From: Acrocarpospora phusangensis
GTDB taxonomy: Bacteria; Actinomycetota; Actinomycetes; Streptosporangiales; Streptosporangiaceae
NCBI RefSeq assembly: GCF_016862995.1
Contig: NZ_BOOA01000036.1
Span: 1 to 64,000, forward strand
Length of the DNA stretch: 64,000 bases
Direction of reading: 5' to 3'
The first letter of the stretch is position 1; each line of letters starts with the position of its first letter. Positions 1 to 64,000 of the stretch are shown piece after piece. Under the pieces are notes generated by a model. The model was not told the origin of the DNA, ran no database searches, and saw only the letters and a list, made by a program, of their open reading frames with translations. Position numbers and translations under genes: made by a program.

Positions 1-136
1 CCGCATGATTGCCGGGGTAAAAGGGTTGGGGTTCGGATATCGGTGGCCAAGCCGGGAGATATGGCCGCTAGCGCGATGATTGTCGGTTGTGCGGGTGGCG
101 AGCTGGGGTGAATGGATCCGTGGGATCATTGGGTGC

Positions 137-937
137 GTGCAGACCGCGGTGTTCTTCCACGCCCATCCCGACGACGAGGCGCTGCTGACGGCCGGGACGA
201 TGGCGATGCTGGCCGCCGAGGGGCACCGGGTGGTGCTGGTGGTGGCGACGGCGGGCGAGCGCGGCCTGGCCGAGCTGCCGCACGGCGACGAGCTCGGCGC
301 GGCCCGGATGAACGAGCTGTACGCGTCGGCCGCGCGCCTCGGCTGCGCCCGGGTGGTCAAGCTCGGCTACGCCGACAGCGGCCTGGGCGACGACGGCGGC
401 CTGGCCGAGGACCGGCCGGACAACGCCTTCATCGACGCCGACCTGGAGGAGGCCGCCCAGCGGCTGGCCGCGCTCCTCAAGGAGGAGACCGCCGAACTCC
501 TCACCATCTACGACCCGGCCGGCGGGTACGGTCACCCCGACCACGTCATGGTCCACCGGGTCGGCGCCAGGGCCGCCGAGATCGCCGGGACGCCGATCGT
601 GCTGGAGGCCACGGTCAACCGAGACCCCCTGCTCAAGGGCATCCGGCTGGCCGCCCGCCTCTACCCGCAGCTGGACGTGCGGGCCTTCGAGAGCGCCTAC
701 TCCGCGGGGGCCGACATCACCCACCGCATCAACGTGCGCAGGCACGCCAAGGCCAAGCGGGCCGCCATGGCCGCCCACGCCACCCAGGCCACCGGCGGCG
801 ACGGGGACCGTACGCTGGGGGCGATGCTGAGAATCCCCGCCCCGATCTTCCGCTACGTTTTCGGCACGGAATGGTACGTGCGCCGCGGTCTCCCGCCGGG
901 GACGAGGCTGAGGCATCCGTTCGACCAGCCGAGCTGA
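137..937 (+). CDS. PIG-L family deacetylase
   Basis: This looks like a Zn-dependent LmbE/PIG-L N-acetyl-sugar deacetylase, the family that includes MshB and Mca of mycothiol metabolism. The N-terminal motif AHPDDE, which supplies metal ligands and the general base, sits about ten residues from the proposed start. A later HPDH motif (GGYGHPDHVMVH) supplies the third metal ligand. I chose the GTG at 137 because the strand FFHAHPDDE follows almost immediately; an upstream TTG at 80 would add 19 atypical residues. Length (about 266 aa) fits the family. The next gene begins 8 bp downstream, so the two are probably co-transcribed. The substrate cannot be told from sequence. Confidence 0.88.
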   Translation: MQTAVFFHAHPDDEALLTAGTMAMLAAEGHRVVLVVATAGERGLAELPHGDELGAARMNELYASAARLGCARVVKLGYADSGLGDDGGLAEDRPDNAFIDADLEEAAQRLAALLKEETAELLTIYDPAGGYGHPDHVMVHRVGARAAEIAGTPIVLEATVNRDPLLKGIRLAARLYPQLDVRAFESAYSAGADITHRINVRRHAKAKRAAMAAHATQATGGDGDRTLGAMLRIPAPIFRYVFGTEWYVRRGLPPGTRLRHPFDQPS

Positions 938-945
938 GGGGGAAC

Positions 946-2022
946 GTGAACAAGTGGCTGCGGGTGGCCCTGTCGGCCGCCTCGCTCGGCCTGGCCGTGA
1001 CCCTGATCGTGTTCCTGCCGGACATCGTCGGCGGGCTGACCGGCAAGCACGTCTCCTGGACCGAGATCGGCGCGCTGTTCGGGCGGCTCGACTGGGGCAC
1101 GGTGGCCCTGATGGCGGCCGTCTGGCTGGCCAGCCTGATCGCCTACAGCCACGTGCTGACCAGCTCCCTGCCCGGGCTCACCCACGCCCAGGGCCTGACC
1201 CTGAACGCGGCCGGCAGCGCGGTCAGCAACCTGCTGCCGTTCGGCGGCGCGGCCGGGGTGGCGCTCACCTTCGCGATGACCAAGGGCTGGGGGTTCCCGG
1301 TCCGCTCGGTGGTGGTGCTGACGCTGGTGAGCGGGATCTGGAACACGCTGTTCCGGTTCATCCTGCCCGCGGTCGGCATCCTCGCCCTGCTCGCCTCGGG
1401 GCAGCCGATGAGCCCCGCCGTGGCCAGGGCGGGCTGGGTCGGCGGCGTCTCCATCCTGGTGCTGGTCACGATCGTCGCCGCCGCGCTCTACTGGGACCGG
1501 GCGGCGGCCCTGCTCGGCCGTGCCCTGGACACGCTGATCAGGCTGCTCCCGCACCGCCTCCGCCCGGCCGAGCACGCCGCCTCCGAGGCGCTCAACCGGC
1601 TCAGGGCCGACACCGCCGGGGTCGTGCGCACCCGGTGGCCGGGGCTCTCGGCCGGCATGGTGCTGTTCCTCGGCTTCCAGTGGCTGATCATGGTGCTCTG
1701 CCTCCAGGCCACCGGCGCCTACCCCGGGCTGGCGCAGTCGATCGCGGTGTTCGCGCTCAGCCGGGTGCTGACCACCGCGCTGATCACGCCGTCCGGGGCC
1801 GGGATCATGGAGGGCGGGGTGGCCGCGCTGCTGATCGCGCTGGGTCAGCCGGCGGACGGCGCCACGGCCGCGGCGCTGCTGTTCGGGTTCTGGACGTACA
1901 CGATCGAGATCCCGTGGGGCGGTCTGGCGCTGGGCGGCTGGGCCATACTCCGTAAGCGGGGAGACGGAAGGCCGGCGGAGGCGGCGACCGCGCCCCAACA
2001 TCGTGATCTTGCGGGACAATGA
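946..2022 (+). CDS. LPG synthase TM/flippase-like integral membrane protein (UPF0104)
   Basis: A polytopic protein of 358 aa with about eight hydrophobic helices, including segments near VALMAAVWLASLIAYS, VVVLTLVSGIWNTLFRFILPAVG and GMVLFLGFQWLIMVLCL. It also has the conserved TPSGAGIMEGG loop typical of the lysylphosphatidylglycerol synthase transmembrane (flippase-like) family. No C-terminal aminoacyl-transferase domain is present, so lysyl-PG synthesis itself is unlikely. A role in flipping or moving a lipid-linked substrate is inference. The GTG start follows a GAGGGGGAA ribosome binding site. It lies 8 bp after a PIG-L deacetylase, a pairing that suggests work on a lipid-linked sugar. 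Confidence 0.8.
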   Translation: MNKWLRVALSAASLGLAVTLIVFLPDIVGGLTGKHVSWTEIGALFGRLDWGTVALMAAVWLASLIAYSHVLTSSLPGLTHAQGLTLNAAGSAVSNLLPFGGAAGVALTFAMTKGWGFPVRSVVVLTLVSGIWNTLFRFILPAVGILALLASGQPMSPAVARAGWVGGVSILVLVTIVAAALYWDRAAALLGRALDTLIRLLPHRLRPAEHAASEALNRLRADTAGVVRTRWPGLSAGMVLFLGFQWLIMVLCLQATGAYPGLAQSIAVFALSRVLTTALITPSGAGIMEGGVAALLIALGQPADGATAAALLFGFWTYTIEIPWGGLALGGWAILRKRGDGRPAEAATAPQHRDLAGQ

Positions 2023-2094
2023 CGATCACTGTTTCCATAGTGAGGATGTCGGCCATGTCTAGAACCTTGTGCACAGTTTGGCGGCGCGCATAGC

Positions 2095-5000
2095 GTGGCG
2101 GCTGACATGAGCAAGGTGGTCTTCCGGGTCCTGGGACCGGTCGAGGCGTACGACGCCGACAACGAGAGCGAGACCGAACTCGACCTCGGCGGCCTGCGGC
2201 AGCGGGCCGTACTGGCGCGGCTTCTGGTCGCCCGCGGGCAGGTCGTGCCGGTGGACACGCTGATCTTCGACCTGTGGGCCGACGACGCCGCCAAGGGCGC
2301 GCAGTCCGGTCTGCAGGTGTATATCTCGCGGCTGCGCCGGGTGCTGGAGCCCAACCGGCCGCGCGGCGGCCCCAACCGGCTGCTGGTCACCGTCGCGTCC
2401 GGGTACGCGCTGCGGGCCGCCCCCGAGCAGGTGGACGCGCTCCGCTTCGAGGCGACCGTACGGGCGGCCGGGGAACGGCTGGACGACAACCCGCAGACGG
2501 CCAGGGCGCGGCTGGAGTCGGCGCTGGGGCTGTGGCAGGGCACGCCGTACTCCGACTTCGCCGACCAGTCGTGGGCCGAGGCCGAGGTGACCCGCCTCAA
2601 CGAGCTGCGCCTGGTGGCCAGGGAGCGGCACGCGGACGCCGGCCTGCGCCTCGGGCTGCACGCCGAGACCGTGCCCGACCTGGAGGCGCTCACCACCGAG
2701 AACCCGCTCCGCGAGGAGGGCTGGCGGCTGCTCGCCCTCGGCCTGTACCGGTGCGGGCGGCAGGGCGACGCGCTGGCCGCGCTGCGCAAGGCGCGCAACA
2801 TCCTCGCCGACGAGCTGGGCATCGACCCGGGCCCTGCGCTGCGCAAGATGGAGTCCGACATCCTGGCCCAGGACAGCGGCCTGGAGCTGACCGCCGCGCC
2901 GCGCCGCCCGGAGAGCACGGCCACCTGGCCGCCCCGGCCGGTCGAGGCGGGCGCGGTGCCGCCGCTGGAGCCCGAGCCGTTCGTCGGCAGGGACGCCGAG
3001 CTCACCACGCTGTCGGCCGCCGCGCCCCGGGCCAAGTCGGGCCGGCTCACCATCGCCGTCATCGGCGGCGACGCCGGCGCGGGCAAGTCCACGCTGCTGC
3101 GGCAGCTCACCGGGCAGCTGGAGAGCCAGGGCTGGATCCCGGCCGGCGGCGCCTGCCCGGACAGCCCGGCCACCCCGCCCGGCTGGGCCTGGGTGGAGGT
3201 GCTGCGCACGCTGATCGCCCGCCGCGGCGCCGGCGAGTACGGCGCGCTGCTGGCCCCCCTGCTGGACGACCACGCCCCCGCCACCGGCGACGACGAGACC
3301 TCCGGCGGGTTCCGGCTGCACCGCGCGGTCGGCGGCTTCCTGTCCGGCGTGGCCCGCGAGGCCCCCCTGCTGATCACCCTGGAAGACCTGCACTGGGCCG
3401 ACGACCAGACGCTGGCCCTGCTGCGCGCGCTGCCCAGCCTGCTGGCCGCCAGCCGGGTGCTGCTGGTGGTGACCTGCCGGGACAACGAGCTGAACGACCC
3501 GCAGCAGGACGTGCTGGCCGCGCTGGCCAGGCTCGGCCCGGTCCGGGTGGAGCTGGGCGGCCTCTCCCCCGAGGACACGGCCGCGCTGGTGCGCGCCACC
3601 TGCGTGCGGGACGTGGACGACGAGGCGGTCGCGGCCATCGTGGAGCGGACCGGCGGCAACCCGTTCTTCGTGATCGAGACCGCCCGGCTGCTGGAGGCCG
3701 AGCAGGACATCTCCGAGGTGCCGTCCGGGGTCCGCGACGTGCTGCGGCGGCGGATCGGCCGACTGCCGGAGAAGGCCCAGCAGATCCTGCTCCAGGCGGC
3801 CGTCATCGGCCGCGACGTGGACGTGGACGTGCTGGTGGACATCTCCGGCGATGAGGAGCTGGTGGTGGACGCGGTCGAGGCCGCGCTGCTGGCCGGCCTG
3901 ATCACCGAGCCTGGCCCTGGGCGGCTCAGGTTCGACCACGGCCTGGTCCGCGACACGCTCTACTCGGACGCCTCCCGCCTGCGCCGCTCCCGGCTGCACG
4001 CCGCCGTGGCCTCGGTGATCGAGAAGCGCAACCCCGGCGACGTGGCCGCCCTCGCCCACCACTACGACCTGGCCGGCACGGCCGAGACCGCCGGCAAGGC
4101 CGTGCGGTACGCGGGACTGGCCGCCGAGCAGGCCGAGCGCAGGTTCGCGCACCGGGAGGCGGCCTCCCAGTGGGAGCGCTCGATCGCGGCTTTCGACCGG
4201 GCCGGCGGCAGCCAGGGCAAGGACCGGCTGGAGCTACAGCTGCGGATGATCCGGGCGCTGGCGCTCTGCGGCGACATGGCCGCCGCCCGCGCGCACCGGC
4301 GGGACGCCATGGACGTGGCGCTGCCGCTGGGCGACCTGGAGCTGACGGCCCGGGTGGCCGCCGCGCTCGCGGTGCCGCACAAGGGCATCGCCCGCGACTT
4401 CACCAGGACCGCCTGGGAGATCGTGGACGTCACCGAGAAGGCGCTGCTGGAGCTCCCGGCCGGTGAGCAGTCGCTGCGGGCCAGCCTGCTGGCCACGCTC
4501 GCGCTGGAGCTGGAGGGCTCGGCCACGCCCCGGGGCGAGCAGGCCTCGCTGGAGGCCGAGGAACTGGCCAGGGCGAGCGGCGATCCCGGGCTGCTGGCGA
4601 TGGCGCTGAGCGGGCGGCTGCGGCAGTCGTACACGATGGCGCAGGTCGACGAGCGCGAGGACATCGGCAGGGAGCTGCTGCGGGTCGGCGCGGAGTCCGG
4701 GCAGATCGCGGTGCAGACGCTGGCCCATCTGGTGCTGCTGGAGTGCGCGGCGGCCCGGGGCGACTTCGCCGAGGCGGACCGGCAGCTGGCCAGGGCCGAA
4801 CGGCTGGGCCAGCAGTACGACCTGTCCGCGCCCGCCGCCGTCGGGGCCTGGTACGCGGGCCAGCGCCTCATGATCTCCGGGGACTACCCGGGCGCCGAGC
4901 GCGCCTACCGCAACGCGGCGCGGCTGACCGCGCGGGCCGGGATGCTGGAAGGCCGCCAGGATCTGCCGCTGATCGCCACCTTCTGCCTGCACCTGGTGCA

Positions 5001-5442
5001 GGGGCAGGCCGCCGACATGGTGGACGCGCTGCAGGAGGCCCACCAGCGGGGCGCCAAGTGGACGCTCGACGCGTACGCGGTGACGCTGGCCTCGGCCGGG
5101 CATCTGCGGGACGCGCAGGCGATCGCGGCCACCCGGGAGCCGGTCCGGGGCGACTTCCTGTACGAGCTGGCCATGACCTGGCGGGCGCTGGCCGGGCTGC
5201 TGCTGGACGACGTGGACCGGATGCGGGAGGCGTACACGGCGTTGCAGCCGTTCAACGACCGGATCGCGGGCGCGGGCACCGGCGTGGTGGCGCTCTGGCC
5301 GGTGGCCAAGACGCTGGGCGACCTGGCCGGGAAGCTGGGCCTGCCGGAGGCCACCGAGCACTACCGGAAGGCGCTGGCGGTGGCGCAGCGGGTGGGCGTG
5401 ACCCGATGGGTGGACGACGCGGAACGGGCGCTCAGCACCTGA
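2095..5442 (+). CDS. AfsR/SARP-like BTAD regulator with AAA ATPase
   Basis: Large transcriptional regulator of 1115 aa. The N-terminal winged helix (about residues 10-100) resembles the OmpR-like DNA-binding domain of SARPs. A BTAD all-alpha domain follows (about 115-260, with the VDALRFEATVR opening). An AAA_16-type ATPase module comes next, with Walker A GGDAGAGKST near residue 324 and a Walker B-like LLITLEDLHWAD near 425. The C-terminal half is helical and TPR-like. GTG 2095 and ATG 2107 are both possible starts. The domain order is classical for signal-transducing STAND activators of secondary metabolism or morphology in actinomycetes. No biosynthetic cluster adjoins it, so the target is unknown. 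Confidence 0.85.
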   Translation: MAADMSKVVFRVLGPVEAYDADNESETELDLGGLRQRAVLARLLVARGQVVPVDTLIFDLWADDAAKGAQSGLQVYISRLRRVLEPNRPRGGPNRLLVTVASGYALRAAPEQVDALRFEATVRAAGERLDDNPQTARARLESALGLWQGTPYSDFADQSWAEAEVTRLNELRLVARERHADAGLRLGLHAETVPDLEALTTENPLREEGWRLLALGLYRCGRQGDALAALRKARNILADELGIDPGPALRKMESDILAQDSGLELTAAPRRPESTATWPPRPVEAGAVPPLEPEPFVGRDAELTTLSAAAPRAKSGRLTIAVIGGDAGAGKSTLLRQLTGQLESQGWIPAGGACPDSPATPPGWAWVEVLRTLIARRGAGEYGALLAPLLDDHAPATGDDETSGGFRLHRAVGGFLSGVAREAPLLITLEDLHWADDQTLALLRALPSLLAASRVLLVVTCRDNELNDPQQDVLAALARLGPVRVELGGLSPEDTAALVRATCVRDVDDEAVAAIVERTGGNPFFVIETARLLEAEQDISEVPSGVRDVLRRRIGRLPEKAQQILLQAAVIGRDVDVDVLVDISGDEELVVDAVEAALLAGLITEPGPGRLRFDHGLVRDTLYSDASRLRRSRLHAAVASVIEKRNPGDVAALAHHYDLAGTAETAGKAVRYAGLAAEQAERRFAHREAASQWERSIAAFDRAGGSQGKDRLELQLRMIRALALCGDMAAARAHRRDAMDVALPLGDLELTARVAAALAVPHKGIARDFTRTAWEIVDVTEKALLELPAGEQSLRASLLATLALELEGSATPRGEQASLEAEELARASGDPGLLAMALSGRLRQSYTMAQVDEREDIGRELLRVGAESGQIAVQTLAHLVLLECAAARGDFAEADRQLARAERLGQQYDLSAPAAVGAWYAGQRLMISGDYPGAERAYRNAARLTARAGMLEGRQDLPLIATFCLHLVQGQAADMVDALQEAHQRGAKWTLDAYAVTLASAGHLRDAQAIAATREPVRGDFLYELAMTWRALAGLLLDDVDRMREAYTALQPFNDRIAGAGTGVVALWPVAKTLGDLAGKLGLPEATEHYRKALAVAQRVGVTRWVDDAERALST

Positions 5443-5638
5443 ATCCCCGGTCGCAGGCGGTGTAGGCGGGGACCGGGTCCGCGGAGAGCGTGATCGTGTG
5501 GACCGGTCCGGCGGGCGCGACGTGGGCGGTCCCGCCGCCCACGTACGCGCCGATCGCCGCGAGCGTGGCGCAGAGCAGTCTCACGGCCGTGCCGGTGCCC
5601 CCGGCCAGGACCGGCACGATCGCGCCACCTGATCTCAT
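5432..5638 (-). CDS. Small secreted or membrane-anchored protein, unknown
   Basis: A 68-residue protein with a hydrophobic N-terminal segment (AIVPVLAGGTGTAVRLLCATLAAIGAYV) that can act as signal or anchor, then a short tail with two cysteines (TACDRGFRC) at the C terminus. The ATG at 5638 is chosen because GGAGGGAAG lies just upstream. It converges on the BTAD regulator and the two coding ends overlap by 11 bp. No family recognised. Confidence 0.55.
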   Translation of the reverse strand: MRSGGAIVPVLAGGTGTAVRLLCATLAAIGAYVGGGTAHVAPAGPVHTITLSADPVPAYTACDRGFRC

Positions 5639-5788
5639 GGTCTTCCCTCCGGCTACGCTCACACTTAGATGTACGCGCGGATGGTTGATCGGAGCTTGCC
5701 GCACGCTTGCAGTTGCGCAACGGCCAGGCATTAGGTAAGGCTGTCCTTAGATAGATAGGCATTGACGCGTTCCCGGGGAGGTCGCACC

Positions 5789-6298
5789 TTGGAGTCCCTC
5801 TTCGAGATCGTGGACAGCGTTCCGTACTGGCTGCTGGTGCTGGTGGGCGGGATCGCCCTGTTCGGCGCGTTCCAGTTCTACTACTGGGGCGGCAAGAAGC
5901 TCGGCGGCAAGCTCTACGAGACGCGCATCGGCCGCAGGATCGGGAAAGAGCGCGTCGAGAAGGTGGAGAACGTGGTCCGCCGCTGGGGCGCCCTCTCCGT
6001 CTTCGGATGTTTCTGGGTGCCCGGCGGCCTGCGGCACACGCTGCCGTGGGTGGCGGGCGCGCTCCGCGTCGACTACCGCTGGTATCTGGTGGCCAGCGCG
6101 GTCGGCTGCCTGACCTGGGTCCCGCTCACCGCGTTCGGCCTGTACGCGGGCGTCTGGGCGTGGCTGAGACTGGCCGCCACCTCTCCCCTGTACGGCGGCC
6201 TCACCCTGGCGGCCGTGATCGCCCTGATCGTGTTCTGGCGGCGTCGCCGGCGCGCGAACGCCACGGCGGCCCAGGAAGCCGAAAAGGTCGAGGTCTGA
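5789..6298 (+). CDS. DedA/VTT-like integral membrane protein
   Basis: About 169 aa with three or four membrane segments (SVPYWLLVLVGGIALFGAFQFYYWGG, GALSVFGCFWVPGGLRHTLPWVAG, WYLVASAVGCLTWVPLTAFGLYAG, and a final helix before a basic RRRRRAN tail). The GGKKLGGKLYETRIGRRIGKERVEKVENVVRRWG region followed by a PGGLRHTLPWVAGALR loop matches DedA/SNARE-associated proteins, which have been linked to undecaprenyl-phosphate or lipid flipping. The TTG at 5789 is preferred over TTG 5762 because GGGGAGGT sits seven bases upstream of it. Confidence 0.72.
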   Translation: MESLFEIVDSVPYWLLVLVGGIALFGAFQFYYWGGKKLGGKLYETRIGRRIGKERVEKVENVVRRWGALSVFGCFWVPGGLRHTLPWVAGALRVDYRWYLVASAVGCLTWVPLTAFGLYAGVWAWLRLAATSPLYGGLTLAAVIALIVFWRRRRRANATAAQEAEKVEV

Positions 6299-6379
6299 CC
6301 TGTTCCCTTGTCGGTGGGGGGTTCCGGTGCCATATTCCCCACAGGGGCGTTCGCACCACCCGCGAACCGGGGGCAGTAC

Positions 6380-7690
6380 ATGGACAAGTCACGACGTGTT
6401 CCGTTGGTGTTCTTACCTGCCGTTCTCGTGGCGATCCTGCTGGTCGCGGTCGTCACCCTGGTCCGGCTCACCGGCGGGAGCACCGGCAAGCCCGCCGCCG
6501 GATCACCGTCACCGGCCGCCGCGGAATCGCCGCCGCCGGCCGCCGCGGAATCGCCATCGCCGGCCGTCCGGGTGGCCGGCGTCCGCGACCTGTGGCCCCA
6601 AGCGCTGATCGATCTGCCGGACACGGTCCCGGACCTGCACATGCTGAACACCCTCGACGCCACCCGCGTCCTGCTCCACGACGAGACCTCCACCCTGATC
6701 AAGGTGTACGACACGGCCACCGGCCGGCTGAGCGACTTCACCTCGCTGCCGGAACTGGCCGCCGACTCCTCGACCCTCTGCCACACCTGGGTGGGCGGCG
6801 ACCAGGTGGTCTTCGACGTCCTCGTGGACGAGTTCCAGCGGCACCGTCTCTGGACGGTCCCGCTCTCCGGCGGACAGCCGGTCGAGGTGCCGTTCGACGA
6901 CCCGGAGGCGATCTTCGACTCCGCCGAGATCGCCACCGGCCACCTGGTGCGGTCCGACCGGGGAGCCGTCTACCGGCTCCCCCTGCCCGGCGGCGGCACT
7001 CCCCAGCCGGTGCCCGGCAGCGAGGGCCTCACCCCCGTCGGGTGGCCGTGGGCGAGCGACCTGCCCGCCTACCCGGGGATCTTGGACGAGTACGTCGCCC
7101 TGGGTTCGGACTACGACCTGTTCAGCATTTCCGCGGGCGAGGAAGCGACGGATTTGACGATCGCGACGGCCTCGGCCGTTCCGGAGACCGCCTCCCCCAC
7201 CCCGGCACCGATTCCCTCCGCGACCAAAGTCGTCAACCTGGAGACCGGCGAGGTGCGGCCCGTGACGCCCGCCCCCGGCGTCCAGGGCCTGCGGTGCGGA
7301 CCCGACCTTTGTTACGGCGAGAACCAGCAGAACCGTATGGTCACCACGGGTCTGGACGGCCGCGACCTGGTCGAGCTCCCGCTCACCCCGATCTTCACCG
7401 GGAACGAGCCGCCCGGGAGCCGCTTCATCGCCGTCGCCGCCCTTCCGCCCGGCGAGGCCACCTCCTCGGTACCCGTACGGTGGACGCGCCTGCTGGCCCC
7501 CAGCACCGACCTGTACGTGTACGACACCCAGACCCGCACCCTCGCCGTTGCGCACCAGAGCGGCGAAGGAGTGGGCACCGTGATCTGCTTCCCGGGCACC
7601 TCCGGCTGGCGGACCGGTGACCTCGTCCATTGGTCGACGGACCCGGACGACCTGACGTTCCGGGAGGGCGTGAACCTGAAGGCCGTCTAG
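6380..7690 (+). CDS. Membrane-anchored extracellular protein, unknown (propeller-like)
   Basis: A 436-aa protein. It has a short basic N terminus (MDKSRRVPL), one hydrophobic segment (VFLPAVLVAILLVAVVTLV), and an Ala/Pro/Ser-rich spacer with three copies of an eight-residue PSPAAAES-type unit (DNA repeat about 6512-6559). A long extracellular domain follows, with recurring short strands (LIKVYDTATGRLSDF, LWTVPLSGGQPVEV, LYVYDTQTRTLAVA) that suggest a beta-propeller fold. Two cysteines flank a DLCYG motif and may form a disulfide. The domain type is inferred from pattern, not from a recognised family. It converges with the DUF1508 gene, the stop codons overlapping by 4 bp. Confidence 0.65.
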   Translation: MDKSRRVPLVFLPAVLVAILLVAVVTLVRLTGGSTGKPAAGSPSPAAAESPPPAAAESPSPAVRVAGVRDLWPQALIDLPDTVPDLHMLNTLDATRVLLHDETSTLIKVYDTATGRLSDFTSLPELAADSSTLCHTWVGGDQVVFDVLVDEFQRHRLWTVPLSGGQPVEVPFDDPEAIFDSAEIATGHLVRSDRGAVYRLPLPGGGTPQPVPGSEGLTPVGWPWASDLPAYPGILDEYVALGSDYDLFSISAGEEATDLTIATASAVPETASPTPAPIPSATKVVNLETGEVRPVTPAPGVQGLRCGPDLCYGENQQNRMVTTGLDGRDLVELPLTPIFTGNEPPGSRFIAVAALPPGEATSSVPVRWTRLLAPSTDLYVYDTQTRTLAVAHQSGEGVGTVICFPGTSGWRTGDLVHWSTDPDDLTFREGVNLKAV

Positions 7691-7884
7691 ATCTGGAGCG
7701 GTTCCAGGGCCGAGTCGTCGACTTTGGCGTCCGTGGCGTGCCTGCGCACCGCCTCGACCCCGTTCACGCAGGCGGCCTTGCTGCCGTACTCGCCGCTGAC
7801 CGCGAGCGTCTGGCCGTTGCCCGCGACGAGCTTGAAGCGGAAGACGCCGCCCTTGTCCTTGGTGATGATGAAACGTCCTGCCAT
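7687..7884 (-). CDS. YegP-like DUF1508 protein
   Basis: A 65-residue single-copy DUF1508 protein. The pattern AGRFIITKDKGGVFRFKLVAGNGQTLAVSG followed by GSKAACVNGVEAVRRHA matches the YegP family, usually found as one or two tandem units; function is poorly known. The ATG at 7884 has a GGGGGGAT sequence upstream. Its end overlaps the end of the converging upstream gene by 4 bp. Confidence 0.85.
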   Translation of the reverse strand: MAGRFIITKDKGGVFRFKLVAGNGQTLAVSGEYGSKAACVNGVEAVRRHATDAKVDDSALEPLQI

Positions 7885-7961
7885 CTGATCCCCCCGAGAC
7901 GAACCGGCCGAACCGGCTGTCGCAGCCTTGCCCCGCGCGGCTGACATGCGATCATGACCAC

Positions 7962-8759
7962 ATGCGCCTCGGGGCCCTCATCGCACTGATCCTGATCTTC
8001 GCCTTTCCCGGTACGGCTGTCGCGGCACCCGCGCCCCCCGTCACGGCGCGTGTCGCGTATCTGGTGGACGACGCCACGGGAACGGTCCACTACCACAAGC
8101 GGGAGAGCCGCCGCGTCCCGGTGGCCAGCCTCACCAAGGTCATGACCGCGTACGTGGTGCGCCGGGAGGCCGGTCTGGACGACGTGATCAGGATCACCCA
8201 GGCGGACGTCCGGCACGCCAGCGCCAACGGCGCCACCGCCGGTGGGCTGCGCGCCGGCGAACGCCTGACCGTGCGCGCCCTGCTCTACGCCCTGCTGCTC
8301 AACTCGGGCGCCGACGCCTCCCACGCCCTGGCCGAGCGGTACGGCCCCGGCACGCGCCGGTTCGTGGCCAAGATGAACGCCGCCGCCCACCGGCTCGACC
8401 TGCGCGACACCCGTTTCGCCAACCCGGACGGACTCCCCGCCACCGGGGCGTTCTCCTCCGCGCGGGACCAGGTGGCGCTGGCCCGCGCCGCGATGAAGGA
8501 CCGCGTCATCGCCACCATCGCCAGGACCAAGCAGCACACCGTCGCCGGCCACACCTGGCGCAACACCAACGAACTGCTCGGCCACGGCGTGATCGGCCTC
8601 AAGACCGGCTACACCCGCGCGGCCGGCTACTGCCTCAGCTTCGTGGCCACCAAGTACGGCCGCACCTACGTGGGCGTCGTGCTCGGCGAGCCGACCGAGG
8701 CCAACCGGTACGCCAGCGCCCGCCGCATGCTCGGCTGGGCGGTCGCGCACACGCCCTAG
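7962..8759 (+). CDS. D-alanyl-D-alanine carboxypeptidase (S11, PBP5-type)
   Basis: A secreted low-molecular-weight penicillin-binding protein that trims the terminal D-Ala of peptidoglycan stem peptides. A signal peptide occupies about residues 1-22. The three S11 motifs are present: SLTK (Ser56-Lys59), SGA (Ser115) in place of the usual SxN, and KTG (Lys214). At 265 aa it is a minimal enzyme without the C-terminal PBP5 domain or membrane anchor. It is divergent from the DUF1508 gene. Confidence 0.92.
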   Translation: MRLGALIALILIFAFPGTAVAAPAPPVTARVAYLVDDATGTVHYHKRESRRVPVASLTKVMTAYVVRREAGLDDVIRITQADVRHASANGATAGGLRAGERLTVRALLYALLLNSGADASHALAERYGPGTRRFVAKMNAAAHRLDLRDTRFANPDGLPATGAFSSARDQVALARAAMKDRVIATIARTKQHTVAGHTWRNTNELLGHGVIGLKTGYTRAAGYCLSFVATKYGRTYVGVVLGEPTEANRYASARRMLGWAVAHTP

Positions 8760-8766
8760 CGGGCGG

Positions 8767-9579
8767 CTACCGCAGCAGGGCGTGGCAGGCGATCGCGGCG
8801 GCGGCGACCACGTTGAGGGAGTCCACGCCGAGTTCCATCGCGGCCGGGCTCATCGGGATGGAGACGGCCTGGTCGGCCTCCTCCAGCCAGTGCGAGGACA
8901 GCCCGTCGCCCTCGGAGCCCAGCAGCAGGGCCGCCCTGCCGCCGAGCTGGACCTTGTCGATCGCGACCGCGCTCTGGTCGGGCGTGAGGGCCAGCAGCTG
9001 GAAGCCCGCCCGGCGCAGATCGGCCAGGCCGCCGTACCAGTCGGTCATGCGCGCGTACGGCACCGCGAAGACCGCGCCCATGGAGACCTTGACCGCGCGG
9101 CGGTAGAGCGGGTCGGCGCAGCGCGGCGAAAGGATGACCGCGTCCACGCCCAGCGCGGCGGCGCAGCGGAAGATGGCGCCCACGTTGCCGTGGTCGGCCA
9201 GGTCCTCCAGGACGAGCACGCGGCGCGGCGACCCGGCGAGCAGGTCGGGCACGGCAGGCAGCGGCAGCCGGCCCATCGAGGCGAGCGCGCCCCGGTGCAC
9301 CTGGAAGCCGGTGATGTTCTCCATGACCCGGTCGGAGACGACGTAGAGCGGCGCGTCCGCGGTCAGGTCCTCGAAGGAGGGCAGCCACTTGCGGGTCATC
9401 AGCATCGAGCGGAGCGGGTGGCCGGTGGCCAGCGCGCGGCGGATCACCTTGTCCCCCTCGGCCAGGAAGAGGCCCTGCTCCGGCTCCATCGCCCTGCGCA
9501 GGTCGGTGTCGCGGAGCCGGGTGTAGTCCGCGATCCGCGGGTCGTCGGCGGAGTCCACCTCGATGACCTGGATGACCAT
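8767..9579 (-). CDS. SpoU/TrmH family RNA 2'-O-methyltransferase
   Basis: A 270-aa SPOUT methyltransferase. An N-terminal substrate-binding region is followed by the trefoil-knot catalytic domain, with motif 1 NVGAIFRCAAALGVD, motif 2 LLLGSEGDGLS and motif 3 around IPM...SLNVVAAAAIACHALL. These bind S-adenosylmethionine and methylate a ribose 2'-OH in rRNA or tRNA. Which RNA is modified cannot be told from the sequence. It converges tightly on the carboxypeptidase gene (7 bp apart). Confidence 0.9.
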   Translation of the reverse strand: MVIQVIEVDSADDPRIADYTRLRDTDLRRAMEPEQGLFLAEGDKVIRRALATGHPLRSMLMTRKWLPSFEDLTADAPLYVVSDRVMENITGFQVHRGALASMGRLPLPAVPDLLAGSPRRVLVLEDLADHGNVGAIFRCAAALGVDAVILSPRCADPLYRRAVKVSMGAVFAVPYARMTDWYGGLADLRRAGFQLLALTPDQSAVAIDKVQLGGRAALLLGSEGDGLSSHWLEEADQAVSIPMSPAAMELGVDSLNVVAAAAIACHALLR

Positions 9580-9692
9580 CAGGCCAGCGTACCGTTGCCA
9601 CTCCTTTGGGCCGCCGTTCGCATGTCACCTAGGGTGACCGATACAGTACTCACCGCTGCAACTGGCCGGATGGGCGACGATCGGGGGTCAAG

Positions 9693-10331
9693 GTGCCTGA
9701 CACGCGAACGCACGTGCATCCGGCCGTGCAGGAAACCGGCTGGCTGAGGGACGCGCGCCGGGCTCGCATGCTGTCGGTGGCGACCCTCGGCTGGCTCGGT
9801 GCGGAGAGCCTGCTCGGGCTCTGGTCGGGCACCCGGGCGCACTCGGTGGCGCTGGTCGGGTGGGGACTGTCGGCGCTGGTGGAGGCGCTGGCCAGCCTGA
9901 TCGTGATCTGGCGGTTCACCGGCGCCCGGCTGCACTCGGCGAACGCGGAGCAGACCGCGTCCCGGGCGGTGGCGCTGAGCTTCTGGCTGCTCGCGCCCTA
10001 TCTCGTGCTGCACGTGGCGCACGATCTGAGCCAGGGTCACCGGGCCGAGCCGAGCGCGGTGGGCATCGCGGTCACCACGATCAGCTTGGTGAGCATGCCC
10101 TTGCTGGGCGTGGCCAAGCGGCGGGTGGGGGCCCGGCTGGGCTCGGCGGCGACGGAGGGCGAGGGCACGCAGAACCTGCTCTGCGCGCTGACCGCGGCCG
10201 GGGTGCTGCTGGGCCTGGCGCTCAACACCATCGGCTGGTGGTGGGTGGATCCGGCGGTGGCGGTGATACTGGCGGCGGTGGCCGTACAGGAGGGGCGCAA
10301 GGCCTGGAAGGGCCACGCCTGCTGCCACTGA
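9693..10331 (+). CDS. Cation-diffusion-facilitator-like membrane protein lacking metal ligands
   Basis: A 212-aa protein with about five or six membrane helices arranged like the CDF transporter core. The helix-2 region reads HSVALVGWGLSALVEALASLIVIWRF and the helix-5/6 region reads TQNLLCALTAAGVLLGLALNTIGWWWVDPAVAVILAAVAVQEG. The Asp/His quartets that bind Zn2+/Mn2+ in CDF helices 2 and 5 are not present, and there is no cytoplasmic C-terminal domain. It is probably a non-transporting or differently specific relative. GTG 9693 follows a GGGGGTCAAG sequence. It ends with a CCH motif. Confidence 0.7.
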   Translation: MPDTRTHVHPAVQETGWLRDARRARMLSVATLGWLGAESLLGLWSGTRAHSVALVGWGLSALVEALASLIVIWRFTGARLHSANAEQTASRAVALSFWLLAPYLVLHVAHDLSQGHRAEPSAVGIAVTTISLVSMPLLGVAKRRVGARLGSAATEGEGTQNLLCALTAAGVLLGLALNTIGWWWVDPAVAVILAAVAVQEGRKAWKGHACCH

Positions 10332-10546
10332 AGCGTCACCACGGCGAGGTCCAGGCCGGCGGCGCGGAGTTCGCGGATCACGCACCGGGCGCCGCCAGGG
10401 TCGGTCCAGACATGGCAGAGCCGGTCCTTCATCACGATTTCGCGTAGATTCGCCAGCCCGCGCAGGCCGTGCCGGATGGCCGGAGTGACTCCCGGCGGGG
10501 CGAATTGGATCAATAACAGGTCACCAGGGCGTCGCCTGACCGCCAC
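10332..10546 (-). pseudogene. Possible gene remnant, unknown family
   Basis: The reverse strand here reads as plausible protein (PGDLLLIQFAPPGVTP, LRGLANLREIVMKDRLCHVW, DPGGARCVIRELRAAGLDLAVVT) with high GC at third positions in its second half. The frame then runs without a stop into the antisense of the upstream CDF-like gene, so any natural 3' end is missing. A GTG at 10546 could be a start. I read it as a truncated remnant, not a working gene; the family is not recognised. Confidence 0.3.
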
Positions 10547-10584
10547 GGCCTGTGACTCCCCCGGTGTCCCCCACACGGCAACCC

Positions 10585-10769
10585 CTGCACTAAAACACGA
10601 AATTTCGTGACCTATGGGGATCACGATACATCGCGTTTGGGCCGTGTCAAGATGTATCGCGTCCTGCACCACAGAACAAGATCTGCATTCGACGGAACGT
10701 AATCACTGCACTAAAAGTATGGTTTTGCCGTTCTTGGGCTTGCCGCTATCGTTCCGTAAGCATTACGGA
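10585..10769. promoter_or_regulatory. Palindrome-rich intergenic segment before the VWA gene
   Basis: This AT-richer spacer holds a perfect 14-bp palindrome CACGAAATTTCGTG (10596-10609). It also holds an inverted pair GATACATC/GATGTATC separated by 18 bp (10625-10658), an 11-bp direct repeat CTGCACTAAAA (10585-10595 and 10706-10716), and an inverted repeat TCCGTAA-gca-TTACGGA (10753-10769). These are visible in the sequence; that they are operators is inference. No other gene is seen between the remnant and the next start at 10838. Confidence 0.5.
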
Positions 10770-10837
10770 GAATCTCCCTATATGGCGTAGCGCAGGCGCG
10801 TACCGTCGGGAGTTCCAACGACACCGAAGAGGCCACC

Positions 10838-12616
10838 GTGGGCGGACGTCATCGCACCGATGAACTCGAAGGCGGCTACAACCCGTACCCCGAACCCCCA
10901 CCGCGGCGGCGCGGCGGCGCGGGCAAGGTGCTGGTGCCGCTGGCCGGGGCGGTCGCGCTCGCGGTCCTGCTCGGCGTGGCCGCGTACGTGGTGGTCAACA
11001 AGGACACCCCCGGCTGCGGCCCGGACAAGGTGGCGCTGAAGGTCATCACGGCCAAGGACGTGGAACCGGCCGTCAAGAAGATCGCCGACAAGTTCAGCAG
11101 GTCCGGCAAGACGATCGACGGCAAGTGCGTGGCGGTCACCGTCTCCGGGGCCGACTCCGCGGGCGTGGCGGCGGCCCTGTCCGGGAACGGCGACGCGGCC
11201 AGGCCCGACATGTGGATCCCCGACTCCAGCCTCTGGCTGGCCGGGCTGCCCTCGGAGAGCGGGGCGAAGGTCGCCGGCAACGTGGCGCAGTCCCCCGTGG
11301 TGCTCACCGCGCCCAAGGCCGCCGCCGCCCAGCTGGCCTCGGCCTTCACCCCCAGCTGGACCGGCATGGTGAACGCCGCCAACGCCGCCAACCCGGACGG
11401 CCTGGCCAAGAAGGTCCGGGTGCTGGTGCTCGACCCGGGCCTGAACGCGGCCGGTCTGGGCGCGCTGGCCGCCGCGGCCGGGGTGCTCAAGGCCAGCGGC
11501 GGCGCCAACACCGAGGAGCTCCTGGTCGGCGTGCTCCGCCAGCTCTCCGAGTCCAAGGTGACCTCCCCCGACAGCCTGTTCGCCACCCTCGCCAAGACCG
11601 CCAACCGGGTGCCCATCGGCGTCACCAGCGAGCAGTCGGTCTGGGCCTTCAACGCCAAGAACGACGCGGCGGCCGTGGCGCTCTACCCGGCCGAGGGAAC
11701 GGTCAACCTGGACTACCCGATCGTCACCACGGTGACCGAGGGCCCCGCCGCCAAGGCCGCCAAGGAGTTCGCCGCCGACCTGGTCACCAGCGCCTCCAAG
11801 AAGACCGTCCAGGAGTACGGCTTCCGCACCCCCGACGGCGTCGGCAGCGCCCTCACCGAGGCCAAGGGCCTCAACCCGAAGGCCCCCACCGCCCTGCCGC
11901 TCCCGGACGCCAAGACGATCGTCACGCTGTCCCAGTCCTGGAAGCGGGTCAGCCTCGGCACCCGGCTGCTCTCCCTGATCGACATCTCCGGCACGATGGC
12001 GCTGCCCGCCGACAAGACCGGCGTGACCCGGATGCAGGCCATCTCCGACGTCGGCATCGAGGGCCTCAAGCTGTTCCCGGACAAGACCGAGATCGGCACC
12101 TGGGTCTTCTCCGACAACCTGAACGGCGCGCGGGTGGACTGGAAGGAGATCATCCCGATCGGCCCGCTGGCCCAGCAGCTGAACGGGATCACCCGGCGCG
12201 AGCTGGTCGACAAGAACCTGCGCGAGCTGAAGGCCATCCCGACCGGCAACACCGGCCTCAACGACACCCTCTGGGCCGCCTACCAGAAGATGACCAAGGA
12301 GTACGAGCCGGACAAGATCAACACGATCCTGCTGTTCACCGACGGCGTCGGCGACGACGACCCGAGCGGCGGCATCAGCGACGCCACGATCCTGAAGCGG
12401 CTGAAGGCCACCTTCAACCCGCAGAAGCCGGTGAGCATCCTGATCATCTCGTTCAACACGGCGGCCGACGAGAACCGCACCCAGATGACCCGGATCGCCC
12501 GGACGACCGGCGGCACGGCCTACTTCCCGCAGACCGTGCTGGAGATCCGCAACATCTTCCTCAAGGGCATCGCCCGCCGTCTCTGCACCCCCAACTGCCC
12601 CACCGGGCAGCAGTAG
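10838..12616 (+). CDS. Membrane-anchored substrate-binding/VWA domain protein
   Basis: A 592-aa protein. A Pro/Arg-rich cytoplasmic N terminus (about 1-28) precedes one membrane helix (about 29-50). An extracellular region resembling a bacterial solute-binding domain follows (about 60-360). The C-terminal von Willebrand factor A domain starts near residue 370, with MIDAS motif DISGT at Asp382 and the conserved FTDGVGDD later on. Cysteines near the N terminus (CGP) and the C terminus (RLCTPNC) could pair. VWA domains bind partners through a chelated metal ion. It is followed by a hairpin terminator and then a membrane-anchored sigma factor. GTG 10838 is the only reasonable start. Confidence 0.8.
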   Translation: MGGRHRTDELEGGYNPYPEPPPRRRGGAGKVLVPLAGAVALAVLLGVAAYVVVNKDTPGCGPDKVALKVITAKDVEPAVKKIADKFSRSGKTIDGKCVAVTVSGADSAGVAAALSGNGDAARPDMWIPDSSLWLAGLPSESGAKVAGNVAQSPVVLTAPKAAAAQLASAFTPSWTGMVNAANAANPDGLAKKVRVLVLDPGLNAAGLGALAAAAGVLKASGGANTEELLVGVLRQLSESKVTSPDSLFATLAKTANRVPIGVTSEQSVWAFNAKNDAAAVALYPAEGTVNLDYPIVTTVTEGPAAKAAKEFAADLVTSASKKTVQEYGFRTPDGVGSALTEAKGLNPKAPTALPLPDAKTIVTLSQSWKRVSLGTRLLSLIDISGTMALPADKTGVTRMQAISDVGIEGLKLFPDKTEIGTWVFSDNLNGARVDWKEIIPIGPLAQQLNGITRRELVDKNLRELKAIPTGNTGLNDTLWAAYQKMTKEYEPDKINTILLFTDGVGDDDPSGGISDATILKRLKATFNPQKPVSILIISFNTAADENRTQMTRIARTTGGTAYFPQTVLEIRNIFLKGIARRLCTPNCPTGQQ

Positions 12617-12640
12617 CGCAGTCCCAGCCGCACCACTGGC

Positions 12641-12677
12641 ACGCCGGGTCCCACCAGGGGCCCGGCGTCCCTGTTTT
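12641..12677 (+). terminator. Rho-independent-like terminator after the VWA gene
   Basis: ACGCCGGGTCCC and GGGGCCCGGCGT form a 12-bp stem (one G-U pair) with a 4-nt ACCA loop, followed by CCCTGTTTT. It lies 24 bp after the VWA stop codon. Confidence 0.7.
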
Positions 12678-12802
12678 CCCAGGTCATGCCGCTTGGGCAT
12701 GAATTCGGGGGAAGTAAACGCGGCTACAGAAGGGGGCGTCCTTCTCCGTGTGGGGCCCAGCGTCGAATCCCGTTACCGGTCCCGTTCTCGCGGAGGAACC
12801 CG

Positions 12803-14413
12803 TTGCCCGGATGGCCCAACGTCGGTAGCGCCGACGATCACCGTTTACTCGAGGCGCTGCGCCAGTCCGACGCGCACGCCCCGGCCAGCCTCTACGACGC
12901 GTACGCCGACCGGCTGGCCGACTACGCCTACACCTGTGTGCGCGATCTGGAGGCCGCGGCGGACGCCGTACACGACGCGCTGGTCACCGCGCAGAGTTCG
13001 GCGCACCGCCTGAGGGAGCCCATCCGCCTGCGCTCCTGGCTGTACGCGCTGACCCGGTTCCAGTGCACCGCCCGCGCCGCCGGCCGTACCCCGGCGGGAA
13101 CGTTCCCCGGCCTGGAGGAGACCGAGGACCCGGAGCTGGCGCTGGCCGCGTCCGAGGCGCTGGGCGAGCTGAGCCGCCAGGAGCGCGAGGCGCTGGAGCT
13201 GACGCTGCGGCACGGGCTGTCCCAGTCCGAGGTGCTCGCGGTGCTGGGGCTCACCGCGCGGCAGCTGACCCAGCGGCTGACCCGGGCCCGCGAGCATCTG
13301 GAGAACTCGGCCGCCGCCGTGGTGCTGGCCAGGGTCGGCCGGGCGCACTGCCCGGAGCTGTCGGCCATGCTCGACTCGCTGGAGGGTCCGTTCGGCGCGC
13401 TGCTGCGGCAGAAGCTGACCCGGCACATCGCGGGCTGCGAGGTCTGCGGGGAGGGCCGCCGCAAGCACGTGGCGGCCGGGCGGCTGCTGGACCTGATCCC
13501 GATCATGTATCCGCCGCTGTCGCTGCGCCGCCGGGTGGTGGACACCTGCGTCAACCCGGACCGGGACCAGACCCGGGTGCTGATCGCCCAGCGGGCCGAC
13601 CGGTTCGACCCGGAGGGTTTCCCGGTGACCGCCGAGCTGCGCCCGCAGCGGGGCCGCCGGGCCGCGCCGGAGCGGCGGCAGCGCCGTACCCGTAAGGGCG
13701 GCAGGCGCCGGGCGACGCCGATCGTGGCCGCGCTGGCCTGCGCGGTGGCGGCGGCCGGATCGCTGGCCTGGGTCAGCGGGCGGGACGCGGGCGGCAGCAT
13801 CAGGATCGAGGCCATGCCGCCCAGCGCGGAGCCGCAGTTCGCTCCGGATGGACCGCTCCAGGAGGAGCCGCTGCCCGAGGATGTGGAGTCCTCCGAGCCG
13901 GCCGAGCCCGAGGAGACCACCGAGGCGGCCGAGCCGGAGCCCACGCTGACGGTCCCGCCCACCACGGCGCCGCGGCCCCGGCCCGCCGCGAAACCGACAC
14001 CGACGCCCACCAAGACCCGGGTCACCCGGCCCACCACGCCGGCGCTGAGCCTGAGCTGCCCGGGGGACATGGGCGACACCACCGGCGACGTGATCTGGGT
14101 GACCGCCCGCAACTCCGCCCTGGACTGGACGGCCGCCGTCTCCGGCGGGGTCTCCCTCTCCGCCGGCAAGGGCAGGCTGAAGGCGGGCGCGACCGGCCGG
14201 GTGACGATCACGGTGACCGAGCCGGAGGAGGCCGGGAGCGCGACCATCGCCTTCCGCTCCGCGGGCGGCAACCCGACCTGCAAGGTGTGGTGGCGCGGCG
14301 AGGACCGGGGGACCCCGCCGGACGGCGTGCCCGACCCCACGTCGCCGCCGCGACCGCCGAGCCCGTCGCCGACGCCCACCCCGACCGCGCCCACCGCCGC
14401 GGAGCCCACTTAG
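12803..14413 (+). CDS. ECF-type sigma factor fused to zinc-finger, TM helix and extracellular domain
   Basis: A 536-aa fusion. The N-terminal ~180 residues are an ECF sigma factor: region 2 around LYDAYADRLADYAYTCVRDLEAAADAVHDALV, and region 4 around LSRQEREALELTLRHGLSQSEVLAVLGL. Next comes a zinc-binding anti-sigma-like motif HX3CX2C (His208, Cys212, Cys215). After a basic stretch, one membrane helix (about 304-326) leads into an acidic/Thr-Pro linker and a C-terminal extracellular beta domain (about 410-500) with two cysteines and a Pro-rich tail. TTG 12803 is chosen because GGAGGAA lies just upstream. The layout resembles ECF groups carrying a fused anti-sigma module; activation by an external signal is inference. 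Confidence 0.82.
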   Translation: MPGWPNVGSADDHRLLEALRQSDAHAPASLYDAYADRLADYAYTCVRDLEAAADAVHDALVTAQSSAHRLREPIRLRSWLYALTRFQCTARAAGRTPAGTFPGLEETEDPELALAASEALGELSRQEREALELTLRHGLSQSEVLAVLGLTARQLTQRLTRAREHLENSAAAVVLARVGRAHCPELSAMLDSLEGPFGALLRQKLTRHIAGCEVCGEGRRKHVAAGRLLDLIPIMYPPLSLRRRVVDTCVNPDRDQTRVLIAQRADRFDPEGFPVTAELRPQRGRRAAPERRQRRTRKGGRRRATPIVAALACAVAAAGSLAWVSGRDAGGSIRIEAMPPSAEPQFAPDGPLQEEPLPEDVESSEPAEPEETTEAAEPEPTLTVPPTTAPRPRPAAKPTPTPTKTRVTRPTTPALSLSCPGDMGDTTGDVIWVTARNSALDWTAAVSGGVSLSAGKGRLKAGATGRVTITVTEPEEAGSATIAFRSAGGNPTCKVWWRGEDRGTPPDGVPDPTSPPRPPSPSPTPTPTAPTAAEPT

Positions 14414-14507
14414 GCCGCAAAAACTCCCGAATCAGTCCAGAGATCATAAGTTTCGCGGAGAGATCACTAGGGGAGAAACCAGGCGACCAAGGACATGAGG
14501 GGGCACA

Positions 14508-15104
14508 GTGGCCCAGGCATGGCTACCCGATGCCAGTCGAATTCCCGCTCCCCAGGACGCCGGCCCCATGAACGGCGGCGCGCCCCGGGTGGTCTGGTTC
14601 ATCTGGCCGACCGACCCACAAGGGATCTCGGCCAAATCCGTCGCCCAGCGTCTCGTACAGCTGAACCGCCCCGCTCACCTGGTGTGGAACCCGGTGCACG
14701 GGCAGATCGTCCAGCAGCTCCCGCCCTCCCGGGCGGCCTGCGGCCTGGGCGGCGACCTGAACCGGCATGGCCGGGCGTGCATCCAGATCAGGGTGCTCGG
14801 CTCGGTCCAGGAACCCTTCACCGACAGCAAGCTCGACGGCCTGGACGAGATCCTGGCCTGGCTGGACTCCTGGGAGGTGCCCCGCCGCTGGCCGGCCGGC
14901 CCACCCTTGCCGTTCCCGCACTCCCTCGCAGGCGGAGGCGATGGCCGCCTGTGGGCGCGAGGCGGGCATTTCGGCCACTCCCAGGTGCCTGGCGCCGTCG
15001 AGGGCGACCCGGGGGCGATCGACGTCCAGCGCATCCTGGGCACTCCCGCGCTGGAGGTGCCCCGGCCGCGCGAGGAGCTCCGCCTCCTGGAACGCGTCAT
15101 CTAG
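14508..15104 (+). CDS. Amidase/endolysin-like protein with altered catalytic residues
   Basis: A 198-aa relative of actinobacterial and phage N-acetylmuramoyl-L-alanine amidase-like proteins. The opening WLPDASRIPAPQDAGPMNGG, HLVWNP, NRHGRACIQI, LDEILAWLDSW and GGHFGHSQVPG are family landmarks. In the family the strand after the glycine-rich opening carries a metal-binding His (VVWHT); here it reads VVWFIW. The usual CIQIE reads CIQIR. Catalysis is therefore doubtful, and a binding role is possible. The GTG start has GAGGGGG upstream. There is no signal peptide. Confidence 0.65.
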   Translation: MAQAWLPDASRIPAPQDAGPMNGGAPRVVWFIWPTDPQGISAKSVAQRLVQLNRPAHLVWNPVHGQIVQQLPPSRAACGLGGDLNRHGRACIQIRVLGSVQEPFTDSKLDGLDEILAWLDSWEVPRRWPAGPPLPFPHSLAGGGDGRLWARGGHFGHSQVPGAVEGDPGAIDVQRILGTPALEVPRPREELRLLERVI

Positions 15105-16520
15105 CTAGCAGGTTCGGCGGATCAGCTCGGCGATGACGGCGCAGCCGCGCTTCACCTCGTGCAGCGCGGCCGAGCCGTACCCGAGGACCAGGCCGTGCAC
15201 GCGGAGCGGGCCGTGATGGTGGCGAGCCGTGGTGTCCAGCAGCACGCCGTGCTCGTACGCCCTGCGGGCGATCTCGGGCACGGCCGGTCCGGGCAGCTCG
15301 ACCAGGACGTGCAGCCCGGCCGTGTCGCCTTTGACGCGGTCGCCGAGCAGGGCCACCACCGCGGCCCTGCGGCGCGCGTACTCCAGGCGGAGGCGGCGCA
15401 GATGGCGGTCCAGGTCGCCGTTGCGGAGCAGGGTCGCGACCGCGTGCTGGACCGGGCCGGACGTGCGGTCCCCCAGCGTGCGCCGGCGCGCGGCGATCGC
15501 GTCCAGCAGCCGGGGTGAGGCGAGCAGCCAGCCGAGGCCGACGTCCGGGCTGAGCGACTTGGACAGGGTGCCCAGCAGGACCACGCGTTCGGGGTCCAGG
15601 CCGTACAGGGCGGGCAGGGGGGCCACGTCGTAGCGGAACTCGGCGTCGTAGTCGTCCTCGACGACGAGCGCGCCGGTGCGCCGGGCCCAGGCCAGCAGGC
15701 GTTCCCTGCGCGGGATCGGCAGCCTGCCGCCGACCGGGTACTGGTGGGCCGGGGTGGTGTAGAGCAGGCGCAGTCCGGCGGGGAGGGCTTCCACGATCAC
15801 GCCGTGGTCGTCCACCGGGACGGGGACGATCTCCGCGCCGCGGGCCGCGAACACGGTTCTGGCCGTCGGGTAGCCGGGCTCCTCGACGCCGGCCAGGTCG
15901 CCCGGCTTGAGCAGGGTGGCCGCGACCAGGTCCAGGCCGTGGCCGGTGCCCCGGGTGACCAGGACGTTCGCCGCGCTCGCCGGAACTCCTCTGGCGCGGC
16001 GCAGGTGCTCGGCGAGCTGGGCGCGCAGCGCGGGCAGGCCGTACGGGTCGGGGCGGGAGGCCGGGGAGAACTCGCCCACGCTCCGCCAGGCCCGCCGCCA
16101 GGCCGCCTCGTCGTAGCCGTGCACCCAGGGGTGGCCCGGGCGCAGGTCGATCCAGCCGGGACCGGGTTCCGGCTCGGGGGCCACCGGGAGACCGGGCGGT
16201 TCCCGCTCCGGGGCCGCCGGTCCTGGCACCAGGTCGGCCACATACGTGCCGGATCCGTGCCGGCCGTCCAGCCAGCCCTCCGCGTAGAGCTGCTGGTACG
16301 CCTCGGTCACCACGGTCCTGCTGACCGCCAGCGCCGCCGCCAGCCGCCGGCTGGACGGCAGCCGCTCCCCCGCCTGGAGCGCCCCGCCCCGCATCGCCGC
16401 GCGCAGCTGATCACCCACCTGTACGGCCAGCGCCACCCCCGACTCGCGATCCACCGCCAGCGGAAGCTCGACCTGGACCCCCCGGCGTGAATCCCCGAGC
16501 GCCGAAGTGGCCCTGTCCAT
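15105..16520 (-). CDS. MocR/PdxR-type GntR regulator with aminotransferase domain
   Basis: A 471-aa protein. The N-terminal GntR winged helix (about residues 20-90; LAAALAVSRTVVTEAYQQLYAEGWL) is joined to a fold-type I aminotransferase domain. PLP-pocket features include VVEDDYDAEFRYD and the Schiff-base lysine in LSKSLSP. MocR regulators sense PLP or amino compounds and often control vitamin B6 or GABA/taurine genes. None of those genes adjoin here. The gene is divergent from a kinase gene with 162 bp between the start codons. Confidence 0.87.
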   Translation of the reverse strand: MDRATSALGDSRRGVQVELPLAVDRESGVALAVQVGDQLRAAMRGGALQAGERLPSSRRLAAALAVSRTVVTEAYQQLYAEGWLDGRHGSGTYVADLVPGPAAPEREPPGLPVAPEPEPGPGWIDLRPGHPWVHGYDEAAWRRAWRSVGEFSPASRPDPYGLPALRAQLAEHLRRARGVPASAANVLVTRGTGHGLDLVAATLLKPGDLAGVEEPGYPTARTVFAARGAEIVPVPVDDHGVIVEALPAGLRLLYTTPAHQYPVGGRLPIPRRERLLAWARRTGALVVEDDYDAEFRYDVAPLPALYGLDPERVVLLGTLSKSLSPDVGLGWLLASPRLLDAIAARRRTLGDRTSGPVQHAVATLLRNGDLDRHLRRLRLEYARRRAAVVALLGDRVKGDTAGLHVLVELPGPAVPEIARRAYEHGVLLDTTARHHHGPLRVHGLVLGYGSAALHEVKRGCAVIAELIRRTC

Positions 16521-16682
16521 AGTGGTCCCCCATTCCCACAAAAGCGGACATATCCCGAGCGTCCACCCTTCGTCACCGTAACGTTGATCCGCTCGTGCGC
16601 CGTCAATGCCTATTCAGCACAATCCGGTCAACCCACGGGCGCGACCGGGCGTCTACTCAGTGCACCACCACAGGAGGCCTCC

Positions 16683-18872
<2,190 letters not shown>

Positions 18873-18912
18873 TCAGCTGATATTTCGTCATGTAAGCCAC
18901 ATCGGGCCGTTT

Positions 18913-18940
18913 TTGACAAGCTCTCACGACTATTTCGTGA
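18913..18940 (+). promoter_or_regulatory. Putative -35 box and inverted repeat before kinase 2
   Basis: TTGACA at 18913-18918 is a perfect sigma-70 -35 hexamer. Six bases on, TCACGA and TCGTGA form an inverted repeat (18924-18929, 18935-18940; 5-bp spacer) in the promoter spacer region, a position suitable for an operator. No convincing -10 hexamer could be fixed. Confidence 0.35.
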
Positions 18941-19019
18941 CTATTCGCCGCACCCACTTGTGGATCAGTAAGATGCGTGTTCGTCGTGGCGGGGGCCCGG
19001 GGATTGTAAGGAGACCGTT

Positions 19020-20657
19020 ATGTACGGCAGTCCGGCCGCCTGGCGCGTACCCGGCTACACCGAGATACGTGAACTGGGGACCGGCGGAGCGGGTCAGGTG
19101 ATCCTCGCCAGGCACGATGCCGACGGCACCCTGGTGGCGATCAAATACCTGTCCGAGGAGCTCCGCTCGGACCTGGGGTTCGTGGCCCGTTTCCGGCACG
19201 AGGCCCGCCTGCTCGCGCTGATGGAGCGCAACCCGCACGCCGCCAGGTTCTACGAGTACGTGGAGCACCCGCAGGGCGCCGCCATCGTCATGGAACTGGT
19301 GGACGGCGTCTCGCTGCGCGCGATGCTGCGCTCGGAGGGCCCGACCGGCGCCGAGGCGGCGCTGCTGGTGCTGAAGGGCTCGCTCATCGGCCTGGGCATC
19401 GCGCACGAGATGGGCATCGTGCACCGGGACTTCAAGCCCGAGAACGTCATGGTGGAGTCCAGCGGCCAGAGCAAGCTGGTCGACTTCGGCATCGCCGCCA
19501 GGGCCGGCGAGGGCACCAATGTGGCCGGCACCCCGGCGTACATGGCGCCGGAGCAGTGGTCCGGCGCGGCGGCGGGTCCGTCCACCGACGTCTACGCGGC
19601 CACGGTCGTGTTCTTCGAGTGCCTCACCGGCACCCGGCCGTTCCGCGCCGCCAACCTGGCCGCGCTGGCCCGCCAGCACCAGGCCGCCGCGCCTCCGATC
19701 GAGGAGGTCCCGCCGCAGCTCCAGTCCCTGATCGAGCGCGGCATGGCCAAGCACCCGGCCGACCGCCCGCAGTCGGCCGAGGCGTTCCTGCGCGAGCTCG
19801 AGCACATCGCCGCCGACGCGTACGGCGACGCCTGGGAGGAGCGCGGCCGCCGCCGCCTGGCCGCGCTGGCCGGGCTGCTGCTGCCCTTCTTCCCGCTCAC
19901 CGAGGAGGCCCCCGAGGTCGCCACCGCGCTGAACGAGAGCCGGCTGGGGGGCGGCCTGTTCAGCAAGGCGATCATGAAGATCGGCTTCACCGTGGTGGGC
20001 ATGGCCATCATCGCCGGCGGCACCGCGGCGCTGGTCGGCTCGTTCAGCGGCTCCCCCGCGCTGTCGGCCGGGGAGACCACGGTCTCGCCGACCCCCTCCG
20101 CGGTGGACGCCGAGATCCCGGTGGAGGACATCGTGGAGAGCGAGGAGCCGGTCGCCTCCGAGGAGCCCACCGAGCCGGAGCCCAGCCAGCCCCCGTCGAC
20201 GGCCCCGACGACCGCGCCCACGAACCAGCCGCCGCAGCCCCAGCCGACCCCCACGGCGAAGCCGAGCAAGAAGCCGACGCCCAGGCCCTCCAGGAAGCCG
20301 AGCAGGACGCCGAGCCCGCAGGACACCCCCGAGCCGACGGCGACCATCCCGGGAGAGAACAACCCGCCCCCGTCCTCACGCCCGCCGACCCGTACGCCGA
20401 CGCCCCGGCCCACGCCCACCACGCCGACGCCGACCACGCAGCCCACCACGCCCACCCCGTCCGACACCCCCACCTCGGACGAGCCGACCATCACCCGGAG
20501 CGAGCCGTCCACCGACGTCCCGAGCACCGTCCCGGCGGAGTCCCCGCTGGGCGAGGCCGCGGCGGGGGTGTTCGCCATCGGCCTGATGACGACCGGGCTG
20601 ATTCCCGCCACACTTGCCGTGAGGCGTTTCACGGGAAGGCATCGGAGGCGTAGGTAG
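19020..20657 (+). CDS. Transmembrane Ser/Thr protein kinase 2
   Basis: A 545-aa paralogue of the preceding kinase (shared openings WRVPGYTEIRELG and VAIKYLSEEL). The catalytic residues are intact: Lys42, HRDFKPEN at 135-142, DFG at 155. A membrane helix lies at about 318-340, followed by a long Pro/Thr/Lys-rich extracellular stretch. A second hydrophobic segment near the C terminus (about 513-535) ends in a basic tail GRHRRRR. Unlike kinase 1 it has no folded ectodomain. AAGGAGAC precedes ATG 19020. The next gene starts 2 bp after its stop, implying translational coupling. Confidence 0.9.
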   Translation: MYGSPAAWRVPGYTEIRELGTGGAGQVILARHDADGTLVAIKYLSEELRSDLGFVARFRHEARLLALMERNPHAARFYEYVEHPQGAAIVMELVDGVSLRAMLRSEGPTGAEAALLVLKGSLIGLGIAHEMGIVHRDFKPENVMVESSGQSKLVDFGIAARAGEGTNVAGTPAYMAPEQWSGAAAGPSTDVYAATVVFFECLTGTRPFRAANLAALARQHQAAAPPIEEVPPQLQSLIERGMAKHPADRPQSAEAFLRELEHIAADAYGDAWEERGRRRLAALAGLLLPFFPLTEEAPEVATALNESRLGGGLFSKAIMKIGFTVVGMAIIAGGTAALVGSFSGSPALSAGETTVSPTPSAVDAEIPVEDIVESEEPVASEEPTEPEPSQPPSTAPTTAPTNQPPQPQPTPTAKPSKKPTPRPSRKPSRTPSPQDTPEPTATIPGENNPPPSSRPPTRTPTPRPTPTTPTPTTQPTTPTPSDTPTSDEPTITRSEPSTDVPSTVPAESPLGEAAAGVFAIGLMTTGLIPATLAVRRFTGRHRRRR

Positions 20658-20659
20658 AG

Positions 20660-22051
20660 ATGCACGACGGGGGGAGCGTCGCCGGGCACCGGCTGACCGG
20701 CCGGGTCCGGATCAGCGAGCTCGGCACCTGGCATGACGCGGTGGCACCGGACGGCACGCCGTCCGGGCTGCTGCGCTTCGAGCAGCGCCTGCTCGCGGAT
20801 CCCGCGGCCCGCGACCGGCTGGTGGCGGCCGTCAACGCGGACCGCAGGCTCCAGCAGGCGGGACATTCCGGACTGCTGCCGGTCGCCGACCTGGTGACCG
20901 CGCGCGGCGACGTCTGGCTGATCAGCGCCCGCCGGGCCATGCCCACGGTGGCCGAACTGCTGGCCGACGGCGGGCGCACGCCCGACTCGGGCAGCGCGGC
21001 CACCATCCTGGTGGAGACGGCCCAGGCGCTGCTCACCGTGCACGCCGCCGGGCTCACCCACGGCGCGCTGCACCCGGGCACGATCGTGATCGGCGAGGAC
21101 GGCGCGGCCATGCTGGCCGAGCGCGGCCTGCTGGAGGCGCTGCGCAGCGAGCCCACCTCGGTGGAGCGGGACGTGGCCGCCTGGTCGGGGCTGGCCAGGG
21201 GGCTGGCCGCGAGCTGGGCCGCCGGGCAGTCCGCCCAGCTGCTGGACCGGGCGGCGGCGGTGGCCGCCACCCGCGGCCTCGGCGCGGCCAGGGACACGCT
21301 GCTCGGCGGGCGGGACGTGCTGCCGACGGGATTCACCACCCGGGACCGGCTGGTCCGCACGCTGCACATGTGGTCGTCCGCGGGCACACCGCCCGTGGCG
21401 CCGCCGGTCGCCGTGCCGGAGACCGGCGAGATGCGCACCCTGCTCGATCCCGGCGTGATCCGCACCCAGGACCCGACCCGGCCAGGCGAGGGCCAGCCGG
21501 ACGGTTCCGGCGGCATGCGGTTCGGTCCCGGAGTCCCGGTCGAGACGTCCGCCGCGCAGATCTGGCGGCAGGGGCGCAACCAGTCCACCCAGGTCACTCC
21601 GGACCTGCGCGGCCACGTGGGCCCCGCCTCCACCGTCCGGCGCCCGTCCCGGCGGCGTACGGCCTGGGCGGGGAGCATCCTGGTGGCCATCCTGGTCGCC
21701 GCGGTCGTCCTCTGGCTGCGGCAGGCGCCGGGGCTGGCCCTGGAGGTGGCCAAGGTGGACGTGCAGGCCCCGAAGAAGACGCAGGGCTGCGACTCCACCG
21801 CCAGGATCGTCGCGAAGGTCAGCACGAACGGCGGCGCGGGAACGTTCTCGTACGTCTGGGAGCAGAGCGACGGCCGCAAGATCCGGGAAACCCAGCGCGT
21901 GGAACCTGATACGAAATCAGTGGATTTGCCATTGCTCTGGAAGGTGACAGGCCCGGGTAGCCTCAAGGGAACCGCCACGTTGCGGATCTTGGATCACACC
22001 GCTACTGGGAAACCCATTCAGGACAGAGCGAGCTTCTCGTACAAATGCTGA
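20660..22051 (+). CDS. Membrane-anchored pseudokinase
   Basis: A 463-aa protein whose N-terminal ~260 residues follow the kinase fold but lack the catalytic residues. The HRDxKPxN loop reads HGALHPGT (His134 onward), there is no DFG, and the N-lobe lacks a VAIK lysine. One membrane helix (about 335-353) leads to a small C-terminal ectodomain with two cysteines. It starts 2 bp after kinase 2 and so is probably co-translated with it. By analogy with MviN-type pseudokinases it may be a scaffold or a regulatory partner of the neighbouring kinases; this is inference. Confidence 0.75.
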   Translation: MHDGGSVAGHRLTGRVRISELGTWHDAVAPDGTPSGLLRFEQRLLADPAARDRLVAAVNADRRLQQAGHSGLLPVADLVTARGDVWLISARRAMPTVAELLADGGRTPDSGSAATILVETAQALLTVHAAGLTHGALHPGTIVIGEDGAAMLAERGLLEALRSEPTSVERDVAAWSGLARGLAASWAAGQSAQLLDRAAAVAATRGLGAARDTLLGGRDVLPTGFTTRDRLVRTLHMWSSAGTPPVAPPVAVPETGEMRTLLDPGVIRTQDPTRPGEGQPDGSGGMRFGPGVPVETSAAQIWRQGRNQSTQVTPDLRGHVGPASTVRRPSRRRTAWAGSILVAILVAAVVLWLRQAPGLALEVAKVDVQAPKKTQGCDSTARIVAKVSTNGGAGTFSYVWEQSDGRKIRETQRVEPDTKSVDLPLLWKVTGPGSLKGTATLRILDHTATGKPIQDRASFSYKC

Positions 22052-22070
22052 CTTCACTAGGCTTTCGGGC

Positions 22071-23264
22071 ATGACGACGACCCCGGCCGGTTGGTACCCC
22101 GACCCATACGGCTCCCCTCAGCTTCGTTGGTGGGACGGTTCGCAGTGGACCGACGCCACCCATCCGCTTGAGCAGCAGGCGGCCTCCGCCGCGACGCCCC
22201 CGGCCGCGCCCGACGCCGCCGCGCCGGCGTCCGCGCCCACGGCGGTGCAGCCGGCACTGGGTCAGCCCGCGCCGGGATCGTCCGCCCCGCCGGCCGCGTC
22301 CAGCCCGTGGAGCAACCCCAGCGGGCCCGGCGCGTCGCCGCAGGGTCCCCCGCCGCAACCGCAGCAGCCACAGCCGCAGCAGCAGATGCCGCAGCAGCAG
22401 TGGGGTCCGGGCCCGGGGGCGCAGCCGCAGTGGGGCCAGCCCAATCCGACCGCCATGATGCCGCAGCCCCAGTTCGGGCCGCCGCCGAAGAGCTCCTCGC
22501 CGCTGCCGTGGATCCTGGGCGGCGTCGCGGCCGTGGTGGTGCTCGCCCTGGTGGCCGGCGCGGCCTTCTTCTTCATCAACCAGCGGGACGAGACGCCCAT
22601 CGCCCGGCCGCCGGCGAGCGAGCCCGCGCTGCCGCCGGAGACCCTGCCGCCCACCGAGGAGGTCCCCACTCCCGGGCCCACGCAGCAGCAGGCGCCCACG
22701 CAACTGCCGCAGCCGACCGGCGACCGGATCGAGGACCCGCTGGCCGGGCTGTCCTACCTGTTCCCCGGCGACCCGTGGACGGTGCCGGAGGCCAGCAGCA
22801 TCAACGCCCCGAACAATCCGGTGATGCCGGTGTTCACCAGCGGCTACCAGGCGATCTCGCAGGAGAACTTCGACGGCCAGGAGGGCAGCCACTGGGTCGG
22901 CTCGATCTACGCCTCCCGGCTGCCTGATCCGTTCCCGTACAGCGGGCCGCAGGATCTGCAGAATGTGGCCAGTGCGCTGCTCGTCACGTACGAACCGATT
23001 TTTTACACTCCCGCGCACGAGCGGAAGATCGTGAAAAATGAGGCGATCAAGGTCAGCGGGAAGGACGCCTGGATCGTCTCGTACGTTATGGATTTCAGCG
23101 AGCAATCCAAGGCCAACAAGTGGAAATGGAAGACCGAGTCCGGCGCGTTCGTGCTGGTGGACCAGGGTCCGGGGCAGCGGCCTTCGATGTTCTACGCCTC
23201 GATTCCCGACAACCTCAACGTGTCCGTCCTTGACCGGGTCCTGGACTCGCTCCAAGCGGGCTGA
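22071..23264 (+). CDS. DUF2510 domain membrane protein
   Basis: A 397-aa protein. It begins with a DUF2510 module (PAGWYPDPYGSPQLRWWDGSQWT), followed by a Pro/Gln/Ala-rich linker (to about residue 140). A membrane helix comes next (WILGGVAAVVVLALVAGAAFFFI), then a Pro/Thr-rich spacer and an extracellular domain of about 180 residues (from LAGLSYLFPGDPW). DUF2510 is common at the cytoplasmic end of actinobacterial membrane proteins; function is unknown. It follows the pseudokinase by 19 bp on the same strand and may belong to the same transcription unit. Confidence 0.8.
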   Translation: MTTTPAGWYPDPYGSPQLRWWDGSQWTDATHPLEQQAASAATPPAAPDAAAPASAPTAVQPALGQPAPGSSAPPAASSPWSNPSGPGASPQGPPPQPQQPQPQQQMPQQQWGPGPGAQPQWGQPNPTAMMPQPQFGPPPKSSSPLPWILGGVAAVVVLALVAGAAFFFINQRDETPIARPPASEPALPPETLPPTEEVPTPGPTQQQAPTQLPQPTGDRIEDPLAGLSYLFPGDPWTVPEASSINAPNNPVMPVFTSGYQAISQENFDGQEGSHWVGSIYASRLPDPFPYSGPQDLQNVASALLVTYEPIFYTPAHERKIVKNEAIKVSGKDAWIVSYVMDFSEQSKANKWKWKTESGAFVLVDQGPGQRPSMFYASIPDNLNVSVLDRVLDSLQAG

Positions 23265-23286
23265 CCACGCGCACTACTCTTAGGTC

Positions 23287-23883
23287 ATGAACGACCTGCT
23301 GGTCTGGATCGACTGTGAGATGACCGGGCTCGACCTCGGCCGGGACGCGCTCGTCGAGGTGGCGTGCGTGGTCACGGACGGAGAGCTGAACCAGCTGGAC
23401 GCCGGGGTGGACGTGGTGATCAAGCCGCCACCCGAGGCGCTGGAGCAGATGTCGGAGGTCGTGCGCGCCATGCACACCGCCTCCGGCCTGCTGGAGGCAC
23501 TGGCCGCGGGGGTCACGCTGGCCGAGGCCGAGGGGATCGTGCTGGAGTACATCCGCGGGCACGTCGCCGAGCCGAAGAAGGCGCCGCTGTGCGGCAACTC
23601 GATCGCGACCGACCGGTCGTTCCTGGCCCGCGACATGCCGATCGTGGACGCGTTCCTGCACTACCGGATGATCGACGTCTCCTCCATCAAGGAGCTGGCC
23701 CGGCGCTGGTACCCCCGGGTCTACTTCGCCTCGCCGGAGAAACAGGGCGGCCACCGCGCCCTCGCCGACATCACCGAGAGCATCCGGGAACTCCGGTATT
23801 ACCGGGCCGCTGTGTTCGTCCCGCAGCCCGGTCCCGACTCGGCCACGGCGCGTGACGTGGCCGAGGCCATTACGAGTTCGTAG
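23287..23883 (+). CDS. orn: Oligoribonuclease
   Basis: A 198-aa DEDDh 3'-5' exoribonuclease that degrades two- to five-nucleotide RNAs, including pGpG and pApA from cyclic dinucleotide turnover. It shows the active-site acidic pair in [10 protein letters not shown], the later [18 protein letters not shown] segment, and the terminal [11 protein letters not shown] containing the catalytic His and last Asp. Length and order match Orn. tRNA-His follows 57 bp downstream, a linkage common in actinobacteria. Confidence 0.95.
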
Positions 23884-23940
23884 TTGGCACTCGGAACCGC
23901 TACACTCATCCTTGTACGCAGCGATCAAGCGGCGAACATG

Positions 23941-24016
23941 GTGGGTGTAGCTCAGCTGGCAGAGCGCCAGGTTGTGGTCCTGGATGTCGTGGGTTCAAGT
24001 CCCATCACTCACCCCA
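23941..24016 (+). tRNA. tRNA-His (GTG anticodon)
   Basis: Full cloverleaf: acceptor GTGGGTG paired with CACTCAC (one G-U), D arm AGCTCAGCTGGCAGAGC, anticodon stem-loop CCAGG-TTGTGGT-CCTGG with anticodon GTG, and T arm GTGGG-TTCAAGT-CCCAT. Discriminator C is followed by an encoded CCA. The base before position 1 (23940) is G, the G-1 identity element that pairs with C73 in tRNA-His. Confidence 0.97.
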
Positions 24017-24023
24017 GCGAGAG

Positions 24024-24056
24024 AGGCCGGTCCTTCGGGACCGGCCTTCCGCTTTT
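24024..24056 (+). terminator. Terminator after tRNA-His
   Basis: AGGCCGGTCC-TTCG-GGACCGGCCT is a perfect 10-bp stem with a stable TTCG tetraloop, followed by TCCGCTTTT. The 24057-24298 stretch downstream holds no convincing gene, only a 12-bp palindrome TTGCGTACGCAA at 24087-24098. Confidence 0.9.
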
Positions 24057-24298
24057 CCCGGGGTACGGCACCGCCCAACGAGGCGGTTGCGTACGCAATT
24101 GCGCGGAATGGGCGAGTAGTAGGCCGACATCCGCCCCAAAGGTCCATACCGCGGGTTATGCTCGCACTCAACCGCTAGCCACTCAAGCGTGGTGCGTCCC
24201 GACCGCACACGTCGCACCGCACGCGTCCAACCAGCTACCAGCCAGCTACGCCGGAAGCGCGGGGGCCTCGGCGCCTTGACTCTGCCCACGGAGGCCGG

Positions 24299-24532
24299 AT
24301 GAGAGTCGATGACCGCACCGGAACGAGCCTCAGCAAGCGCGAGACCGAGGTCATGGACCTCATCGCCTCCGGGCACTCCAACGGCGAGATCGCCCAGCGG
24401 CTGTTCCTGAGCGAGAAGACCGTCAAGAACCACGTCAACCGGATCTACGCCAAGCTCGGCGTCGACTCGAGGGGCACCGCGATCGACCTCTGGCGCGCCG
24501 CCGACACCACGGACACCGCCACCGCGGAGTGA
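24299..24532 (+). CDS. Solo LuxR-type HTH protein
   Basis: A 77-aa protein made almost entirely of a LuxR/GerE helix-turn-helix ([21 protein letters not shown], then [19 protein letters not shown]). No receiver or ligand domain is present. GGAGGCCGG precedes ATG 24299. Such stand-alone DNA-binding modules occur widely in actinomycetes; the target is unknown. Confidence 0.85.
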
Positions 24533-24554
24533 CCGCCCCGCCGCGCCGCACCGG

Positions 24555-25868
24555 TCACGCGGGTTCGAGGATCGCGCGCAGGCGGCTGACGCCGTAGTCC
24601 AGGTCCTCCGGAGCGACGTTGAGGGCGGGCCGCAGCCGGACCGAGCGCTCGCCGCAGGGCAGCATCAGGACGCCGCCGTCCTCGCGCAGCCTCCTGATCA
24701 GCTCATCCCGGTCAGCCGGACCGGACCCGTCGCCGGACACATCGCGGGGCACATCGCGGGGCACATCGAAGGCGCACATCAGGCCGCGCCCCCGGGCGTT
24801 CTCGACCAGGCCGTCGGCCTCCAGCCCGCGCAGCGAGCCGAGCAGCTTCTCCCCCAGGATGGCCGCTCGCGGGATCAGCCCGTCCCGGTCGATGATCTCC
24901 AGTAACCGCCGGGACCTGACCATGTCCACCAGGTTGCCGCCCCAGGTGGAGTTGATCCGCCCGCTCACCTGGAACACGTTGTCCGGCACCAGGTCCACCC
25001 GCCGCCCGGCCATGATCCCGCCGACCTGCGTCTTCTTGGCGAACGCCACCACGTCGGGCGCCAGCCCCAGCTGCTGGTACGCCCAGGGCGTCCCGGTCAG
25101 CCCGGCCCCGGTCTGCACCTCGTCCAGCACGAACAGCGCCTCGTTGCGGTGGCAGAGTTCCTGCATGGCCTGGAGGAACTCGGGCCGCATGTGGTTGTCG
25201 CCGCCCTCGCCCTGGATCGGCTCGGCGATGAAGCAGGCGATGTCGTGGGGATGGCGGCGGAACGCCTCCTCCGCCTGGCCGAGCGCGTGTTCCTCGGCCC
25301 GTTCCACGTCCCCGAAGTGGATCGCGGGCACGTCGACGCGGGGCCAGCCGAACTTGGGGAACCGGTCGGTCTTGACCGGTTCGGTGTTGGTCAGCGAGAG
25401 GGTGTAGCCGCCGCGGCCGTGGAACGCCCGGGTCAGGTGCAGCACCTGGGTGCCGAGCCCGGGGTGGCGGCCGTGGGCCTCATTCCAGCGGCTCTTCCAG
25501 TCGAAGGCGCATTTGAGCGCGTTCTCGACGGCCGCCGAGCCGCCTTCGACGAAGAAGAGGCGCGGGAGGGCGGGGTCACCGAGCACCCGGGTGAAGGTCT
25601 CCACGAACCCGGCCAGTTCTTCGGTGTAGAGGTCGGAGTTGGCCGGCTTGTTGGCGGCCACCCGGCCGAGCTCGGCCAGGAATTCCGGGTCGTCGTCGAA
25701 CGGGTTCATCCCCAGCGGGGAGGACGCGAACGACGTGTAGAAGTCCAGGTACCTCCTGCCGTCCCGGGCATCGACCAGCCAGGAGCCCTTGCTCCGCGCC
25801 AGGTCGAGGACCAGCCGATACCCGTCGACGAGCAGATGCCTGCCGAGCCGTGTGTGCACCGCGTTCAT
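24555..25868 (-). CDS. lat: L-lysine 6-transaminase
   Basis: A 437-aa class III aminotransferase that moves the epsilon-amino group of lysine to 2-oxoglutarate, giving aminoadipate semialdehyde/piperideine-6-carboxylate. Family landmarks are YLDFYTSFASSPLGMNP near the N terminus, FIAEPIQGEGGDNH, FVLDEVQTG and the PLP lysine in FAKKTQVGG (Lys278/279). The ATG at 25868 has GGAGGCGAC upstream. No cephamycin genes are present, so a role in lysine catabolism or stress is likelier. Near the C terminus a 12-bp unit (CACATCGCGGGG) repeats in tandem at 24738-24761, giving VPRDVPRD. Confidence 0.9.
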   Translation of the reverse strand: MNAVHTRLGRHLLVDGYRLVLDLARSKGSWLVDARDGRRYLDFYTSFASSPLGMNPFDDDPEFLAELGRVAANKPANSDLYTEELAGFVETFTRVLGDPALPRLFFVEGGSAAVENALKCAFDWKSRWNEAHGRHPGLGTQVLHLTRAFHGRGGYTLSLTNTEPVKTDRFPKFGWPRVDVPAIHFGDVERAEEHALGQAEEAFRRHPHDIACFIAEPIQGEGGDNHMRPEFLQAMQELCHRNEALFVLDEVQTGAGLTGTPWAYQQLGLAPDVVAFAKKTQVGGIMAGRRVDLVPDNVFQVSGRINSTWGGNLVDMVRSRRLLEIIDRDGLIPRAAILGEKLLGSLRGLEADGLVENARGRGLMCAFDVPRDVPRDVSGDGSGPADRDELIRRLREDGGVLMLPCGERSVRLRPALNVAPEDLDYGVSRLRAILEPA

Positions 25869-26006
25869 GTCGCCTCCACGTTGAGCCGGACAACATGATT
25901 GCCTCACACACGGCGGAATTTTTGAAGACCTTCCTTCTATCGATGACTATTCGCGGACGTTCTTCAGGCCCCTGTTTTTCGGGCCGCCGTTTTTCAGGCC
26001 GTTGCT

Positions 26007-26606
26007 TCAGGCCGCGGCCGGATGCGCGTGGTGCCCGGGGTGGTGTGTCACGTTCCGCTCCCGGAACGCCTCCACCAGCATGGCGACGCCCATCACGATC
26101 GCGAAGATCGCGATCAGCGCGACCAGCGCGAGCGCGCCGGCGCCGGGCCAGATCAGCAGGATCAGCCCGAAGATGACGGCGAGCGCGCCGCTGAGGACCA
26201 TGAGCCATTCGCCCTCGAGTTCCTTGCGCCGCACGGCGGCGCCGACGATCTCGATGACCCCGGTGACGAGGAACCACGCCCCGATCAGGAGCATCAGGGC
26301 CAGGGCCGTGATGGCCGGCCAGACCAGGACCGCGATACCCGCGGCCAGGCTGACGATGCCGGAGAAGAGCAGCCATCCCCGTTCTCCGCTGGCCCGGTCC
26401 CGGAACGCGCCGTAGATCGTGTACACACCGTTCACCAGCGCGTACACGCCGAACGTGATGACCAGCGCTTTCAGGGTGATCGCCGGCCAGATCAGCGCGA
26501 TGAGCCCGAAGATGATGGCCAGGACACCGCGGACGGCGAGCGCCTGCCATCGTGCCTCGGTCGTTCCTGAGGTTCCGGCGTAGACGTTGGAATTCTTGTT
26601 GACCAT
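26007..26606 (-). CDS. HdeD/DUF308 family membrane protein
   Basis: A 199-aa protein with six hydrophobic segments in three repeated helix pairs. Each pair carries the GxxAxxxGLxxLxWP theme (VRGVLAIIFGLIALIWPAIT, FSGIVSLAAGIAVLVWPAIT, LSGALAVIFGLILLIWPGAG). This is the DUF308 fold of HdeD, an acid-resistance membrane protein in enterobacteria; the actinobacterial role is not established. The C terminus is His-rich (HHPGHHAH). GGAGGTGG lies upstream of ATG 26606. Confidence 0.85.
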   Translation of the reverse strand: MVNKNSNVYAGTSGTTEARWQALAVRGVLAIIFGLIALIWPAITLKALVITFGVYALVNGVYTIYGAFRDRASGERGWLLFSGIVSLAAGIAVLVWPAITALALMLLIGAWFLVTGVIEIVGAAVRRKELEGEWLMVLSGALAVIFGLILLIWPGAGALALVALIAIFAIVMGVAMLVEAFRERNVTHHPGHHAHPAAA

Positions 26607-26697
26607 GACGCCACCTCCATCCCTAGTACGTGTCCACCAGGAGGCCCGAGCCAAGCCCTCATATCACCCAAATTGGTGTCAATCATGACAAAAGCGA

Positions 26698-28320
26698 CTA
26701 CAGGGCGTTGAGGAACCTCGCCGCGACCGGGACCGCGGCGCCCGCGCCCGTGCCGCCGTTCTCGACGAAGACCGCGAAGGCCAGGTCGTCGCGGTAGCCC
26801 ACGAACCAGGCGTGATCCGGGCGGCCCTGGCCCACCTCGGCGGTGCCGGTCTTCCCGGCCACGCCGGCGGGCAGGCCGCCGTTCACCGCGGTACCCTCCG
26901 TCACCACGGCCGCCATCATCGTGCGCAGCGCCGCCGCCACGTCGGCGGGCAGTTCGCGCGACTGCGGCTGCGGGTCCCTGATCTGGTTCACCGGCAGCAG
27001 GTACGGCGAGTGCCAGGTCCCGTTCTGCACCGCCGCCGCCAGCACCGCCATGCACAACGGACTGGCCTCCACCGTGCCCTGCCCGAAGGAGTCCTCGGCC
27101 ATCGCGTCGTCGTTCTGCGGCGGGGTGAGCGAGCCGCAGGTGCCGCCCGCGCCGGTGGCCAGCTCGGCGCCGAAGCCGAACCGCGACGCCTCGGCGGTCA
27201 GCGTGTCGGCGGTCAGGCGCTCCACCGCGAGCCGGGCGAAGGTGGTGTTGCACGACTGCGCGAACGCCTGCCTGAACGTGATCGTGCCGTGGTCCCTGCC
27301 CTGGTAGTTGAGGATCGGGCGGCCGTTGGGGATCTGGTAGCGGGCCGGGCAGGCCACCTCGGTGTCGGCGGTCAGTCCGGTGCCGAGCACCGCGGCCGCT
27401 GTGACGATCTTGAAGGTGGAGCCGGGCGGGAACTTCTGCTGGAAGGCGCCCTTGCCGCCGAGCCGGTCGGCGACCGCGAGCACCTCGCCGGTGGACGGCC
27501 GGACCGCCACCAGGGCGGCTGGCTGGGCCACCCCGTCCAGCGCCCGCGCGGCCGACATCTGGATGTACCTGTCGATCGTGGTGGTGACCCGGGGCGCGGG
27601 CCCGTCGCCCTCCTCGCGGATCAGCTCCACGGGCGCCTCCCCCGGGTTCTGGATCTCCGCGATCCAGCCCGCCTCCCCCGGATGCGCCCCCGCCACCAGA
27701 TCCGCCACGTACGGCTCCGCCCCGCTGTCCAGCGGCAGCGGCTCGCCCTCCCGGGTGGCCAGCCGGGGCGCCTGGCCCGGGACCGTACGCCGGACCACGT
27801 GGCCGCCGAACTTGAGGCGGTGGTGGAGGACCTCGGGCAGCCAGTCCACCCGCCAGAGCGTGCCGGACTTGAGCAGCAGGAGCACGGAGGGGTAGACGAT
27901 CTCGTCGTCGCCCTTCAGCCGCCACACCCCGGTGAAGGGCAGTTCGACGGTGTTCTCGCCGGTCGGGCTGGGCTCACCGGGGGTGAGCTGGATCGACTCG
28001 GCGCCGACGGCGGTACGGAACTCGCGGTGCAGGGTGGCGAACTCCGGCGGGACCTCGATCAGCAGCCGCGTCATGGCGTCCATGTCCCCCGCCGCCCAGG
28101 CCCGCAGGTACGCCGTGCCGGTCTCCAGCGGGGTGTCCCCCTCCTCGTCCACCCGGGCGTCCTCGGTGGGCACGCTGGGCGCGCTGGGACTCACGGTGGG
28201 GGTGGCGATGGTCTCACCGGCACCGGGATCGCTCCGGCTGCTCATGATCAGACCGGTGACACCGAAGATGAATATCGCGAGTGCCACCGAGATCAGGACG
28301 AGCAGCGGCCGCCTGCGCAT
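26698..28320 (-). CDS. Penicillin-binding protein (transpeptidase, MecA-N type)
   Basis: A 540-aa membrane-anchored class B-like PBP. One N-terminal helix (LLVLISVALAIFIFGVTGLIM) is followed by an NTF2-like MecA N-terminal domain (about 60-180), a dimerisation-like region, and a transpeptidase domain. The motifs are intact: STFK (Ser301-Lys304), SCN (Ser356) and KTG (Lys490). It cross-links peptidoglycan at the outer membrane face. The MecA-N domain is shared with low-affinity, beta-lactam-tolerant PBPs, but tolerance here is only a suggestion. Confidence 0.9.
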   Translation of the reverse strand: MRRRPLLVLISVALAIFIFGVTGLIMSSRSDPGAGETIATPTVSPSAPSVPTEDARVDEEGDTPLETGTAYLRAWAAGDMDAMTRLLIEVPPEFATLHREFRTAVGAESIQLTPGEPSPTGENTVELPFTGVWRLKGDDEIVYPSVLLLLKSGTLWRVDWLPEVLHHRLKFGGHVVRRTVPGQAPRLATREGEPLPLDSGAEPYVADLVAGAHPGEAGWIAEIQNPGEAPVELIREEGDGPAPRVTTTIDRYIQMSAARALDGVAQPAALVAVRPSTGEVLAVADRLGGKGAFQQKFPPGSTFKIVTAAAVLGTGLTADTEVACPARYQIPNGRPILNYQGRDHGTITFRQAFAQSCNTTFARLAVERLTADTLTAEASRFGFGAELATGAGGTCGSLTPPQNDDAMAEDSFGQGTVEASPLCMAVLAAAVQNGTWHSPYLLPVNQIRDPQPQSRELPADVAAALRTMMAAVVTEGTAVNGGLPAGVAGKTGTAEVGQGRPDHAWFVGYRDDLAFAVFVENGGTGAGAAVPVAARFLNAL

Positions 28321-28379
28321 ACGGTTTCTCCTGGACGTTGGAGAGTGCACTCCTGGATATATCACGCATAGGAGACAGA

Positions 28380-29225
28380 ATGGCGAAGGTTGTGAAGGAG
28401 CCCCTGCCGGGTCGGTACCCGGTGAGCTTCGGCGAGGTGGAGCTCCTGCGCGACCTCGACCGGCCGTACGGGTGGGTGCTCAGCGCGGGCGGGGTGCCGC
28501 AGTCGTACGTGGACCTGGCCGACCCCACCCACCTGGACTTCGAGTACGTGCAGCTCATGGGCACGGTCATCGACGTCCTGCCCGGCGGGCCGCTGGACGT
28601 GGTGCACGTGGGCGGCGGCGCGTTCACCCTCCCCCGGTACGTGGCGGCCACCCGGCCGGACTCCCGGCAGGTCGTGATCGAGCCCGACGAAGGGCTCGTG
28701 CGGCTGGTGCGGGACCAGCTCAGCCTCAAGTCCGTACCGCGCCTGAAAGTGAAGATCACCGACGGCCGGCGGGGCGCGGCCGAGATCGAGGACGCGTACG
28801 CGGACCTGGTCGTGCTGGACGCGTTCACGGGGGCGACCATGCCCGTGGAGCTGGCCACCGCCGAATACCTGGCCGACATCGCCAGGATCCTGCGGCCGGG
28901 CGGCACGCTGCTGGTCAACGCGGCCGACGGCAAGGGCCTGAGGTTCGTGCGCCGGCTGGTGGCCACGCTGCGCGGCGCCTTCCGGCACGTGCTGCTGCTG
29001 GCCGAGCCCGGCGTGCTGCGCGGGCGGCGGTTCGGCAACCTCATCCTGGTCGGCTCGGCCCGCGAACTGCCGGTGGACCGGCTGGTCCGGAGCGCGGCCG
29101 GCGGCCTCACCCAGGCCCGCTGCGTGCACGGCGAGGACCTGGTCAACTTCACCGCGGGCGCCGCGCCGATCCGGGACGGCGAGCCCGTGATCGCGCCCGT
29201 GCCACCCCCGGAGATCTTCGGCTGA
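28380..29225 (+). CDS. Spermidine synthase-like methyltransferase-fold protein
   Basis: A 281-aa Rossmann-fold protein of the spermine/spermidine synthase superfamily (DVVHVGGGAFTLPRYVAATRP as the nucleotide-binding motif, VVIEPDEGLV as the acidic strand, DLVVLDAFTGATMP as the DAF region). The DAF motif replaces the catalytic D(S/T)x(D) of true polyamine synthases, so the substrate is uncertain. AGGAGACAGA precedes ATG 28380. It is divergent from the PBP gene. Confidence 0.75.
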   Translation: MAKVVKEPLPGRYPVSFGEVELLRDLDRPYGWVLSAGGVPQSYVDLADPTHLDFEYVQLMGTVIDVLPGGPLDVVHVGGGAFTLPRYVAATRPDSRQVVIEPDEGLVRLVRDQLSLKSVPRLKVKITDGRRGAAEIEDAYADLVVLDAFTGATMPVELATAEYLADIARILRPGGTLLVNAADGKGLRFVRRLVATLRGAFRHVLLLAEPGVLRGRRFGNLILVGSARELPVDRLVRSAAGGLTQARCVHGEDLVNFTAGAAPIRDGEPVIAPVPPPEIFG

Positions 29226-29240
29226 CGGAGAGCTGACCGG

Positions 29241-29522
29241 CTAGGAGCCGCCGTGCTCGGCCGCGATCCTGTCGATGTGCGCGGCCAGCTCGTAGTCCAG
29301 GTCGGTGAGCCCGCCGGCGTCGTGCGTGGTGAGCGCGAAGTGCAGGGTGCGCCACCGGATGTCGATGTCCGGATGGTGGTTCATGCGCTCCGCCTGGTCC
29401 GCCACGGCGACCACGATCTCGATCGCGGCCGGGAAGCCCGGCGCGGTGACCGTACGGCGGAGCGTGTCCCCGTCCCTCGTCCAGGAGGCCGGCTCGGGCC
29501 GGCCGGCAGTGGAGGCGTCCAT
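29241..29522 (-). CDS. Pterin-4a-carbinolamine dehydratase
   Basis: A 93-aa PCD/DCoH-like enzyme that dehydrates 4a-hydroxytetrahydropterin, recycling pterin cofactor after aromatic amino acid hydroxylation. The active-site signature NHHPDIDI and the following LTTHDAGGLTDLD match the family, and length is normal. No hydroxylase gene is nearby. It converges on the methyltransferase gene. Confidence 0.9.
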   Translation of the reverse strand: MDASTAGRPEPASWTRDGDTLRRTVTAPGFPAAIEIVVAVADQAERMNHHPDIDIRWRTLHFALTTHDAGGLTDLDYELAAHIDRIAAEHGGS

Positions 29523-29547
29523 GGCCCGAGCCTAGCCATATATCGGG

Positions 29548-30138
29548 TCAGAACATCGGCGCGCCACTCCCCGGCGCCGGTGACGTCTTCGCCCGGGACC
29601 TGCGGGCCATGGACATGACCCCGCGCACCATGTGGGTGGCGTGGGTCTGCTGCCGGGTGGCGATCGACTCGGCCAGGATCGGCTCCAGCTCCGGCATCAG
29701 CCGGGGCAGCTGGGTGACGCTCCACTCGTGCCAGCGGGAGAACTCGGTGCCGCCGCTGTCGCTGTCCTCGCCCCGGTAGGCCATCATGACCGGACAGTGA
29801 TCGTTGGCGTAGCCGAGCCAGGACTCGATGGCCGAATTGAATCGTTCCACCCGGGAGTGGGCGGCGTAGAACCAGCCGTCCTCGCCCAGGTAGTCCTCGT
29901 CCCCCGTCTTGGCCGGGTAGGCCCTGGCCAGCGCACCGTGCAGGAACAGCCCGCTGGCGACGACCAGCTGGCGGCCCTCGGACCAGTCGATCGTGTCCTG
30001 GAGCGGTCCAGGACAGCTCGATTCGATGGCCGTACGCTGATAACTCGTGGCTTCTCGCTCGAATCGCACGTGGATCTCGGCCCACATGTAGTACTTGGCT
30101 TCGCCTGCCCCGAAGAAGGGGAAGGGGAACTCACTCAT
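29548..30138 (-). CDS. Conserved-looking protein, unknown
   Basis: A 196-aa protein with no signal peptide or membrane helix. It is rich in aromatic and acidic residues (FPFPFFGAGEAKYYMWAEIHVRFERE; FYAAHSRVERFNSAIESWLGYANDHC; SRWHEWSVTQLPRLMPELEPIL). I do not recognise a family. The start at 30138 follows AGGAGAACAG. It sits 25 bp from the PCD gene on the same strand and is divergent from a LAL regulator. Confidence 0.6.
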   Translation of the reverse strand: MSEFPFPFFGAGEAKYYMWAEIHVRFEREATSYQRTAIESSCPGPLQDTIDWSEGRQLVVASGLFLHGALARAYPAKTGDEDYLGEDGWFYAAHSRVERFNSAIESWLGYANDHCPVMMAYRGEDSDSGGTEFSRWHEWSVTQLPRLMPELEPILAESIATRQQTHATHMVRGVMSMARRSRAKTSPAPGSGAPMF

Positions 30139-30251
30139 CTGTTCTCCTGTGACGCCGCAAGCGGCACGAGCTAGCAGAGACCGGTGAATTCACCGTGTCA
30201 GCTGCCCCCAACTCCTAGCATCCGTAGTATTACGGGACTTTACTGGGACCC

Positions 30252-32846
30252 GTGTTCGTCGGACGTGTCGCGGAGTTGACCGCGCTTGCTGAGGCGGCCG
30301 AGCAGGGTGGGCTCGCCGAGGTGGTCGGGGAGCCGGGGATCGGCAAGACCCGCCTGCTCACCGAGTTCGCCAGGAGGGCGGAGAAACGCGGCCTGACCGT
30401 GCTCCGCGGCCGGGCCACCGAGTACGAGCGGGAGATGCCGTACCGCGCCTTCGAGGAGGCGTTCGACCCGTTACCGGACGGGGACCGGCTGGTGCTGGCC
30501 CGGCAGGTGCGGGGCAGGCTGGCCGCGGCGGCCCCGGCCGTGCTGATCCTGGACGACCTGCACTGGGCCGACCCGGGCTCCATCGAACTGCTCGGCTATC
30601 TGATCCGCCGCCCGCTCACCGCCGGGCCGGTGCTGCTGGTCTGCGCCTACCGCGGCCGTCAGGGCGGCGTACGGCTCCCCGCCGCACTGGCCGAGGCCGG
30701 GCCCGCCGCCGTCCCGCACACCCGGATCGAGGTCCCGCCGCTGGCCCTGACCGACGCGGAGGCGCTCATCGGCAACCGGCCCGGCTTGCGCGCCCTGTAC
30801 GCGGAGAGCAACGGCAACCCCCTCTACCTGGAGGCCCTGGCCGCCCAGGAGGACCGCGGCTCCGGCGACCGCCACGACCTGGCCGGCCTGCTGCTGGGCG
30901 AGATCGCGCAGCTGTCGGCCACCGAGCTGCTGGTGGCGCAGTCGGCGGCCGTGCTCGGCGACGAGTTCACGCCTGACGACATCGCCATGGTGCTGGACTC
31001 CCCGCACACCGAGGCGCTCGGCCGGCTGGCCTCCCGCGACCTGATCCGCCCCGACGGCGGCCGGTTCCGGTTCCGGCACCCGCTGCTGCGCCGCCTCATC
31101 TACGAGAAGGCCGACCCCGCCTGGCGGATGGGCGCGCACCGGGTGGCCGCCCGCGAGCTCACCCTGCTCGGCGCCCCCGTCCGCGAGGTCGCCCACCACG
31201 TCTCCCGTACGGCCAGCCGGCACGACCCGGCCGACCTGCGGACGCTGATGAACGCCGCCAAGGACGCGGTCATGACGGCCCCGGCCGCCGCCATCGAATG
31301 GCTGACGGCGGCCCTCCCCCTGGTCGGGGACCTGACCGATCCCGCTTCGGTGGAGTTGCGGGTGCTGCTGGCCAGGGCGTACACGTTCGACGGGCGGCTG
31401 GAGGCGGCGCGGGCGGCCATGCACGAGCTGCTGCCGCACCTGCCGGTGGGCACCCGCGGCGCGGTGGTGGCCGCCTGCGCGGTGGTGGAGCGGCTGCTCG
31501 GCCGCTACCAGGAGGCCGCCTCGCTGCTGAGCGCCGAGGTGTCGCAGGGCGGGCAGGGCGCGTGGCTGCACCGGGAGCTGGCCACGCTGCGGCTCCAGAT
31601 GGGCGACGTGGGCGGCGCGCTGGCGGAGGTGGCCGAGGCGATCGCGGCGGCCGACAGCCCGGAGGAGGAGGCGGGGGCGCACTCGCTGCTGGCCTTCACC
31701 GCCGCCTACGAGGGCAACCCGCAGGCCGCGGGCGAGGCGATCGCGGAGGCGGCGGCGCTGGCCGACGGCCTCAGCGACGCCGAGGCCATGCGGGAGCTCA
31801 CCTGCCTGACCCGGCTGTCCTGGGCCGAGCTGTTCATGGAGCGCTACGCGGACGCGGAACGCCACGTGCGCCGGGCGCTCACGCTGGCCAGGCCGCTCGG
31901 GCGCAGCGGCATCCTGGCCGACGTGCTCACCGCCGCCTCGCAGATCTGCGGCCACCCCGGCCGCCTGGCGGAGGCCATCGCGTTCGGCCAGGAGGCCGAG
32001 GACGTGGCCCACCAGTCGGGCAGCCCGACCCTGCTGGCCCTGGTGCAGGCCATCCACGCCGAGTCGCTGGCGTACCTGGACCTGACCAAGGCCGTGCACC
32101 TGGCCACCCGGGCCAGCGAGTCGGTGGCGGGCGTGGAGGGCTGGTGGTCGGCCACCACGGTCTGCCTGTCGGCCCAGGTGCTGCTGGCGGCGGGCGAACC
32201 GGACCGGGCGCGGTGGATGCTGCTGGGCATCGGCGGCGGGGTCGGCATGCCGCAGTGCCAGCCCGGTTACCGCCCGATGTGGCTGGAGACGCTCACCCAG
32301 GCGGCGCTGGGCTGCGACGAGGTGGCCTGGGCCAGCGCCGCCGCCAACGCCGCGCTGGCTGCCGCGGACGCGCTCGGGCTCCCGGCCCAGCGGGCCTTCG
32401 CGCTGCGCGCCCAGTCCTGCGTACGCGCGGCGGAGGGCGACCAGCACAGCGCGGAGGCCTTCGCCGAGCAGGCGATCGGGCTGTTCGGCGACGCGGCCAT
32501 GCGGCCACAGGTGGCCAGGACGCTGCTGATGACGGCCGCGTGCCGTACCGACCCGCACCACGCGCTGGCCACGGCCAAGAGCATCGCGCTGGACATCGGC
32601 GCGACGGTCATCGCCGAGGAGGCCGAGCGCGAGCAGCGCCGGCTGGCCGCGCGGGGCCCGCGCCGGGGCGAGCTGCTCACCAAGCGGGAGCGGCAGATCG
32701 CCGAGCTGGCCATGACCGGCATGACCAGCAAGGAGATCGCCACCAAGCTCATGCTCAGCAGCCGCACGGTGGACGATCACCTGGCCCGCGTCTACCGCAA
32801 GCTGGGCGTCTCCTCACGAGCCGCGCTGGCGGGGGTGCTGCACTGA
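30252..32846 (+). CDS. LAL-type LuxR regulator with STAND ATPase
   Basis: An 864-aa large ATP-binding regulator. Walker A GEPGIGKT (residues 26-33) and Walker B AVLILDDLHWAD belong to an AAA_16 module at the N terminus. A long TPR-like helical middle follows. The last ~60 residues are a LuxR helix-turn-helix (LTKRERQIAELAMTGMTSKEIATKLMLSSRTVDDHL). These resemble MalT, which binds an inducer and ATP to activate transcription. The GTG start immediately precedes the conserved FVGRVAEL opening. It converges on the sugar ABC operon, 1 bp apart, so it is a candidate regulator of nearby genes, though not proven. Confidence 0.88.
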   Translation: MFVGRVAELTALAEAAEQGGLAEVVGEPGIGKTRLLTEFARRAEKRGLTVLRGRATEYEREMPYRAFEEAFDPLPDGDRLVLARQVRGRLAAAAPAVLILDDLHWADPGSIELLGYLIRRPLTAGPVLLVCAYRGRQGGVRLPAALAEAGPAAVPHTRIEVPPLALTDAEALIGNRPGLRALYAESNGNPLYLEALAAQEDRGSGDRHDLAGLLLGEIAQLSATELLVAQSAAVLGDEFTPDDIAMVLDSPHTEALGRLASRDLIRPDGGRFRFRHPLLRRLIYEKADPAWRMGAHRVAARELTLLGAPVREVAHHVSRTASRHDPADLRTLMNAAKDAVMTAPAAAIEWLTAALPLVGDLTDPASVELRVLLARAYTFDGRLEAARAAMHELLPHLPVGTRGAVVAACAVVERLLGRYQEAASLLSAEVSQGGQGAWLHRELATLRLQMGDVGGALAEVAEAIAAADSPEEEAGAHSLLAFTAAYEGNPQAAGEAIAEAAALADGLSDAEAMRELTCLTRLSWAELFMERYADAERHVRRALTLARPLGRSGILADVLTAASQICGHPGRLAEAIAFGQEAEDVAHQSGSPTLLALVQAIHAESLAYLDLTKAVHLATRASESVAGVEGWWSATTVCLSAQVLLAAGEPDRARWMLLGIGGGVGMPQCQPGYRPMWLETLTQAALGCDEVAWASAAANAALAAADALGLPAQRAFALRAQSCVRAAEGDQHSAEAFAEQAIGLFGDAAMRPQVARTLLMTAACRTDPHHALATAKSIALDIGATVIAEEAEREQRRLAARGPRRGELLTKRERQIAELAMTGMTSKEIATKLMLSSRTVDDHLARVYRKLGVSSRAALAGVLH

Positions 32847-32847
32847 G

Positions 32848-33750
32848 CTACTTGCCCACCCCGGCGGTGAGGCCGGACTGGATCTGGCGCTGGAAGATGA
32901 CGTAGACGATCAGGATGGGGATGATCGCCATGCTGAGCGCGGCGAACAGCGCCGCCCAGTCGGCCTCGTAGCCGGCGCTGGTGGAGATGTTGGCGATGCC
33001 CTGGGTGATCAGCCACTTGTCCTGCTTGTCGCCGGGCAGCAGCACGATGGGCAGCAGGTACTGGTTCCACTGGCCGATCACGTTGAAGATCGTGATGCTG
33101 ATCAGGCCGGGCCTGGCCATCGGCATCATGATCTGGAAGAACGTGCGGGTGTGCGAGGCGCCGTCCATCATCGCGGCCTCGGCGACCGTGTCGGGCAGCG
33201 ACTTGAAGAAGGCCGCCAGGAAGAAGACCGTGAAGGGCATCGAGAAGGCCACGTAGACCAGGACCACACCGGTGTGGGTGCCGAGCAGGCCCAGGTTGTC
33301 GACGACCTTGTAGAGCGAGGAGAGGGCCAGGAAGGGCGGGACGGACAGGCCCGCCACGAACAGCGTGTAGATGATGCGGTTGCCGCGGAAGCGGTAGCGG
33401 GCCAGCACGTACGCGGCCATGGAGCCGAGCAGCATGGTGAAGAACGTGGAGATCGCCACGATCAGCACCGTGTTGAGCATGTACTGGCCGATGTTGGACT
33501 TCTCCCAGGCGCGCGCCCAGGCGTCCCAGTGGAAGTTCTCCGGCAGCGCCAGCGACCGGCCGCCGAACAGCTCGGTGTTGGTCTTGAACGAGCTGAGGAA
33601 CGTGTAGATGATCGGGGCGACCGTGAGGATCGTCCAGACGAACAGCGCGAGGTGCGACAGGCCGCCGAACACGCCTGACCCGCCGCCTCTCGGCGGCTTG
33701 GGCCGGGTCACGACGGTCTCGGCAGCCGGGGAGAGAGTGTCGGTCGCCAT
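32848..33750 (-). CDS. ngcG: GlcNAc/chitobiose-type ABC transporter permease
   Basis: A 300-aa binding-protein-dependent permease with six helices and the EAA loop (DTVAEAAMMDGASHTRTFFQIMMPMARPGL). Helix positions fit a CUT1 sugar permease. It starts 3 bp after the preceding permease gene, forming a three-gene operon with a solute-binding protein. No ATPase gene is present, which is normal for actinobacterial sugar importers that share MsiK. The gene name rests on the similarity of the binding protein to NgcE and on dre-like operators upstream. Confidence 0.78.
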   Translation of the reverse strand: MATDTLSPAAETVVTRPKPPRGGGSGVFGGLSHLALFVWTILTVAPIIYTFLSSFKTNTELFGGRSLALPENFHWDAWARAWEKSNIGQYMLNTVLIVAISTFFTMLLGSMAAYVLARYRFRGNRIIYTLFVAGLSVPPFLALSSLYKVVDNLGLLGTHTGVVLVYVAFSMPFTVFFLAAFFKSLPDTVAEAAMMDGASHTRTFFQIMMPMARPGLISITIFNVIGQWNQYLLPIVLLPGDKQDKWLITQGIANISTSAGYEADWAALFAALSMAIIPILIVYVIFQRQIQSGLTAGVGK

Positions 33751-33753
33751 GAT

Positions 33754-34689
33754 CTAGTACTCGATCCTCTCGCGCCGGGTGACCCGGAGGGTGAGCGCCG
33801 CGAACGTCAGCACCAGGAAGACCAGGGCGACACCCATCGCGGACGAGTAGCCGAACTTGTAGTACGTGAACGCCTGCCGCCAGATCTCCAGCGGCAGCAC
33901 CGTGGTGGCGTTGTCCGGCCCGCCGCGGTCCACCGAGAGCACCTGGACCAGGGCGAAGCAGTCGAACGCGGCGATGCCCAGGTAGACCCAGCCGACCTGC
34001 ACGGTGTTCCAGATCAGCGGGATGGTGACCCGGAAGAAGAGGGTGAAGCGGCCCGCGCCGTCCAGCGCGGCGGCCTCGAAGATCTCCTTCGGCACCGAGG
34101 CCATGCCGGCCGAGAACAGCACCACGTAGAAGCCGACCGCCTGCCAGACCGCCACCCCGATGATGGTCCACAGCGCCAGGTCGGGATTGATCAGCCAGCC
34201 GACCGGGTCGATGCCGACCAGGCCGAGCGCGCTGTTGAGGATGCCGTCCTTGTCCGGCCGCAGGATCGCCTGGAACAGCACGCCCACGATGGCGACCGCC
34301 AGCACCTGCGGGAAGAAGAAGACGACCTTGTAGAAGCCCGAGCCCCAGACCCCGATGAGCCGCCCGTTCCGCTGCCCGCCGCCCAGGTTCAGGAGGAAGG
34401 AGAAGAACAGGGCGATCAGCAGGGAGAGCAGCGGCATGGCAAGCAGGATGACCCCGTGGTGCCGGACCGCGGCCCAGAACACCTCGTCATCGAACAGCCG
34501 GATGAAGTTCTCGAACCCGACGTACTCGAACGTCGGCGAGATTCCGCGCGAGTTCGTGAACGCCAGCTGGATGGCCTGGAGGTTCGGGCTGACGAAGAAG
34601 ACGATGTAGAGCGCCAGCGGTGCGATCAGGAACGAGACGATGAACCCGTACCTGCGGAGCGCCGCGGGCGTCAGCTTGCCATGCCGCAT
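33754..34689 (-). CDS. ngcF: GlcNAc/chitobiose-type ABC transporter permease
   Basis: A 311-aa permease with six predicted helices and the EAA loop (SVPKEIFEAAALDGAGRFTLFFRVTIPLIW). The N-terminal helix contains SFLIAPLALYIVFFVSPNL, typical of the MalF-like partner in CUT1 systems. It starts 4 bp after the stop of the solute-binding gene and lies 3 bp before the second permease. The assigned substrate comes from operon context. Confidence 0.78.
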   Translation of the reverse strand: MRHGKLTPAALRRYGFIVSFLIAPLALYIVFFVSPNLQAIQLAFTNSRGISPTFEYVGFENFIRLFDDEVFWAAVRHHGVILLAMPLLSLLIALFFSFLLNLGGGQRNGRLIGVWGSGFYKVVFFFPQVLAVAIVGVLFQAILRPDKDGILNSALGLVGIDPVGWLINPDLALWTIIGVAVWQAVGFYVVLFSAGMASVPKEIFEAAALDGAGRFTLFFRVTIPLIWNTVQVGWVYLGIAAFDCFALVQVLSVDRGGPDNATTVLPLEIWRQAFTYYKFGYSSAMGVALVFLVLTFAALTLRVTRRERIEY

Positions 34690-34693
34690 CTGA

Positions 34694-36142
34694 TCACACG
34701 TTCCGGGTCTGCTTGGTGATCGAGGAGTCGTTCTTGGTCTTGTCCGCGGCCTCCTGCATCTTGGTCGCGAACTCCTCGGCCGAGATGCGGCCGAACATCA
34801 GGGCGTTGGTCTGCTTGCGCAGCTCGGTCTCCAGCTCCTTGTACCAGCCCTCGAAGGTGGAGAAGGTGACCACGTTCTGGCCGGCCGCGGTCTGCATGTC
34901 GGCGACGCTCTGCAGGCCCGGGGAGAGGGTGAGGCCCTCGGTGGCGCCGATGACCACGGTGAGGCTCTTGGTGCGCTCGGTGAAGTCCTTGGCGCCCTGC
35001 TTGGAGAGCATCTGGCGGAGGTACTCCAGGCCGCCCTGGGCGTTCTTGCCCTTGGCCGGCACGACGAAGCCCTCGGCCGCGGCGGCGCGGACCGCCTCGT
35101 ACGGCATCTTGTCGGCGGCGGTCACGCTGGGGGTGGGGGCGACCGCGTACTTGAACTCGGCCGGGGTGTCCTTGGCCTGCTCGGCCTCCAGCCACGAACC
35201 CGACGGGTACAGGGCGATCTTGCCCTGGTTCTGCTGGGTCTGCACCTCGGTGTGGATCAGGCCCTCGTAGGACTTGTCCATGAACTTGCCGATCTCGGCC
35301 CAGGCCGCCGCGGACTGCTTGATCGCGTCGTTGTTCCAGGCGTTGTCGGCCAGGTTGTCGATGTTGATCAGGATCTCGTTGCCGCCGATCTTCGCGGCCG
35401 AGATGAGGATCATCCAGTACGCGTAGTACGAGGCGTTCTTGCCCGCGTACGCGAAGGGCACGATGTCCTTGGCCTTGGCGGCCTCGGCGAAGGTCTTGAA
35501 CTCGTCGAAGGTCTTCGGCGGGGTCCAGCCCTCCTTCTCGAACAGGGCGGAGTCGTACCAGAGGCCGTAGGCGGTGTAGACGTAGTTCAGCGTGTACGGC
35601 TTGGCGGGGTCGCCGCCCAGGCCGGACTCGATGGTGCCGGGGACGATGATGTCCTTGACCTTCTTGCTGGGGTCGTCCACCGAGGGCGCCTCGAACAGGG
35701 GCGTCAGGTCGAGCAGCTGGCCGGCGCCGATCAGGGCGCCGCCGTCCAGGGCGTCGGTGCCGGAGTTGTTCACCACGTCGGGCACGTCGCCGGAGGCGAA
35801 GCGCGGGGTCAGGGTCTGACCGATGGTCTGGATGCCCTGGTGCTTGATGGTGGCGCCGGGGAACGCCTTCTTGTACAGCGGTTCGTGCGACTGGGTGGCG
35901 TACTCGTCGCTGTACCCACCCTTGAAGATCACGACCTCAAGCGGAGCGTCGGCCTTGACCCCGAACGGGTTGCTGGCGGACGTGGCGGCGGCGGTGGACG
36001 CGGCGGCCGTGGGGGCCGCCTCCGAGCCACCGGAGGTGGCGCAGGAGCTCAGAAAGCCGGCGGCGGGGCCGGCCACGAGGGCGGTGAGGCCGACGCGGCG
36101 CAGCATCTGGCGACGCGTGATCTCGCGGGGCGTGTTGGTCAT
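34694..36142 (-). CDS. ngcE: N-acetylglucosamine/diacetylchitobiose-binding lipoprotein (NgcE-like)
   Basis: A 482-aa extracellular solute-binding protein. The N terminus carries a twin-arginine-like TRRQMLRRVG (residues 9-18) and a lipobox LSSC (Cys34), so it is probably Tat-exported and lipid-anchored. The body resembles NgcE: LTPRFASGDVPDVVNNSG, an APSVDDPSKKVKD segment, LNYVYTAYGLWYDSALFEKEGW, and YPSGSWLEAE. It feeds the two permeases that follow. Upstream lie a perfect 17-bp palindrome and two dre-like sites, consistent with GlcNAc-type control by DasR. Substrate identity is inferred, not shown. Confidence 0.8.
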   Translation of the reverse strand: MTNTPREITRRQMLRRVGLTALVAGPAAGFLSSCATSGGSEAAPTAAASTAAATSASNPFGVKADAPLEVVIFKGGYSDEYATQSHEPLYKKAFPGATIKHQGIQTIGQTLTPRFASGDVPDVVNNSGTDALDGGALIGAGQLLDLTPLFEAPSVDDPSKKVKDIIVPGTIESGLGGDPAKPYTLNYVYTAYGLWYDSALFEKEGWTPPKTFDEFKTFAEAAKAKDIVPFAYAGKNASYYAYWMILISAAKIGGNEILINIDNLADNAWNNDAIKQSAAAWAEIGKFMDKSYEGLIHTEVQTQQNQGKIALYPSGSWLEAEQAKDTPAEFKYAVAPTPSVTAADKMPYEAVRAAAAEGFVVPAKGKNAQGGLEYLRQMLSKQGAKDFTERTKSLTVVIGATEGLTLSPGLQSVADMQTAAGQNVVTFSTFEGWYKELETELRKQTNALMFGRISAEEFATKMQEAADKTKNDSSITKQTRNV

Positions 36143-36165
36143 GCAACTCTCCTGGCGGGGATCAA

Positions 36166-36182
36166 TTAGGAAAGTTTCCTAA
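36166..36182. promoter_or_regulatory. Perfect palindromic operator upstream of ngcE
   Basis: TTAGGAAA-g-TTTCCTAA is a 17-bp perfect palindrome 24 bp upstream of the ngcE start codon. Its symmetry suits a LacI- or ROK-type repressor; which protein binds is unknown. Confidence 0.6.
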
Positions 36183-36230
36183 ACGTTTGAGGAACGTACG
36201 GCTAGCTCACGAACCCGTCAAGAGTTCGGG

Positions 36231-36246
36231 ATCGGTCTAGACCAAC
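36231..36246. promoter_or_regulatory. dre-like DasR site 1
   Basis: The core GGTCTAGACC (36234-36243) is a perfect palindrome identical to the core of the DasR-responsive element consensus AGTGGTCTAGACCACT. It lies 92 bp upstream of ngcE. DasR is the GntR-family GlcNAc-6P sensor of Streptomyces and relatives; no dasR gene is in the window. Confidence 0.65.
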
Positions 36247-36357
36247 CCGTGACCCGACTGGGATGAATCCGCGCGGTCCACGCACTCCTTCTCGCCGTTT
36301 TGCCAGCTTATGCCCGGTTACAAACATGGGATGACCGGCTGATGGTTATCCGCCGTC

Positions 36358-36402
36358 ATGGTGTCTTGTGTACACCATAACGGTAACTGGTATAGACCGG
36401 CT
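36358..36402 (+). promoter_or_regulatory. dre-like site 2 and inverted repeat at the aldolase promoter
   Basis: ATGGTGT and ACACCAT form a 7-bp inverted repeat (36358-36378). Next, ACTGGTATAGACCGGCT (36386-36402) matches the dre consensus apart from one central and one flanking base. TATAGA within it could be a -10 box with TTGTGT as a weak -35, so the site would overlap the promoter of the aldolase gene starting 36 bp on. Confidence 0.5.
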
Positions 36403-36437
36403 GGAGTTATATCGGACAATTCCCTAGATTGACCGTC

Positions 36438-37076
36438 ATGCTGGAGCTGCGCCAGGAGCTGTGCGCGTACGGCCGCCGCGCCGCCGACCTCGGCCTCGTC
36501 ATCGGATCCTCGGGCAACCTCAGCGTCCGGGACGGCGACCTGGTCGCGGTCACCCCGTCCGGCGTGGCCCTGGACGCGCTGCGGCCCGGCGACTGCCCGA
36601 TCGTCTCCCTGGACGGCCACCTGGTCGAAGGGGAGCTCCAGCCGTCCTCCGAGACGCCCATGCATCTGGCGGTCTATGCCGCCACCGGGGCGACCGCGAT
36701 CGTGCACACGCACGCCATGTTCAGCACGGTGGTCGCCAGCACCAGGACCGAACTGCCGCCGGTCCACTACAACGCCCTGCTTCTGGGCGGAACCGTCCGG
36801 GTCGCGCCGTACGCGACCTACGGGACGCCCGAACTCGCGGAGAACGTGCGAACCGCCCTGGAGGGGCGGAAGGCCGCGCTGATGGCCAACCACGGCGGGG
36901 TGAGCGTGGGCGCGAACCTGGCCGACGCGTTCGAGGCCACCCGCCTGCTGGAGTGGCTCTGCGAGCTCTACGTCCGCTCCCACACCCTCGGCGAGCCCAA
37001 CGTCCTCACCGAGGAGCAGCTGGCCCAGGTCGTCGACCGGGCCCTCCACCCCCCGGTCTTCCCCCGCCGGGACTAA
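36438..37076 (+). CDS. Class II aldolase/adducin family protein (fuculose-phosphate aldolase-like)
   Basis: A 212-aa Zn-dependent class II aldolase. Landmarks are GNLSVRDGDLVAVTPSG, the phosphate/substrate loop, the glutamate in SSETPMHLAVY, the zinc ligands in IVHTHAMFSTVVAS, and ANHGGVSVG with the third His. Relatives cleave L-fuculose-1-phosphate, ribulose-5-phosphate epimers or methylthioribulose-1-P. ATG 36438 is chosen; a TTG nine bases upstream is possible and neither has a clear ribosome binding site. Divergence from ngcEFG across dre-like sites suggests an amino-sugar-linked role. Confidence 0.82.
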   Translation: MLELRQELCAYGRRAADLGLVIGSSGNLSVRDGDLVAVTPSGVALDALRPGDCPIVSLDGHLVEGELQPSSETPMHLAVYAATGATAIVHTHAMFSTVVASTRTELPPVHYNALLLGGTVRVAPYATYGTPELAENVRTALEGRKAALMANHGGVSVGANLADAFEATRLLEWLCELYVRSHTLGEPNVLTEEQLAQVVDRALHPPVFPRRD

Positions 37077-38650
37077 TCCCCGAGCGCCGCCATCCTGGCC
37101 AGGCCCAGCGGCAGCCCGCCGCTCCCCGCGATCACGTCATGGAACGTCCGCAGGTCGCCGTCGAACGCGGCGCGGATGTCCTCGATCTCGATCGCGCCCG
37201 TCAGGTACGAGGGCGCCTGCGTGGGCCACGCGCAGTAGCGGCTGACCTCGCCCTTGGCCGTGCCCGGCGACAGCGACGCCTTGGTCGCCATGAACGTCTC
37301 CGCCTCCGCCACGGTCATCTCGCCGCAGTGCAGCGCGGTGTCCACCACGATGCGGGCGGCCCGGAAGATCCGGCAGTCCAGGTGCGCCAGCTCGGTCTGC
37401 GGCGTGGTGAAGTAGCCCTGCTCGTGCATCATGCGCTCCACGTACAGGGCCCAGCCCTCCGCGAAGTACGGCGTGCGGAAGATCTTCCGTACCCGGCGGG
37501 GGTTGCCCGCCATCCAGGCCAGGTGCCAGTGGTGGCCCGGGTAGGTCTCGTGCACGGCGATCGAGGGCAGCTGGGCGCGGGAGTTGGTGCGCAGGCGCTG
37601 CCGTACCTGCTCGGCGGTGAAGCCGTCCGGGGTGTACGGCACGAAGAACACGCCGGTCCTGGACGGGGTGAGCGGGGGCGGGGCCAGGTAGCTGGCGACG
37701 GCCAGGACCGGGCGCTGGAACTCCGGCGAGGGCAGCACGAAGCACTCCTCGCCGTCGGGGAAGGTGACCAGCTCGCGGTCCCGCACGAAGTCGCGGGCGC
37801 GCTGAGTCTCGGCCTCGTACTCGGCCCGCATCGCCTCCAGGGTGGGCGGGTGGTCGTCCATCAGGGACTCCATCGCGGCCCGCCAGCCGGAGGCGCCCAG
37901 CCGCTGGGCGACCTCGCTCATCCGCCGGTCCAGGGCGGCCCATTCGGCCTTGCCCTTCTCGTGCAGGTCGGCGGCGCCGTACCCGAGCATCTCGCGCTCG
38001 CGCAGCAGGGTGGAGTAGAGCTGCTCGCCCATCCGCCAGGTGCCGGCCGCCTTGAAGCCGGCCAGGAAGTCCGCCAGCTCGTCGAAGGCGTCCGCGGCCG
38101 GTTCCGCCGCCGCGGCCAGGCGGGCCCGGAGGGCGGGGTCGGCGACCTCGCCGGGGATGGTCTCGGTGAGGAGACGCCGGGCCGTACGGGCCTGGTCGAG
38201 GCCGCGGGTGACGAGCAGGGCGGCGGCCAGGTCGGGGGCGAGGTTGGCCCGGCAGGCGGCGAGCACGCCCGGCACCTCGGCCAGCCGGGCCAGCGCTCCC
38301 TCGACCAGTTCGGGCTCGGGCCGCAGCCGCTGCTGGAACGGGGTGAACAGGGACCCGAAGATCGTGCCCAGGTAGGGCGCGGGGTCGCGCCGCCAGTCCG
38401 GCCAGGTCGCGCTCGCGACCGCCCCGCGCAGGAACGACAGCGCGAGCCCGTGGTCGATGCGGTCCTCAAGGTCGGCGGGGTTCTCGGCGGACAGCCGCTC
38501 CAGCCAGAGCTCGGCCGCGCGCTCCCGGCGGGCGAATCCGGACTCCGTGAAGTCCCCGAGCGTCCGGTCGTACCCGTCGGCGCCGAGCAGGTCGGCGCGG
38601 ACCGGATGCTGATCGAGGTACCAGTCGACGAACTCATCCAGCAGCGTCAT
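37073..38650 (-). CDS. DUF885 family metallopeptidase-like protein
   Basis: A 525-aa DUF885 protein. The zinc-peptidase-like signature HETYPGHHWH (an HExxxGHH form) lies in the C-terminal third, followed by PYFAEGWALYVERMM with the likely third ligand Glu. This resembles M32/M3-type clans. No signal peptide is seen, so it is probably cytoplasmic. It converges on the aldolase gene with 4 bp overlap at the stops. Confidence 0.82.
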   Translation of the reverse strand: MTLLDEFVDWYLDQHPVRADLLGADGYDRTLGDFTESGFARRERAAELWLERLSAENPADLEDRIDHGLALSFLRGAVASATWPDWRRDPAPYLGTIFGSLFTPFQQRLRPEPELVEGALARLAEVPGVLAACRANLAPDLAAALLVTRGLDQARTARRLLTETIPGEVADPALRARLAAAAEPAADAFDELADFLAGFKAAGTWRMGEQLYSTLLREREMLGYGAADLHEKGKAEWAALDRRMSEVAQRLGASGWRAAMESLMDDHPPTLEAMRAEYEAETQRARDFVRDRELVTFPDGEECFVLPSPEFQRPVLAVASYLAPPPLTPSRTGVFFVPYTPDGFTAEQVRQRLRTNSRAQLPSIAVHETYPGHHWHLAWMAGNPRRVRKIFRTPYFAEGWALYVERMMHEQGYFTTPQTELAHLDCRIFRAARIVVDTALHCGEMTVAEAETFMATKASLSPGTAKGEVSRYCAWPTQAPSYLTGAIEIEDIRAAFDGDLRTFHDVIAGSGGLPLGLARMAALGD

Positions 38651-38728
38651 GCCGAGACCCTACATTTCCCCAGTCACCAGGACATCCGTCACACTGTTCA
38701 CGTTGGCCCCCTAAATAGGAGCAATTCG

Positions 38729-39955
38729 GTGCCTCTTCAGATGACCGGCGCCCCCAGCGACCCCGACCTGATCCGGCTCCCCTGGGACATCCCCCTGGAA
38801 GACTGGCCCGACCACCATCTGGTGACGCTCCCCCGGGGCATCTCCCGCCACGTCGTGCGCTTCGCCCGGCTGGGCGGCCGCGTCTACGCCATAAAGGAGA
38901 TCAGCGAGCGCTACGCCAAGCGCGAGTACAAGCTGCTCTGGGACCTGGCCCGGCTGGACGCCCCCGCCGTGGAACCCGTCGCCGTCGTCACCGGCCGCAC
39001 CGGCGCCGACGGCGAGGAACTCGACTCCGCGCTGATCACCCGCCACCTCCAGTTCTCGCTCCCCTACCGGGCCGTGCTCTCCGGCACCCTGCGCCCCGAG
39101 ACCCTGACCCGCCTGCTCGACGCCCTCGCCGTCCTGCTCGTACGGCTCCACCTGACCGGCTTCTACTGGGGCGACTGCTCGCTGTCCAACACCCTGTTCC
39201 GCCGCGACGCGGGCGCCTTCGCCGCCTACCTGGTGGACGCGGAGACCGGCGAGCTCCACCCGATGATCAGCGAGGGCCAGCGCCACCACGACATCGACGT
39301 GGCCCACGTCAACATCTACGGCGAGCTCCTCGACCTGGAGGCCGGCGGCCTGCTGCACCCGTCCATAGACCCGCTGCTGTTCGCCGAGCAGATCGTGGAG
39401 CGCTACCACCGCCTCTGGGACGAGCTCAACTCCGACGAGATCATCGAGGAGGTCGACTGGCACATCGTCGACCAGCGCATCCGCCGCCTCAACTCGCTCG
39501 GCTTCGACGTCGCCGAGATGATGGTCCGCCGCAAGGCCGGCACCGGCCGCCTGATCGTCCGCCCCAAGGTCGTCGACGCCGGCCACCACCAGCGCCGCCT
39601 GCTCCGCCTCACCGGCCTGGACGCCGAGGAGAACCAGGCCCGCCGCCTCCTCAACGACCTCGACTCCTTCCGCGCCGCCAACGGCCTGCGCCACGAGGAC
39701 GAGGCCATCGTCGCCCACCGCTGGCTCGCCGAGGTCTTCCAGCCGGTCGTCAGCGCCATCCCGGCCCCGCTCCGCCGCAAGCTCGAACAGGCCCAGCTCT
39801 TCCACGAGGTCCTGGACCACCGCTGGTTCATGTCCGAGGCGGCCGGCAAGGACGTCGGCCTGGAAGCGGCGGTGAAGTCGTACGTGAATAACGTCCTAGT
39901 CCACAAACCGGACGAAAAAGCCATTATTACAAATCTTGAAGAAACGCTGTATTAG
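38729..39955 (+). CDS. DUF4032 domain protein (kinase-fold-like)
   Basis: A 408-aa protein matching actinobacterial DUF4032 proteins. Its N-terminal half has kinase-like traits: YAIKEISERYAKREYKLLW (a lysine and later Glu), FYWGDCSLSNTLF in place of the HRDxKPxN loop (Asp and Asn kept), and YLVDAETGEL in place of DFG. The C-terminal half is the DUF4032 region. GTG 38729 follows AGGAGCAATT. Function unknown; it converges on a DUF523 gene with a 4-bp overlap. Confidence 0.8.
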   Translation: MPLQMTGAPSDPDLIRLPWDIPLEDWPDHHLVTLPRGISRHVVRFARLGGRVYAIKEISERYAKREYKLLWDLARLDAPAVEPVAVVTGRTGADGEELDSALITRHLQFSLPYRAVLSGTLRPETLTRLLDALAVLLVRLHLTGFYWGDCSLSNTLFRRDAGAFAAYLVDAETGELHPMISEGQRHHDIDVAHVNIYGELLDLEAGGLLHPSIDPLLFAEQIVERYHRLWDELNSDEIIEEVDWHIVDQRIRRLNSLGFDVAEMMVRRKAGTGRLIVRPKVVDAGHHQRRLLRLTGLDAEENQARRLLNDLDSFRAANGLRHEDEAIVAHRWLAEVFQPVVSAIPAPLRRKLEQAQLFHEVLDHRWFMSEAAGKDVGLEAAVKSYVNNVLVHKPDEKAIITNLEETLY

Positions 39956-40452
39956 GCCCCGTCTTCCAGAGCGGCCAGACAGGTCGCCGCGGCGGCGATC
40001 TCGTTCTCGCTGAAAACGCGGATGCCGTCGGCGGTCAGCAGCGCGGCGGTGACGCCCTGGCCGGGAGCGGACCGGCCGCCGAAGGTGCCGTCGCTGATCT
40101 TCAGAGGGCCGCAGGAAGGGCTGCCCTCCTTGAGGATGGCGAGCCGGATGCCGTGGCAGCGGGCGGTGGCGAGGGCCGCGCGGGCACCGGCGAGGTACTC
40201 GGGGGTCACGTCGCCGCCGTCGGCGCGCAGGACTCTGGCCGTGCCGTCCAGGACGGCGGCCCCGGTCGCGCCGGGTTCGATTTCGGCCGGTGGGCGGGGG
40301 ACCGGGAGGCCGCCGGACACCTCCGGGCAGAACGAGACGAGCCTGCCCTCCGTACGCCAGCGGGCGAGCAGGGCGTCTTCGCTGGTCTTGGCCCTGCCGT
40401 CGTAGCGTACGCGGCTGCCGAGCAGGCATGCGCTGACCAGTATCCGATGCAT
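39952..40452 (-). CDS. DUF523 family protein
   Basis: A 166-codon gene. The start ILVSACLLGSRVRYDG, then FCPEVSGGLPVPRPPAEI, and the later ILKEGSPSCGP with the conserved cysteines match DUF523 (YbbK-like). Relatives are linked to 2-thiouridine removal (TudS) and carry a [4Fe-4S] cluster on three cysteines; Cys in ACLLG, CPE and PSCG are candidate ligands here. ATG 40452 is used. Confidence 0.88.
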   Translation of the reverse strand: MHRILVSACLLGSRVRYDGRAKTSEDALLARWRTEGRLVSFCPEVSGGLPVPRPPAEIEPGATGAAVLDGTARVLRADGGDVTPEYLAGARAALATARCHGIRLAILKEGSPSCGPLKISDGTFGGRSAPGQGVTAALLTADGIRVFSENEIAAAATCLAALEDGA

Positions 40453-40661
40453 AGTCCTATTCTCGCAGCCGCCCGGATTGAAGTGAGCAATCCTCATGAA
40501 AAGCCGCTGAATATGCGTTTCCTTCTATCTGGGAGAGCAATCCTTACTCGTGATGATTAATCCTTCCGTCCAGTCTCTGTGCACACATGGATCCGCCTAG
40601 TTGATATTCCGGGTTTTCTCTAATCTTGGCCGGGTTGTTCGGGCAGGGCGAGGAGGCACGG

Positions 40662-41033
40662 GTGATCGGTATCGAGGACTGTCTCTTCGAGGCGATGTCC
40701 ATCCCCGGGGCGCTGGGCGCCATCCTCGTGGACCACGCGAGCGGAACCGCCGTCGCCACCCGGGGTCAGCCCGACCCGGAGCGGTCCGCGAGCGGGCTGA
40801 GCGAGGCCTTCCGCGCCACCCAGGTGGGGCTGGCCCTGTCCTCCCCCAGTGGAACGGTCCGGATCGACGACATGATCATCACGACCGACCAGAGCTATCA
40901 GCTGATCAAGACGATGGAGACACCCTTCGACGGACCGCTGCTCATCTGCGTGCGGCTCGACCTGGCCCGGGCCAATCTGGGGCTGGCCCGCCACCGCCTG
41001 CAGAGCATCTCGCGCCAGCTGATCGCCTCGTGA
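40662..41033 (+). CDS. Roadblock/LC7-like protein 1
   Basis: A 123-aa alpha/beta protein with the roadblock layout: IEDCLFEAMSIPGALGAILVDHASGTAVATRG, a central helix, and IDDMIITTDQSYQLIKTM followed by DLARANLGLARHRLQSI. It is clearly paralogous to the protein at 42344-42715 (shared GAxGAxxVDxxSGxA and ARANLxxARHxLxxI). GTG 40662 has AGGAGG seven bases upstream. Roadblock proteins such as MglB regulate small GTPases; no GTPase gene lies here. The next gene starts 3 bp after its stop. Confidence 0.75.
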   Translation: MIGIEDCLFEAMSIPGALGAILVDHASGTAVATRGQPDPERSASGLSEAFRATQVGLALSSPSGTVRIDDMIITTDQSYQLIKTMETPFDGPLLICVRLDLARANLGLARHRLQSISRQLIAS

Positions 41034-41036
41034 GAC

Positions 41037-41906
41037 ATGGGCGAGAGCATCGAGGCGACCCTGACCAGCCTGGCCGGCGACGGCGCGACCGGCGCCCTCC
41101 GCGCGGGCCGGGCCGGCACGGTCTACCTGCACCAGGGGCGCGTCTGCCACGTCGAGTGCCAGGGCACGCCCAGCGTGGAGGAACTGCTTACCGCGTCGGG
41201 GCGGATCAGCGCCAACGGGGTCAGGACCACCCGGCAGTCGGCGGTGGGGGACGGCGGCGACATCCTGGTCAGGCGTGGCGTGCTGACCAAGGGCGAGCTG
41301 CAGCTGTGCGTGCTCGGGGCGACCTTGGACGCGTCGTTCTTCCTGTTCGGGCTGGCCGGTCCGAAGCTCAGATTCAGGGACGGAGACCGGCACTGGCTGG
41401 GCACGCACTGGTACTTCGACGTGCCGGCGCTGCTGCTGGAGTGCCGCCGGAGGAGGGCCAGATTGGACCGAGCCTGGCCGTCGGCCGAGCTGGACGCCAA
41501 GCCGGTGCGTCCGGTCCGGCGAATCGGCTCCAAACACGTGGTGCTGTCGGCGACCCAGTGGGAGGTCCTGCTGGCCGCCGACGACGAGAGCACGCCCGCC
41601 GAGCTGGCCAAGCGGATCGGCCTGTCCGCGTACGCGACGCTGGTGGCCGTCCGCGAACTGGCCGCCGCGGATCTCCTCATCCGGCCGGAACCGGAGCCGC
41701 TGCCCAGACCGGTGCAGAAGCCGCCGCAGAAGGAGGCGCCGGAGCCGGAACCGGCGGCCTCGCTGCCGCGCCGCGCCGAACGGTCTGGGCTGCGTCCGGG
41801 GATGGGCCCGCAGCAGCCGCGCCCGATCACGCCGCAGACCACGGGAGACCCGACGGACGTGAATCTGCTCATCAGGCTGCGTGACGCGCTGGAGGCCCTC
41901 CAGTGA
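41037..41906 (+). CDS. DUF4388 (PATAN-like) protein with winged-helix-like middle
   Basis: A 289-aa protein. Its N terminus (TLTSLAGDGATGALRAGRAGTVYLHQGRVCHVECQGTPSVEELL) fits DUF4388/PATAN, a domain often found in signalling proteins with receivers or GTPase regulators. A possible winged helix follows near LLAADDESTPAELAKRIGLSAYATLVAVRELAAADLL, then a Pro-rich linker and a short C-terminal helix (NLLIRLRDALEAL). ATG 41037 is 3 bp after the upstream stop; the next gene's GTG overlaps this stop. It links two roadblock-type genes in one operon. Confidence 0.72.
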   Translation: MGESIEATLTSLAGDGATGALRAGRAGTVYLHQGRVCHVECQGTPSVEELLTASGRISANGVRTTRQSAVGDGGDILVRRGVLTKGELQLCVLGATLDASFFLFGLAGPKLRFRDGDRHWLGTHWYFDVPALLLECRRRRARLDRAWPSAELDAKPVRPVRRIGSKHVVLSATQWEVLLAADDESTPAELAKRIGLSAYATLVAVRELAAADLLIRPEPEPLPRPVQKPPQKEAPEPEPAASLPRRAERSGLRPGMGPQQPRPITPQTTGDPTDVNLLIRLRDALEALQ

Positions 41907-42316
41907 TCGCGCGCCCGTGGCTCAAGCGGGCCGGAAAGGGCTTCTCCATGGATCTGCGCCGCGAAATACACGAGGAGATGCGGCTGCTGCGGGGCCGTAC
42001 CTCGGAGATCACGGGGGTGCTGACCTGCACGGTCGACGGCATGCTCGTGTCTGCCGACATCTCCGGGCCCGTCGACCAGACGGCGGCGCTGACCTCGGCG
42101 GTGCTGTCCATGAGCCGCCGGATGACCGACCTGACCCAGACCGGGGACCTGGTGGAGACGCTGATCTCCGGCTCCCGCGGCTACACGGCCTGCTACGCCG
42201 CGGGCCCCAAGCTCGTCCTCACCGTGCTGGCGGCCCAGGGGGCCAACCTCGGGCTGCTGCGGATCGAGGGCAGGAAGACGGCGGCGAAGATCGCCGCCAT
42301 CGTCGAACACGAATAG
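41903..42316 (+). CDS. Roadblock/LC7-like protein 2
   Basis: A 137-aa protein with the roadblock topology (MDLRREIHEEMRLLRGRTSEITGVLTCTVDGMLVSAD; LISGSRGYTACYAAGPKLVLTVLAAQGANLGLLRIEGRKTAAKIAAI). It diverges from the other two roadblock proteins of the cluster. GTG 41903 overlaps the upstream stop (GTGA), which favours coupled translation; ATG 41948 is an alternative start that removes a basic extension. Confidence 0.75.
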   Translation: MIARPWLKRAGKGFSMDLRREIHEEMRLLRGRTSEITGVLTCTVDGMLVSADISGPVDQTAALTSAVLSMSRRMTDLTQTGDLVETLISGSRGYTACYAAGPKLVLTVLAAQGANLGLLRIEGRKTAAKIAAIVEHE

Positions 42317-42343
42317 ACACCAACCGACACAAGGGAGTAAACC

Positions 42344-42715
42344 ATGGCAAACATGGACATCTCACTCAAGGAAATGATGGCCATCGACGGCGCCGTCGGC
42401 GCGGCCGTGGTCGACTACAACAGCGGGATGGCGCTCGGCACCCTCGGCGGCTCCAAGGAACTGGACCTCCAGGTCGCGGCGGCCGGGAACACCGAGGTGG
42501 TCAAGTCCAAGCTGCGGACCATGGACTCGCTCGGCCTCAAGGACGCCATCGAGGACATCCTCATCTCGCTGAGCAGCCAGTACCACATCATCCGCCCGAT
42601 CACCGGGCGCGGCGGAAAAGGCCTGTTCCTCTATCTGGCCCTCGACCGGGCCAGGGCCAATCTGGCCATGGCCCGGCACAACCTGAAGGCCATCGAGGAC
42701 AAGCTCGACATCTAG
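42344..42715 (+). CDS. Roadblock/LC7-like protein 3
   Basis: A 123-aa protein paralogous to that at 40662-41033: MDISLKEMMAIDGAVGAAVVDYNSGMALG and YHIIRPITGRGGKGLFLYLALDRARANLAMARHNLKAIEDKL. ACAAGGGAGTAA precedes ATG 42344. It ends the four-gene unit; the next gene is on the other strand and overlaps by 4 bp. Confidence 0.78.
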   Translation: MANMDISLKEMMAIDGAVGAAVVDYNSGMALGTLGGSKELDLQVAAAGNTEVVKSKLRTMDSLGLKDAIEDILISLSSQYHIIRPITGRGGKGLFLYLALDRARANLAMARHNLKAIEDKLDI

Positions 42716-43566
42716 CCGGCCCGACCGGTCAGCTCCGTGATCGCGGCCACGAACTCCGGCCAGAGCGGGCGGGGCAGGTCGTGACCCATGCCGGGGAAGG
42801 TGAGCAGCTTGGCGCCGGGCACGGCGTCGGCGGTGGCGACGCCACCCGGCGGCGTGATCAGCGGATCGTCGTCGCCGTGCATCACGAGCGTGGGCACGCT
42901 CAGCTCGCGCAGCCGTTCGGTACGGTCGGGCGCGGCCACGATCGCGATGAGCTGCCGGGCCGAGCCCGCCGGGTCGTAGCAGCGGTCGTAGCTGAGCCCC
43001 GCGACGCGCGCGATCCGGTCGGGCTCGCTCGGGTAACCGGGCGACCCGATCACCCGGAACACCTCGAAGGCGCGCTCGATCGCCTCCTCCCGGTTCCTGG
43101 CGGGCGCGCTCATCAGCGCGCCCATGGCCGCCTCGGTGGCGGGCGCGAGCGCCAGGCCGGGCGTGGACATGATCGAGGTGAGGCTGCGCACGCGCTCCGG
43201 CGCGGCGATGGCCAGCGTCTGGGCGATCATCCCGCCCATCGAGACGCCGGCCACGTGCGCGCTCTCCCACCCCAGGGTGTCCATCAGCCCGGCCGTGTCC
43301 ACGGCCATGTCCTCCAGCGTGTACCGCACGGCCGACGGATCCCCGGCCATCGCCGCCATCAGGTCGGCCGGCCCGTCCAGGTGCGTGGACAGCCCGATGT
43401 CCCGGTTGTCGAATCGCACGACCTGGTGGCCCGCCGCCACCAGCAGGTCGATGAACTCCTCATCCCAGGCCACCATCTGCATGCCCAGACCCATGATCAG
43501 CAGCAGTGGCCGGCCCGTCCCGAAGACCTCGTATTCCAGCTCGATCCCGCGCACGGTGGTTCGCAT
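42712..43566 (-). CDS. Alpha/beta hydrolase
   Basis: A 284-aa alpha/beta hydrolase fold enzyme. The oxyanion-region LLLIMGLGMQMVAWD, nucleophile elbow GVSMGG (Ser), the acid in VMHGDDDPL and the His in GMGHDLP form a complete triad. It resembles esterases and aromatic-ring-cleavage hydrolases; the substrate is unknown. ATG 43566 is chosen because a perfect palindrome lies immediately upstream and would otherwise be coding. Confidence 0.85.
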   Translation of the reverse strand: MRTTVRGIELEYEVFGTGRPLLLIMGLGMQMVAWDEEFIDLLVAAGHQVVRFDNRDIGLSTHLDGPADLMAAMAGDPSAVRYTLEDMAVDTAGLMDTLGWESAHVAGVSMGGMIAQTLAIAAPERVRSLTSIMSTPGLALAPATEAAMGALMSAPARNREEAIERAFEVFRVIGSPGYPSEPDRIARVAGLSYDRCYDPAGSARQLIAIVAAPDRTERLRELSVPTLVMHGDDDPLITPPGGVATADAVPGAKLLTFPGMGHDLPRPLWPEFVAAITELTGRAG

Positions 43567-43569
43567 GCC

Positions 43570-43588
43570 AACAGAATTCCATTCTGTT
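43570..43588. promoter_or_regulatory. Palindromic operator at the hydrolase start
   Basis: AACAGAAT-tcc-ATTCTGTT is a perfect 8-bp-arm inverted repeat ending 3 bp from the hydrolase start codon. Its size and spacing suit a TetR-type repressor. No regulator gene adjoins it. Confidence 0.5.
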
Positions 43589-43603
43589 TCCCGGGCGGGC
43601 AAG

Positions 43604-44782
43604 TCATACGCCGACGGATTCCGCGTGCAGGACGGACATCACCTCCCTGATGACGTCGGCCGGGGAGCGCGACCCGGTCACCCGCTTCAGCTCCCGCCCG
43701 CCGTGCAGCAGCAGCACGGACGGCACCGACTCGACCCCGAAGTACTCCGCCGCGGTCGGCGACTCCTCCACGTCGATGGCCGCCCCGGCCAGTTCGTCCG
43801 GGTACTCGGCGAGGATGCGGTCCAGCACCGGCCCGAGGCGCTCGCAGGCCAGCGAGTCGGCCGCGGAGAAGTCGAGCAGCACCGGGACGGGGCCGCGCAG
43901 CAGCTCGTGCAGTTGCTGCGGCCGGCTGATCCGCCGCCGCCGCTCCGCCACGACCGGGCCGCTGTCATGATCGGCCAGCATCCGGGCGTACGCGTCGGCG
44001 TACTCGGGGGCGGCCTGCAAACTGTTGACGGCGAGCCCGGCGAACAGCAGACGGGCGCACGCGGCCCGCGGCACCCGGTCCAGGTCGACCTCGCGCAGCG
44101 GCGGCGCCAGGCTCAGCACCGCCTCCGCGTCCACGGCCCCCGCCAGCGACAACACCCGCAAGCTCCGGGTACGGCCCAGCCGCCGCAACTGCCCCGGATC
44201 CAGCCGCAGCCCGCCGAGCCGCAGATAGCTCAGATCGGGCGGCGTCACCAGCGCGCCCAGGCCGGAACCGGTGATGTTGTCCCCGGTCACGGCCAGCACC
44301 GCGAGCGGCAGTTCGGCCAGCCGGATGAACACCCGGTCGGTGAGGGCCTGCCCGCGCAGCCGTACGGTCAGCAGCGGGGAGTCGGGCAGGGCCACGTCGC
44401 CGGTCATCCGGTCGGAGCGCAGGCAGAGCGTCTCCAGCATGCGCAGTCCGCGCAGTTCCGCCAGCCCCTCGTCGGTGAAGTCGCCGCTCAGGCTGAGGTC
44501 CCGCAGGCCTTCCATGCGGGCCACGACCGCCAGGTCCTCGTCGCGTACGTTGTCGAGGTCCAGGCCGTCGACCTCCGGCAGTTCCGCCAGCCGTTCCGGG
44601 CCGCCGGCCACGTACGTGATCTCGACGTTGCCCGGGATCTCCACCAGGCCCACCGGCTGGAACTCCCCCTGGAGCTGCTCGGCGGGCAGGTCCTCAAGGA
44701 CCAGATAACGGATGACGCCGGGCAGGCTGTCCTCCGGAAAACGGATGATTCTGTTCGTTCCAACGGTACGAAGTTCCCCCAT
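43604..44782 (-). CDS. Leucine-rich-repeat protein fused to a thioredoxin-like domain
   Basis: A 392-aa fusion. The N-terminal two-thirds have irregular leucine-rich repeats (LAELPEVDGLDLDNV, LAVVARMEGLRDLSLSG, LAELRGLRMLETLCLRS, LSYLRLGGLRL). The C-terminal ~100 residues follow the thioredoxin fold (PVLLDFSAADSLACERLGPVLDRILAEYPD, VESVPSVLLLHGG with the cis-Pro). The catalytic WCGPC is replaced by SLAC, keeping only the second cysteine. No signal peptide. The start ATG 44782 is not backed by a strong ribosome site. It is divergent from a Crp/Fnr gene. Confidence 0.72.
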   Translation of the reverse strand: MGELRTVGTNRIIRFPEDSLPGVIRYLVLEDLPAEQLQGEFQPVGLVEIPGNVEITYVAGGPERLAELPEVDGLDLDNVRDEDLAVVARMEGLRDLSLSGDFTDEGLAELRGLRMLETLCLRSDRMTGDVALPDSPLLTVRLRGQALTDRVFIRLAELPLAVLAVTGDNITGSGLGALVTPPDLSYLRLGGLRLDPGQLRRLGRTRSLRVLSLAGAVDAEAVLSLAPPLREVDLDRVPRAACARLLFAGLAVNSLQAAPEYADAYARMLADHDSGPVVAERRRRISRPQQLHELLRGPVPVLLDFSAADSLACERLGPVLDRILAEYPDELAGAAIDVEESPTAAEYFGVESVPSVLLLHGGRELKRVTGSRSPADVIREVMSVLHAESVGV

Positions 44783-44911
44783 GGTCGGTTCGATGCCCAG
44801 GGCGACGACCAGGACAAACGCCGAGCAGAACGAATTATGGGAACGTTCCCGGTAGCAGTCGCATAACAGCGCGTGCGCCGGGCGATGCACGTGTGGTTCG
44901 ATTCGACCGTT

Positions 44912-45622
44912 ATGAGCCACTTATCTGAGCACGATCGGTGGCCTGCCACCAGCCTGATGGGCATGCTCGGGGGCGCCGAGCAGCACGCTCTGCTGGCCAA
45001 GGGAGTCCGGCGGGGCTTTCCGGCCGGGGAGACCCTGGTCAGCGAAGGCGACCGCAGAGACGAGGTCTATCTGCTGGTCAGCGGCTTCGTCAAAATCTTC
45101 GGCAACACCTACGACGGCCGCCAGGTGCTGCTGTCCATCCGGACCACCGGCGACCTCATCGGCGAACTGGCCGCCCTGGACGGCGAGCCGCGCTCGGCCA
45201 CCGTCACCGCCGCCACCAAGACCGAGACCCGCATGTTCGGGAGTGAAACGTTCCGATCCTTCCTGGACGGCCACCCCTCGACCGCCCAGGCCGTGCAGCG
45301 TTACGTCAACCGCAAGCTCCGGCTGGCCACCCGGCACCGGATCGACGTGGGCGGCGCGTCCGTGCTGGTCCGGCTGGCCCGGGTGCTGGACCGGCTCGCC
45401 GTCTCGCACGGGCGCAGGACCGAGGCCGGGATCCGGATCGAGGTGCCGCTCAGCCAGGTCGAACTGGCCGCGCTGGTGGGCGCCGCCGAGCCGAGCGTGC
45501 ACCGGGCCCTGAGCGAGCTGCGCCAGCGCGGAATCCTGGTCACCGGCTACCGGCACATCGTCGTCGCCGACCCCCCGGGGCTCGTCGAGGCCGCCCAAGA
45601 GGCCCCGGATTCCATCGCTTGA
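44912..45622 (+). CDS. Crp/Fnr family transcription regulator
   Basis: About 236 aa. The N-terminal cyclic-nucleotide-type beta barrel includes FPAGETLVSEGDRRDEVYLLVSGFVKIF and GDLIGELAALDGEPRSATVTA. It is followed by the dimerisation helix and a helix-turn-helix (PLSQVELAALVGAAEPSVHRALSELRQRGIL). No cysteine cluster for an Fe-S centre is seen, so Crp-like ligand control is likelier than Fnr-like oxygen sensing. The start is uncertain among GTG 44873, ATG 44885 and ATG 44912. It begins a + strand group that includes a second cNMP-domain protein. Confidence 0.88.
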   Translation: MSHLSEHDRWPATSLMGMLGGAEQHALLAKGVRRGFPAGETLVSEGDRRDEVYLLVSGFVKIFGNTYDGRQVLLSIRTTGDLIGELAALDGEPRSATVTAATKTETRMFGSETFRSFLDGHPSTAQAVQRYVNRKLRLATRHRIDVGGASVLVRLARVLDRLAVSHGRRTEAGIRIEVPLSQVELAALVGAAEPSVHRALSELRQRGILVTGYRHIVVADPPGLVEAAQEAPDSIA

Positions 45623-45680
45623 TGGGGTCTGGGGGCCGATCCCCGCCTACCCTCGCGGGAGTTCACGTTCGAGGAGGATC

Positions 45681-45926
45681 GTGTTGACCACCGACGAGGC
45701 CGGGCGCGCAGAGTCCCTGGAGTCCAACATCAGCAGGCTTCTCACGGCCCTGCCCCCCGGCGGGGCCGAAGCCGTACGGTCCGACCTCGAAACGCTGGTG
45801 CACACGCTGACAGAGCTGGCCTTCCGCATTGAAGTGGACAAGCCCGGCGCGGCGGACGCCTGCCGGAGCACCCGGGATTCGCTGGAGCGGCTCATGTCCC
45901 TTGAAGGTCCACTTCCCAGCACCTAG
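45681..45926 (+). CDS. Small helical protein, unknown
   Basis: An 81-aa acidic protein, mainly helical (SLESNISRLLTALPPGG, SDLETLVHTLTELAFRIEVD, STRDSLERLMSLEG). GAGGAGGATC lies just before GTG 45681. It sits between a Crp/Fnr regulator and a response-regulator fusion on the same strand, so it may belong to their unit. No family recognised. Confidence 0.6.
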   Translation: MLTTDEAGRAESLESNISRLLTALPPGGAEAVRSDLETLVHTLTELAFRIEVDKPGAADACRSTRDSLERLMSLEGPLPST

Positions 45927-45941
45927 GGATCGCGTGGTTGT

Positions 45942-47609
45942 ATGGATCGCATGGCGAACCCCGCGATCCTGACGGTGGACGACGATCCGGCGGTGTCCCG
46001 AGCGGTATCCCGCGATCTGCGCCGCCGTTACGGCGACCGATACCGCATCGTCCGGGCCGACTCGGGCGACGGCGCCCTGGAGGCGCTCCGCGAGATCAAG
46101 CTCCGCGGCGAGCAGGTGGCGCTCCTGCTGGCCGACTACCGCATGCCCCACATGAACGGCATCCAGTTCCTGGAATCGGCGATGGACCTGTTCCCGCTGG
46201 CCAGGCGCGTACTGCTCACCGCGTACGCGGACACCGACGCCGCCATCGACGCGATCAACGTGGTGGACGTCGACCACTACCTGCTCAAGCCGTGGAACCC
46301 ACCGGACGAGAAGCTCTACCCGATCGTGGACTCGCTGCTGGACGCCTGGCGGGCCGAACCCGAACGGCCGACCTCGGAGGTCCGGGTGGTCGGGCACCGC
46401 TGGTCGGCGCCGTCGTTCAAGGTGCGGGACTTCCTGGCGCGCAACCTGGTGCCGTACCGGTGGCTGCTGGCCGACGAGCCGGAGGGATTGCGGCTGCTGT
46501 CCGCGGCCGGGCTCACCGCCGAGGACGTGCCGCTGGTGCTGACCTCGGACGGCAAGTCGCTGACCGCCCCCAGCGAGGCCGAGCTGGCCGTGCACGTCGG
46601 GCTCACCACCACCCCGCAGCTGGACTTCTACGACCTGGTCGTGGTCGGCGCCGGCCCCGCGGGACTGGGCGCGGCCGTGTACGGCGCGTCCGAGGGCCTG
46701 AAGACCGTGCTGGTCGAGCAGCGCGCCACCGGCGGGCAGGCGGGGCAGAGCAGCAGGATCGAGAACTACCTGGGCTTCCCCGACGGCGTCTCCGGCGCGC
46801 AGCTGACCGACCGGGCGCGGCGGCAGGCGCTGCGGTTCGGGGCCGAACTGCTGACCACCCGGGAGGCGGTCGGCCTGGAGTCCGGCGGCACCACCCGGCT
46901 GCTGCGCTTCGGCGACGGCACCACGATCGCCGCCCACGCGGTCGTGCTGGCCACCGGCGTCTCCTACCGCATGCTCAACGCCCCCGGCCTGAACGAGCTG
47001 ACCGGCCGGGGCGTCTTCTACGGCTCCGCCTCCACCGAGGCCCCCAGCTGCTCCGACCAGGACGTCTACATCGTCGGCGGCGCCAACTCGGCCGGCCAGG
47101 CCGCGGTGCACTTCGCCCGGTACGCCTCCCGCGTGCACATCCTGATCAGGGGCGCCGACCTTCGGCAGTCGATGTCCTCGTACCTGATCCAGCAGATCGA
47201 GAGCGTGGACAACATCATCGTCTCGCCGTACACCGAGGTGGTCTCGGCGGGCGGGGACGGGCATCTGGAGTGCCTGACGCTGCGGGACCCCCGCTCCGGC
47301 GAGGTCCGGGTGGTGGAGACCTCGTGGCTGTTCGTCTTCATCGGGGCGGAACCGCGGACGGCCTGGCTGGACGACGCCGTCATGCGCGACCGGCTCGGGT
47401 TCGTGCTCACCGGACCTGATCTCCTGAACGAGGGGCGGCGCCCGCCCGGGTGGACGCTGCCGCGCGATCCGTACCACCTGGAAAGCAGCATGCCGGGCGT
47501 GTTCGCGGCCGGGGACGTCCGGGCGGATTCCGTCAAACGGGTCGCCTCCGCCGTGGGCGAGGGGGCGATGGCCGTGTCGCTGATCCACCGCTATCTGGAG
47601 GCCCAATGA
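45942..47609 (+). CDS. Response regulator fused to a thioredoxin-reductase-like flavoprotein
   Basis: A 555-aa fusion. The receiver domain (about 8-125) has the acidic pocket DDDP, phosphoacceptor Asp65 in LLADYRMPHMNG, Thr in LLTAYAD and Lys in LLKPW. A short thioredoxin/glutaredoxin-like region follows (about 140-220; FKVRDFLARNLVPYRW). The rest is an FAD/NAD(P)H pyridine nucleotide-disulfide reductase fold with VVVGAGPAGLGAAVYGA near 232 and VYIVGGANSAGQAA near 375. The TrxR redox CxxC (CATC) is absent; the region reads YGSASTEAPSCSD. The FAD-binding GDVR motif is present near the C terminus. Its stop overlaps the start of a histidine kinase gene (ATGA). Confidence 0.88.
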   Translation: MDRMANPAILTVDDDPAVSRAVSRDLRRRYGDRYRIVRADSGDGALEALREIKLRGEQVALLLADYRMPHMNGIQFLESAMDLFPLARRVLLTAYADTDAAIDAINVVDVDHYLLKPWNPPDEKLYPIVDSLLDAWRAEPERPTSEVRVVGHRWSAPSFKVRDFLARNLVPYRWLLADEPEGLRLLSAAGLTAEDVPLVLTSDGKSLTAPSEAELAVHVGLTTTPQLDFYDLVVVGAGPAGLGAAVYGASEGLKTVLVEQRATGGQAGQSSRIENYLGFPDGVSGAQLTDRARRQALRFGAELLTTREAVGLESGGTTRLLRFGDGTTIAAHAVVLATGVSYRMLNAPGLNELTGRGVFYGSASTEAPSCSDQDVYIVGGANSAGQAAVHFARYASRVHILIRGADLRQSMSSYLIQQIESVDNIIVSPYTEVVSAGGDGHLECLTLRDPRSGEVRVVETSWLFVFIGAEPRTAWLDDAVMRDRLGFVLTGPDLLNEGRRPPGWTLPRDPYHLESSMPGVFAAGDVRADSVKRVASAVGEGAMAVSLIHRYLEAQ

Positions 47610-49021
47610 GCGAGTTGCTCACCCCCGAGGAGCTCCGCACCCTCTTTCTCTTCGAATCCCTCAACGAGGAACAACTGGCCGTCCTGGCCGAGCACGGCCG
47701 GGTCCAGCACTACCAGGCGGGCAGCGCCGTCTACCGGGAGGGCGAACCGGCCACCTGCTTCGTCGTGCTGCTCAACGGCGTGATCACCCTCAGCCGCCTC
47801 AGCCACGGCGACGAGGTGGAGGTCGCCAGAACCGAACAACGCGGCGTGTACGGCGGAGCCACCCAGACCTACCTCGGCGACCAGGTCGAGCAGATCTACA
47901 TGAACACCATGCACGCGATCAGCGACGTCACGGTGTTCGAGGTGCCCGCCGACATGTTCGCCCGCTGGACCCGGGCCTGGTTCCCGATGGCCATGCACCT
48001 GCTGGAGGGGCTGTTCTTCGGCATGCGGGCCAGCCAGACGATCGTCGGCGAGCGGGAGCGGCTGATCGCGCTCGGGTCGCTGTCGGCCGGGCTCACCCAC
48101 GAGCTGAACAACCCGGCCGCGGCGGCGGTGCGGGCGACGGCCGTCCTGCGCGAACGGGTGACCGGGATGCGCCACAAGCTCGCTATGATCGCCGACGGCC
48201 GGCTGGACGGGCACCGCCTGCACGAACTCGTCGAACTCCAGGAAGCCGCGGTCAAACGCTCCGCCAACGCGCCGCAGCTGTCCGCCCTGGCGACCAGCGA
48301 CGCGGAGGACGCCGTCGCCGACTGGCTGGACGACCACGACGTGACCGCCGGATGGGACATCGCGCCGACGCTGGTCGCGGGCGGCGTGGACGCCGAGTGG
48401 CTGGAGCAGGTCTCGGCCACCATAGGGCCGGAGAACCTGGAAGCGGCGGTGCGCTGGCTCACGTACACGATCGACACCGAACTGCTGATGTGCGAGATCG
48501 ACGACGCGGTCACCCGCATCTCCGGGCTGGTCTCCGCCGCCAAGCAGTACTCCCAGCTGGACCGCGCCCCGCACCAGACCGTCGACGTGCACGACCTGCT
48601 CAACGCCACGCTCACCATGCTCCAGGCCAAGATCCCGGCGGGCGTGCGCGTGGTGAAGGAGTACGACCGCGAGCTGCCGCCCGTGCCCGCGTACGCGGCG
48701 GAGCTCAACCAGGTCTGGACCAACATGATCGACAACGCGCTGAGCGCCATGGAAGGGAACGGGACCCTGACGATCAGCACCAGCCGCGACAGCAGGTGCC
48801 TCATCGTCGAGATCGCCGACACCGGTTCCGGCATTCCGCCGGAGATCCGGCCCAGGATCTTCGAGCCGTTCTTCACCACCAAGCCGGTGGGTGAGGGCAC
48901 CGGCTTGGGGCTGGACATCTCCTACCGGATCGTCGTCAAGAAGCACCACGGGGACATCCGCGTCGAATCAACTCCCGGCGACACCCGCTTCCGGGTCTTC
49001 CTCCCCTTCGAGGACGCCTGA
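47606..49021 (+). CDS. Cyclic-nucleotide-domain histidine kinase
   Basis: A 471-aa soluble sensor kinase. The N-terminal cNMP-binding-like domain (about 10-135; [43 protein letters not shown]) is joined to a HisKA-like helix with phosphoacceptor His165 ([16 protein letters not shown]). An HATPase follows with N box [15 protein letters not shown]1 DTGSGIP and G2 GTGLGLDIS. No membrane helices are seen. ATG 47606 overlaps the upstream TGA, so it is co-translated with the receiver-flavoprotein and is its likely cognate kinase. Known relatives pair with such fusions; the ligand is unknown. Confidence 0.87.
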
Positions 49022-49024
49022 TGG

Positions 49025-49807
49025 TCAGCGGTTCTTCGTTCCGCCGATGACCAGGACGTCTCCGGCGGCGGAGTCGGTGGCGGCTTGCTTGCCGGAGTCG
49101 GGTTCTGTGCCGGACTCCGGCTCTCCTGCCGGGCGGACGCGCGGGCGGCGGAGCCGCTGGACCAGGAGGGTGCCGGCGACGGCGGCCACGGCGACCACCG
49201 CCAGCAGGTAGGCGGGGATCGAAGCCGGAGCCTCCGCCGGCTTCGGCTGCGCGGCTGCCTGCGTGGCGGCGGCCACCGGTGCCGCTGGTGCTTCCGGCTG
49301 GGCGGCCGGCATCGTCGCCTTGCCGCTGACCGTGCCCTTCCACGGGAAGCCCGGGGGCTTGATCTCGCCCCAGTAGTCCGTCACCTCGAAGGAGCCTTCC
49401 GCGACGAACTGCGGCGGCGCGGGGACCAGGGTGCCGGGCACGGTGAGCGTCCCGATCTCGTACTCGGCGAAGACGCCCTGGATGCCCTGGACCCGCCAGG
49501 TGCCCTTGGGGATCTTGACGGCGACCGCGTAGTGGGCGGGTTCGGGGAGGCGGGAGCCGATGAACTCCAGGACGGCGCCCTTCTCGTCGGTCAGGCGCAG
49601 ACCGGTCTCCCCCAGCCGCGTCTCCGGACCCTCGAACGGGTGGGTGCCGTGCTGGAGCGTCCAGTAGCCGACCGTGTAAGCCTGATCGGCGTCGATCCGA
49701 TCGGGCAGCGGGTCCAGCTCGGTGACCGCCCAGTTTCCCGCGTACGCGGGGGCCGCCATCGCGACCACGACCACCAGAGACCCGATAATCGCGAAAATTC
49801 GTCTCAT
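49025..49807 (-). CDS. Secreted, C-terminally anchored protein, unknown
   Basis: A 260-aa protein with a signal peptide (IFAIIGSLVVVVAMAAPAYA). A beta-rich extracellular domain follows (GNWAVTELDPLPDRID...AYTVGYWTLQHGTHPF; TWRVQGIQGVFAEYEIGTLTVPG), then an Ala/Pro-rich linker, a C-terminal membrane helix (about 203-220; IPAYLLAVVAVAAVAGTLLVQ) and a short cytoplasmic tail. The domain looks like a transport-linked periplasmic-type fold, but I cannot name a family. GGAGGTGC precedes ATG 49807. Confidence 0.7.
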   Translation of the reverse strand: MRRIFAIIGSLVVVVAMAAPAYAGNWAVTELDPLPDRIDADQAYTVGYWTLQHGTHPFEGPETRLGETGLRLTDEKGAVLEFIGSRLPEPAHYAVAVKIPKGTWRVQGIQGVFAEYEIGTLTVPGTLVPAPPQFVAEGSFEVTDYWGEIKPPGFPWKGTVSGKATMPAAQPEAPAAPVAAATQAAAQPKPAEAPASIPAYLLAVVAVAAVAGTLLVQRLRRPRVRPAGEPESGTEPDSGKQAATDSAAGDVLVIGGTKNR

Positions 49808-49856
49808 CTTCGCACCTCCGGCTGTTCTACACCGCCCACCCTCCGGAGGTTCCGAT

Positions 49857-50525
49857 ATGACACAGTCGAACATCTGTTTGTACAGTCGAGAGATGGAGAC
49901 ACTGTTCCAAGGCTCACTGCTCGACTGGGGAGACGAAGTCGGCCCAGGCCCGCTCGGCACCACCGTCCGCAGAACCACCCTGGCCCACGGCGCCTGGATC
50001 GACCTGCGCCCGGCCTGGATCTCCGGCGCCGACACCCTGTTCCGCCGCCTCGCCGCCACCGTCCCGTGGCACGCCGAACGACGCCGCATGTACGACACCA
50101 TGGTCGACGTCCCACGCCTGCTCAGCTTCTACAACGAGGGCGAGACCCTCCCCGACCCGGCGCTCCAGGAGGCCAAGGACCTCCTCAACGCCCACTACGC
50201 CGAAGAACTGGGCGAACCCTTCCGCACCGCCGGCCTCTGCCTCTACCGCGACGGCCGCGACAGCGTCGCCTGGCACGGCGACCGCATCGGCCGCGGCAGA
50301 ACCGAGGACACCATGGTCGCGATCATCTCGGTCGGGACCCCGCGCAACCTGCTCCTCCGCCCACGCGGCGGAGGCGGCCCCACCCTCCGCCGCGAACTCG
50401 GCCACGGCGACCTCCTGGTGATGGGCGGCAGCTGCCAGCGCACCTGGGAACACTGCATCCCCAAAACCACCCGGGTCATGGGCGCCCGCATCAGCATCCA
50501 GTTCCGCCCCAGGGGCGTACGGTAG
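49857..50525 (+). CDS. AlkB-like 2-oxoglutarate/Fe(II) dioxygenase
   Basis: A 222-aa enzyme resembling AlkB nucleic-acid demethylases. Fe ligands are the His and Asp of WHGDRIG and the His of WEHCIPK; the 2-oxoglutarate arginine lies in ARISIQFRPRG. The YNEG and AGLCLYRDGRDSVAWH regions match the family. It could remove alkyl lesions such as 1-methyladenine from DNA or RNA. CGGAGG precedes ATG 49857. Confidence 0.88.
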   Translation: MTQSNICLYSREMETLFQGSLLDWGDEVGPGPLGTTVRRTTLAHGAWIDLRPAWISGADTLFRRLAATVPWHAERRRMYDTMVDVPRLLSFYNEGETLPDPALQEAKDLLNAHYAEELGEPFRTAGLCLYRDGRDSVAWHGDRIGRGRTEDTMVAIISVGTPRNLLLRPRGGGGPTLRRELGHGDLLVMGGSCQRTWEHCIPKTTRVMGARISIQFRPRGVR

Positions 50526-50586
50526 CGCCCTCGTCCGGCGGATAACCGTTTGTGGTCCGGTCGATCACGCGTGAAGACTGGCCGGC

Positions 50587-51237
50587 ATGATCCCGCCACG
50601 GCAGATCCGGGCCCGCTACGACGAACGGACGATAACCGTCTACCAGGCGTACAACCGCCAGATCGGTGAGTACGCCGCTGCCCACGGCCGGTTCGCTCCG
50701 TCCTACAACCGGGAGCGGATGACCTGGATCAAACCGTCGTTCCTGTGGATGATGTACCGCTCCGGCTGGGCGGCCAAAGCCGACCAGGAGTGCGTGCTCG
50801 CCATCCAGATCACACGTGCCGGATTCGAATGGGCGCTGGCCCATTCCGGGCTCAGCCATTTCGACTCGGCCGTCCACGCCGACCGAAATGAATGGGCCGC
50901 CACCCGGCACCGGCCGGTCCGCGTGCAATGGGACCCGGAGCGATCGCTGACCATGCAGCGGCTGCCCCACCGGTCGCTCCAGATGGGCCTCTCCCGCGAG
51001 GCGGTTCACCGATACGTGGACGAATGGATCGTCGGCATCGAGGACGTGACCGACCTCGCTCATCGAATCCACGCACTCCTCCGCGACCCCGGCTCCTGCA
51101 AGGCCGCGGAGTCCGCTCTGCCGGCGGAACGCCCGTACCCGCTTCCCGAGGAGATCGCAGCAACCTGTGGCATGCGACCGCCGAAAGCTGATCTTGGGGC
51201 CGGTGCGGCGAGTGGCGACACCTGGGTAGACGGCTAG
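50587..51237 (+). CDS. DUF4291 family protein
   Basis: A 216-aa protein matching DUF4291: RQIRARYDERTITVYQAYNRQIGEYAAAHG, MTWIKPSFLWMMYRSGWA, VRVQWDPERSL and RSLQMGLSREAVHRYVDEWI are landmarks. Function is not established. The C-terminal tail is less conserved-looking. It follows an AlkB-like gene by 61 bp on the same strand. Confidence 0.87.
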   Translation: MIPPRQIRARYDERTITVYQAYNRQIGEYAAAHGRFAPSYNRERMTWIKPSFLWMMYRSGWAAKADQECVLAIQITRAGFEWALAHSGLSHFDSAVHADRNEWAATRHRPVRVQWDPERSLTMQRLPHRSLQMGLSREAVHRYVDEWIVGIEDVTDLAHRIHALLRDPGSCKAAESALPAERPYPLPEEIAATCGMRPPKADLGAGAASGDTWVDG

Positions 51238-51320
51238 AACCCCCCGCCTGGCCTATCTGCGTTACGTCCGTCCTGTATGTGAACGCGGCGTCTCCTCGAC
51301 GAGGACCCGACCGGTCCGGC

Positions 51321-51878
51321 TCATGCGGGGAAGCGGATGAACGACGGAGGGACGTGATCGGTGAGCCAGACGCCGTTGGCGCTGCGGAAGAAGGCGTGGC
51401 CGCCCGCGTGCATGGCCCCTGAGTCGATGGTGAGGATGATCGGGCGGCCGCGTCGCGCGCCGACCCGGGTGGCGGTCTCCTGGTCCGGGGACAGGTGGAC
51501 GTGCTGGCGTCTCATGCGCAGCAGACCGTCCGCCCTGATGCCGGGCAGGCTCGCCGCGACCGTGCCGTGGAACAGCGAGGGCGGCGGTTCGACCTCGGGC
51601 AGGTCCAGGTCCACGTCGATCGAATGACCCTGGCTGGCACGGATGCGGTCACCCTCGATCACGAACCGCTGCTTGTCGTTGCCGGCGACCACATCGGCCA
51701 GCTCCGCCAACGAGATGGGGAACCCATGCGCCCGCGCCGCCGCCAGCAGGTCCGACACCGGCACCCAGCCATTCGGGTCCAACGCGATACCGATCCGCTC
51801 GGGCTGATGACGGAGATGCTTGGAAAGGTACTTCGAGACACGCACCAGGCGCCGCTCGTCCACCACCATCACATCCAT
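51321..51878 (-). CDS. kptA: RNA 2'-phosphotransferase (KptA/Tpt1)
   Basis: A 185-aa enzyme that transfers a 2'-phosphate from RNA to NAD+. The N-terminal winged-helix-like region (RVSKYLSKHLRHQPERIGI; WVPVSDLLAAARAHG) leads to the ADP-ribosyltransferase-like fold. The catalytic set Arg-His-Arg-Arg shows in SKHLRHQPE, ASQGHSI, LFHGT and HVHLSPD. In bacteria, which lack tRNA splicing by this route, the physiological role is uncertain. The start could also be ATG 51869. Confidence 0.92.
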   Translation of the reverse strand: MDVMVVDERRLVRVSKYLSKHLRHQPERIGIALDPNGWVPVSDLLAAARAHGFPISLAELADVVAGNDKQRFVIEGDRIRASQGHSIDVDLDLPEVEPPPSLFHGTVAASLPGIRADGLLRMRRQHVHLSPDQETATRVGARRGRPIILTIDSGAMHAGGHAFFRSANGVWLTDHVPPSFIRFPA

Positions 51879-51995
51879 TCCGGGTCCGGAGGAATCCCCC
51901 TCAAATCGTGGCCGAAACCACCTCCCACCCGCCATCGGTTTTCGATCAATGGGTGGGAGGTCGCAGGCTCGGGCCCGTACGTCACGTGACCGTGG

Positions 51996-52236
51996 TCATC
52001 GGCGGTCGCGGACGTAGTAGTGGCCGAGGGTGTCGTCGTAGCGGCCGGTGGGGCGGCAGCATTTGCGGAAACCGGCGGCCGGAGTCGCAGGGGCAGGGGT
52101 CGTTGCCGCCGAGTTTCTCGATCAGTTCAGTGTCGGTGCCGATGGCGCGGTCGCCCCGTTTGACGTGGGTCTCGCTGGAGGGAACCCCCGGCGGCGCTTG
52201 CTGGTCGGCTCAAAAGGAGATCTCGTCGTAGTACAT
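51996..52236 (-). pseudogene. SEC-C motif protein, disrupted
   Basis: The reverse strand encodes MYYDEISF, then an in-frame TGA (52210-52212), then a readable stretch to [19 protein letters not shown]. One extra base near 52068-52071 shifts the frame; after it comes [23 protein letters not shown] and a stop. Joined, these give a zinc-binding SEC-C motif (CxCx8CC). AGGAGG precedes the ATG at 52236. Two separate lesions suggest decay, but sequencing error is possible for either. Confidence 0.7.
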
Positions 52237-52336
52237 GGCTACCTCCTGAAGTCGATGTCGACGGTAGCCGGAGCAGGTCGTTGGGGGCGACCGGTTTTCG
52301 GGGGCGTACGGAACCCGCGGGCGTGTTGTACGGCGT

Positions 52337-54769
52337 CTATCCCAGCGCGCGTGCGGACAACGTGTGGCGGTCGGGGTGGTCGAGTTCGGTGAGGAGGGTC
52401 AGAGCGCGTCGCCAGGACACGCGGGCCGCGTCGAGGTCGCCGGCACGTTCGTGGCTGTCGCCGAGGTGGACGAGGACGCCGGCCTCCAAGAAGGACTCGC
52501 CGTGATCCCGGCAGAGGGCGGCGGCCTGGTCGAAGCAGGAGATCGCCTGGGCGTACTCGCCGAGGAGGTGGTGGGCGTAACCGATGCTGTCCCAGGTGGC
52601 GGCCTGGCCTACCTGGTCCTCCAGCTCCTGTAACAGGGCCAGTCCTTGCCGGCAGTAGATCAGCGCTTCACGACCGTCGCCGAGATGGGCGTGGTACCAG
52701 CCCACCGCGTTGAGCGCGGCGGCCTGGCCCTGCCGGTGGCCTGCGGAGCGATAGAGCTCCAGGGCTTGGTGGGTGTGGTCGAGGGCTCCCGTGTAGTCGC
52801 CCAGGGCGTCGCGTAGGTAGGCCAGGTGGTGGTGGTCGTGCGCCTGCCCGGCCCGGTCGTCCGTACGGGTGTCGAGGTCGAGCGCGCGGGTCAGGTGGGC
52901 GTGGGCCGCGTCGTGGCGGCCTGTTTCTATGTCGGCGCGGGCCAGCAGGCGCAGGGTCAGGGACTCGGCCCGTGGGTCGTCCAGACGTCGGGTGGCCGCG
53001 AGCGCCGTGCGTTGGAGGGCGGTCTGCTCGGACCAGCGTCTGCCTCGCTCGAGGAAGCCGGACAAGCTCCAGGCGAGTCGCCAGGTGCGGCCGTCCTCCC
53101 CTGCGGTGGCGGACTGGTCGACGGCGGCGAGTAACGCCCACTGCTCGGCGCTGAGCCAGTCGAGTGCCTGGCCAGGGTCGAGCGGTTCTGGGGATGTCCC
53201 GTTATCGGGCGGGGTGAGGGTGATCGGGTCGCGAGTCGGATAGAGCAGGGCGGCCGCGGTGTGTGCGGTGTGCAGATAGTGGTCGATGGTCCGCCGGACG
53301 GCCGCCTGGCGCTCCTCGGGCGGGTCGACGCGGTGGGCGAGGTCGGTGGCGTAGGCGCGTAACAGGTCGTGGAAACCGTACCGGCCCGGGGTGTGCTCGG
53401 TGAGTAGGCCGGCGCGGGTGAGTTCGGTCAGCGGCGCGTACACCTCGGATAGGGGTTGGGCGGTGAGGCTGGCGACCGCGGGTGCGGCGGTGTCGGGGCC
53501 CGGGTGGAGGCCGAGTAGGCGGAACAGTCGGGCCGCGCCAGGCGTCAGGGTCTGGTACGACCACGAGAACACCGCTCGGAGGTCGGTGGCCGGATCGCCC
53601 GCGTTGAGCAGATCGAGCCGGTCGTCGCGGAGTTGGTCGGCCAGCTTCCGCAGGGGAAGCAGCGGGTAGGTGGCGGCGTGGGCGGCCACGATGGCCAGGG
53701 CCAGCGGGAGTGCGGAGCATCGGGCCACGATCTCCTCGACCGCCGAGGGTTCCGCGGCGACCCGCTCGGCGCCGATCCGGCGCGCCAGCAGGTCCTCGGC
53801 CTCCTCGGGGGCCAGCAGGTCGAGCCTGATCGGGTACGCGTCGTCGGAGACGACCAGGCTGGTGAGCGGATTCCTGCTGGTGACGACGGCCAGGCACCCG
53901 GGCGTGCCGGGCAGCAGAGGCCGGACCTGGGCGCTGTCGCGGGCGTTGTCCAGCACGATCAGCACCCGCTTTCCGGCCAGTTCGCTCCGGTAGAGGGCGG
54001 CCTGCGCGTCCAGATCGGACGAGACCCTGTCGACCGGGACACCGAGCGCGTCGAGGAACCGGCGGATCACATCCGGCGGCTCCGCCGCCTGGCCCGACGC
54101 GTCGAAGCCGTGCAGGTTGACGTAGAGCTGGCCGTCGGGGAAACGGCCGGCCACCTGGTGGGCCCAGTGCACGGCGAGTGCCGTCTTGCCGACCCCGGCG
54201 GTCCCGGCGATCGCCGAGATGACCACGGTGCCGCCGGCCGCGGTGTGGTCGAGGAGGCTGGTCAGCGCGGCCAGGTGCCCGGCGCGGCCGACGAAGTGCC
54301 GTACCGCTCCGGGCAGCTCACGCGGCACCGGCCGGGACGTCGGTCCTCGGCTCGCGATCCCCGCGGGGGCGCCGGTGGCGATCACTGTTCTCACGCCGCC
54401 GGTGTCCGTCTCCTGTGCCGCCCTGGTCTCCCGGGGCGGGATCCTGGGTCGCGACGCGTCCTGTAGGGCGTACTCGACGAGGGAGTAGCGGGGCCGCCAG
54501 TACTCCTCGACGCCCGTGGCCAGCGACAACTGGCCGAGCCTGCCGTGGTCCTGGGCGTACTGGCGGCAGCCGTCGACCAGGCCCTTGACCACGGTCCAGT
54601 CGGGCAGCTTGCGGATCCGGCCGTTGAGGATCACGCCGAGCTGGCTCTTGCTCAGGCCGAGCCGTACGGCCAGGCCACGCAGACTGGGACCGCCGGCCTG
54701 GACGCGGAGCAGCCGCAGATCGGCGCAGAGCCGCCCGAGCAAATCCTGAGCGTCGTCGACCGCCACCAT
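52337..54769 (-). CDS. HTH-NB-ARC-TPR regulator
   Basis: An 810-aa STAND protein. The N-terminal Cro/XRE-like helix-turn-helix (LRGLAVRLGLSKSQLGVILNGRIRKLPD; about 25-90) is followed by an NB-ARC ATPase (Walker A GTAGVGKTALA near 190, Walker B VLIVLDNARD, GLPL-like CSALPLALAI). A C-terminal TPR array covers about 600-800. The layout is like AfsR-type regulators without a BTAD domain. Its ligand and targets are unknown. It ends next to the SEC-C pseudogene. Confidence 0.87.
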   Translation of the reverse strand: MVAVDDAQDLLGRLCADLRLLRVQAGGPSLRGLAVRLGLSKSQLGVILNGRIRKLPDWTVVKGLVDGCRQYAQDHGRLGQLSLATGVEEYWRPRYSLVEYALQDASRPRIPPRETRAAQETDTGGVRTVIATGAPAGIASRGPTSRPVPRELPGAVRHFVGRAGHLAALTSLLDHTAAGGTVVISAIAGTAGVGKTALAVHWAHQVAGRFPDGQLYVNLHGFDASGQAAEPPDVIRRFLDALGVPVDRVSSDLDAQAALYRSELAGKRVLIVLDNARDSAQVRPLLPGTPGCLAVVTSRNPLTSLVVSDDAYPIRLDLLAPEEAEDLLARRIGAERVAAEPSAVEEIVARCSALPLALAIVAAHAATYPLLPLRKLADQLRDDRLDLLNAGDPATDLRAVFSWSYQTLTPGAARLFRLLGLHPGPDTAAPAVASLTAQPLSEVYAPLTELTRAGLLTEHTPGRYGFHDLLRAYATDLAHRVDPPEERQAAVRRTIDHYLHTAHTAAALLYPTRDPITLTPPDNGTSPEPLDPGQALDWLSAEQWALLAAVDQSATAGEDGRTWRLAWSLSGFLERGRRWSEQTALQRTALAATRRLDDPRAESLTLRLLARADIETGRHDAAHAHLTRALDLDTRTDDRAGQAHDHHHLAYLRDALGDYTGALDHTHQALELYRSAGHRQGQAAALNAVGWYHAHLGDGREALIYCRQGLALLQELEDQVGQAATWDSIGYAHHLLGEYAQAISCFDQAAALCRDHGESFLEAGVLVHLGDSHERAGDLDAARVSWRRALTLLTELDHPDRHTLSARALG

Positions 54770-55050
54770 TGGGGCCCTCGTCTGACTCTCGTCATTGTCC
54801 GATGTTGTCCCGCGCGCCGGACAGAGAGCACGCGTCTAGCTCGTGGTTCGACTGGCGTTGTCCACAAACGTCCGCGATCAGCCACCTCAAGCTAGCGACA
54901 GAGAAAGATGTCCCACAAGTACTCCGATCCCGGCCTCCGCGCATTCGTCGGCGAATGGCGGCAGCTCCCGCATGCGCGGCGGGCCGGGTCTCCTGGCACT
55001 CCCAATTGCGCTCGCGATGCTCCTGACCATCGGAGCAAGAAGGAGGTTCC
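54770..55050. other. Intergenic region, no convincing gene
   Basis: Upstream of the NB-ARC regulator and a secreted protein gene. A short + frame from 54908 (MSHKYSDPGLRAFVGEWRQLPHARRAG) could be a gene fragment, but it runs on into the next gene's frame without a clear end. I see no promoter strong enough to mark. Confidence 0.3.
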
Positions 55051-55506
55051 ATGCTGTCCAGAACCCTGGTCCATCGGGGGCTGGCTTCGGCGCTGGCCGC
55101 GACCGTACTGGTGGTCATGGCCGCGCAGCAGCCCGCCGCCGCCAGCGGTGTGACGCTGAACGCTTCAGTGGACTGCGCCAACGTCAACTACTTCGGGGAC
55201 ACCAGGGACTGGTATCCCTGGGCTCTGACGGCCGCCGGTACGGCGGTGCCCAACGGCTCTTTGGTCGCCAACCCCGCCAATCACGCGTGGCAGTTCTCGG
55301 TCGCGATCCCCAGCGGGGCAACGTCGGTGTCCATATCGGCCAAGTGCAGCCAGGGCCATACATATGACCTCACCGGCTCGATGGGCTCCGTGAGCGTTCC
55401 CGGCGGAATCTCCACCGTCACCGCGAGCTGGCGCTGCTCCACCGGCCCGGTCTATCCGGGGCCCTGGGTCACCAGCTGCTCCGTTCAGTCGTACTCGTAC
55501 AGCTGA
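55051..55506 (+). CDS. Small secreted protein, unknown
   Basis: A 151-aa exported protein. The signal peptide spans about residues 1-32 (ASALAATVLVVMAAQQPAAA-S). The mature part is Ser/Thr/Tyr-rich, with four cysteines (VDCANVN, AKCSQGH, SWRCSTG, TSCSVQ) that could form two disulfides and a beta-sandwich-like pattern. GAAGGAGG precedes ATG 55051. A perfect terminator follows its stop by about 10 bp, so it is probably a single-gene unit. No family recognised. Confidence 0.75.
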   Translation: MLSRTLVHRGLASALAATVLVVMAAQQPAAASGVTLNASVDCANVNYFGDTRDWYPWALTAAGTAVPNGSLVANPANHAWQFSVAIPSGATSVSISAKCSQGHTYDLTGSMGSVSVPGGISTVTASWRCSTGPVYPGPWVTSCSVQSYSYS

Positions 55507-55516
55507 GCAGGAGAAC

Positions 55517-55552
55517 GAAGAACCCCGGCTCTGATCAGAGCCGGGGTTCTTC
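55517..55552 (+). terminator. Bidirectional terminator
   Basis: A 36-bp perfect palindrome centred on TGATCA (18-bp arms, GAAGAACCCCGGCTCTGA and its complement), with AAGAA and TTCTT flanks that suit termination on either strand. The stretch to 55775 shows no further gene. Confidence 0.85.
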
Positions 55553-55775
55553 TCGTGTGCGCCGCTGACCTGGTTCTTCACCAGCAATCGGGAATCTCTG
55601 GGCGTTCTCGACATGTTCCTCTAAGGCCGTAGGCCCGGTGCCCGCCTGAGCAGGGCTCACGCGCTTCCCGAATAGCTTCGCCCCTCCGACGGTGAGGACG
55701 CGGACCGGCGCTGAACGCTTTGCCCCATCAGTTGGCAATACCTGGATGTAAGGCGATCCAGGTACGAGGAGGGTC

Positions 55776-56363
55776 ATGACATCGGATCCGGATGATGCGG
55801 AGTTGATCGCCCGGTCGCTCCATGGCGATGAGGATGCCTTTGTCGAGGTGGTCCGGCGTCACGAGGCAGCGGTGGGAGCCTACCTCGCACGACGGGCAGG
55901 CCGGGAACTGGCCGAGGACCTGCTCGGGGAGGTGTGGGTGGCCGCGCTCGCGTCCAGGGCGACCTACGACCGCGCGTATCCCGACGCGGGCCCGTGGCTG
56001 TTCGGCGTGGCACACAACACACTCCGGCGGCACTGGCGATCCCGCCCGGCCGAGGAGCCGCTGGCGAACGTGACGGACATGGCCGACATGGCGTCCGGAT
56101 GGGATCCGTGGGCCGCCGTGGACAACCGCGTGGACGTCGAGTCGGTGCTACGGCACGCGCTGGCGCTGCTCCGGCCGCAGCAGCGGGAGATCCTGACCCT
56201 GGTCGCCTGGGAGGACCTGACCGTCGCCGACGCGGGGCGGGCGATCGGCATACCGCCCGGAACAGCGCGCCGCTTCCTGCACGAGGCACGCATGGCGCTG
56301 CGGAACGCGCCGGGGATGGCCGCGCTGCTGACCGACCACAACACGATGAAGAAGGCCAACTGA
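55776..56363 (+). CDS. ECF RNA polymerase sigma factor
   Basis: A 195-aa sigma factor. Region 2 (FVEVVRRHEAAVGAYLARRAGRELAEDLLGEVWVAAL, then WLFGVAHNTLRRHWR) and region 4 (LLRPQQREILTLVAWEDLTVADAGRAIGIPPGTARRFLHEARMAL) are complete. The downstream membrane protein overlaps its stop (TGATG), so the two are co-translated. Such a pair is usually a sigma factor with its regulator. Confidence 0.9.
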   Translation: MTSDPDDAELIARSLHGDEDAFVEVVRRHEAAVGAYLARRAGRELAEDLLGEVWVAALASRATYDRAYPDAGPWLFGVAHNTLRRHWRSRPAEEPLANVTDMADMASGWDPWAAVDNRVDVESVLRHALALLRPQQREILTLVAWEDLTVADAGRAIGIPPGTARRFLHEARMALRNAPGMAALLTDHNTMKKAN

Positions 56364-57400
56364 TGATCGATGAGATGGATCTGCTGAGGGATCTGCGGGA
56401 CGCCGAGCCGGTGCGGTCGCGCGCCTTCGAGGAGGCCAGGGCCGTACTGCGGGCGGCGATGGCCGAAGAAGGGGTGCCGGAAACGAAGACCGCGGCGCGC
56501 AGGCGGGCCCGGTGGGGCGTACGCCGCACGGTGGGCTTCAGCGCCGCCGGCCTGGTCGCCGCGGCCGCGGCGGCGGCGCTGGTCGTCACGTTCGCGTCGG
56601 CTCCTGGAAAGCCCCCCGTGACGGCGGCTCCGACAGCCGCGGCTCCAGCGGCGGCGCACCCGATCCTGGTTGAGCTGGCCTCGGACATCACGTCCCTGCC
56701 TGCCGAGGCGTCAGGCGACGCGACGCTGGAAATCCGCAACCAGTCGCCGACCAGTGACGAGCTGGGCAGCAACGGCATCGGCCTGTTCACCGACGACGGC
56801 ACCTACTACTGGGGGTACGACAAGAACGCCCTGCAGCGGGCCGTCGCCGACAGGGACGGGGGCGACGACTTGTTCAAGCGCGACATCGCGGCGGCGCTCT
56901 ACGCCGTGGACGGCGATATCGACACCGCGCGCGAACGGATGGCCGTGGCCAACATCGCCCCGGGTACGAACCCGGACGCGGAACGGACGAAGATCGAGAA
57001 GCTCAAGGGCCTGGCCAAGGCGCGGGGCGAGAAGTACGTGCCGCCGAAGCCGCTGACCCCTGAGCAGCAGGCGGAGATCACCGACAACCACATCTGGACG
57101 AACTCCATCGACGCGCTGATCGCGGCGCCGGAGAATCCCCAGGTGCGGGCCGGTGTGCTCCGCATCATGGCGACGATGCCGAACGTCAAGGTCACGGAGA
57201 CCACCACCGCAGGACAGCCCACGCTCACGCTGGTGGACAGCTGGTCCACCGTCGGGGAGTTCTCCGAGACGCTGATCATCAACGCCGGCACGGGCCAGCC
57301 TGTCGCCCTGTCCAGCAGCGGCTCGGACACGAAGTCCAGCATGATCTACTACCACAGCTCCCGGGTGACGCTCGCCGACGTCGAAGCCGGCAAGTTCTGA
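56363..57400 (+). CDS. CU044_5270-like membrane protein (likely sigma-factor partner)
   Basis: A 345-aa protein. The cytoplasmic N terminus (DEMDLLRDLRDAEPV, then RARAFEEARAVLRAAM-type helix and a basic RRRARWGVRR) precedes one membrane helix (GFSAAGLVAAAAAAALVVTFAS). An extracellular domain of about 250 residues (DITSLPAEASGDATLEIRNQS onward) follows. It matches the CU044_5270 layout that regularly follows ECF sigma genes. It lacks a zinc-finger anti-sigma motif, so how it would restrain the sigma factor is unclear. Its ATG overlaps the sigma stop. Confidence 0.75.
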   Translation: MIDEMDLLRDLRDAEPVRSRAFEEARAVLRAAMAEEGVPETKTAARRRARWGVRRTVGFSAAGLVAAAAAAALVVTFASAPGKPPVTAAPTAAAPAAAHPILVELASDITSLPAEASGDATLEIRNQSPTSDELGSNGIGLFTDDGTYYWGYDKNALQRAVADRDGGDDLFKRDIAAALYAVDGDIDTARERMAVANIAPGTNPDAERTKIEKLKGLAKARGEKYVPPKPLTPEQQAEITDNHIWTNSIDALIAAPENPQVRAGVLRIMATMPNVKVTETTTAGQPTLTLVDSWSTVGEFSETLIINAGTGQPVALSSSGSDTKSSMIYYHSSRVTLADVEAGKF

Positions 57401-57431
57401 CCCGTACCAGCGAGTACCAGCGAGGTCGTGC

Positions 57432-57456
57432 GGGCCGCCCGGTTGCCGGGCGGCCC
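57432..57456. terminator. Hairpin after the sigma-factor operon
   Basis: GGGCCGCCCGG-ttg-CCGGGCGGCCC, a perfect 11-bp GC stem without a U-run, about 30 bp after the CU044_5270-like gene. Such bare hairpins can terminate in actinomycetes. Just before it TACCAGCGAG is duplicated in tandem. Confidence 0.6.
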
Positions 57457-57479
57457 GATGAGGCGTGACAGGCGAAGTC

Positions 57480-57530
57480 GATCACGAGGCGAAGAAACTG
57501 CGGCTCACTGTATGTGAACTGGGGCTTCCG
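57480..57530. repeat. Copy 1 of a short repeated element (terminator-like)
   Basis: GATCACGA-GAAGAAA-GCTCAC-GTGA-CTGGGG-TTC occur in the same order and spacing here and at 63758-63808. This copy has an imperfect hairpin (GGCTCAC/GTGAACT), and the encoded residues DHE-KK-LT-ELG also match. It lies at the 3' side of the small secreted gene on the minus strand. Confidence 0.5.
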
Positions 57531-57555
57531 CCAACCGTGCGGGAGCCGTACCCAA

Positions 57556-57954
57556 TCATGGAATTGTCGGTGGGGGACCGCCTGATGTGGATGGCCACCA
57601 TGCCGTGCAGGACTTGCTTCCCTTGACGGGCGTGCCGCAGGATCGCGCCTGCCGAGATCCCAGGGTCAGCGACGCTGTTATCGCCGTGGTCCGGCCGTTG
57701 AGGACCTTCGCCGCCTTGGCAGGGCCAGACCGGATTTCGAGCCTGACCACGTCGCCGGCCCTGCCGCCGGTCAGTGTCGCGCGGATGCTTCCTCCGCACT
57801 TCTGCAGTCGAATGGTCCGGGTGCCCACCGCTTTCTTCTGCCCTCGTGCGACCAGCGTCCACGAGCAGGCCGTTTGGGCCTCCGCGGCGATGGGGACGAC
57901 GACGAGCCAGGCACCGCCGACGAGGAGCGCGGAGGCGATCGTGATCAGTTTCAT
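57556..57954 (-). CDS. Small secreted basic protein, unknown
   Basis: A 132-aa exported protein. The signal peptide covers about residues 1-26 (LITIASALLVGGAWLVVVPIAAEA). The mature region holds four cysteines (TACSW, LQKCGG, ARSCGT, SKSCTA) and many Lys/Arg. GGAAGGGAG precedes ATG 57954. The neighbouring kinase gene ends 65 bp away on the same strand. Function unknown. Confidence 0.65.
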   Translation of the reverse strand: MKLITIASALLVGGAWLVVVPIAAEAQTACSWTLVARGQKKAVGTRTIRLQKCGGSIRATLTGGRAGDVVRLEIRSGPAKAAKVLNGRTTAITASLTLGSRQARSCGTPVKGSKSCTAWWPSTSGGPPPTIP

Positions 57955-58019
57955 GACGCTCCCTTCCTGCCGCCGACAGTAGGCCCGCGATTGGTGGCGG
58001 TCGAGGCCCAGAATCGCGT

Positions 58020-59684
58020 TCACCCGGGGCTGACGGTCACGTTGCGCACCTCGACCTCGGCTAGCCAGGAGCGGAGCACGAACGAGCTGTCCAGGCAGTC
58101 GGCCAGCAGCGGAGGGTCGCCGGTGACCGGATACCAGGAGGTCTGAAGCACTCCGTAGTCCAGCTGGTAGGCCACCCTGTCCTGGTCGAACATGATCCGC
58201 CAGTGGTGGGTGCCCTGGTCCAGGCCCTGGGGTGGATCGGCGGGTTGGGGGCCGGGATGGGCGTTCGCGGCCGGCAGGCGTACCACCTTGATGTGGTTCT
58301 CCTGCGCTTCTTCGCCTTGGTAGAAGGCGTACTGGAGGGACAGGCCCCGCGGTTGGCTGCCGTCGAAGCGGGAGCATACGCCGATGCCGTACCCCCAGCC
58401 CATGCCCAGGAAGGGTTCCTCGGTCGGTCCCTTCACCTGGACGTCCAGATCGACCTGGAGGCGGCACCAGGCGGGTAGCCGACCGTGGACGCCCGTCCAG
58501 GTGTAACCACCCGGGGACGCGACCGTCCAGCCATCCTCCGTGTCGGCCACCTGGCCCTTCCTCGTGGTGTCGAAGTCCGTCAGCGAGAGCGGCAGGGCCC
58601 GGGTCTCGCCGGGGTCGGCGCAGCCGGGCGCGCCCAGGGGCACCACTCCGGTGAGGACATTCAGCGGCAGCAGCAGACCGGTCACCGCCAGTCCCACCGC
58701 GCCCAGCCGCACCAGCCGCTTGGCCAGGCGGCCGCCCGTCTGCGGACGGCCGGAAGGCCCGGGCGGCAGGTGTGGGTCCGGTACAGTCCACCCGCTGTCC
58801 ACGGGGATCAGCACGTCACCCGGCTCGCCGGTGAGCGCCGCGTACAGTTCGCGTGGAGTCGGGCGGCGTTCCGGGACCTTGGTCAGCGCCCACGCGATCA
58901 CGTCGCGCAGGCGCCCGTCGACGCCCTCCAGATCGGGCTCCTCGTACGCCACCCGGAAGGTGACGGCGGGCGAGTTGCCCTCCCCGAAGGGACAGCGGCC
59001 GGTCGCCGCGAACGCGGTGACCGCGCCCCACGAGAAGACGTCGGCGGCGAAGGTCACCTGGTGGTCCAGCGCCTGTTCCGGCGACATGTAGCCGGGGGTG
59101 CCGGCGAGGGTGGTCGTGAGCGTGAGCGAATCCGCCATCTGGGCGATGCCGAAGTCGATGACCTTCGGCCCGTCGGAGCCGAGCAGCACGTTTCCCGGCT
59201 TCAGATCGCGGTGCACGACGCCCGCGGCGTGGATCGCCTCCAGCGCGAGCAGCGTCCGGGTGGCGAGGTCGAGGAAGTCTGGCCCGGTGAGCGGGCCGTC
59301 CCGGGCCACCCGCTCGGCCAGATCCGGCCCGTCGACGAACTCGGTGACGAGGTAGGCGCGGTCCCCCTCAGTCCCCGAGTCCAGGATGGGCACGGTGCAG
59401 AACCGCGCGGATTCGGCCACCCGCCGAAGGATCCTCACCTCACGCTGGAATCTGCGCCGATACCTGGGATCGCGGGCCCGCTCGCCATGGATCACCTTCA
59501 CCGCGACCCGGGCGCCGGACTCCGCCTCGGCGAGGTAGACGACGCCCATCCCGCCCTGTCCCAACCGCCGCACGATCCGGTAACCCCCGATTCGGTACGG
59601 CAGGTCGGGCACGGTCGGTTCCAACCCTCGGTGTCGGCGCCCAGACGCAACAGTCGCGTCCATGTCGACACCAGGATCTCCCAT
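58020..59684 (-). CDS. Transmembrane Ser/Thr protein kinase 3
   Basis: A 554-aa PknB-like kinase. The Gly-rich loop LGQGGMG near residue 41, Lys63 in VAVK, HRDLKPGN (158-165), DFG (177) and TPGYMSPEQ are intact. A membrane helix lies near 380-400 (LGAVGLAVTGLLLPLNVLTG). The ectodomain (about 410-554) has four cysteines and a jelly-roll-like pattern (TWTGVHGRLPAWCRLQVDLDVQVKG; WRIMFDQDRVAYQLDYG), suggesting ligand binding. Two ATG codons (59684 and 59663) could start it; 59684 is better placed behind AAGGGATGG. It lies between two small secreted protein genes. Confidence 0.88.
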   Translation of the reverse strand: MGDPGVDMDATVASGRRHRGLEPTVPDLPYRIGGYRIVRRLGQGGMGVVYLAEAESGARVAVKVIHGERARDPRYRRRFQREVRILRRVAESARFCTVPILDSGTEGDRAYLVTEFVDGPDLAERVARDGPLTGPDFLDLATRTLLALEAIHAAGVVHRDLKPGNVLLGSDGPKVIDFGIAQMADSLTLTTTLAGTPGYMSPEQALDHQVTFAADVFSWGAVTAFAATGRCPFGEGNSPAVTFRVAYEEPDLEGVDGRLRDVIAWALTKVPERRPTPRELYAALTGEPGDVLIPVDSGWTVPDPHLPPGPSGRPQTGGRLAKRLVRLGAVGLAVTGLLLPLNVLTGVVPLGAPGCADPGETRALPLSLTDFDTTRKGQVADTEDGWTVASPGGYTWTGVHGRLPAWCRLQVDLDVQVKGPTEEPFLGMGWGYGIGVCSRFDGSQPRGLSLQYAFYQGEEAQENHIKVVRLPAANAHPGPQPADPPQGLDQGTHHWRIMFDQDRVAYQLDYGVLQTSWYPVTGDPPLLADCLDSSFVLRSWLAEVEVRNVTVSPG

Positions 59685-59743
59685 CCATCCCTTAATCGGG
59701 AAATGGCGATGGCGTGGCTTTCGCCACGCCATCACCTCGAGCT

Positions 59744-60175
59744 TCAGTTCTTGCAGTACCTTGCGCTGCCCGAGGGCCACCATCCGACGATCACGGCTGG
59801 CGCCGCCTTCTGGAAGCGAATCTTCAGACACCGGTTGGTTTGGGCCGCGGTTTTCACCGTCTTCTGCACGGACCTGGCCACGACGACGAGCCCGAAGCAG
59901 GCCGCCTTCGCCTTCCAATCGGACAGCTTGTTGCACTCTCCGAGGCTCGACCGGCCGATGGACGGCAGCTTCGCTAGCTTGCGGGTGAGGCTGCGGCTGA
60001 AATAGAGGTTGCACGTCGCGTTGTACCAGTGGCCGCAGTCAAGCCCGAAGGACGTGAGGCCGCTGGTGGTCGTGGTCGTGGTCGTCCCGGTGGCGGCCTG
60101 CGCGCCGGCCGCGGCCCCGGTCATGAGGCCGACGGTCAGGGTGATGGTCGCGAACAGCTGGAGGATGCGTTGCAT
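59744..60175 (-). CDS. Small secreted protein, unknown
   Basis: A 143-aa exported protein. The signal peptide covers about residues 1-28 (LQLFATITLTVGLMTGAAAGAQA), followed by a Thr-rich spacer and a domain with six cysteines (LDCGHW, NATCNLYF, LGECNK, AACFG, NRCLKI, RYCKN). AGGAAGGG lies upstream of ATG 60175. The cysteine count suggests three disulfides, as in secreted enzyme inhibitors or toxins; this is a guess. It precedes the kinase gene on the same strand. Confidence 0.65.
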   Translation of the reverse strand: MQRILQLFATITLTVGLMTGAAAGAQAATGTTTTTTTSGLTSFGLDCGHWYNATCNLYFSRSLTRKLAKLPSIGRSSLGECNKLSDWKAKAACFGLVVVARSVQKTVKTAAQTNRCLKIRFQKAAPAVIVGWWPSGSARYCKN

Positions 60176-60237
60176 CGCTCTGCCCTTCCTCTGCGCGGGC
60201 GGTTCCCGCGTCAGGGACAGCGTGCGATCAGAGGGGT

Positions 60238-63012
60238 TCAGGATCGTTTCAGTCTGCGTGAAGTCTCGGCGAGGCCGTACTGGTCGCCGAGTTCGCTGAA
60301 CATCGAGTAGGCCAGGTCCAGTTCGTCCGCTCGGCCGGTGATGTCGCCGATCGTGGTGAGCGCCCATGCGTGCCCGTATCGATCTCCCAGGGCGCGCAGG
60401 CGCCTGGCAGCCTCGCCCGCGTGCTCCCCGGCCTCGGGATCACCCTGGGCCGCCAGGACCATGGCCATGCTGAGCAGCGCGTTCGCGGTCAATCTCGGGT
60501 CACGCAGGCGGCGTTCCGCCAGGTCCCGCTCCTCCTCCGCATGCTGGCGCGCCGCGCTCACCTCTCCCCGCACCAGCCGTACGGAGACCAGGCCATGAAG
60601 GCAGGCGGCCTGGCCGTAGCGGTCGCCGAGGTCGCGGGCCGAACGCAGCGCGCTGAGGAGGCAGGCGAGCGCGGTTTCCTGGTCCCCGGCCCGGTGCCGG
60701 ACGACGCCGAGCGCGCGCACGCAGGCGGCCTCGCCGCGCCGGTCGCCGCAACTGCGGAACTCGGCCCGTCCCTGGGCGAGCGAGCGCTCCGCCTGCTCGA
60801 GCCGGGACTGGTCCAGCCGGGCCACACCGAGCCGGAACAGGACCCGGGCGCGCTCCCCGGCATCGCCGTACCGGATCAGTTGCCCAAGGCTCGACTGGTA
60901 GGTCTCGATCGCGCCCGCGAGGTCGCGCTCGGCCCGCTGCTGGTCGCCGAGATCGCGCAGGACCAGCGCCACACCGAGCGAGTCCCCGTCGGCACGGGCG
61001 GCGGCGAGCGCGTGCCGGTTGACGGTCCGCCATTCGTCCTGCTGGTGGCGTACTTCCAGGAAAGGCGTCAGGGCGTGCGCGAGCCGCCACGCGTGTCCGG
61101 GCAGGCGGTGCAGGTCGGCCACCAGCGCGGTCAGGAAGCCGAGCTCGGCGTCCAGCCACTCGATCGAGTCACGGATCTCGGTCGTGCCCATGCTGACCGC
61201 CTCCGGAACAGGGCTCGTGCCGAACCCCTCCGAGGTCAGCGGGAGGACGGCCGCCCGCACCCGGGTCAGCGCCACCCGCGCGAGGCGGGACAGGGCCGGC
61301 GCGGCGTCCTCGGGCGGGAGCCGTTCGCGGGCCATCAGCTGGGTGAGCTCGTGCATGCGGAACCGGTCCTGGCCCGCGTCGTCGCAGGCCAGCCGCTGCA
61401 GCAGGCCGCAATCGGCGATCACGTCGAGGGCGGCGGGACCACCGGCGAGGGGTTCCGCGATCCAGGCCGCGAAGCTCGAGGCGGTGATCGCGGTCAGCCG
61501 CGCGAGCAGCGCCTGCGGCCGGGGGTCGAGGCCCTCGTAGGCCAGGCTGAGCAGGGGCCGGACCCCGGTGTCGCCCGCGCGGAACTCGTCCAGGCGGGCG
61601 GCCTCGTCCCGCAGCCGCCGAGCGAGCCCCCGGGCAGAACGGTCCCGGCTGGCCGCCAGCCGCGCCGCCGCCGCCCGGACCGCGATGGGCAGCCCGGCGC
61701 AGGCGTCGAGCACACTCGTGGTGGCCTCGCCGTCGGCCTCAGCCCGCGCCCGCCCGGCCATCCGCTCCAGTAGTTCGCGGGACTCGGCCGCCGTGAAGAC
61801 GTCCACCTCGAACGGCTCGGTTCCGGCCAGCCCGGCCAGCGCCGAGCGGCTCGTGATGATCGCCAGTGAGCCCGGGCCGGTCGGCATCAGCGGGCGCACC
61901 TGCTCCTCGTCGGTCGCGTTGTCGAGCAGGACGAGGAGTCTGCGATCCGCGGTGAGCGTCCGGTAGACCGCGGTCCGCTCCTCCATGGTCGCGGGGATCG
62001 AACCGCCCGGGTAGCCGAACGCGCGCAGGAACCGGGCGAGCGTCCCGGCCGCGTCCGGCTGCCTGCGCAGATCCGCGAACAGCTGGCCCCCGGGAAACCG
62101 CGCCCGATGCCGCCAAGCCATGTGTACGGCGAGCGTGGACTTGCCCACTCCCGCGTGGCCGTACAGGACGATGGGGTGCGGCCCGTGCGCGGGGCTGCGG
62201 GCGATCGCGGCCGACAAGCCGCTGAGCAGCTCGCGCCGGCCAACGAAGGAGCGGTCGTCGGAGGGAAGCTCCGCAGGGGTGCGGACCTCCTCCGCGTCCA
62301 GGGCCGGGTCCTCGCGGAGCATGCGTTCGTGCACTCGGCGCAGTACGGCGGACGGCTCGGCGCCGAGTTCCTCGGCCAGGACCTGGCGCACCCGGTGGTA
62401 GTGGGAGAGCGCCTCGCCGAGGTTGCCGGAGCGGTACAGGGCGACCATCAGGAGCAGGTGGACATGCTCCCGCAGCGGGTACCTGCGGGCCAGATTTCTG
62501 AGCCGGACGACGCACTCGCGGTGGTGACCGAGCCCGATCCGGACGTCGCAGAGCTCCTCTTCCACGGCCGCGCGCTGTTCCTCCAGCGCGGCGGCCTCCA
62601 TTCGCCGCAGGTGATCGGAGTCCACGTCGGCCAGCGCAGGACCGCGCCACAGGTCCAGCGCCTGCTCCAGGGTGCGGATGCGGGTGACCGGGTCCTCGTC
62701 CCGGCGGTCGGCCAGGTCGCGGAACCGCCACACGTCGACCCGGTCCGGCTCGACCCGCAGCCGGTATCCGGCCGGGACGGTCTCGATCAGATCCCTTGGC
62801 AGGATCTTCCGCAGGTCGCTGACGTAGACCTTGATCACGCCGGTGGTGATCTCGCGGTCACCCGTCAGCGCCTCCTGCAACAGCTCGAGGGAGACGGGGC
62901 GTCCCCCTTCAAGGGCGAGCACGGCGAGGACCGCGCGATGGCGCGGTACCCGGATCGGGATGATCCGATCGCCGTCCACGACCTCGAGCGGGCCGAGGAG
63001 GTTGAAATCCAT
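60238..63012 (-). CDS. SARP-family BTAD regulator with NB-ARC and TPR
   Basis: A 924-aa AfsR-like regulator. The OmpR-like winged helix (about 1-90; FNLLGPLEVVDGDRIIPIRVPRHRAVLAVL) and BTAD domain (about 100-245, with VDVWRFRDLA) are followed by an NB-ARC ATPase. That module has Walker A GHAGVGKSTLA near 295, Walker B LLVLLDNATDEE and a CAGLPIAVRA GLPL motif. A TPR array (about 640-900) follows. The start MDFNLLGP matches family openings; a GTG three codons upstream is possible. It lies upstream of the small secreted protein and kinase genes on the same strand and may control them. Confidence 0.9.
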   Translation of the reverse strand: MDFNLLGPLEVVDGDRIIPIRVPRHRAVLAVLALEGGRPVSLELLQEALTGDREITTGVIKVYVSDLRKILPRDLIETVPAGYRLRVEPDRVDVWRFRDLADRRDEDPVTRIRTLEQALDLWRGPALADVDSDHLRRMEAAALEEQRAAVEEELCDVRIGLGHHRECVVRLRNLARRYPLREHVHLLLMVALYRSGNLGEALSHYHRVRQVLAEELGAEPSAVLRRVHERMLREDPALDAEEVRTPAELPSDDRSFVGRRELLSGLSAAIARSPAHGPHPIVLYGHAGVGKSTLAVHMAWRHRARFPGGQLFADLRRQPDAAGTLARFLRAFGYPGGSIPATMEERTAVYRTLTADRRLLVLLDNATDEEQVRPLMPTGPGSLAIITSRSALAGLAGTEPFEVDVFTAAESRELLERMAGRARAEADGEATTSVLDACAGLPIAVRAAAARLAASRDRSARGLARRLRDEAARLDEFRAGDTGVRPLLSLAYEGLDPRPQALLARLTAITASSFAAWIAEPLAGGPAALDVIADCGLLQRLACDDAGQDRFRMHELTQLMARERLPPEDAAPALSRLARVALTRVRAAVLPLTSEGFGTSPVPEAVSMGTTEIRDSIEWLDAELGFLTALVADLHRLPGHAWRLAHALTPFLEVRHQQDEWRTVNRHALAAARADGDSLGVALVLRDLGDQQRAERDLAGAIETYQSSLGQLIRYGDAGERARVLFRLGVARLDQSRLEQAERSLAQGRAEFRSCGDRRGEAACVRALGVVRHRAGDQETALACLLSALRSARDLGDRYGQAACLHGLVSVRLVRGEVSAARQHAEEERDLAERRLRDPRLTANALLSMAMVLAAQGDPEAGEHAGEAARRLRALGDRYGHAWALTTIGDITGRADELDLAYSMFSELGDQYGLAETSRRLKRS

Positions 63013-63086
63013 GATGTCCACATTTGACAACGCTTCGCCCACCTTGCAAGCCCAATGCAGGACCCGCCACCCCGGTTTCACGCAGG

Positions 63087-63117
63087 AAGGCATGGCGACT
63101 CCCGGTCGCCATGCCTT
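63087..63117. terminator. Hairpin between the SARP gene and the CHAP remnant
   Basis: AAGGCATGGCGAC-tcccg-GTCGCCATGCCTT, a 13-bp perfect stem. It lies 16 bp beyond the CHAP remnant's stop codon, in the right place to be its old terminator. No T-run. Confidence 0.6.
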
Positions 63118-63133
63118 CTCCTCGGTCGCTTCG

Positions 63134-63460
63134 TCAGGCGACGTTCCAGTCGCCGATGAGGACGACCGCGTCGCCCGGCTGCGGGGTGTACCCGCTCCCC
63201 CTGGTGTGCCACGTTCCGTACGCACGCGACCGGTGCTGGGGCAGCCGGTCCCCGGCTTCCACGGGCGGAAGAAACCGGTGTAGTAGTTGCAGCCACTGCC
63301 CATCGGGCTCTCGTGGTTGCGTGTGCCGTTGTTCAGCTCGCTCTGGGCGGCGGAGACGATCGCGGGGCCTGCTCACCGCGAAGGCCGGAGCGGCCGTGAC
63401 GGCCGTGAGGCTGGTGGTCACGACGGTGGTGGCGGCCAGCGCTGGCCGGCACCAGCATCG
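63134..63460 (-). pseudogene. CHAP-type secreted peptidoglycan hydrolase, degraded
   Basis: Read in pieces, the reverse strand gives the end of a signal peptide (TTVVTTSLTAVTAAPAFAV). After a frameshift near 63360 it reads SAAQSELNNGTRNHESPMGSGCNYYTGFFRPWKPGTGC. After a gap that removes the expected CxxF(T/V)K catalytic-cysteine segment, it reads YGTWHTRGSGYTPQPGDAVVLIGDWNVA and a stop where an HVGIV segment is expected. These are landmarks of secreted CHAP-domain amidases. The loss of the Cys region and the C terminus shows it cannot work. Confidence 0.7.
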
Positions 63461-63770
63461 GCGCTCTCAACGGCATCGTGCCGGCCAGCGCGCCCACCCT
63501 GGAGGAGGGCACGACCAGACTGGTGGAGCTGTGGACGAGGCTGACCGACAGTTTCGGAGACGATATCGACGGGGAGAAGAGCTGGCATCGCGGATATTCC
63601 GGATGTTCGGCACCCGAAGTGAGCTGGAGCGGCTGATCGAGGAGGCGATCGACGAGCGGACGATGGCGACCGGTATTCCGACGCGGGTGGCCGCCTTCCC
63701 CGTGCCGCCCCCTATGCCGAAGGCCGCCCGCAGGGCCCGATTCGGCCCAGAAAATTCGATCACGAAATGA
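63442..63770 (+). pseudogene. Patatin-like phospholipase fragment
   Basis: The + strand starts abruptly with LAGTSIGALNGIVPA, the GxSxG nucleophile elbow of patatin-like lipases. It continues through LEEGTTRLVELWTRLTDSF to a stop at 63634-63636. A shift near 63590 is needed to reach RMFGTRSELERLIEEAIDERTMATGIPTRVAAFPV, which fits the next conserved stretch of the family. The upstream oxyanion part (GGxR) and the catalytic Asp region are missing. It abuts the CHAP remnant at a palindrome. Confidence 0.6.
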
Positions 63771-63807
63771 AGAAACCCCAGCTCACGGCACGTGAGCTGG
63801 GGTTTCT
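63771..63807. terminator. Perfect hairpin terminator (part of repeat copy 2)
   Basis: AGAAACCCCAGCTCACG-gca-CGTGAGCTGGGGTTTCT, 17-bp perfect arms with A-rich and T-rich ends, so it can terminate transcription from both sides. With flanking sequence (63758-63808) it is the second copy of the element at 57480-57530. Confidence 0.85.
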
Positions 63808-63813
63808 CCGGCG

Positions 63814-63887
63814 TGCGCCGCCAGGGACTCGAACCCCGGACCCGCTGATTAAGAGTCAGCTGCTCTAACCAACTGAGCTAGCGGCGC
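63814..63887 (-). tRNA. tRNA-Lys (CTT anticodon)
   Basis: On the minus strand: acceptor GCGCCGC with GCGGCGC, D arm AGCTCAGTTGGTTAGAGC, anticodon stem-loop GCTGA-CTCTTAA-TCAGC with anticodon CTT, T arm CCGGG-GTTCGAGT-CCCTGG and discriminator A. CCA is not encoded. Confidence 0.97.
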
Positions 63888-63974
63888 GCTGAAGCTCTTA
63901 AAGATTAGCGCACTGCGCGGAGCGGTCGAAACCGGTTAAAGTAGAACAACATTCGGTCAGGGAGGGGAGCGGGG

Positions 63975-64000
63975 ATGGCCTGGTTCGCGGCGCCTCGGGA
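63975..64000 (+). CDS. Start of a gene cut by the window end
   Basis: GGAGGGGAGCGGGG precedes ATG 63975, from which MAWFAAPR can be read before the window ends. Too short to identify. Confidence 0.35.

Follow-up and report, generated by a model that had tools for sequence, protein, structure and literature searches.

A conserved pair of a histidine kinase and a receiver–flavoprotein fusion without its original dithiol centres in Acrocarpospora phusangensis

We analysed a 64,000-nucleotide stretch of Acrocarpospora phusangensis DNA (the window) and found a histidine kinase gene paired with a gene for a fusion of a receiver (REC) domain, a mycoredoxin-like domain and a thioredoxin reductase (TrxR)-like flavoprotein core. 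The fusion–kinase pair is real and old, widespread among bacteria and apparently unstudied. Most response regulators act on DNA, and enzyme outputs are a minority. We propose that the pair forms a two-component system with an enzyme output, in which phosphorylation of Asp65 of the receiver gates electron transfer through the flavin; we put the probability of this reading at about one half.

All features described here lie on the forward strand. The fusion gene (45942..47609; alternative ATG start at 45951) encodes 555 residues, with Pfam matches to Response_reg at residues 9–121 and Pyr_redox_2 at 230–541. The kinase gene (47606..49021; 471 residues, cNMP_binding at 34–120 and HATPase_c at 365–469) begins in an ATGA, where its start overlaps the fusion stop by four bases. 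ORF coordinates and Pfam domains thus bore out the initial annotation, which had described a kinase with a cNMP-like domain overlapping a receiver–flavoenzyme fusion. RTGA was the fusion stop context in 64 of the 80 named actinomycete loci. A promoter and terminator scan of 44700–49200 gave no signal above chance.

The pairing was then compared across genomes. Of 150 genomes sampled from the family, 101 had both the fusion and the kinase, and the other 49 had neither. In all 80 named actinomycete loci the kinase followed downstream on the same strand; at most 163 nt separated it from the fusion match in 79 of them, and about 1.3 kb in the other one (L106). All 10 plasmid loci, which include those of Burkholderiales, Deinococcus and cyanobacteria, had a kinase homologue close to the fusion, directly downstream in nine; L181, a cyanobacterial locus, has a kinase close by that carries REC instead of the CNB domain. 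Four diverged fusions with a receiver (L053, L055–L057) had no kinase in the retrieved part of the locus and relatives elsewhere in the genome; in the seven genomes checked among those with a more diverged fusion, kinase relatives were as numerous as fusions with an intact receiver. The L060 fusion, whose receiver is degenerate and has lost the phospho-Asp, had no kinase at its locus; the contig there stops about 1.3 kb further on. The same mycoredoxin-like and TrxR-like core also occurs with a CNB domain replacing the receiver, and no such kinase was found beside it in 21 such loci. The co-occurrence without exception, the uniform downstream position and the absence of the kinase beside cores whose receiver is replaced or has lost its Asp support the phosphorelay pairing that had been suggested, and this comparative evidence is good support for treating kinase and receiver as partners.

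Both proteins retain the residues expected of phosphotransfer partners. The REC domain (residues 9–121, 45966..46304; Response_reg E 5.4e-13) keeps the phospho-acceptor Asp65 (codon 46134–46136), Thr93, Lys116 and the acidic pocket, as had been noted; D13, D14, D15, D65, T93 and K116 did not vary among the 44 REC-type members of alignment A2, from which L060 was left out. In the kinase, 14 of 15 checked residues of the H, N, G1, F and G2 boxes were present in 31 of 31 sequences, and E166 in 30; H165, N377, D405, G407, G409, G433 and G435 occurred in all 31. The phospho-acceptor His165 (LTHELNNP) is encoded at 48098..48100, and the HATPase_c domain (residues 365–469) at 48698..49012 (E 1.6e-25). 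Pfam HisKA at E 0.01 matched seven of the 31 kinase members, the window protein not among them. In the AF2 model, the DHp hairpin consists of helices 126–196 and 275–319 with shorter helices between them. This helical insertion (residues about 197–274, 48194..48427) gave nothing below E 0.34 in a profile search of PDB, and in a Foldseek search with the full-length kinase the matches listed included ordinary kinases.

The input domain of the kinase (residues 10–124, 47633..47977; cNMP_binding E 8.3e-9) has the CNB fold, and the cNMP_binding domain was present in 31 of 31 kinase sequences. The phosphate-binding cassette of CNB domains has the motif GE..x(R)[ST]A. The phosphate-binding (PRSA-type) Arg was found at the aligned place in none of 28 kinase CNBs; the second Deinococcus kinase has an Arg one residue earlier than the cassette position. 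The initial annotation was therefore right about the fold, but cyclic nucleotide input as it was worded was not supported, the phosphate-binding Arg being absent. A swap of CNB domains between kinase and enzyme was considered. In a tree of 59 CNB domains, the kinase, enzyme and Crp groups needed five changes (minimum two), and the CNB-fused enzymes L185 and L193 were placed among the kinase CNBs with weak support (85/51).

A Crp/Fnr-family regulator gene lies upstream (44912..45622; 236 residues; cNMP_binding E 2.5e-21, HTH_Crp_2 E 1.4e-15), and its phosphate-binding cassette, GELAALDGEPRSA, is intact, including the Arg. It had been placed just upstream of the pair and counted as a member of the system. 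The gene is indeed there, but an 80-residue ORF with a TTG start and without a family match (45684..45926) intervenes. A close Crp (76–89% identity) was found in two of 49 relatives' loci (L024 and L027), 29 of the 49 having only 1.5 kb of flank visible; two further matches in these loci (25–28% identity) were CNB cross-matches, and none of the 80 named loci gave a Crp match at E 1e-3. The 80-residue ORF had a match in one of the 49 loci (L024) and in none of the 80. No Crp-like palindrome (TGTGAN6TCACA, two mismatches) was found near the operon, and the window held four in total against 11.1 expected. Crp was rejected as a partner on conservation; its gene is a local neighbour outside the conserved module.

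The core of the fusion (residues 229–555, 46626..47606) shares its FAD/NAD(P) fold with low-Mr thioredoxin reductase (TrxB). PDB TrxR matches reached E 5.6e-41, and VIA-align of residues 226–555 with 5mh4 gave Z 35.3 over 301 residues at 1.8 Å. The residues of the FAD site rank with the best-conserved positions of the fusion: G236 was present in 134 of 135 sequences and G238, G241 and D525 in all 135; here as in the other censuses, the sequences are mostly close relatives and not independent. These residues suggest that the protein binds FAD. The region of HRRxxxR, the NADPH-binding motif of TrxR, keeps an invariant R403, but the next Arg is replaced by Gly in the window, so the motif does not settle the choice of cofactor; NAD(P)H is the probable electron donor. 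None of the 135 sequences has a Cys at position 361 or 364, confirming that the flavoenzyme has lost the TrxR CxxC. Unlike TrxB, the fusion thus lacks CxxC at the usual place, and it has an N-terminal REC domain and a pseudo-redoxin added; it scored 198.9 with the TrxB model TIGR01292 (cut-off 343.45). AhpF was the first Foldseek match of the fusion and likewise has a thioredoxin-fold part ahead of a TrxR core. In contrast to AhpF, the fusion has neither dithiol centre, an added REC domain and a single glutaredoxin-type domain, and its score with the AhpF model TIGR03140 was far below the cut-off (157.7 versus 502.9 bits).

Between receiver and flavoenzyme lies a separate domain (residues 145–222, 46374..46607) that the initial annotation had overlooked. 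Comparison of its profile (A4) with the genome's own mycoredoxin in hhalign gave 97.7% (E 1.9e-12), against 0.1% for a TrxA control. Its best PDB match was 2lqo, Rv3198.1 (E 1.3e-4). The mycoredoxin model TIGR02200 matched 37 of 39 members; for the one from the window the score was 15.3 bits (cut-off 89.5). In the AF2 model the elements follow the order beta-alpha-beta-alpha-beta-beta-alpha; domain packing in this model is unreliable, since its pTM is 0.68 and pLDDT falls below 50 at 140–144 and 270–283. The window protein reads WSAPS where mycoredoxin has WCxxC. Position 155, the site of the first Cys, is occupied in the 135 sequences by Ser (122), Ala (4), Asn (3), Asp (3), Val (1), Leu (1) and Thr (1), and the catalytic N-terminal Cys was found in none. 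Pro197, at the cis-Pro position of the mycoredoxin fold, was present in 135 of 135 and Pro210 in 132. Judged by sequence, the middle domain is related to mycoredoxin but lacks its pair of catalytic cysteines: it has the sequence profile and order of elements of Mycoredoxin-1 (Mrx1, TIGR02200), but its Cys pair is replaced and it sits inside a larger protein. Because mycoredoxin was the best match, mycothiol was considered as a specific ligand of this domain. It was not adopted, as REC-type relatives also occur in Burkholderiales, Deinococcus and cyanobacteria, which are not known to make mycothiol. With the TrxR CxxC and the middle-domain Cys pair both lost, neither original dithiol centre is left.

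In the proposed system, the cytoplasmic kinase would read a signal through its CNB-fold domain in a way other than classical cAMP binding, autophosphorylate His165 and transfer the phosphoryl group to Asp65 in the fusion, whose translation is coupled to its own. The phosphorylated receiver would act on the TrxR-like core through the mycoredoxin-like domain, which, incapable of dithiol exchange, may now be a coupling or docking part. Phosphorylation could gate NAD(P)H–FAD electron transfer either through the TrxR type of domain rotation, which it would allow or prevent, or through exposure of the partner-docking face. Electrons would bypass the two lost dithiols, and their acceptor could be a quinone, oxygen, a further carrier or a partner protein. 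A zf-UBP zinc-finger gene is often the third gene, directly after the kinase in 36 of the 80 named loci, and its product is a candidate partner or adaptor. Somewhat more tentatively, and short of even odds, we suggest that a mycoredoxin–TrxR-like relay had both of its dithiols erased and its NAD(P)H–flavin core put under a dedicated kinase, with sister proteins carrying CNB instead. Proteins annotated as 'Cyclic nucleotide-binding domain-containing thioredoxin-disulfide reductase' or 'FAD-dependent oxidoreductase' have a core about 41–51% identical to that of the fusion; the former name denotes the forms with CNB instead of the receiver, which have no such kinase adjoining the genes examined and several of which are near clpB and trxA.

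The linkage shows partnership, not direction, and the flavoprotein could feed into the kinase. It would then be the sensor: the redox state of its flavin or the NAD(P)H state would alter the lifetime of receiver phosphorylation or the phosphatase activity of the kinase, and the real output would lie in another partner, such as a second response regulator or the zf-UBP product. Loss of the dithiols with retention of the FAD and dinucleotide motifs is more in keeping with a sensor than with a reductase, the pair itself includes no DNA-binding output, and the frequent zf-UBP gene after the kinase is consistent with such an output. However, the CNB-fused relatives have an N-terminal regulatory domain and no adjoining kinase, suggesting that the core is the regulated part, and we give reversed flow about one chance in four.

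A phospho-gated reductase might instead work through the single Cys370 (codon 47049–47051, inside the core); the disulfide chemistry would then be completed by a thioredoxin or thiol from outside. Cys370 was conserved in 130 of 135 sequences and ends helix 363–370 of the AF2 model, by sequence the counterpart of the helix after CxxC in TrxR; 12 of the 21 CNB-type loci contain a trxA match. In two sequences (L069 and L072), a further Cys at position 373 forms a CxxC with Cys370 at a site other than that of TrxR, so a dithiol is possible in some members. Cys370 is missing, however, in L060 (where it is Met), L164, L180, L185 and L193, of which L180, a REC-type Deinococcus fusion, keeps the phospho-Asp and an adjoining kinase; and by sequence Cys370 falls at about Tyr143 of E. 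coli TrxR, on neither catalytic Cys. This explanation is improbable. Least probable is a dead scaffold, in which phosphorylation alters oligomerization or the binding of partners while electron transfer is irrelevant: the erasure of both thiol centres and the pseudo-redoxin nature of the middle domain fit it, but the strong conservation of the FAD site speaks against it.

An archaeal two-component census reported REC and TrxR fusions of the same architecture in two Heimdallarchaeota organisms, called a 'Mycobacterium-like combination' (PMC5847659); the sections of that census drawn on here mention no middle domain, lost cysteines, partner kinase or function. No functional study of REC–TrxR fusions was found in the open-licence literature searched, where this census alone was found to deal with them, in agreement with the earlier remark that similar fusions are catalogued without a worked-out function.

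If phosphorylation of Asp65 does gate the flavoprotein, a sensor kinase would act directly on cellular electron flow in a broad set of bacteria, comprising actinomycetes and some Burkholderiales, Deinococcus and cyanobacteria. A redox enzyme would be controlled directly by a two-component system and would exist in one-component and two-component forms, possibly with a ubiquitin-hydrolase-type zinc finger as third partner. Comparison of the receiver-fused with the CNB-fused forms, together with the loss of the thiols, turns the electron acceptor into a clean and directly testable question.

The receiver-flavoenzyme fusion (555 aa; 45942-47609, + strand; phospho-Asp at Asp65) and the histidine kinase encoded next to it (471 aa; 47606-49021, +) form a unit. 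The same 150 family genomes were queried with the fusion and with kinase residues 1-304, and the rows were classed by hand. The fusion was near full length in 97 genomes and split or at a contig edge in 4 more; the kinase was present in 101, the two sets of genomes were identical, and 49 genomes carried neither (Fisher p 1e-40, with genomes that are not independent of each other). The matches listed for the fusion ended in weak ones, far above which a full-length fusion would score, and genomes G019, G049, G055 and G074, in which the kinase query gave nothing but weak CNB matches (E 2.9e-5 to 7.9e-4), were scored as kinase-less. The named loci of fusion relatives comprise the best 80 of 592 matches; in all 80, the kinase lay downstream on the same strand, the spacing of the two matches being ≤163 nt in 79 and ~1.3 kb in locus L106; with the nearest possible start codon used, the two genes overlapped or abutted in 37. 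The kinase was also present in 29/29 loci L024-L052 and in 11/11 loci L062-L072. Among eight more diverged fusions (L053-L060), three had the kinase within the locus (L054, L058, L059), two had a kinase relative ~17 and ~26 kb off on the same contig (L055, L056), and two had one on another contig (L053, L057). In the eighth, L060, the receiver (REC at about 5983-6350) lacks the phospho-Asp and the core lacks Cys370; no kinase was found in this locus, whose contig ends ~1.3 kb downstream. The kinase and the receiver are very probably partners.

The pair is old. Searching plasmids by tblastn yielded 136 records. Ten spanned 80% or more of the query, of which four were from actinomycetes, two from Burkholderiales, one from Deinococcus and three from cyanobacteria. 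A kinase homologue was found in all 10 loci and directly downstream in 9. In the Nostoc edaphicum locus (L181), transposase and bestrophin genes are annotated between fusion and kinase, and the kinase (L181:10287-11678) matches from residue 140, the kinase part being kept and a receiver replacing the CNB domain. Upstream of the fusion, Caballeronia, Deinococcus and Paraburkholderia (L179, L180, L190) have a second relative of the kinase, and in Deinococcus (L180) as well as in two plasmids of Nostoc (L181, L182) a gene for a 'low temperature requirement protein A' is close to the pair. Near the module, the Tsukamurella loci (L187, L105, L143) and, by similarity, L053 contain genes for an MBL-fold hydrolase and an S-(hydroxymethyl)mycothiol dehydrogenase.

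The genome carrying the window is 9.1 Mb in 219 contigs. All three proteins named in the initial annotation, including that of the Crp gene (44912-45622, +), were found in their places, and the receiver active-site residues are intact as described there; the boxes of the kinase are intact as well. Among the matches listed, from which very near records may be absent, the nearest named fusion relative comes from Sphaerisporangium (82% identity), which points to an actinomycete, probably one of the Streptosporangiales. The Crp gene and the fusion are separated by an 80-aa ORF with a TTG start and no family match (45684-45926, +), which matched only L024 among 129 loci searched (91% over 68 residues). 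A divergently oriented gene (43604-44782, −) encodes a C-terminal thioredoxin domain (Pfam E 1.6e-9), which, judging from the sequence, seems to lack the usual WCxxC and to follow a leucine-rich-repeat-like part. Genes for a 2OG-Fe(II) oxygenase, perhaps of AlkB type (49722-50525, +; Pfam E 1.7e-15), and a Tpt1/KptA RNA 2'-phosphotransferase (51321-51935, −; Pfam E 6.3e-49) were also identified.

When 12 of the 19 cluster members were used as tblastn queries, 36 of the 80 named loci had a zf-UBP gene at most 400 nt downstream of the kinase, and one further locus had it at another place; L117 was too short to judge. Anywhere in the genome, such a gene occurred in 95/101 genomes with the pair versus 24/49 without it. 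The single zf-UBP gene of the window's own genome is on a different contig, where it adjoins a Na+/H+ exchanger gene; the closest solved relative of its product is 2ida.

H165 and the ATP-site boxes were present in 31/31 kinase sequences. The structure model (pTM 0.43) suggests that helices at about 197-274 are inserted in the DHp hairpin loop, and near-full-length kinase matches across phyla extend through these helices. The N-terminal domain had been described as cNMP-like. The CNB domain itself is present; the phosphate-binding cassette Arg is missing at the aligned place in 28/28 kinase CNB domains compared, so that a cyclic nucleotide would not be the expected ligand. An Arg does occur one residue before the aligned position in the second Deinococcus kinase, and the neighbouring Crp protein retains the cassette Arg.

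The core has the thioredoxin reductase (TrxR) fold (Z 35.3, 1.8 Å over 301 residues vs 5mh4), and we are confident in predicting that it binds FAD. The TrxR CxxC was reported lost in the initial annotation, and indeed neither position holds Cys in any of 135 sequences; in the window fusion they are occupied by G361 and S364 (alignment read by eye). The only widely conserved cysteine is Cys370 (130/135 sequences), which is predicted to end helix 363-370. It is missing from L060, with its degenerate receiver, from L164, L185 and L193, in which a CNB domain replaces the receiver, and from the receiver-type L180 of Deinococcus; thus, the family as a whole does not strictly depend on Cys370. In L069 and L072, positions 370 and 373 form a CxxC just past the site of the TrxR dithiol, and some Streptomyces and other sequences have a Cys at about 356.

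Pfam gave no match for residues 145-222 of the window protein. A profile of this middle domain (A4) was built from 39 of 45 extracted sequences, leaving out the shortened L053 and L057-L059 as well as L072 and L159. Pfam Glutaredoxin matched 12 of the 39 members (best E 7e-4), and the NCBIfam mycoredoxin model matched 37 (best E 2.3e-6), the window member reaching 15.3 bits where the cut-off is 89.5. The sole PDB match of A4 under 0.001 was Mycobacterium tuberculosis mycoredoxin-1 (2lqo, E 1.3e-4); hhalign gave 97.7% probability (E 1.9e-12) for the mycoredoxin of the same genome (L178) versus 0.1% for its thioredoxin. In the predicted structure, the elements appear in the glutaredoxin order. 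The mycoredoxin WCGPC is replaced by WSAPS in the window fusion. Its first Cys position holds Ser in 122/135 sequences and Cys in none, and its second holds Ser in 96, Thr in 21, Ala in 8, Cys in 8 and Gly in 2; a single Cys is thus kept in eight sequences and CxxC in none.

At 21 family-genome loci (L061, L158-L177), the same middle domain and core follow a CNB domain, with no receiver, so the regulatory domain of the core differs between lineages. This kinase was not found beside the CNB-fused form in any of the 21 loci within the flanks seen (~4 kb in most, shortened in some by contig ends); the kinase-query rows there were CNB-domain matches (L158, L169, L170, L172) or a HATPase match (L165). 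In the loci seen, the kinase accompanies the receiver-fused form only. ClpB matches were found in 11 of the 21 loci (55.6% in L164, 75-78% elsewhere) and thioredoxin (trxA) matches in 12. On two annotated plasmids the gene order is J-domain protein, cbpM, clpB, trxA, zf-UBP, CNB-TrxR and DUF1931 (L184, L192), and these surroundings look like a protein-folding stress operon.

A 2018 census (PMC5847659) calls REC-thioredoxin reductase fusions 'Mycobacterium-like', and public records carry names for CNB-fused relatives; the architecture is thus already catalogued, in line with the earlier statement that similar fusions had been named. The open-licence literature searched yielded no functional study of such fusions, and neither their erased thiols and pseudo-mycoredoxin domain nor their strict pairing with the kinase were found described there. 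Phosphorylation may gate the flavoenzyme, a reading to which we assign a probability of about 0.5. That the flavoprotein is instead a sensor feeding into the relay seems rather unlikely. For gating by phosphorylation, the domain rotation and the thioredoxin-docking face of TrxR serve as a model only. The fusion-kinase pair is a variant of a known wider class, the enzyme-output two-component systems.
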